13,251 nucleotides of DNA from Nitrospirae bacterium GWC2_42_7 (GTDB lineage: Bacteria > Nitrospirota > Thermodesulfovibrionia > Thermodesulfovibrionales > UBA6898), in NCBI GenBank assembly GCA_001803645.1, contig MHDW01000190.1, positions 1 to 13,251 of the forward strand, written 5' to 3'. Both the position numbers and the translations under genes were made by a program. Below the pieces are notes generated by a model that did not search any database, was not told where the DNA came from, and worked only from the letters and a program-made list of their open reading frames with translations. This document shows positions 1-13,251 of this stretch, piece by piece; position 1 is the stretch's first letter; every line of letters begins with the position of its first letter.

Positions 1-276
1 TCGTTAGTAAAATCGAGCATAATAAGAGGGCCGGTGGTCATTGGCAGGAATACAATAATAGAGAATTCCTTTATCGGGCCTCATACGAGCATAGGCGATG
101 ATGTCAGGATAATAAACTCATCAATAGAGCATTCTGTGATAATGAACGGCAGCGAGATTCTGGACATAGAGAGGATGGAAGAGAGCCTTATCGGCAGAAG
201 GGTCAGAATAGTCAGGAACAGCAGGCATAGCGCCCTGAGGCTGATGCTCGGAGATGACTCTGTGATGGAAGTCTGA
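1..276 (+). CDS. Glucose-1-phosphate thymidylyltransferase (long form), C-terminal fragment
   Basis: The reading frame is open from base 1 to the TGA at 274-276, so this is the last 91 residues of a gene that begins outside the window. It shows imperfect hexapeptide repeats of the left-handed beta-helix type (IIRGPVVIGRNTIIENSFIG, then HTSIGDDVRI, then SSIEHSVIM). The end, RLMLGDDSVMEV, resembles the tail of the long RmlA-like nucleotidyltransferases found in archaea and many bacteria, which join an N-terminal nucleotidyltransferase domain to such a helix. Those enzymes form dTDP-glucose from glucose-1-phosphate and dTTP for deoxysugar and surface-polysaccharide synthesis. The catalytic domain is not visible, so substrate is assigned from family resemblance only. 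Another sugar-1-phosphate nucleotidyltransferase or a hexapeptide acyltransferase is possible. An internal ATG/GTG start near position 34 is not credible because the repeat pattern runs through it. Confidence 0.7.
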   Translation, partial: SLVKSSIIRGPVVIGRNTIIENSFIGPHTSIGDDVRIINSSIEHSVIMNGSEILDIERMEESLIGRRVRIVRNSRHSALRLMLGDDSVMEV

Positions 277-312
277 AACATTTACACCATATTATTTATA
301 AACCGATCGAGC

Positions 313-451
313 ATTTCCAGGATACGGCGAAAAAATCCTTGAAATCCATAGTTAGTTAAGATGTAATGATCTCCGGGTTTGGGAGTTGTATCTTTGTGTG
401 AATGTTTAGGGCTTATACATTCAAGTAGTTTTTTCTCCGAACCCCGGAAAT
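313..451. repeat. Long-inverted-repeat element, copy A (~139 bp)
   Basis: The outer arms are 313-343 and 420-451. The first arm and the reverse complement of the second agree at about 25 of 31 aligned positions (shared blocks ATTTCC, CGG, GAAAAAA, CTTGAA). A full-length homologue lies at 3083-3222. Besides the arms, the interiors of the two copies also align (shared ATCTCC, TCTTTGT, TTTAG, TTCAAGTA). The interior of this copy contains a small CTCC/GGAG hairpin. It fills most of the gap before the gene at 461, whose start lies 10 bp beyond the element. It may be a MITE-like insertion or a structured RNA. I see no convincing target-site duplication. Confidence 0.65.
339..367 (+). promoter_or_regulatory. 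Candidate sigma-70-type promoter inside copy A
   Basis: TTGAAA (339-344) and TGTAAT (362-367) are separated by 17 bp, each matching the consensus hexamer at 5 of 6 positions. Transcription from here would read into the gene at 461 with a leader of about 85 nt containing most of the right half of the element. The equivalent hexamers in copy B (TTGAAA at 3110, TATAAT at 3136) are 20 bp apart, so promoter function is not conserved between copies. This may be chance in AT-rich DNA. Confidence 0.3.
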
Positions 452-460
452 TTAAAAACA

Positions 461-865
461 ATGAAAACAGTCTTTATAGATTACACAGAAGAATACTATT
501 CAAATACTGCAAGAACAACTGTGCCTGACAAACGCGCCGGCAAGTTTGTACAGCTAAGAAACAATAAAACAGAATATCTTGTTTTTTCTCCTAAAGAACT
601 CTCTCCTTATCATGCAGATATAATAGAGCGGTTCTGCAGGCAGAAGGGAATTGCCGGTGTATATAACAGAGCGCACAAATGTTTTGAGATACATGAGCCT
701 GAGTGGATTATTATTGGGGGCGGGAAGTTCGATTACGACAAAAAGGAAAAGTATCTCCGTCTGTATGATGATTCAATGGCATATGGGAAATTCGAAACAG
801 AAGGGTTGCTCAAAAGGATATTGCAGGTAAAAGGGTTGAAGGATTATAGCGTCAGGATAGAATAA
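461..865 (+). CDS. Janus/Ocnus family protein, PHPT1-like (putative phosphohistidine phosphatase)
   Basis: This 134-residue protein matches the pattern of the animal 14-kDa phosphohistidine phosphatase (PHPT1, about 125 residues). It has PYHADI at 49-54, a GGG turn at 86-88 followed by a strand, DSMAYG at 104-109, and a final KGLKDYSVRI resembling the KYPDYEV end of PHPT1. In PHPT1 the His of YHADI (His53) is the catalytic base and the SMAYG segment helps bind phosphate; the equivalents here are His51 and Ser105 to Ala107. The inferred role is hydrolysis of phosphohistidine or phospholysine in a cytoplasmic protein partner. No histidine kinase is adjacent, so the substrate is unknown. The ATG at 461 has no strong Shine-Dalgarno sequence. 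The assignment rests on motifs recalled from the eukaryotic family. A binding role without catalysis is possible. Confidence 0.68.
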   Translation: MKTVFIDYTEEYYSNTARTTVPDKRAGKFVQLRNNKTEYLVFSPKELSPYHADIIERFCRQKGIAGVYNRAHKCFEIHEPEWIIIGGGKFDYDKKEKYLRLYDDSMAYGKFETEGLLKRILQVKGLKDYSVRIE

Positions 866-930
866 TATCTGCAAATTTGTAATCTTTTAGCTTTTTTCAT
901 CTTGCCTTTGCCATCAAAAATTGAAAGATA

Positions 931-958
931 TTGGTTTAAGTTTCTGGCAAAATAATAT
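931..958 (+). promoter_or_regulatory. Candidate promoter for the GGDEF-EAL gene
   Basis: TTGGTT (931-936) and TAATAT (953-958) are spaced by 16 bp, ending 16 bp before the ATG at 975. Both hexamers are only moderate matches to the sigma-70 consensus. If used, the transcript would be nearly leaderless, which agrees with the lack of a visible Shine-Dalgarno sequence. Confidence 0.3.
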
Positions 959-974
959 AGTATTAATAATATAA

Positions 975-3071
975 ATGGATTCTATTAAATTTATATCATT
1001 TTTGCTTATCGCTGCCGGAGCTCTGCTTCTTGTATTTGCTTTGATGCCTGCCCGTAAGACATGGAATATGGTCCCTGAAAAACTGCGCGCAAAATGGCTT
1101 GCAATTATGTATCTCATATGCTTTTTTGTTGTTGGCTACATCTTTTTTGAAATAGTATTGATCACTGATATCCATTTTTTTGATGATATTGTAACAGGCC
1201 TTGTTTTCTTGGGAGGTGCAATTTTTGTATTTATTACAATTAAACTCTCCAAGAATACCATTCAAAAAATGACAGAAATGGACAATGAACTGAAATTATT
1301 GAATAAGACCCTTGAACAACGCGTAAAAGCAGGTATACTTGATTTGCAGCATTCCTATGATTTTACATCAAATGTGATTGACAGCATACCAGATGCAATG
1401 GCGGTCATTGATGTAACTGATTTCCATATCGTTAGCGTTAACAAAGCCTTTCTTCGGGAACTGGACCTGCAGGAAGATATGGTTCTATTAAAAACCTGCC
1501 ATGAGGTAACGCATCAAAGTTCTTCTCCTTGCGGGCCCCCGAATGATATCTGTCCATTGCATGAAATGCTGCTAACAGGAAAATCTTCATCTGCAGAGCA
1601 TATACACTATAACTCATCAGGGGAAAAACTACATTTTGAAGTCACTACAACACCTATTAAAGATAACAGTGGCATGATAATACTTGCTATACATATTGCC
1701 AGAGATATTACTGCGCGCAAAAAGGCTGAAGAGAAGATCAAGCACCTTGCATATTACGATAATATTACAGGACTGCCAAACCGTACTTTTTATAAGGAAC
1801 TATTGGCCCGTGAAATAGCTTATGCCAGGCGTTATAACCAGCCATTGTTCACGCTTTTCATTGATCTTGATTCATTTAAACAGGTGAATGATACTTTGGG
1901 CCACGACATCGGCGACCAACTGTTAAAGGCTGTTGGTGATAGGCTGGCGAGATCCCTTCGCAACAGCGACGAGGTTGCCCGTATGGATGATGGGCAAACT
2001 CCGGAAACTGTATCGCGCCTCGGCGGAGACGAGTTCATTGTTTTACTAAGAGGGATTTCTAAAACTGAGGACGCAGCTATAGTGGCAGGACGTATATTAC
2101 AGGATATATCAGAGCCTTTAGAAATTGGCGGTCATGAGATAACTATTACAGCCAGCATCGGCATATCAGTCTATCCAACAGATGGAGAGGATGTTAAGAC
2201 TCTTATGAAGAGCGCAGATCTTGCAATGTATCATGCTAAAGACAAAGGGAAGAACAATTATCAGTTCTATTCAAGCAATATGAATGTTGTTGTATTAAAA
2301 CGGCTTTCTCTGGAGAATGATCTCCGCAAGGCCTTGGAGCACAATGAGTTCCTGTTGTACTACCAGCCGAAAGTAGCCATTAAAAATAATAAAATTGTTG
2401 GCGCTGAAGCCCTGCTCAGATGGCAGCATCCTGGAAGCGGAATTGTATCTCCTCTGGATTTTATACCCGTTGCTGAGGAGACCGGACTGATAGTGCCAAT
2501 TGGTGAATGGGTAATACGCACTGCATGTCAACAGAATAAGGAATGGCAGAAATTAGGTTTTGAACCAATAAGCATTGCAGTTAATCTCTCCAACCGCCAG
2601 TTTGAGCAATCAAACCTTCTGGAAATGATTATCCGCACACTAAAAGAGATTGATATGGCAACAAAGTATGTTGAACTCGAAATAACTGAGAGCTCCCTCA
2701 TGAAAAACCCTGATGCAGCCATAGCTATTCTCAATGAACTAAAAGATATCGGCATAACTATAGCCATTGATGACTTTGGCACAGGATACTCCTCCTTAGA
2801 GTACCTGAAAAGAATTCCTCTGAATTCCCTGAAGATAGCACTTCCTTTTATCAGAAATATCCTTACAAGCCCTGATGATGCTGCAATAACAAAAACGATC
2901 ATTACTCTGGCACATAACATGAATTTAAAGGTCATTGCTGAAGGAGTAGAAACCAAAGAGCAGCTTGATTTCCTGCGCACACTCGGATGTGATGAAGTGC
3001 AGGGATACTTTTTCAGCAAGCCCTTGCCTGCCGATGAATTTATGAAACTGCTTCAGAAAGGATATTTCTAG
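975..3071 (+). CDS. Membrane-anchored PAS-GGDEF-EAL c-di-GMP signalling protein
   Basis: A 698-residue protein: three membrane segments (about 5-23, 42-65, 72-90), a coiled-coil linker (about 95-130), a PAS domain (about 131-248), GGDEF (about 258-435) and EAL (about 440-695). GGDEF should make c-di-GMP: the signature is intact at 350-354, as is the DLDSFKQVNDTLGHD metal/substrate region. An RxxD product-inhibition site is absent; QTPE stands in its place, and about 11 extra residues sit before RLGGDEF, a variant I have seen in other family members. EAL keeps E478, N537, E569, D599-D600, E656 and Q676. However, the usual LKIDRSF reads LKIALPF (620-624), so a normally conserved Asp is Ala622 and hydrolysis may be reduced. 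The PAS domain has a Cys/His cluster (CHEVTH, PCGPP, ICPLH at 175-196) that may bind metal or sense redox. Probably a bifunctional or cyclase-biased sensor. Confidence 0.92.
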   Translation: MDSIKFISFLLIAAGALLLVFALMPARKTWNMVPEKLRAKWLAIMYLICFFVVGYIFFEIVLITDIHFFDDIVTGLVFLGGAIFVFITIKLSKNTIQKMTEMDNELKLLNKTLEQRVKAGILDLQHSYDFTSNVIDSIPDAMAVIDVTDFHIVSVNKAFLRELDLQEDMVLLKTCHEVTHQSSSPCGPPNDICPLHEMLLTGKSSSAEHIHYNSSGEKLHFEVTTTPIKDNSGMIILAIHIARDITARKKAEEKIKHLAYYDNITGLPNRTFYKELLAREIAYARRYNQPLFTLFIDLDSFKQVNDTLGHDIGDQLLKAVGDRLARSLRNSDEVARMDDGQTPETVSRLGGDEFIVLLRGISKTEDAAIVAGRILQDISEPLEIGGHEITITASIGISVYPTDGEDVKTLMKSADLAMYHAKDKGKNNYQFYSSNMNVVVLKRLSLENDLRKALEHNEFLLYYQPKVAIKNNKIVGAEALLRWQHPGSGIVSPLDFIPVAEETGLIVPIGEWVIRTACQQNKEWQKLGFEPISIAVNLSNRQFEQSNLLEMIIRTLKEIDMATKYVELEITESSLMKNPDAAIAILNELKDIGITIAIDDFGTGYSSLEYLKRIPLNSLKIALPFIRNILTSPDDAAITKTIITLAHNMNLKVIAEGVETKEQLDFLRTLGCDEVQGYFFSKPLPADEFMKLLQKGYF

Positions 3072-3082
3072 CCCGTTTGTAT

Positions 3083-3222
3083 ATTTCTCAAATACGGCTA
3101 AAAAAATTCTTGAAATCCTCATGTTTTGAGGGATTTATAATCTCCCTTTTCCTAACCATGTGTCTTTGTCTGTAACTTTAGATCTTGTACCTTCAAGTAT
3201 TTTTCCCCCGCATCTGAGAAAT
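3083..3222. repeat. Long-inverted-repeat element, copy B (~140 bp)
   Basis: The arms are 3083-3114 and 3192-3222, sharing ATTTCTCA, a CGG block, an A-run and CTTGAA with only a few mismatches. The element is homologous over its full length to 313-451 and nearly the same size. It sits between two convergent genes, the c-di-GMP protein (stop at 3071) and the radical SAM gene (stop at 3257), and fills almost the whole gap. An inner AGGGA/TCCCT hairpin (about 3129-3147) could add structure. By position it could act as a bidirectional transcription barrier, but neither side has a classic terminator U-run at the stem base. Confidence 0.65.
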
Positions 3223-3256
3223 CCATGAATTAAGTGGGCTAGCAAACTTTGATTTA

Positions 3257-4231
3257 TTATGTTCTGCATCTTATATCCGGCATGTCAGGGTTGTTGTAAT
3301 GAAAATATCCATGCGCCGGACAGCCGCCTGTGCATGAAGCTTTGTTTGAACAATCTTTAGTATCACAATGGTTTGCCTTATGCTTCCTGAAGAAGTCGAG
3401 TTTCGGATTCATCCAGATGTCCTCGAATCTATCTTTGAACAGATTACCGAGGTAGAAAGTTTCCACATTATGAAAGAGGTTGCATGGGAACACAGAGCCG
3501 TCAGAGAGTATCGATAGTTTTTTAACTCCTCCTGCACATCTCGAATTTTCAGGAAGAGAATCTTTTTCAAAACAGGATGCGTTGACCTTATAGATGCTGA
3601 TGTCATTGTTTGCTTCTTTTAATTTTTGAAAGAAGTCCATGAAATCGGCAAAGTCTAAAGTTTCATTTATATTCGATGAATTACGTGACAAAACATCCAT
3701 ATGAAGAAGATAATATTGCTGCACTCCCATATCTTTCAGAAGGTCTACTATATTCTGAATATCATCGAGAGAACTTCTACTGACCACTGTCTTGACAATG
3801 GGGTTTAGGCCTGATCCAATAAGCTGCCTGATGCTCGCAATTGCGTTATTGAAATGAGAGGAATTTGTGATCGAATTATGTTTCAACTCATCACTTCCTT
3901 CAAGAGAGATTCCTATCCTGAAATTATCCTGGTTCAGCCCGGAAAATTTAGGCATAAAATCAGGAAGGCTTCCATTTGTGCTGATATTGACAGAGATATT
4001 TTTGTTTAAAGCAAGCTTAATAAAATCATATATCCATTTTACCAGTAACGGCTCACCGCCCATGATATCTATCTTTGCAATACCAGTCTCAGAGAGAATA
4101 TCCAGGAGTTTCAGCGCTCTCTCATATGGCATCTCAATATTATTGCTGCTGCCGTTAAAACAGAAAGAACATCTCTGATTGCATCTAGTTGTCGGATATA
4201 ACTGGATATATTCAGGTGGAGGGAAAGGCAT
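3257..4231 (-). CDS. Radical SAM protein with SPASM domain
   Basis: A 324-residue enzyme. TTRCNQRCSFCF gives the radical SAM CxxxCxxC (Cys17, 21, 24), which holds the [4Fe-4S] cluster that cleaves S-adenosylmethionine. GGEP follows at 58-61, and a TIM-barrel-like region runs to about 215. The C-terminus is a SPASM-type auxiliary cluster domain: Cys232, then G245-x4-C250, then Cys289, 294, 300, 304 and 322. The CX4CX5CX3C spacing is slightly wider than the usual CX2CX5CX3C. SPASM enzymes modify ribosomal peptides (PqqE, AlbA types), mature enzymes (anSME type) or act on small molecules. I see no precursor peptide or sulfatase gene nearby, so the substrate is unknown. It is the last gene of the minus-strand run, separated from the flavoprotein gene by a palindromic repeat pair. 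No clear Shine-Dalgarno sequence precedes the ATG; no better in-frame start was seen. Confidence 0.9.
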   Translation of the reverse strand: MPFPPPEYIQLYPTTRCNQRCSFCFNGSSNNIEMPYERALKLLDILSETGIAKIDIMGGEPLLVKWIYDFIKLALNKNISVNISTNGSLPDFMPKFSGLNQDNFRIGISLEGSDELKHNSITNSSHFNNAIASIRQLIGSGLNPIVKTVVSRSSLDDIQNIVDLLKDMGVQQYYLLHMDVLSRNSSNINETLDFADFMDFFQKLKEANNDISIYKVNASCFEKDSLPENSRCAGGVKKLSILSDGSVFPCNLFHNVETFYLGNLFKDRFEDIWMNPKLDFFRKHKANHCDTKDCSNKASCTGGCPAHGYFHYNNPDMPDIRCRT

Positions 4232-4260
4232 TATTATGTAGTTAATAGGTAAGGCCCCCT

Positions 4261-4339
4261 CACCCTCGCCCTCTCCCTCCAGGGGAGAGGGTTGTAAATA
4301 TTTCCCCTCCCTTGAGGGGAGGGGATGAAGGGGAGGGTG
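4261..4339. repeat. REP/BIME-like inverted pair of GC-rich palindromes, array 1
   Basis: Two hairpin units face each other around a 12-bp AT-rich spacer: CACCCTCGCCCTCTCC...GGGGAGAGGG on the left and CCCCTCCCTTGAGGGGAGGG with a GAGGGTG tail on the right. The same core recurs at 6543-6628 and 8187-8270. The pattern (palindrome plus short conserved tail, in inverted pairs, always intergenic) is that of bacterial REP/BIME sequences, whose spread is linked to RAYT (TnpA_REP) transposases. No RAYT gene is in this window. Confidence 0.8.
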
Positions 4340-4375
4340 ATGGATGGAGGTTTTATTATTGTCAGCATTTGCAAA

Positions 4376-4948
4376 TTAAAATTTGACCAAGTCCTTCCCT
4401 GCCTCAAAAGCCTCTTTAAGCGCAGTGGGATGGGTGTTTATAGCACCTCTTGCATCAATACCGAGGAAACTTAACGTCTGGTGTTCAGGCACGCTTACTG
4501 TTCTGAAAAATGCCCTTGCAGTTGCTTCACAGCACTTAACTCCTATCTCCTTTTTCATTCCTCCTGCAGTGATCAAAAGTCCTTTGCGCCCAAATTTCCC
4601 TTCAGGGATAGTTTTCCTGAGCAAATATTTTTCGCACCAGAAGCTCTGACACCGGTCTATCATTATCTTTGCCTGTGCACTAAGGCTGAAGAAGAAAATA
4701 GGAGATGCAAGGATTATCCTGTCAGTTGTCCGGATAGCATCATAGATACCGGACATATCATCATTTATTATGCATATGCCTGTTTCATCACAGCCGCCGC
4801 AGTTCTGGCAAGGTTTAATCTCCATCAGGTTGAGATTAAAGACTTCAACATCAGAACCAGAGACCTCAATACCCTTGATCGCTTCTTTAAGCAGAAGTTC
4901 TGTGTTGCCGTTCTCTCTCGGACTGCTGTTGAAAGCAATGATGTTCAT
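4376..4948 (-). CDS. Iron-sulfur flavoprotein (Isf-like, NADPH-dependent FMN reductase fold)
   Basis: A 190-residue flavodoxin-fold protein. NSSPRENGNTELLL (8-21) is the FMN phosphate-binding loop of this superfamily, and ASPIFFFSLSAQAKIMIDR (about 80-98) is the usual second FMN-contacting segment. A compact motif CQNCGGCDETGIC supplies Cys47, 50, 53 and 59 (CX2CX2CX5C), the spacing that ligates the [4Fe-4S] cluster in the Methanosarcina iron-sulfur flavoprotein Isf. Isf proteins transfer electrons, from ferredoxin for example, and have been linked to reduction of O2 or H2O2. The start codon lies inside the end of the octaheme cytochrome gene (overlap 4945-4948, ATGA type), so the two are very likely co-transcribed and translationally coupled. 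The product should be cytoplasmic while the cytochrome is exported, so direct electron exchange would need a membrane carrier not seen here. Confidence 0.85.
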   Translation of the reverse strand: MNIIAFNSSPRENGNTELLLKEAIKGIEVSGSDVEVFNLNLMEIKPCQNCGGCDETGICIINDDMSGIYDAIRTTDRIILASPIFFFSLSAQAKIMIDRCQSFWCEKYLLRKTIPEGKFGRKGLLITAGGMKKEIGVKCCEATARAFFRTVSVPEHQTLSFLGIDARGAINTHPTALKEAFEAGKDLVKF

Positions 4949-6483
4949 TTTATTTCTTTCTCTGCTTTTTTATTTTTCTCTTTTATGTCTATTGCATCTC
5001 TCATTTTCTGAAGGTTCTCTGACAATTCCCACCAGCCGAGCTTAAAGCTTGTATAATCCGGTGCTCCTGACATGGCAGATGCATATCTTATTGAGTTGGA
5101 ATAGAATAACCACTGCCTTATCCACATTTTCTCTATCTGTTCGTCAAAAGGATTTGCTTTATCTTCTATGCCTTTTCCCCATGCCTCTGACATCAGGTTT
5201 GTTGCTGCCATGGTCATGGCATCTGTCTCTTTGACAGTGTTATCGAGTTTTGTGAAATGTCCGTCTGCCCATTGCGTGCTGTGGCAACCCTTGCAGATGT
5301 TCTTCATGGCCTCAAGCCTTTTTGCCTGTTCAGCTTTGTTTATCAGGAATTCAGAAGCAGGTTCACCTGAGAATGTTACAGGGAGAGGGAGGCCGTCTTG
5401 GTTATTTATTATTGTTGTATCGCCTGATATCGGCTGCGGGTGGCTGTAGATAAGTCCGAATATCCTGACCCATAGCTTTGACCCGAAATTATGGTTTCTC
5501 TCTGATATTATATCGCCCTCAGGAGAGACTAACAGACTGTTATGGCATGTAGCGCATGTAGGTGACTTAAAGTCTTTTCCGATGGTCCATGGAACAGCGT
5601 TGAAATTCCATTCATGATATTTTGAAAAATAGATATTACCGTGTTTGCTTTCCTTGTACACATTCCAGGCCGGTGTATCTGGTTCGAGATGGCACTGTGC
5701 GCAGGTATATGGCTTTCTTGCCACTTCAATCGAGAATCCGTGTCTTGGGTGGCAGGAAGCACACGAACCAAAACTTCCATCAGGATTTTCCCTCCCGACT
5801 CCCTGATTAGGCCAGTTTGTCAGGTCAGGAACAGACATATCACCCATTCCTGAAGATATATTTTTCATCCCCTTGACCTCTACTTTTGTCCCGTGGCATC
5901 CCATGCAGGTATCATGTAACGTACTTTCTGAAGCTTTCTCAGAAACTATCTTTCCATCTTTAATTTTTTTGACGCCGGTGACAGATTCAACGAGTGTATG
6001 GTAAACGGGGTTTTTCTCAAGGATCTTTATTGCATGGAATTTTTTGCTACCTGAGTACTGCTCAACTTCAACAGGGTGGCATGTCTTGCAATCGTTCGGA
6101 GAGACTATAACGTTTATTTTATAGCCGTTATGCTCGAAATTGTCCATGTGCTTTTCGGGATTCCTGCTGTGGCATTCATAACAGCCGACAACATTGTCTT
6201 TGAGTTCGTCCGAAAGTTTTTCAACAGAAATCCTTCTTTCTATAACAGGTTTTTTAAAAGCATCAACAGGCCTCGTCTTTGCATGCCTGCTGCTGAGCCA
6301 GTCACTGACAATACCCGGAGTATAAAGCTTGTGGCATTCTATGCATTCCTGTGTCTGTGAACTGATATTCAGGCTGCCGGAGTCAGTCTTTTCATCAGAA
6401 GAGGCCGAAGTCAGAGAGATAGAGATTGAAAGAAAAACTATTAAGAATAAGATATTTTGTAAAAATGTTTTATTAAAGTTCAT
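4945..6483 (-). CDS. Octaheme c-type cytochrome, hydroxylamine oxidoreductase (HAO)-like
   Basis: A 512-residue exported protein with a signal peptide (about 1-27, hydrophobic core ILFLIVFLSISISL, probable cut near SAS). Eight CXXCH heme sites start at Cys47, 101, 132, 193, 241, 261, 310 and 397. The stretch HPRHGFSIEVARKPYTC with CHLEPD and YKESKHGNIY, then PTCATCH, follows the HAO family pattern. Such proteins oxidise hydroxylamine or hydrazine, or reduce nitrite, NO or hydroxylamine, in the periplasm. From memory the family usually reads LGPDHPQ where this protein has LEPDTPAW (267-273); this would replace an active-site His by Thr270. I cannot tell from sequence alone whether the cross-linking Tyr of the oxidative enzymes is present. 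No cytochrome c554, c552 or quinol oxidase partner lies in the window. A GAGGTGG Shine-Dalgarno sequence precedes the ATG. The C-terminal tail is strongly charged. Other octaheme reductases are an alternative. Confidence 0.82.
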   Translation of the reverse strand: MNFNKTFLQNILFLIVFLSISISLTSASSDEKTDSGSLNISSQTQECIECHKLYTPGIVSDWLSSRHAKTRPVDAFKKPVIERRISVEKLSDELKDNVVGCYECHSRNPEKHMDNFEHNGYKINVIVSPNDCKTCHPVEVEQYSGSKKFHAIKILEKNPVYHTLVESVTGVKKIKDGKIVSEKASESTLHDTCMGCHGTKVEVKGMKNISSGMGDMSVPDLTNWPNQGVGRENPDGSFGSCASCHPRHGFSIEVARKPYTCAQCHLEPDTPAWNVYKESKHGNIYFSKYHEWNFNAVPWTIGKDFKSPTCATCHNSLLVSPEGDIISERNHNFGSKLWVRIFGLIYSHPQPISGDTTIINNQDGLPLPVTFSGEPASEFLINKAEQAKRLEAMKNICKGCHSTQWADGHFTKLDNTVKETDAMTMAATNLMSEAWGKGIEDKANPFDEQIEKMWIRQWLFYSNSIRYASAMSGAPDYTSFKLGWWELSENLQKMRDAIDIKEKNKKAEKEIK

Positions 6484-6502
6484 CTGTTTCCACCTCGTAT
6501 AA

Positions 6503-6530
6503 TTTATATGTGCTCATTCTTTTTTGTACA
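6503..6530 (-). promoter_or_regulatory. Candidate promoter for the octaheme cytochrome-Isf operon
   Basis: Read on the minus strand, TGTACA (6525-6530) and TATAAA (6503-6508) are 16 bp apart, about 20 bp upstream of the ATG at 6483. The TATAAA is a good -10 (5 of 6), while the -35 matches only 4 of 6. It lies between array 2 and the gene, so it would give the operon its own start independent of the genes upstream. Confidence 0.4.
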
Positions 6531-6542
6531 GGTACTTACATT

Positions 6543-6628
6543 CCCTCCCTCGAGGGGAGGGTGTGTGTTAAGCCTTTTGCAATTACTTTAATCACCCTCT
6601 TCCAACCCTCTCCCCTCAAGGGAGAGGG
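6543..6628. repeat. REP/BIME-like inverted pair of GC-rich palindromes, array 2
   Basis: The left unit is CCCTCCCTCGAGGGGAGGG with a TGTGTG tail. The right unit is a CACCCTCTTCC lead followed by the palindrome AACCCTCTCCCCTCAAGGGAGAGGG region. The spacer is about 30 bp, longer than in array 1. It occupies the gap between the desulforedoxin and octaheme cytochrome genes and shares core and tail with arrays 1 and 3. In RNA each unit would form a stable hairpin that could attenuate transcription or protect the upstream message. Confidence 0.75.
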
Positions 6629-6658
6629 ACTTTACCTGTCAGATTGAAATATAAACAA

Positions 6659-6784
6659 TTATTTCGAAGTCAGCTCCATATCCTCGCCGCAGCAGACCAG
6701 AGTGCCACCGCCTGCTTTAGTGACTGTAACTTCGTTGCCGCATATATTGCATTTGTAATGCTCTCCTGCTTTTTCTACTGCCAT
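6659..6784 (-). CDS. Desulforedoxin-like small rubredoxin-type protein (41 aa)
   Basis: This short gene reads [20 protein letters not shown], continues through a glycine-rich [14 protein letters not shown] segment and stops at TAA (6659-6661). Four cysteines in the order CxxC (12, 15) and CC (31, 32) match the mononuclear Fe(Cys)4 site of desulforedoxin and of the N-terminal domain of desulfoferrodoxin. The superoxide reductase domain of desulfoferrodoxin is absent. A perfect AGGAGG precedes the ATG by 6 bp, strongly supporting translation. It lies 106 bp downstream of the flavodiiron gene on the same strand. Rubredoxin-type proteins donate electrons to flavodiiron proteins and rubrerythrins, so that is the likely role (inference). 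Automated gene callers may miss it because of its size. Confidence 0.9.
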
Positions 6785-6827
6785 GTTTGCCTCCTTTTTA
6801 ATTGAATCAAAGTAACCCACCCCTGCA

Positions 6828-6863
6828 CCTGCCTACCGGCAGGCAGGCCCCTCCAAGGAGGGG
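6828..6863. repeat. Tandem pair of short GC-rich hairpins
   Basis: Two adjacent inverted repeats: CCTGCCT/AGGCAGG (6828-6834 with 6841-6847, loop ACCGGC) and CCCCTCC/GGAGGGG (6848-6854 with 6857-6863). They lie between the flavodiiron and desulforedoxin genes and differ in sequence from arrays 1-3, so they may be a second dispersed family. A U-run is missing, so a classic terminator is unlikely, although partial attenuation or mRNA stabilisation between the genes is possible. Confidence 0.6.
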
Positions 6864-6890
6864 ACTTAAATACAAGTCTCGGAAAGGGCT

Positions 6891-8108
6891 TTATTTAAAC
6901 TGATTGTGGTATTCCTTCACTTTTTTTGCAAATTCTCTGCCGAATTCATAGCATTTCTTTTCATCATCAGGCGAAGGCCTGTAGAGCGCTTCCACCCCAG
7001 GCTCGAATGTCTCGAGTTTCATGGCTTTAAGGGAGTCATACGCCTCTTTTACAGCCCCGCCTCCCCATCCGTAGCTTCCGAAAACCCCGGTAATCCTGCC
7101 TTTTGGACGAAGGCCAGTGAGATGATGTAAAAACTCTGCTATGGTCGGATACATTTTATTATTAAGGGTCGGAGTGCCTATCAGTGTTCCCCTTGATCTC
7201 CAGAATTCCTTTATGGCAAAGCTCATCGGGGTTGCCCTGAGTTTGATCACTCTGCAGTCAACCCCTTCATCCTTTAATCCCTGCATTATTGGGAGTGTCA
7301 TCATCTCAGTGCTCTGCCACATTGTGTCATAAATTATAGAGACCCTGAGATCCGCAGCCCCGTTTGCCATATCCATATACATCTTCAGGATCTTTCCGGG
7401 GTCTTTTCTCCATATTATTCCATGATCCGGAGCTATTACGTCTATCTCCAGCCCCAATTTCTGAATTTCTCCTATCTTTGATTTTATGAGATTCCCAAAA
7501 GGCATAAGTATATTGGCGTAATAATCAACAACAGCATCGTCAAGTTCCTGAATAGACGAACATTCAATGAATTCGTCATCAAACCTGCTTGCTGAAGCAT
7601 AATGCTGGCCAAAGCCATCCTGGCTTATAAGGACCTTATCTTCCTTAATATAGGTCATCATCGAATCAGGCCAGTGGAGCATCGGGGTTTCCAGAAACAG
7701 AAGGTTTCTCTTGCCGATGTTCAAAGTGTCTCCTGTTTTTACGATCTTGATATTCCAGGCTGAAAGATCAAAGAACCGGCTGAGGCCTTTCTTTCCCTTT
7801 TCTGTAATATAAATAGTTGCTTTTGGAGCGAGCGCCATTATCTTGTCAAGGCTGGTCACATGGTCATTTTCAATATGGTTTATGATTATATTTTTGATCC
7901 TGGAAGGGTCGACAATATGTCTGATGTTATTTATTGTTGTTTCAGCAAAGTCGTGCCTTACTGTATCCAGCAGAGTTATATGCTCATCAACAATAAGATA
8001 GTTGTTGTAGGTTGTTCCATTAGGGGTGACATAACCGTGGAAATCTCTGATTGCCCAGTCGATCACGCCGACCCAGTATATATCAGGTTTTATCTGTACT
8101 GTGTTCAT
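6891..8108 (-). CDS. Flavodiiron protein (FprA-type O2/NO reductase)
   Basis: A 405-residue class A flavodiiron protein. The N-terminal metallo-beta-lactamase-like domain (about 1-250) has the diiron ligand set: NHIENDHVTS (His78, Glu80, Asp82, His83), MLHWPDSM (His145), SQDGFGQH (Asp164) and APDHG (His229). The C-terminal flavodoxin domain (about 255-400) has an FMN loop at YDTMWQSTEMM and the GSYGWGGGAV segment near 350. The enzyme reduces O2 to water or NO to N2O in the cytoplasm, normally with rubredoxin as donor; the neighbouring desulforedoxin is a candidate. There is no fused rubredoxin or flavin reductase domain, unlike NorV or the cyanobacterial forms. GGAGG lies just upstream of the ATG. 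Ligand pattern cannot separate O2 from NO preference. Confidence 0.95.
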   Translation of the reverse strand: MNTVQIKPDIYWVGVIDWAIRDFHGYVTPNGTTYNNYLIVDEHITLLDTVRHDFAETTINNIRHIVDPSRIKNIIINHIENDHVTSLDKIMALAPKATIYITEKGKKGLSRFFDLSAWNIKIVKTGDTLNIGKRNLLFLETPMLHWPDSMMTYIKEDKVLISQDGFGQHYASASRFDDEFIECSSIQELDDAVVDYYANILMPFGNLIKSKIGEIQKLGLEIDVIAPDHGIIWRKDPGKILKMYMDMANGAADLRVSIIYDTMWQSTEMMTLPIMQGLKDEGVDCRVIKLRATPMSFAIKEFWRSRGTLIGTPTLNNKMYPTIAEFLHHLTGLRPKGRITGVFGSYGWGGGAVKEAYDSLKAMKLETFEPGVEALYRPSPDDEKKCYEFGREFAKKVKEYHNQFK

Positions 8109-8129
8109 TTAGCCTCCAATAAAGTTTCT

Positions 8130-8150
8130 AAATAGTGTCTGTCCCTAAGT
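8130..8150. other. Possible mobile-element-associated motif upstream of the flavodiiron gene
   Basis: On the minus strand the leader contains CTTAGGGACAGACACTATTT. I associate GGGACAGACAC strings with short dispersed sequences near IS200-like/RAYT transposase genes in other genomes, but this is from memory. Only one copy is present here and no transposase accompanies it. It lies about 20 bp upstream of the start codon, so it would be part of the 5' leader. Confidence 0.25.
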
Positions 8151-8186
8151 TCAGTTTTTGTTTTTATCAGTCATTGCCGCGAAAAT

Positions 8187-8270
8187 CACCCTCTCCCAAC
8201 CCTCCCCCCTCAAGGGGGAGGATATTTTTGAGAGCCCCTCCCTTGAGGGGAGGGGACTGAGGGGAGGGTG
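8187..8270. repeat. REP/BIME-like inverted pair of GC-rich palindromes, array 3
   Basis: The left unit is CACCCTCTCCCAACCCTCCC followed by CCCTCAAGGGGGAGG. The right unit is CCCCTCCCTTGAGGGGAGGG with an ACTGAGGGGAGGGTG tail. They are inverted about a 13-bp spacer. The right unit is nearly identical to the right unit of array 1 (4304-4339). It lies between the ferritin-like and flavodiiron genes. The rest of that 247-bp gap (8271-8355) shows no gene or recognisable motif. Confidence 0.8.
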
Positions 8271-8355
8271 TTATTTTTATGCCCCTCTGCGTCCCACCTT
8301 AATAAGCGGTGAATTGAAGAGGATCTGGATTCCCCGGCCTTAAGTTCCTTACATC

Positions 8356-8844
8356 TCAGCCTTCGAGAATTCCTCTTTCTTCATACATATACCACTGGCC
8401 TGTATTATCCATGAAATTGTATGTCTCGTTCAGTATAGTATAATGGTCGTTTTCTTCAACAACAAGGCGTTCAAAGAGTTCTTTCTCGTCTTTTGAGGTT
8501 GCTTTAGCCGCAGCCTTTTTATAAAAATCATAGCCTGCTTTTTCGAAGTTAAGGGCAATTTTGATAACTTCCATTTCATTGTCGAGAGCTTTGACCCTTC
8601 GCATCATCTTATTTTTTAGTTTGCTGAATACTGTTTGTACCGCCTCTTTTGGCCTATGGAAGTCAGCTTCAATGCCGAGTCCGTTAAAGATATTTTTCAG
8701 CATTTTGAGGTGTCTTGTTTCATCCTTTACAAAACCCTTGAACATCTCTCTTCCGAAAACATGTTTTGTGTTCTTTGCCGCTTCCTTATAAAAGGCGATA
8801 GCGTCAGTTTCCATCTTGATTGCTGTCTCGACTGCTTTTTTCAT
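8356..8844 (-). CDS. Rubrerythrin-like diiron ferritin-family protein
   Basis: A 162-residue four-helix-bundle protein made of two similar halves. Putative diiron ligands are Glu12 (METDAIAFY), Glu42 and His45 (DETRH), Glu101 (NFEKAGYDFY), Glu131 and His134 (EENDHY). This is the ExxH plus single-Glu pattern, twice, of rubrerythrins and related ferritin-like proteins. The C-terminal rubredoxin domain of classical rubrerythrin is absent, so an external donor would be needed. The family reduces H2O2 or stores iron in the cytoplasm; this subfamily's reaction is not proved by sequence. I chose the ATG at 8844 because AGGGAG (8851-8856) would touch the alternative ATG at 8850 with no spacing but lies 6 bp from this one. 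It has its own good promoter upstream, facing away from the methyltransferase gene. Confidence 0.88.
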   Translation of the reverse strand: MKKAVETAIKMETDAIAFYKEAAKNTKHVFGREMFKGFVKDETRHLKMLKNIFNGLGIEADFHRPKEAVQTVFSKLKNKMMRRVKALDNEMEVIKIALNFEKAGYDFYKKAAAKATSKDEKELFERLVVEENDHYTILNETYNFMDNTGQWYMYEERGILEG

Positions 8845-8850
8845 GATCAT

Positions 8851-8856
8851 CTCCCT
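8851..8856 (-). promoter_or_regulatory. Shine-Dalgarno sequence deciding the ferritin-family start
   Basis: AGGGAG on the minus strand lies directly against the ATG at 8850 (no spacer) and 6 bp from the in-frame ATG at 8844. Normal spacing is about 5-9 bp, so the second ATG should be used. Confidence 0.6.
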
Positions 8857-8878
8857 GAAGATATTTGGTTATAGTAAA

Positions 8879-8906
8879 ATTATATCAGAATATCTGGACA
8901 TTTCAA
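8879..8906 (-). promoter_or_regulatory. Sigma-70-type promoter of the ferritin-family gene
   Basis: On the minus strand TTGAAA (8901-8906) and a perfect TATAAT (8879-8884) are 16 bp apart, placing the likely start of transcription about 25-30 bp before the ATG. GATATTCTGATATAAT around the -10 carries a short imperfect repeat of GATAT that could be an operator, but it is too short to assign to PerR, Fur or another regulator. Confidence 0.6.
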
Positions 8907-9009
8907 TTAAAAGATGTTTGCAGTGAACAGGATTTCATTTCATTTGGGCTGGTTTATTGCTATTAATATGGCTTTTTGATTTCTGAGAGAATATGGCTTA
9001 AGATATTCC

Positions 9010-9732
9010 ATGGAAACAACTCTTGACGGGATAAGGGATGTAAAACTTTATCAGAACAAGAACGGATACAGATTTTCTGTTGATCCTGTCCTTCTTTATT
9101 CTTTTGTGAATATGAAGTATGCGCATCACATAGCAGATCTGGGGACAGGGTCAGGGATAATCGGCCTTCTGCTTGCAAAGAAATATACTGCTTCTTCAGT
9201 GCTTCTTGTTGAGCTTCAGGAATCGCTCTACAGGCTTGCGCTAAAGAATATCAGCCTTAACAACCTTGATGACAGAGTTAAGATAATCATGGCGGACATC
9301 AGGGAAATTAAAAAGAAACTCCAGCCTATGTCGCATGATATTGTTGTCTCGAACCCGCCTTTCAGAAAGCCTTTGTCAGGACTTTTGAGTATTGGAGAGG
9401 AAAAATCTGTTGCAAGGCATGAGCTCAAGCTCCGGCTCCCGGAACTTGTTGAATCTGCATCATACCTTCTGAAAGCACGAGGCAGGTTTTTTATGATTTT
9501 TCACCCAGAGAGAATACCTGAGACCTTTGATGAATTCAGGAAAAACAGGCTCGAACCCAAAAGGATACGGTTTGTTCATAATGATGCTGAATCCGCATCA
9601 AAAATAGTTCTGATTGAGGCTGTGAAAGAGGCACGGCCAGGGATAAAGATCGAAAAGCCGTTATTTATTTATCAAAAGGCCGGGATTTATTCTGATGAGA
9701 TTAATGAGATATATGGGCGTGAAAACAAGTAA
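9010..9732 (+). CDS. TrmN6-like (YfiC/COG4123) N6-adenine tRNA methyltransferase
   Basis: A 240-residue class I S-adenosylmethionine methyltransferase, close in length to E. coli YfiC/TrmN6 (about 245). It starts TTLDGIRDVKLYQNKNGYRF, a region of the type typical of this family, then motif I IADLGTGSGIIGLLLA (41-56) for SAM binding, an acidic residue at the end of the next strand (LVELQ, Glu69), and NPPF (115-118), the catalytic motif of enzymes that methylate exocyclic amino nitrogens. E. coli TrmN6 modifies A37 of tRNA1(Val). The same target here is an inference; some relatives act on other RNAs or proteins. The gene is divergent from the ferritin-family gene across a 165-bp gap. It has no strong Shine-Dalgarno sequence. 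The next gene follows after 140 bp. Confidence 0.85.
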   Translation: METTLDGIRDVKLYQNKNGYRFSVDPVLLYSFVNMKYAHHIADLGTGSGIIGLLLAKKYTASSVLLVELQESLYRLALKNISLNNLDDRVKIIMADIREIKKKLQPMSHDIVVSNPPFRKPLSGLLSIGEEKSVARHELKLRLPELVESASYLLKARGRFFMIFHPERIPETFDEFRKNRLEPKRIRFVHNDAESASKIVLIEAVKEARPGIKIEKPLFIYQKAGIYSDEINEIYGRENK

Positions 9733-9872
9733 TAATGTAATTAGACGGTGGCTTGCTGTATAATATTCCAACTTGATTGAAAGGATTGGGATTTGAGATA
9801 TAAATGAATTGCTCGACAAAAAACTGCAGTTGAAGCAAGCTCACCGCATATTGATATCCTGAGTAATACGTA

Positions 9873-10655
9873 ATGATAAAAAATACCTTCTGCATCCTCG
9901 ACGGAATAGGAGAGAAGCTTGAGAGGCGCCTGTGGGAAGAGGGTGTATTAACATGGGAAGATTTCAGGAACTCGGACAGACTTTTTGGATTTAGTCATGA
10001 AAAAAAGAGCATTTTTGACGAAAGGCTTCAGATCGATGCTATGGAATTGGGGGCCGGCAATGCAGAGTATTTTGACAAGAGGATAAAGCGAAGGGAGCAT
10101 TGGCGGTTATTTGATTTTTTTAAAGACCAGGCTGTATGTCTGGACATAGAGACTAACGGATTGCCGCCCGGCAGTGGCGGGTATGCTACAGTTGTGGGAC
10201 TTTATGACGGATATGACTATAAGTGTTTTATAAAAGGCGAGAACCTCAATGCTGCAAATTTGAACCGCGAACTCGAAAAATATAAATACATTGTGACTTT
10301 TTATGGAGCTGTCTTTGACGTACCTTTTTTACTCAGGACCTTTGACGGCTTAAAATTAAACATCCCACATTATGACCTCTGTTTTGCGTCAAGAAAGCTT
10401 ATGATGAAAGGCGGGCTGAAGAAGCTCGAGGTTGACCTTGGAATCGGGAGAGAAGAATCCGTACAGGGACTTGGAGGATACGAAGCTGTTAAGTTATGGG
10501 AATCTGCAAGAAGGGGCTCTCATGACGCAATGGATCTTCTGGTGAAATATAACAAAGAAGACACGGTAAACCTTTTGCAGCTTGGAACCATCCTTTATGA
10601 AAAGCTCAAACAATCAACGGGGATTGAGGAATATTTGTCCTGTGGAGTTGCTTGA
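9873..10655 (+). CDS. DEDDy RNase H-like exonuclease (YprB-like)
   Basis: A 260-residue protein. The N-terminal stretch LDGIGEKLERRLWEEGVLTW (9-28) looks like a helix-hairpin-helix DNA-binding motif. The rest is a 3'-5' exonuclease/RNase H-like domain of the RNase_H_2 (YprB) type: CLDIETNG gives Asp91 and Glu93, FYGAVFDVPFLL gives Asp149, and YNKEDTVNL gives Tyr226 and Asp230 (Yx3D). The four acidic residues form the two-metal site of DEDDy nucleases. Its substrate is unknown; single-stranded DNA or RNA ends are plausible. Its last 14 bases overlap the preferred start of the xerD gene, so the two are probably translationally coupled. The 140-bp gap before it (9733-9872) holds a possible -10 TATAAT at 9759-9764 without a good -35. 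The ATG at 9873 lacks a clear Shine-Dalgarno sequence. Confidence 0.82.
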   Translation: MIKNTFCILDGIGEKLERRLWEEGVLTWEDFRNSDRLFGFSHEKKSIFDERLQIDAMELGAGNAEYFDKRIKRREHWRLFDFFKDQAVCLDIETNGLPPGSGGYATVVGLYDGYDYKCFIKGENLNAANLNRELEKYKYIVTFYGAVFDVPFLLRTFDGLKLNIPHYDLCFASRKLMMKGGLKKLEVDLGIGREESVQGLGGYEAVKLWESARRGSHDAMDLLVKYNKEDTVNLLQLGTILYEKLKQSTGIEEYLSCGVA

Positions 10656-11514
10656 GAATTTTTTCACTTATATTGCTGTAGAAAAAGGCCTCTCAAAAAA
10701 CACGATCAGTTCTTATTCCGTTGACCTCAAAAGATTTGAGTCTTTTCTTGCCCACAGGAAAAAGAAGATAAAAGCCGTTAAAAAACAGGATATCCTGGAT
10801 TTTATCGGAACATTGAGAAACGACGGGTATTCCATATCAACTATCTGCAGGTATATCTCTTCGATAAAAGCATTCTATAAATACATGCTGACAGAGGACA
10901 TTATTGACAACGACCCCTCTGAAAATCTACAGTCGCCTAAAAAATGGGAGAGACTGCCAAAGGCTCTCAGCGTCTCAGAGGTCAAAGAACTTCTGGAAGT
11001 AAAATTTTCAGGGGAAGCTGAGTTAAGAAATACTGCAATGCTTGAGCTTCTGTATTCTTCCGGCCTCAGAGTGACTGAACTTATCTCAATAAAGCTTGGC
11101 GATATAAATTTTGAAGCAGGTTTTATCAGAGTTCTTGGCAAGGGTTCAAAAGAGAGGGTTGTTCCTGTAAATACAAGGGCAATAAACAGAATTAAACAGT
11201 ATATTGAACAGGAGAGACAGGAAATATTAAAAAAGAAACAGTCTCAATATTTGTTTGTAACTAGAAGGGGAAGGCAGATGACAAGACAGCGTTTCTGGCA
11301 GACATTAAAAGCTGTCGGCAAACAGGCAGGGCTCGAACTTTCTCCGCATACAATAAGACACTGCTTTGCTACGCACCTTCTTGAAGGCGGGGCTGATCTG
11401 CGGTCTGTGCAGAAGATGCTCGGACACACTGACATATCAACCACCCAGGTCTATACAAAAGTTACTACTGACAGAATAAAAAAGGTTTTCAAACAATACC
11501 ACCCGCGAGCGTAA
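10642..11514 (+). CDS. xerD: Tyrosine recombinase XerD
   Basis: From the GTG at 10642 the product is 290 residues, near the usual XerC/XerD length of about 298. The N-terminal SAM-like domain begins ELLENFFTYIAVEKGLSKNT. The catalytic domain carries all six residues: Arg143 (SSGLRVTEL), Lys167 (LGKGSKERVV), His236 and Arg239 (SPHTIRH), His262 (LGHTDISTTQ) and the nucleophile Tyr271 (VYTKV). XerC/XerD resolve chromosome dimers at dif near the division septum; some are also recruited by mobile elements. I favour XerD from the core sequence, but XerC or a stand-alone XerH-like enzyme is not excluded. The GTG start fits the family N-terminus, with GAGGA 11 bp upstream; in-frame starts at 10582 (TTG) and 10597 (ATG) would add 15-20 residues and a longer overlap. 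No dif-like site was found in the window. Confidence 0.9.
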   Translation: MELLENFFTYIAVEKGLSKNTISSYSVDLKRFESFLAHRKKKIKAVKKQDILDFIGTLRNDGYSISTICRYISSIKAFYKYMLTEDIIDNDPSENLQSPKKWERLPKALSVSEVKELLEVKFSGEAELRNTAMLELLYSSGLRVTELISIKLGDINFEAGFIRVLGKGSKERVVPVNTRAINRIKQYIEQERQEILKKKQSQYLFVTRRGRQMTRQRFWQTLKAVGKQAGLELSPHTIRHCFATHLLEGGADLRSVQKMLGHTDISTTQVYTKVTTDRIKKVFKQYHPRA

Positions 11515-11605
11515 TCAAAAGCTATTTACTGCTTTCCTCCACAACTTCCATTAAATTTAAGATAGTTTTTGTTATGTAAATCAAAGAAATCATCCAAAGA
11601 AATTA

Positions 11606-11634
11606 TTCAAAAAAATAAGCAATTCAGGTATAAT
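11606..11634 (+). promoter_or_regulatory. Promoter of the S74-domain repeat protein gene
   Basis: TTCAAA (11606-11611) and a perfect TATAAT (11629-11634) are 17 bp apart. The ATG is 48 bp past the -10, with AGGAGG at normal spacing before it. The gene is therefore probably transcribed on its own, not from xerD, which ends at 11514. Confidence 0.55.
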
Positions 11635-11681
11635 ACCAAAAACCTACAGCAATCACAAAACACTACAAGGAGGGAATTAAC

Positions 11682-13034
11682 ATGAAGAAAGTTAAATTGA
11701 TTACGGTAGTATTGTTTCTTATCTTCTCAGTATCAGCCTATGCAGCACCGCTTTTTGATAAGCTTTATTATTCTGCAAGGACAACGAAGCTTCTTCCGGG
11801 CACTTACACCTTGAGATTCAGCATTTGGGACGCTGCTTCAAAAGGCGGAACAATGCTATGGTCAGAGGAGCATACAATGGCTCTGACAGACAACATGATC
11901 GAAGATGTTCTCGGAGATGTAACTCCCCTGCCCGATATAGACTACAGTCTTCCATTGTATGTGCAGGTGGACACTTTGACAGGCACAAAATATAAGGCAA
12001 TATCCAAGACAAGGGAAAGGCTTGAAGCTTCTCCAGAAGCTCACTGGAGATATTACGGCGTTGATAATTTTTTTGCCGGAATTCAGGCAGGCAATCTCAC
12101 AATGACAGGCGTCTATAACACAGCCATCGGAAATTCTGCGCTCAATTCTAACACCACAGGCACCTCCAACACAGCCAGCGGATATGCTTCGCTAAATTTC
12201 AACACCACAGGCACCTCCAACACAGCTACCGGATATTATTCGCTCCTTTTAAACAGCACCGGCGGCTGGAACACAGCCATCGGAAGTGCTTCGCTCTTTT
12301 ACAACACCTTAGGTTACTATAACACCGCCAGCGGTGCAGAAGCCCTCTATTCCAATATCTCAGGCACCTCCAACACAGCCAGCGGAAATAGGGCACTCTT
12401 ATTTAACACCACAGGCTCCAACAACACAGCAAATGGTGCAGATACTCTGCAAAGTAACACCTCAGGTCACTATAACACCGCCAGCGGATATTCTGCGCTC
12501 TATTCCAACATAACAGGCAACAACAACACAGCTATCGGCTATTTTGCAGATGTATCATCAGGCAACCTTTCAAATGCAACTGCTATAGGATACAACGCCA
12601 AAGTAAATGCCTCGAACAAGGTAGTCATAGGGAATAATTCTGTAACAACGATCGGCGGGTATGCGGCATGGTCCAACTTCTCTGACCTGCGGTCAAAGGC
12701 GGATATCCAAGACATCGGATATGGTCTTGATCTCATCAGACAGCTCCGGCCAGTGTCTTTCAAAATGAAGAATGGCAATAACAATACCGATTTTGGTTTC
12801 GTAGCACAGGAAATCGAGGCTCTTATAGGTACAGAGTATAACGTTCTCGATATCGGGGGCGGGGATGAGAGAATGTTGTCGCTCAGATACACACAATTCA
12901 TCGCTCCAATGGTGAAGGCAATGCAGGAACAGCAGGAGATAATTGAGGAACAGCAGTCACAGATACAAGCACAGCGGATGATGATCGAACAGCTTATGGC
13001 AGATATGAAGGAATTAAGGAAAAGGATTCAATAG
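11682..13034 (+). CDS. Secreted repeat protein with C-terminal S74 intramolecular chaperone domain
   Basis: A 450-residue protein. A signal peptide (1-21, hydrophobic core ITVVLFLIFSV, cut after AYA) sends it out of the cytoplasm. Residues 25-120 form a beta-rich domain (LPGTYTLRFSIWDAASKGG, PLYVQVDTLTG) of a type seen in other secreted bacterial proteins. Residues 146-281 are eight 17-residue repeats of form NTAxGxxALxxNTTGxx, followed by a degenerate ninth unit and a YadA-head-like NATAIGYNAKV segment; a trimeric beta-roll is expected. Residues 330-410 match peptidase S74, the self-cleaving chaperone of phage tail spikes, with FSDLRSK carrying the Ser334-Asp335 cleavage site and Lys339. A Gln/Glu-rich coiled coil (412-450) ends it. 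No membrane anchor is visible. A surface fibre or adhesin is the best guess. No phage genes are adjacent. AGGAGG precedes the ATG. Confidence 0.85.
   Translation: MKKVKLITVVLFLIFSVSAYAAPLFDKLYYSARTTKLLPGTYTLRFSIWDAASKGGTMLWSEEHTMALTDNMIEDVLGDVTPLPDIDYSLPLYVQVDTLTGTKYKAISKTRERLEASPEAHWRYYGVDNFFAGIQAGNLTMTGVYNTAIGNSALNSNTTGTSNTASGYASLNFNTTGTSNTATGYYSLLLNSTGGWNTAIGSASLFYNTLGYYNTASGAEALYSNISGTSNTASGNRALLFNTTGSNNTANGADTLQSNTSGHYNTASGYSALYSNITGNNNTAIGYFADVSSGNLSNATAIGYNAKVNASNKVVIGNNSVTTIGGYAAWSNFSDLRSKADIQDIGYGLDLIRQLRPVSFKMKNGNNNTDFGFVAQEIEALIGTEYNVLDIGGGDERMLSLRYTQFIAPMVKAMQEQQEIIEEQQSQIQAQRMMIEQLMADMKELRKRIQ
12117..12524 (+). repeat. Eight in-frame 51-bp tandem repeats in the fibre-protein gene
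   Basis: Residues 146-281 are encoded by eight units of exactly 51 bp without indels. Strongly conserved blocks such as AACACCACAGGCACCTCCAA and AACACAGCC/AACACCGCC begin units, while the bases for variable residues differ. A ninth, degenerate unit follows to about 12575. Changes in copy number would keep the frame and alter fibre length. Confidence 0.95.
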
Positions 13035-13045
13035 CCCTGAACTGC

Positions 13046-13078
13046 AAAGCCCCTCTCAGATGAATCGAGAGGGGCTTT
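13046..13078 (+). terminator. Intrinsic terminator-like hairpin after the S74 protein gene
   Basis: AAAGCCCCTCTC (13046-13057) pairs perfectly with GAGAGGGGCTTT (13067-13078) around a 9-nt loop, starting 12 bp after the stop codon. The stem ends in AAA/TTT with only a short T-run, so efficiency is uncertain; the symmetric form could serve both strands. Beyond it (13079-13251) I see no gene; TTAACA at 13217 could be a -35 for a gene past the window edge. Confidence 0.8.
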
Positions 13079-13251
13079 GACAGCAGTGGACAAATGGCGA
13101 TGATAAGGGCTGATTGACAGGGGCTCCGTACTCATTCAACAGTCAAAACACCTGAAACGAACAGCCTGAAAGCAATATTAACTTTACTTTTAGTGCTACC
13201 TTAAGTAAACTACTGATTAACATAGGTATGAATAATACTATTTATAAAAGG

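Follow-up and report, generated by a model that had tools for sequence, protein, structure and literature searches.

Two copies of a repeat in the window

The window, by which we mean the whole 13,251 nt stretch analysed, carries two copies of a palindromic repeat, A and B, at the coordinates at which they had been placed in a preliminary description (Table 1). Copy A runs with its right end into the start of ORF 461-865; its left end lies at about position 285, and its right end is eroded near the ATG at 461, where the limit is approximate. The TTTA beside its left end has no matching partner on the right. Copy B lies between convergent ORFs which before the insertion would have been separated by a gap of 14 bp, and the TAG of its left CTAG is the stop codon of a GGDEF-EAL ORF (975-3071). 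About 16 nt of its left end are absent relative to full copies, and positions 3220-3238, read on the minus strand, show one mismatch to CCCACTTAATTCATRAATT.

Local alignment of positions 277-460 with 3072-3240 gave a score of 286, which was reached by none of 2000 dinucleotide shuffles (mean 101.5, sd 15.6, max 169). The alignment spans the full length of both copies, in agreement with the earlier view that they represent one repeat family. An oriented alignment with young copies revealed that the element extends past the inverted arms by which it had initially been delimited; these are real stem arms, but they are internal to the element and are not transposon ends. In a tree of the type I copies, the class to which both belong, copy A forms a long, isolated branch. 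Copy B falls in a young subfamily, its next 16 blastn matches being 80-91% identical. Promoter and simple-terminator predictions in positions 1-4300 of the window were not in excess (13 versus 13.9 and 3 versus 3.0, respectively). The elements are touched by individual predictions, a terminator-like site at 3116-3132 and a promoter-like site on the minus strand at 319-291.

Table 1. Coordinates in the window of copies A and B, their stems, outer ends and flanking duplications.
Feature	Position	Strand	Basis
Copy A, type I, old copy	285..475	+	Alignment with young copies; model R1 match 309-455
TTTA, possibly left over from the left-hand target duplication of copy A	281..284		Inferred from reading of the sequence
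Copy A, left outer (IS1380-like) end, CACCATATTATTTATAAACC	285..304	+	Alignment with young copies
Copy A, outer stem, left arm	313..327	+	Alignment A1, columns 6-20
Copy A, inner stem, left arm CTTGAA	338..343	+	Alignment A1, columns 32-37
Copy A, inner stem, right arm TTCAAG	420..425	+	Alignment A1, columns 118-123
Copy A, outer stem, right arm	437..451	+	Alignment A1, columns 136-150
Copy B, type I, young subfamily, 167 bp	3072..3238	+	Matches, alignment, covariance model
Copy B, left target duplication CTAG	3068..3071		Sequence
Copy B, outer stem, left arm	3083..3097	+	Alignment A1
Copy B, inner stem, left arm CTTGAA	3109..3114	+	Alignment A1
Copy B, inner stem, right arm TTCAAG	3192..3197	+	Alignment A1
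Copy B, outer stem, right arm	3208..3222	+	Alignment A1
Copy B, right outer (IS1380-like) end, ...ATCCATGAATTAAGTGGG	3221..3238	+	Alignment and pattern
Copy B, right target duplication CTAG	3239..3242		Sequence

Family size, outer ends and target duplications

Further copies, which the preliminary description had called for, were readily found in the window's own genome (G000, a 2.58 Mb assembly, 71% complete), where blastn at E≤1 returned 45 matches for copy A and 47 for copy B. A covariance model, R1, built from alignment A1 of 28 type I copies, returned 86 rows in G000 (E≤0.01), and because many places match on both strands these were merged by hand to 50 distinct places. That the resemblance of A and B is a chance similarity of AT-rich intergenic sequence, or that of two unrelated hairpins, is ruled out for practical purposes by these copies together with the shuffle test. 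The relatives searched numbered 41, none from the same genus; among the 26 other genomes of the taxonomic family, R1 matched in G009 only (4 matches). Some type I copies in G000 occur as pairs less than about 300 bp apart in one gap, on the same strand in C113, C80, C24 and C20 and on opposite strands in C146.

In the oriented alignment the family is bounded by CCCACATTATTCATAAAC at its left side and ATTCATGAATTAAGTGGG at its right, outer ends that measure about 18 bp and have the consensus CCCAC..TWATTCATRAA. These form the terminal inverted repeats CCCACATTATTCATAAA / CCCACTTAATTCATGAA, which agree at 15 of 18 positions in L007. Nearly complete elements are about 167-185 bp long, and type I copies with both ends, other than B, measure 179-185 bp. 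Identical 4-bp flanks were observed at 17 of 46 inward end pairs lying 40-420 bp apart, the 46 being all pairs in the fetched loci, including spurious pairings of one element; re-pairing gave a mean of 4.3 and a maximum of 12 in 5000 trials. The duplications are mostly YTAR (CTAA, TTAA, TTAG, CTAG). A plain TA duplication, as in an IS630/Tc1-type MITE, was rejected as a 4-bp duplication fits better: flank position 1 was repeated in 28 and position 4 in 32 of the 46 pairs, and complementarity of the outer bases was seen in 8 of 46.

IS1380 family transposons with the same ends

Transposons of the IS1380 family (PF13701, NF033539) share the ends and the target of the miniature elements at five loci (L183, L186, L209, L226 and L227). 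A pattern search identified an element of 1660 bp in Deltaproteobacteria UBA9160 (L183) that has ends of this kind and is flanked by CTAG/CTAG; its two open pieces match the NCBIfam IS1380 model with E values of 1.2e-62 and 5.4e-28. Within the window's own taxonomic family, genome G012 holds a broken IS1380 element (L186; PF13701, E 2.5e-53) with the ends CCCATATAATTCATAAA and CCCACATAATTCATAAA and the flanks CTAG/CTAA. An IS1380 element with an open 468-aa frame, flanked by CTAG/CTAG, was found in G170 of the same order (L209), and its right end, CCCACTTAATTCATAAATTT, is that of the G003 elements over 20 nt. The outer ends of about 18 bp and the 4-bp, mostly CTAG, duplications are thus held in common with the IS1380 family, while the elements described here are without a transposase gene, are about 170-190 bp rather than about 1.4-1.7 kb in length and have a long palindrome as interior. 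Past the first 18 bp the two ends of the IS agree at 3-10 of 27 positions in eight copies, as compared by eye and position. Two of the IS1380 copies start directly behind the TAG that ends a co-directional ORF (L183 3484-3488, L186 819-822); with TAA/TAG forming part of YTAR, the choice of target may by itself account for this.

The suggestion that the repeat is a MITE has good support from dispersed copies, terminal inverted repeats, 4-bp duplications and, in relatives, IS1380 transposons with the same ends and YTAR target; that the family is a MITE with IS1380-type ends we consider very probable. The enzyme mobilising it is most likely an IS1380-type transposase. A preference for YTAR targets is also known from other IS families, of the IS5/IS4 and IS701 types, and these were examined as partners and rejected: DDE_Tnp_1 (PF01609) had no match in G000, G009 or G005, its six matches in G003 and G024 were not accompanied by a convincing pair of family ends, and DDE_5 (PF13546) had a single match above cut-off in 27 genomes, in G041, with none in G000. 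The IS1380 transposase domain PF13701 likewise had no match in the 71% complete G000 assembly, and from the absence of matches to all three domains there we infer that the supplier was lost, is missing from the assembly or is external.

Exchangeable interiors

A second interior, type II (GGACATAGTATT...CCGCTCAAATACTATRTCC), likewise palindromic, is bounded by the same outer ends as type I. Allowing up to 3 mismatches, its pattern matched 23 times in G000 compared with 0 for the reversed control; type II was also found in G003 and G005, G024 contributed a short relative, and the loci of 'Nitrospirae bacterium WY4.bin7' read identically to those of G003. Several old type I copies are nested in type II (e.g. 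L061, L063, L070, L076). At L159 a 68-bp copy almost without interior carries CTAG on both sides. Given different interiors within the same ends and the copy at L159, it is apparently the outer ends that make up the mobile unit, with the interior as an exchangeable part. A third interior with the same outer ends was seen in G009 (L114, L293, L294, L296, L138, L145 and L148), where an inner stem CTTTTCGT/ACGAAAAG replaces CTTGAA/TTCAAG. Type II copies (L061-L083 in G000, L140-L166 in G003) are often interrupted by small palindromes, e.g. CCTGCCTGCCGGCAGGCAGG, CCCGAAAGCTTTCGGG and CCCCCTTAGTCCCCCCTTGG.

Hairpin, covariation and relatives in the order

The interior is a long imperfect hairpin in which pairing is kept while the sequence changes and whose imperfections for the most part favour the minus strand as the one that folds. 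In the plus-strand alignment both sides had changed in 10 of 21 pairs (3.6 in shuffles) and covariation was 0.122 versus 0.057, neither value being reached in 500 shuffles; further pair types were not above shuffles in this alignment (91 of 500). In a minus-strand alignment of 12 of the 28 type I copies with four from G009, 94.4% of cells pair, both sides had changed in 15 of 27 pairs and covariation was 0.328 versus 0.165, again with 0 of 500 shuffles reaching either value and with 0.095 for the best slid control. Rate variation along type I was significant (lnL -1923.0 under HKY and -1881.6 under HKY+G), with slow sites in the inner arms.

The G009 relatives differ in outer-stem sequence and keep the pairing; three of the four have CTTGAAATC beside an A/T tract, and in the fourth (L114) the inner stem is altered. 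Model R2 matched at least 17 places in G009 and, more weakly, places in nine other genomes of the 176 of the order searched, these weak matches including L282, by eye not of this family, and the ambiguous L283. Seven of the weaker matches align with invariant TCAAAAATTT.TTTAACTCGAT and GTATCGAAAAATAAATTTT, two (L290, L291) adjoin type II arms, and CC-type ends are flanked on both sides by TTAA in L281 and by TATA in L284. The related element in other families of the order (L281, L284-L291) has a nearly invariant core and a variable outer stem.

A structured RNA family had been offered at the outset as the other possible identity of the repeat. This stands at the level of nucleic-acid folding, in the covariation across genera and the strand-specific wobble bias described below, and the RNA itself is predicted only. 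The strongest form of the idea, that the core is chiefly a structured RNA (made from the minus strand, or belonging to the 3' UTR of adjacent mRNAs) that serves the host or the element and that the IS1380-type ends are its vehicle only, would account for minus-strand covariation unmatched in 500 shuffles, for the A/T-rich core nearly invariant in seven aligned order-wide relatives and for the slow inner-arm sites. Against it, Rfam gave no match at the gathering score in seven loci and none over A or B in the window at E≤1, and copies without interior or with type II carry the same ends. We regard it as rather unlikely. The MITE with IS1380-type ends remains our reading of the family, and an RNA role of its elements is suggested by the folding pattern.

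Strand asymmetry of stem departures

Departures from perfect pairing in the stems were strongly asymmetric. Plus-strand A.C, corresponding to minus-strand G.U, outnumbered the reverse by 50 cells to 3 in type I (28 copies) and by 29 to 2 in type II (25 copies). The same direction was observed in G009 (20 to 2, 9 copies) and in the order-wide relatives (18 to 2, 8 copies), five of the nine and all eight of which, respectively, were selected with a minus-strand model. Greater folding stability of the minus strand was seen in 27 of 28 type I, 24 of 25 type II, 9 of 9 G009 and only 5 of 8 order-wide copies. Two inherited column pairs contribute 36 of the 50 type I wobble cells; when each column pair and type was counted once the bias was 22 versus 5 (p 0.0015), a count that leaves some shared descent. 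Loop columns were nearly balanced (27 versus 22). Among departures in the stems of young copies the bias was absent (5 versus 9 cells), and it is thus a feature of the lineages that produce copies, not visibly of copies after insertion.

Confinement of the wobble bias to stems also speaks for a structured RNA. The competing explanation is a purely selfish palindrome, the hairpin of which would be kept as DNA, either as sites for a transposase or host protein or through homogenisation by template switching, with the orientation and wobble asymmetries as accidents of descent. Template switching at quasi-palindromes homogenises palindrome arms, and this process or symmetric binding sites would also yield changes on both sides of the arms; the unbiased drift of young stems fits as well. 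Neither process predicts 22 to 5 column pairs and types in favour of A.C over its counterpart, nor the same wobble direction in type I, type II and the G009 relatives. We consider the selfish palindrome possible at clearly less than even odds. For the IS1380-ended MITE we put selection for minus-strand folding at an even chance.

Placement and orientation

Copies were classed by the neighbouring ORFs, genes being defined by ORF length alone and tandem+ denoting that both neighbours read the plus strand of the element. With ORFs of at least 150 aa, the 45 type I copies counted in G000 comprised 19 tandem+, 0 tandem-, 16 convergent, 3 divergent and 7 undetermined (binomial p for 19:0, 3.8e-6); four of 49 had been dropped, namely L029 (cut by a contig end), L054 1339-1481, L016 283-413 and L201 9-50. 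All 49 copies with ORFs of at least 70 aa, a count that includes copies flagged inside small ORFs, gave 20, 2, 18, 3 and 6 in the same order. For type II, 34 rows were reduced to 27 elements from G000, G003 and G005 by dropping 7 without a left arm, and these gave 12 tandem+, 0 tandem-, 5 convergent, 0 divergent and 10 undetermined; with ORFs of 100 aa the tandem counts were 14 and 1. At two of the type II places a type I copy is present as well, and each of two gaps contains a pair of type I copies; a Fisher test that used 31:0 counts two places twice, type I being nested in type II there.

As a control we used a second, GC-rich palindromic repeat family (CCCTCTCCC...CCCCTCCCTTGAGGGGAGGGG), seen in the window at 4253-4339, 6532-6627 and 8184-8270, with 48 matches in the genome (E≤1e-6) at 30 loci. 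It was found in 6 tandem+, 10 tandem-, 0 convergent and 3 divergent positions, the rest being inside ORFs or undetermined (Fisher 4.4e-5), and the tandem counts were 8 and 13 when copies inside ORFs were included. IS1380 elements showed 3 tandem+ and 2 tandem- among the 11 loci counted, those with an end score >2 (of 19 loci in all, 2 had no ends), from which the orientation rule seems to belong to the miniature elements, on small numbers. No orientation bias was present in G009 (3 tandem+ and 2 tandem- of 9 copies), and orientation was weak in other families of the order (4 and 1 of 9); the orientation part of the claim holds mainly in one genome.

These counts bear on each explanation. Oriented placement in G000 speaks for a structured RNA, and the unbiased G009 copies speak against it. 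The 19 to 0 orientation is unpredicted for a selfish palindrome, with which the absence of an orientation rule among IS1380 copies (3 versus 2) agrees. It might instead be the insertion step itself that is oriented by transcription, e.g. by targeting of transcribed 3' ends, and not a later selection; the strict orientation in G000 of two interiors with the same ends and the position of the L183 and L186 elements exactly at the stop codon of a co-directional ORF would suit this. It is made improbable by the even counts for IS1380 (3 and 2) and G009 (3 and 2), and by two further results. Once the choice of YTAR was allowed for, a further preference for stop codons was unsupported (6 of 19 sites versus 4.1 expected), and hairpins at the target site, as reported for YPAL, were not significant (the palindrome score was reached by 83 of 1000 re-pairings, the folding energy by 15 of 100). 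Right flanks were T-richer (26 versus 8 of 38 pairings), a difference that was set aside because the composition of coding and non-coding DNA could explain it. For the IS1380-ended MITE itself, an explanation of the orientation by folding of the minus strand is doubtful.

Proposed origin and comparison with known elements

We place the account as a whole, at its centre a MITE with IS1380-type ends and an interior hairpin, at a probability of roughly 0.85. A transposase of the IS1380 type, provided in trans at present or formerly, would recognise the CCCAC..TWATTCATRAA ends, excise the element and insert it at YTAR sites, in many cases close to the 3' end of a gene. The minus strand would be, or have been, under selection for single-stranded folding, as RNA or ssDNA, and selection would have removed copies of the opposite orientation from between co-directional genes in G000, a strongly folding strand inside a co-directional transcript being perhaps polar or destabilising. 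The folding and orientation statistics point the same way in two unrelated interiors and in two genera, and the underlying events are partly shared by descent. A superfamily of IS1380-ended MITEs is the safest statement. A bolder proposal, which we hold to be speculative and on balance unlikely, is that such an order-wide superfamily in the Nitrospirota distributes a structured RNA module, with a minus strand foldable through wobble-tolerant, covarying stems and a nearly invariant A/T-rich core; host selection would allow it mainly in one orientation behind genes, and the ends would serve to carry an RNA element with a regulatory or 3'-end role.

Several known systems resemble the family in part. 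According to PMC2229807, the ERIC/IRU and YPAL elements of enterobacteria are likewise small, non-autonomous palindromic elements near genes, and in Yersinia the orientation of ERIC matters for its effect on mRNA. By description in the same source, YPAL differs in having duplications of 3 to 26 bp and internal repeats, as compared with 4-bp YTAR duplications and terminal repeats here. GTAG-terminated REPs, as reported in PMC3733652, lie mostly between co-directional or convergent ORFs, 3' of coding regions, and their termini often provide a TAG stop. These traits resemble those of the present family; REPs are repeats of 20-40 bp, as opposed to about 170-190 bp with IS1380-type ends. TIMEs, miniature elements described in PMC4133298, are also non-autonomous, with shared ends and a mosaic structure, but derive from the Tn3 family and not from IS1380. 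No description of an IS1380-derived MITE was found in the excerpts available from literature on IS1380 together with MITEs or non-autonomous elements, and the main text of a review of prokaryotic MITEs contains no mention of IS1380, orientation, stop codon, YTAR, nested or Nitrospir-.

The family provides a concrete case of a mobile-element hairpin evolving under a measurable strand-specific folding bias, with a measurable constraint on orientation in one genome, and it makes the distinction between passive palindromes and working RNA structures in bacterial MITEs directly testable. It also accounts for repeats that will recur in the annotation of these Nitrospirota genomes. Elsewhere in the window, positions 12054-12563 hold eight 51-bp direct repeats within ORF 11682-13034, whose product looks like a repetitive protein of surface type.
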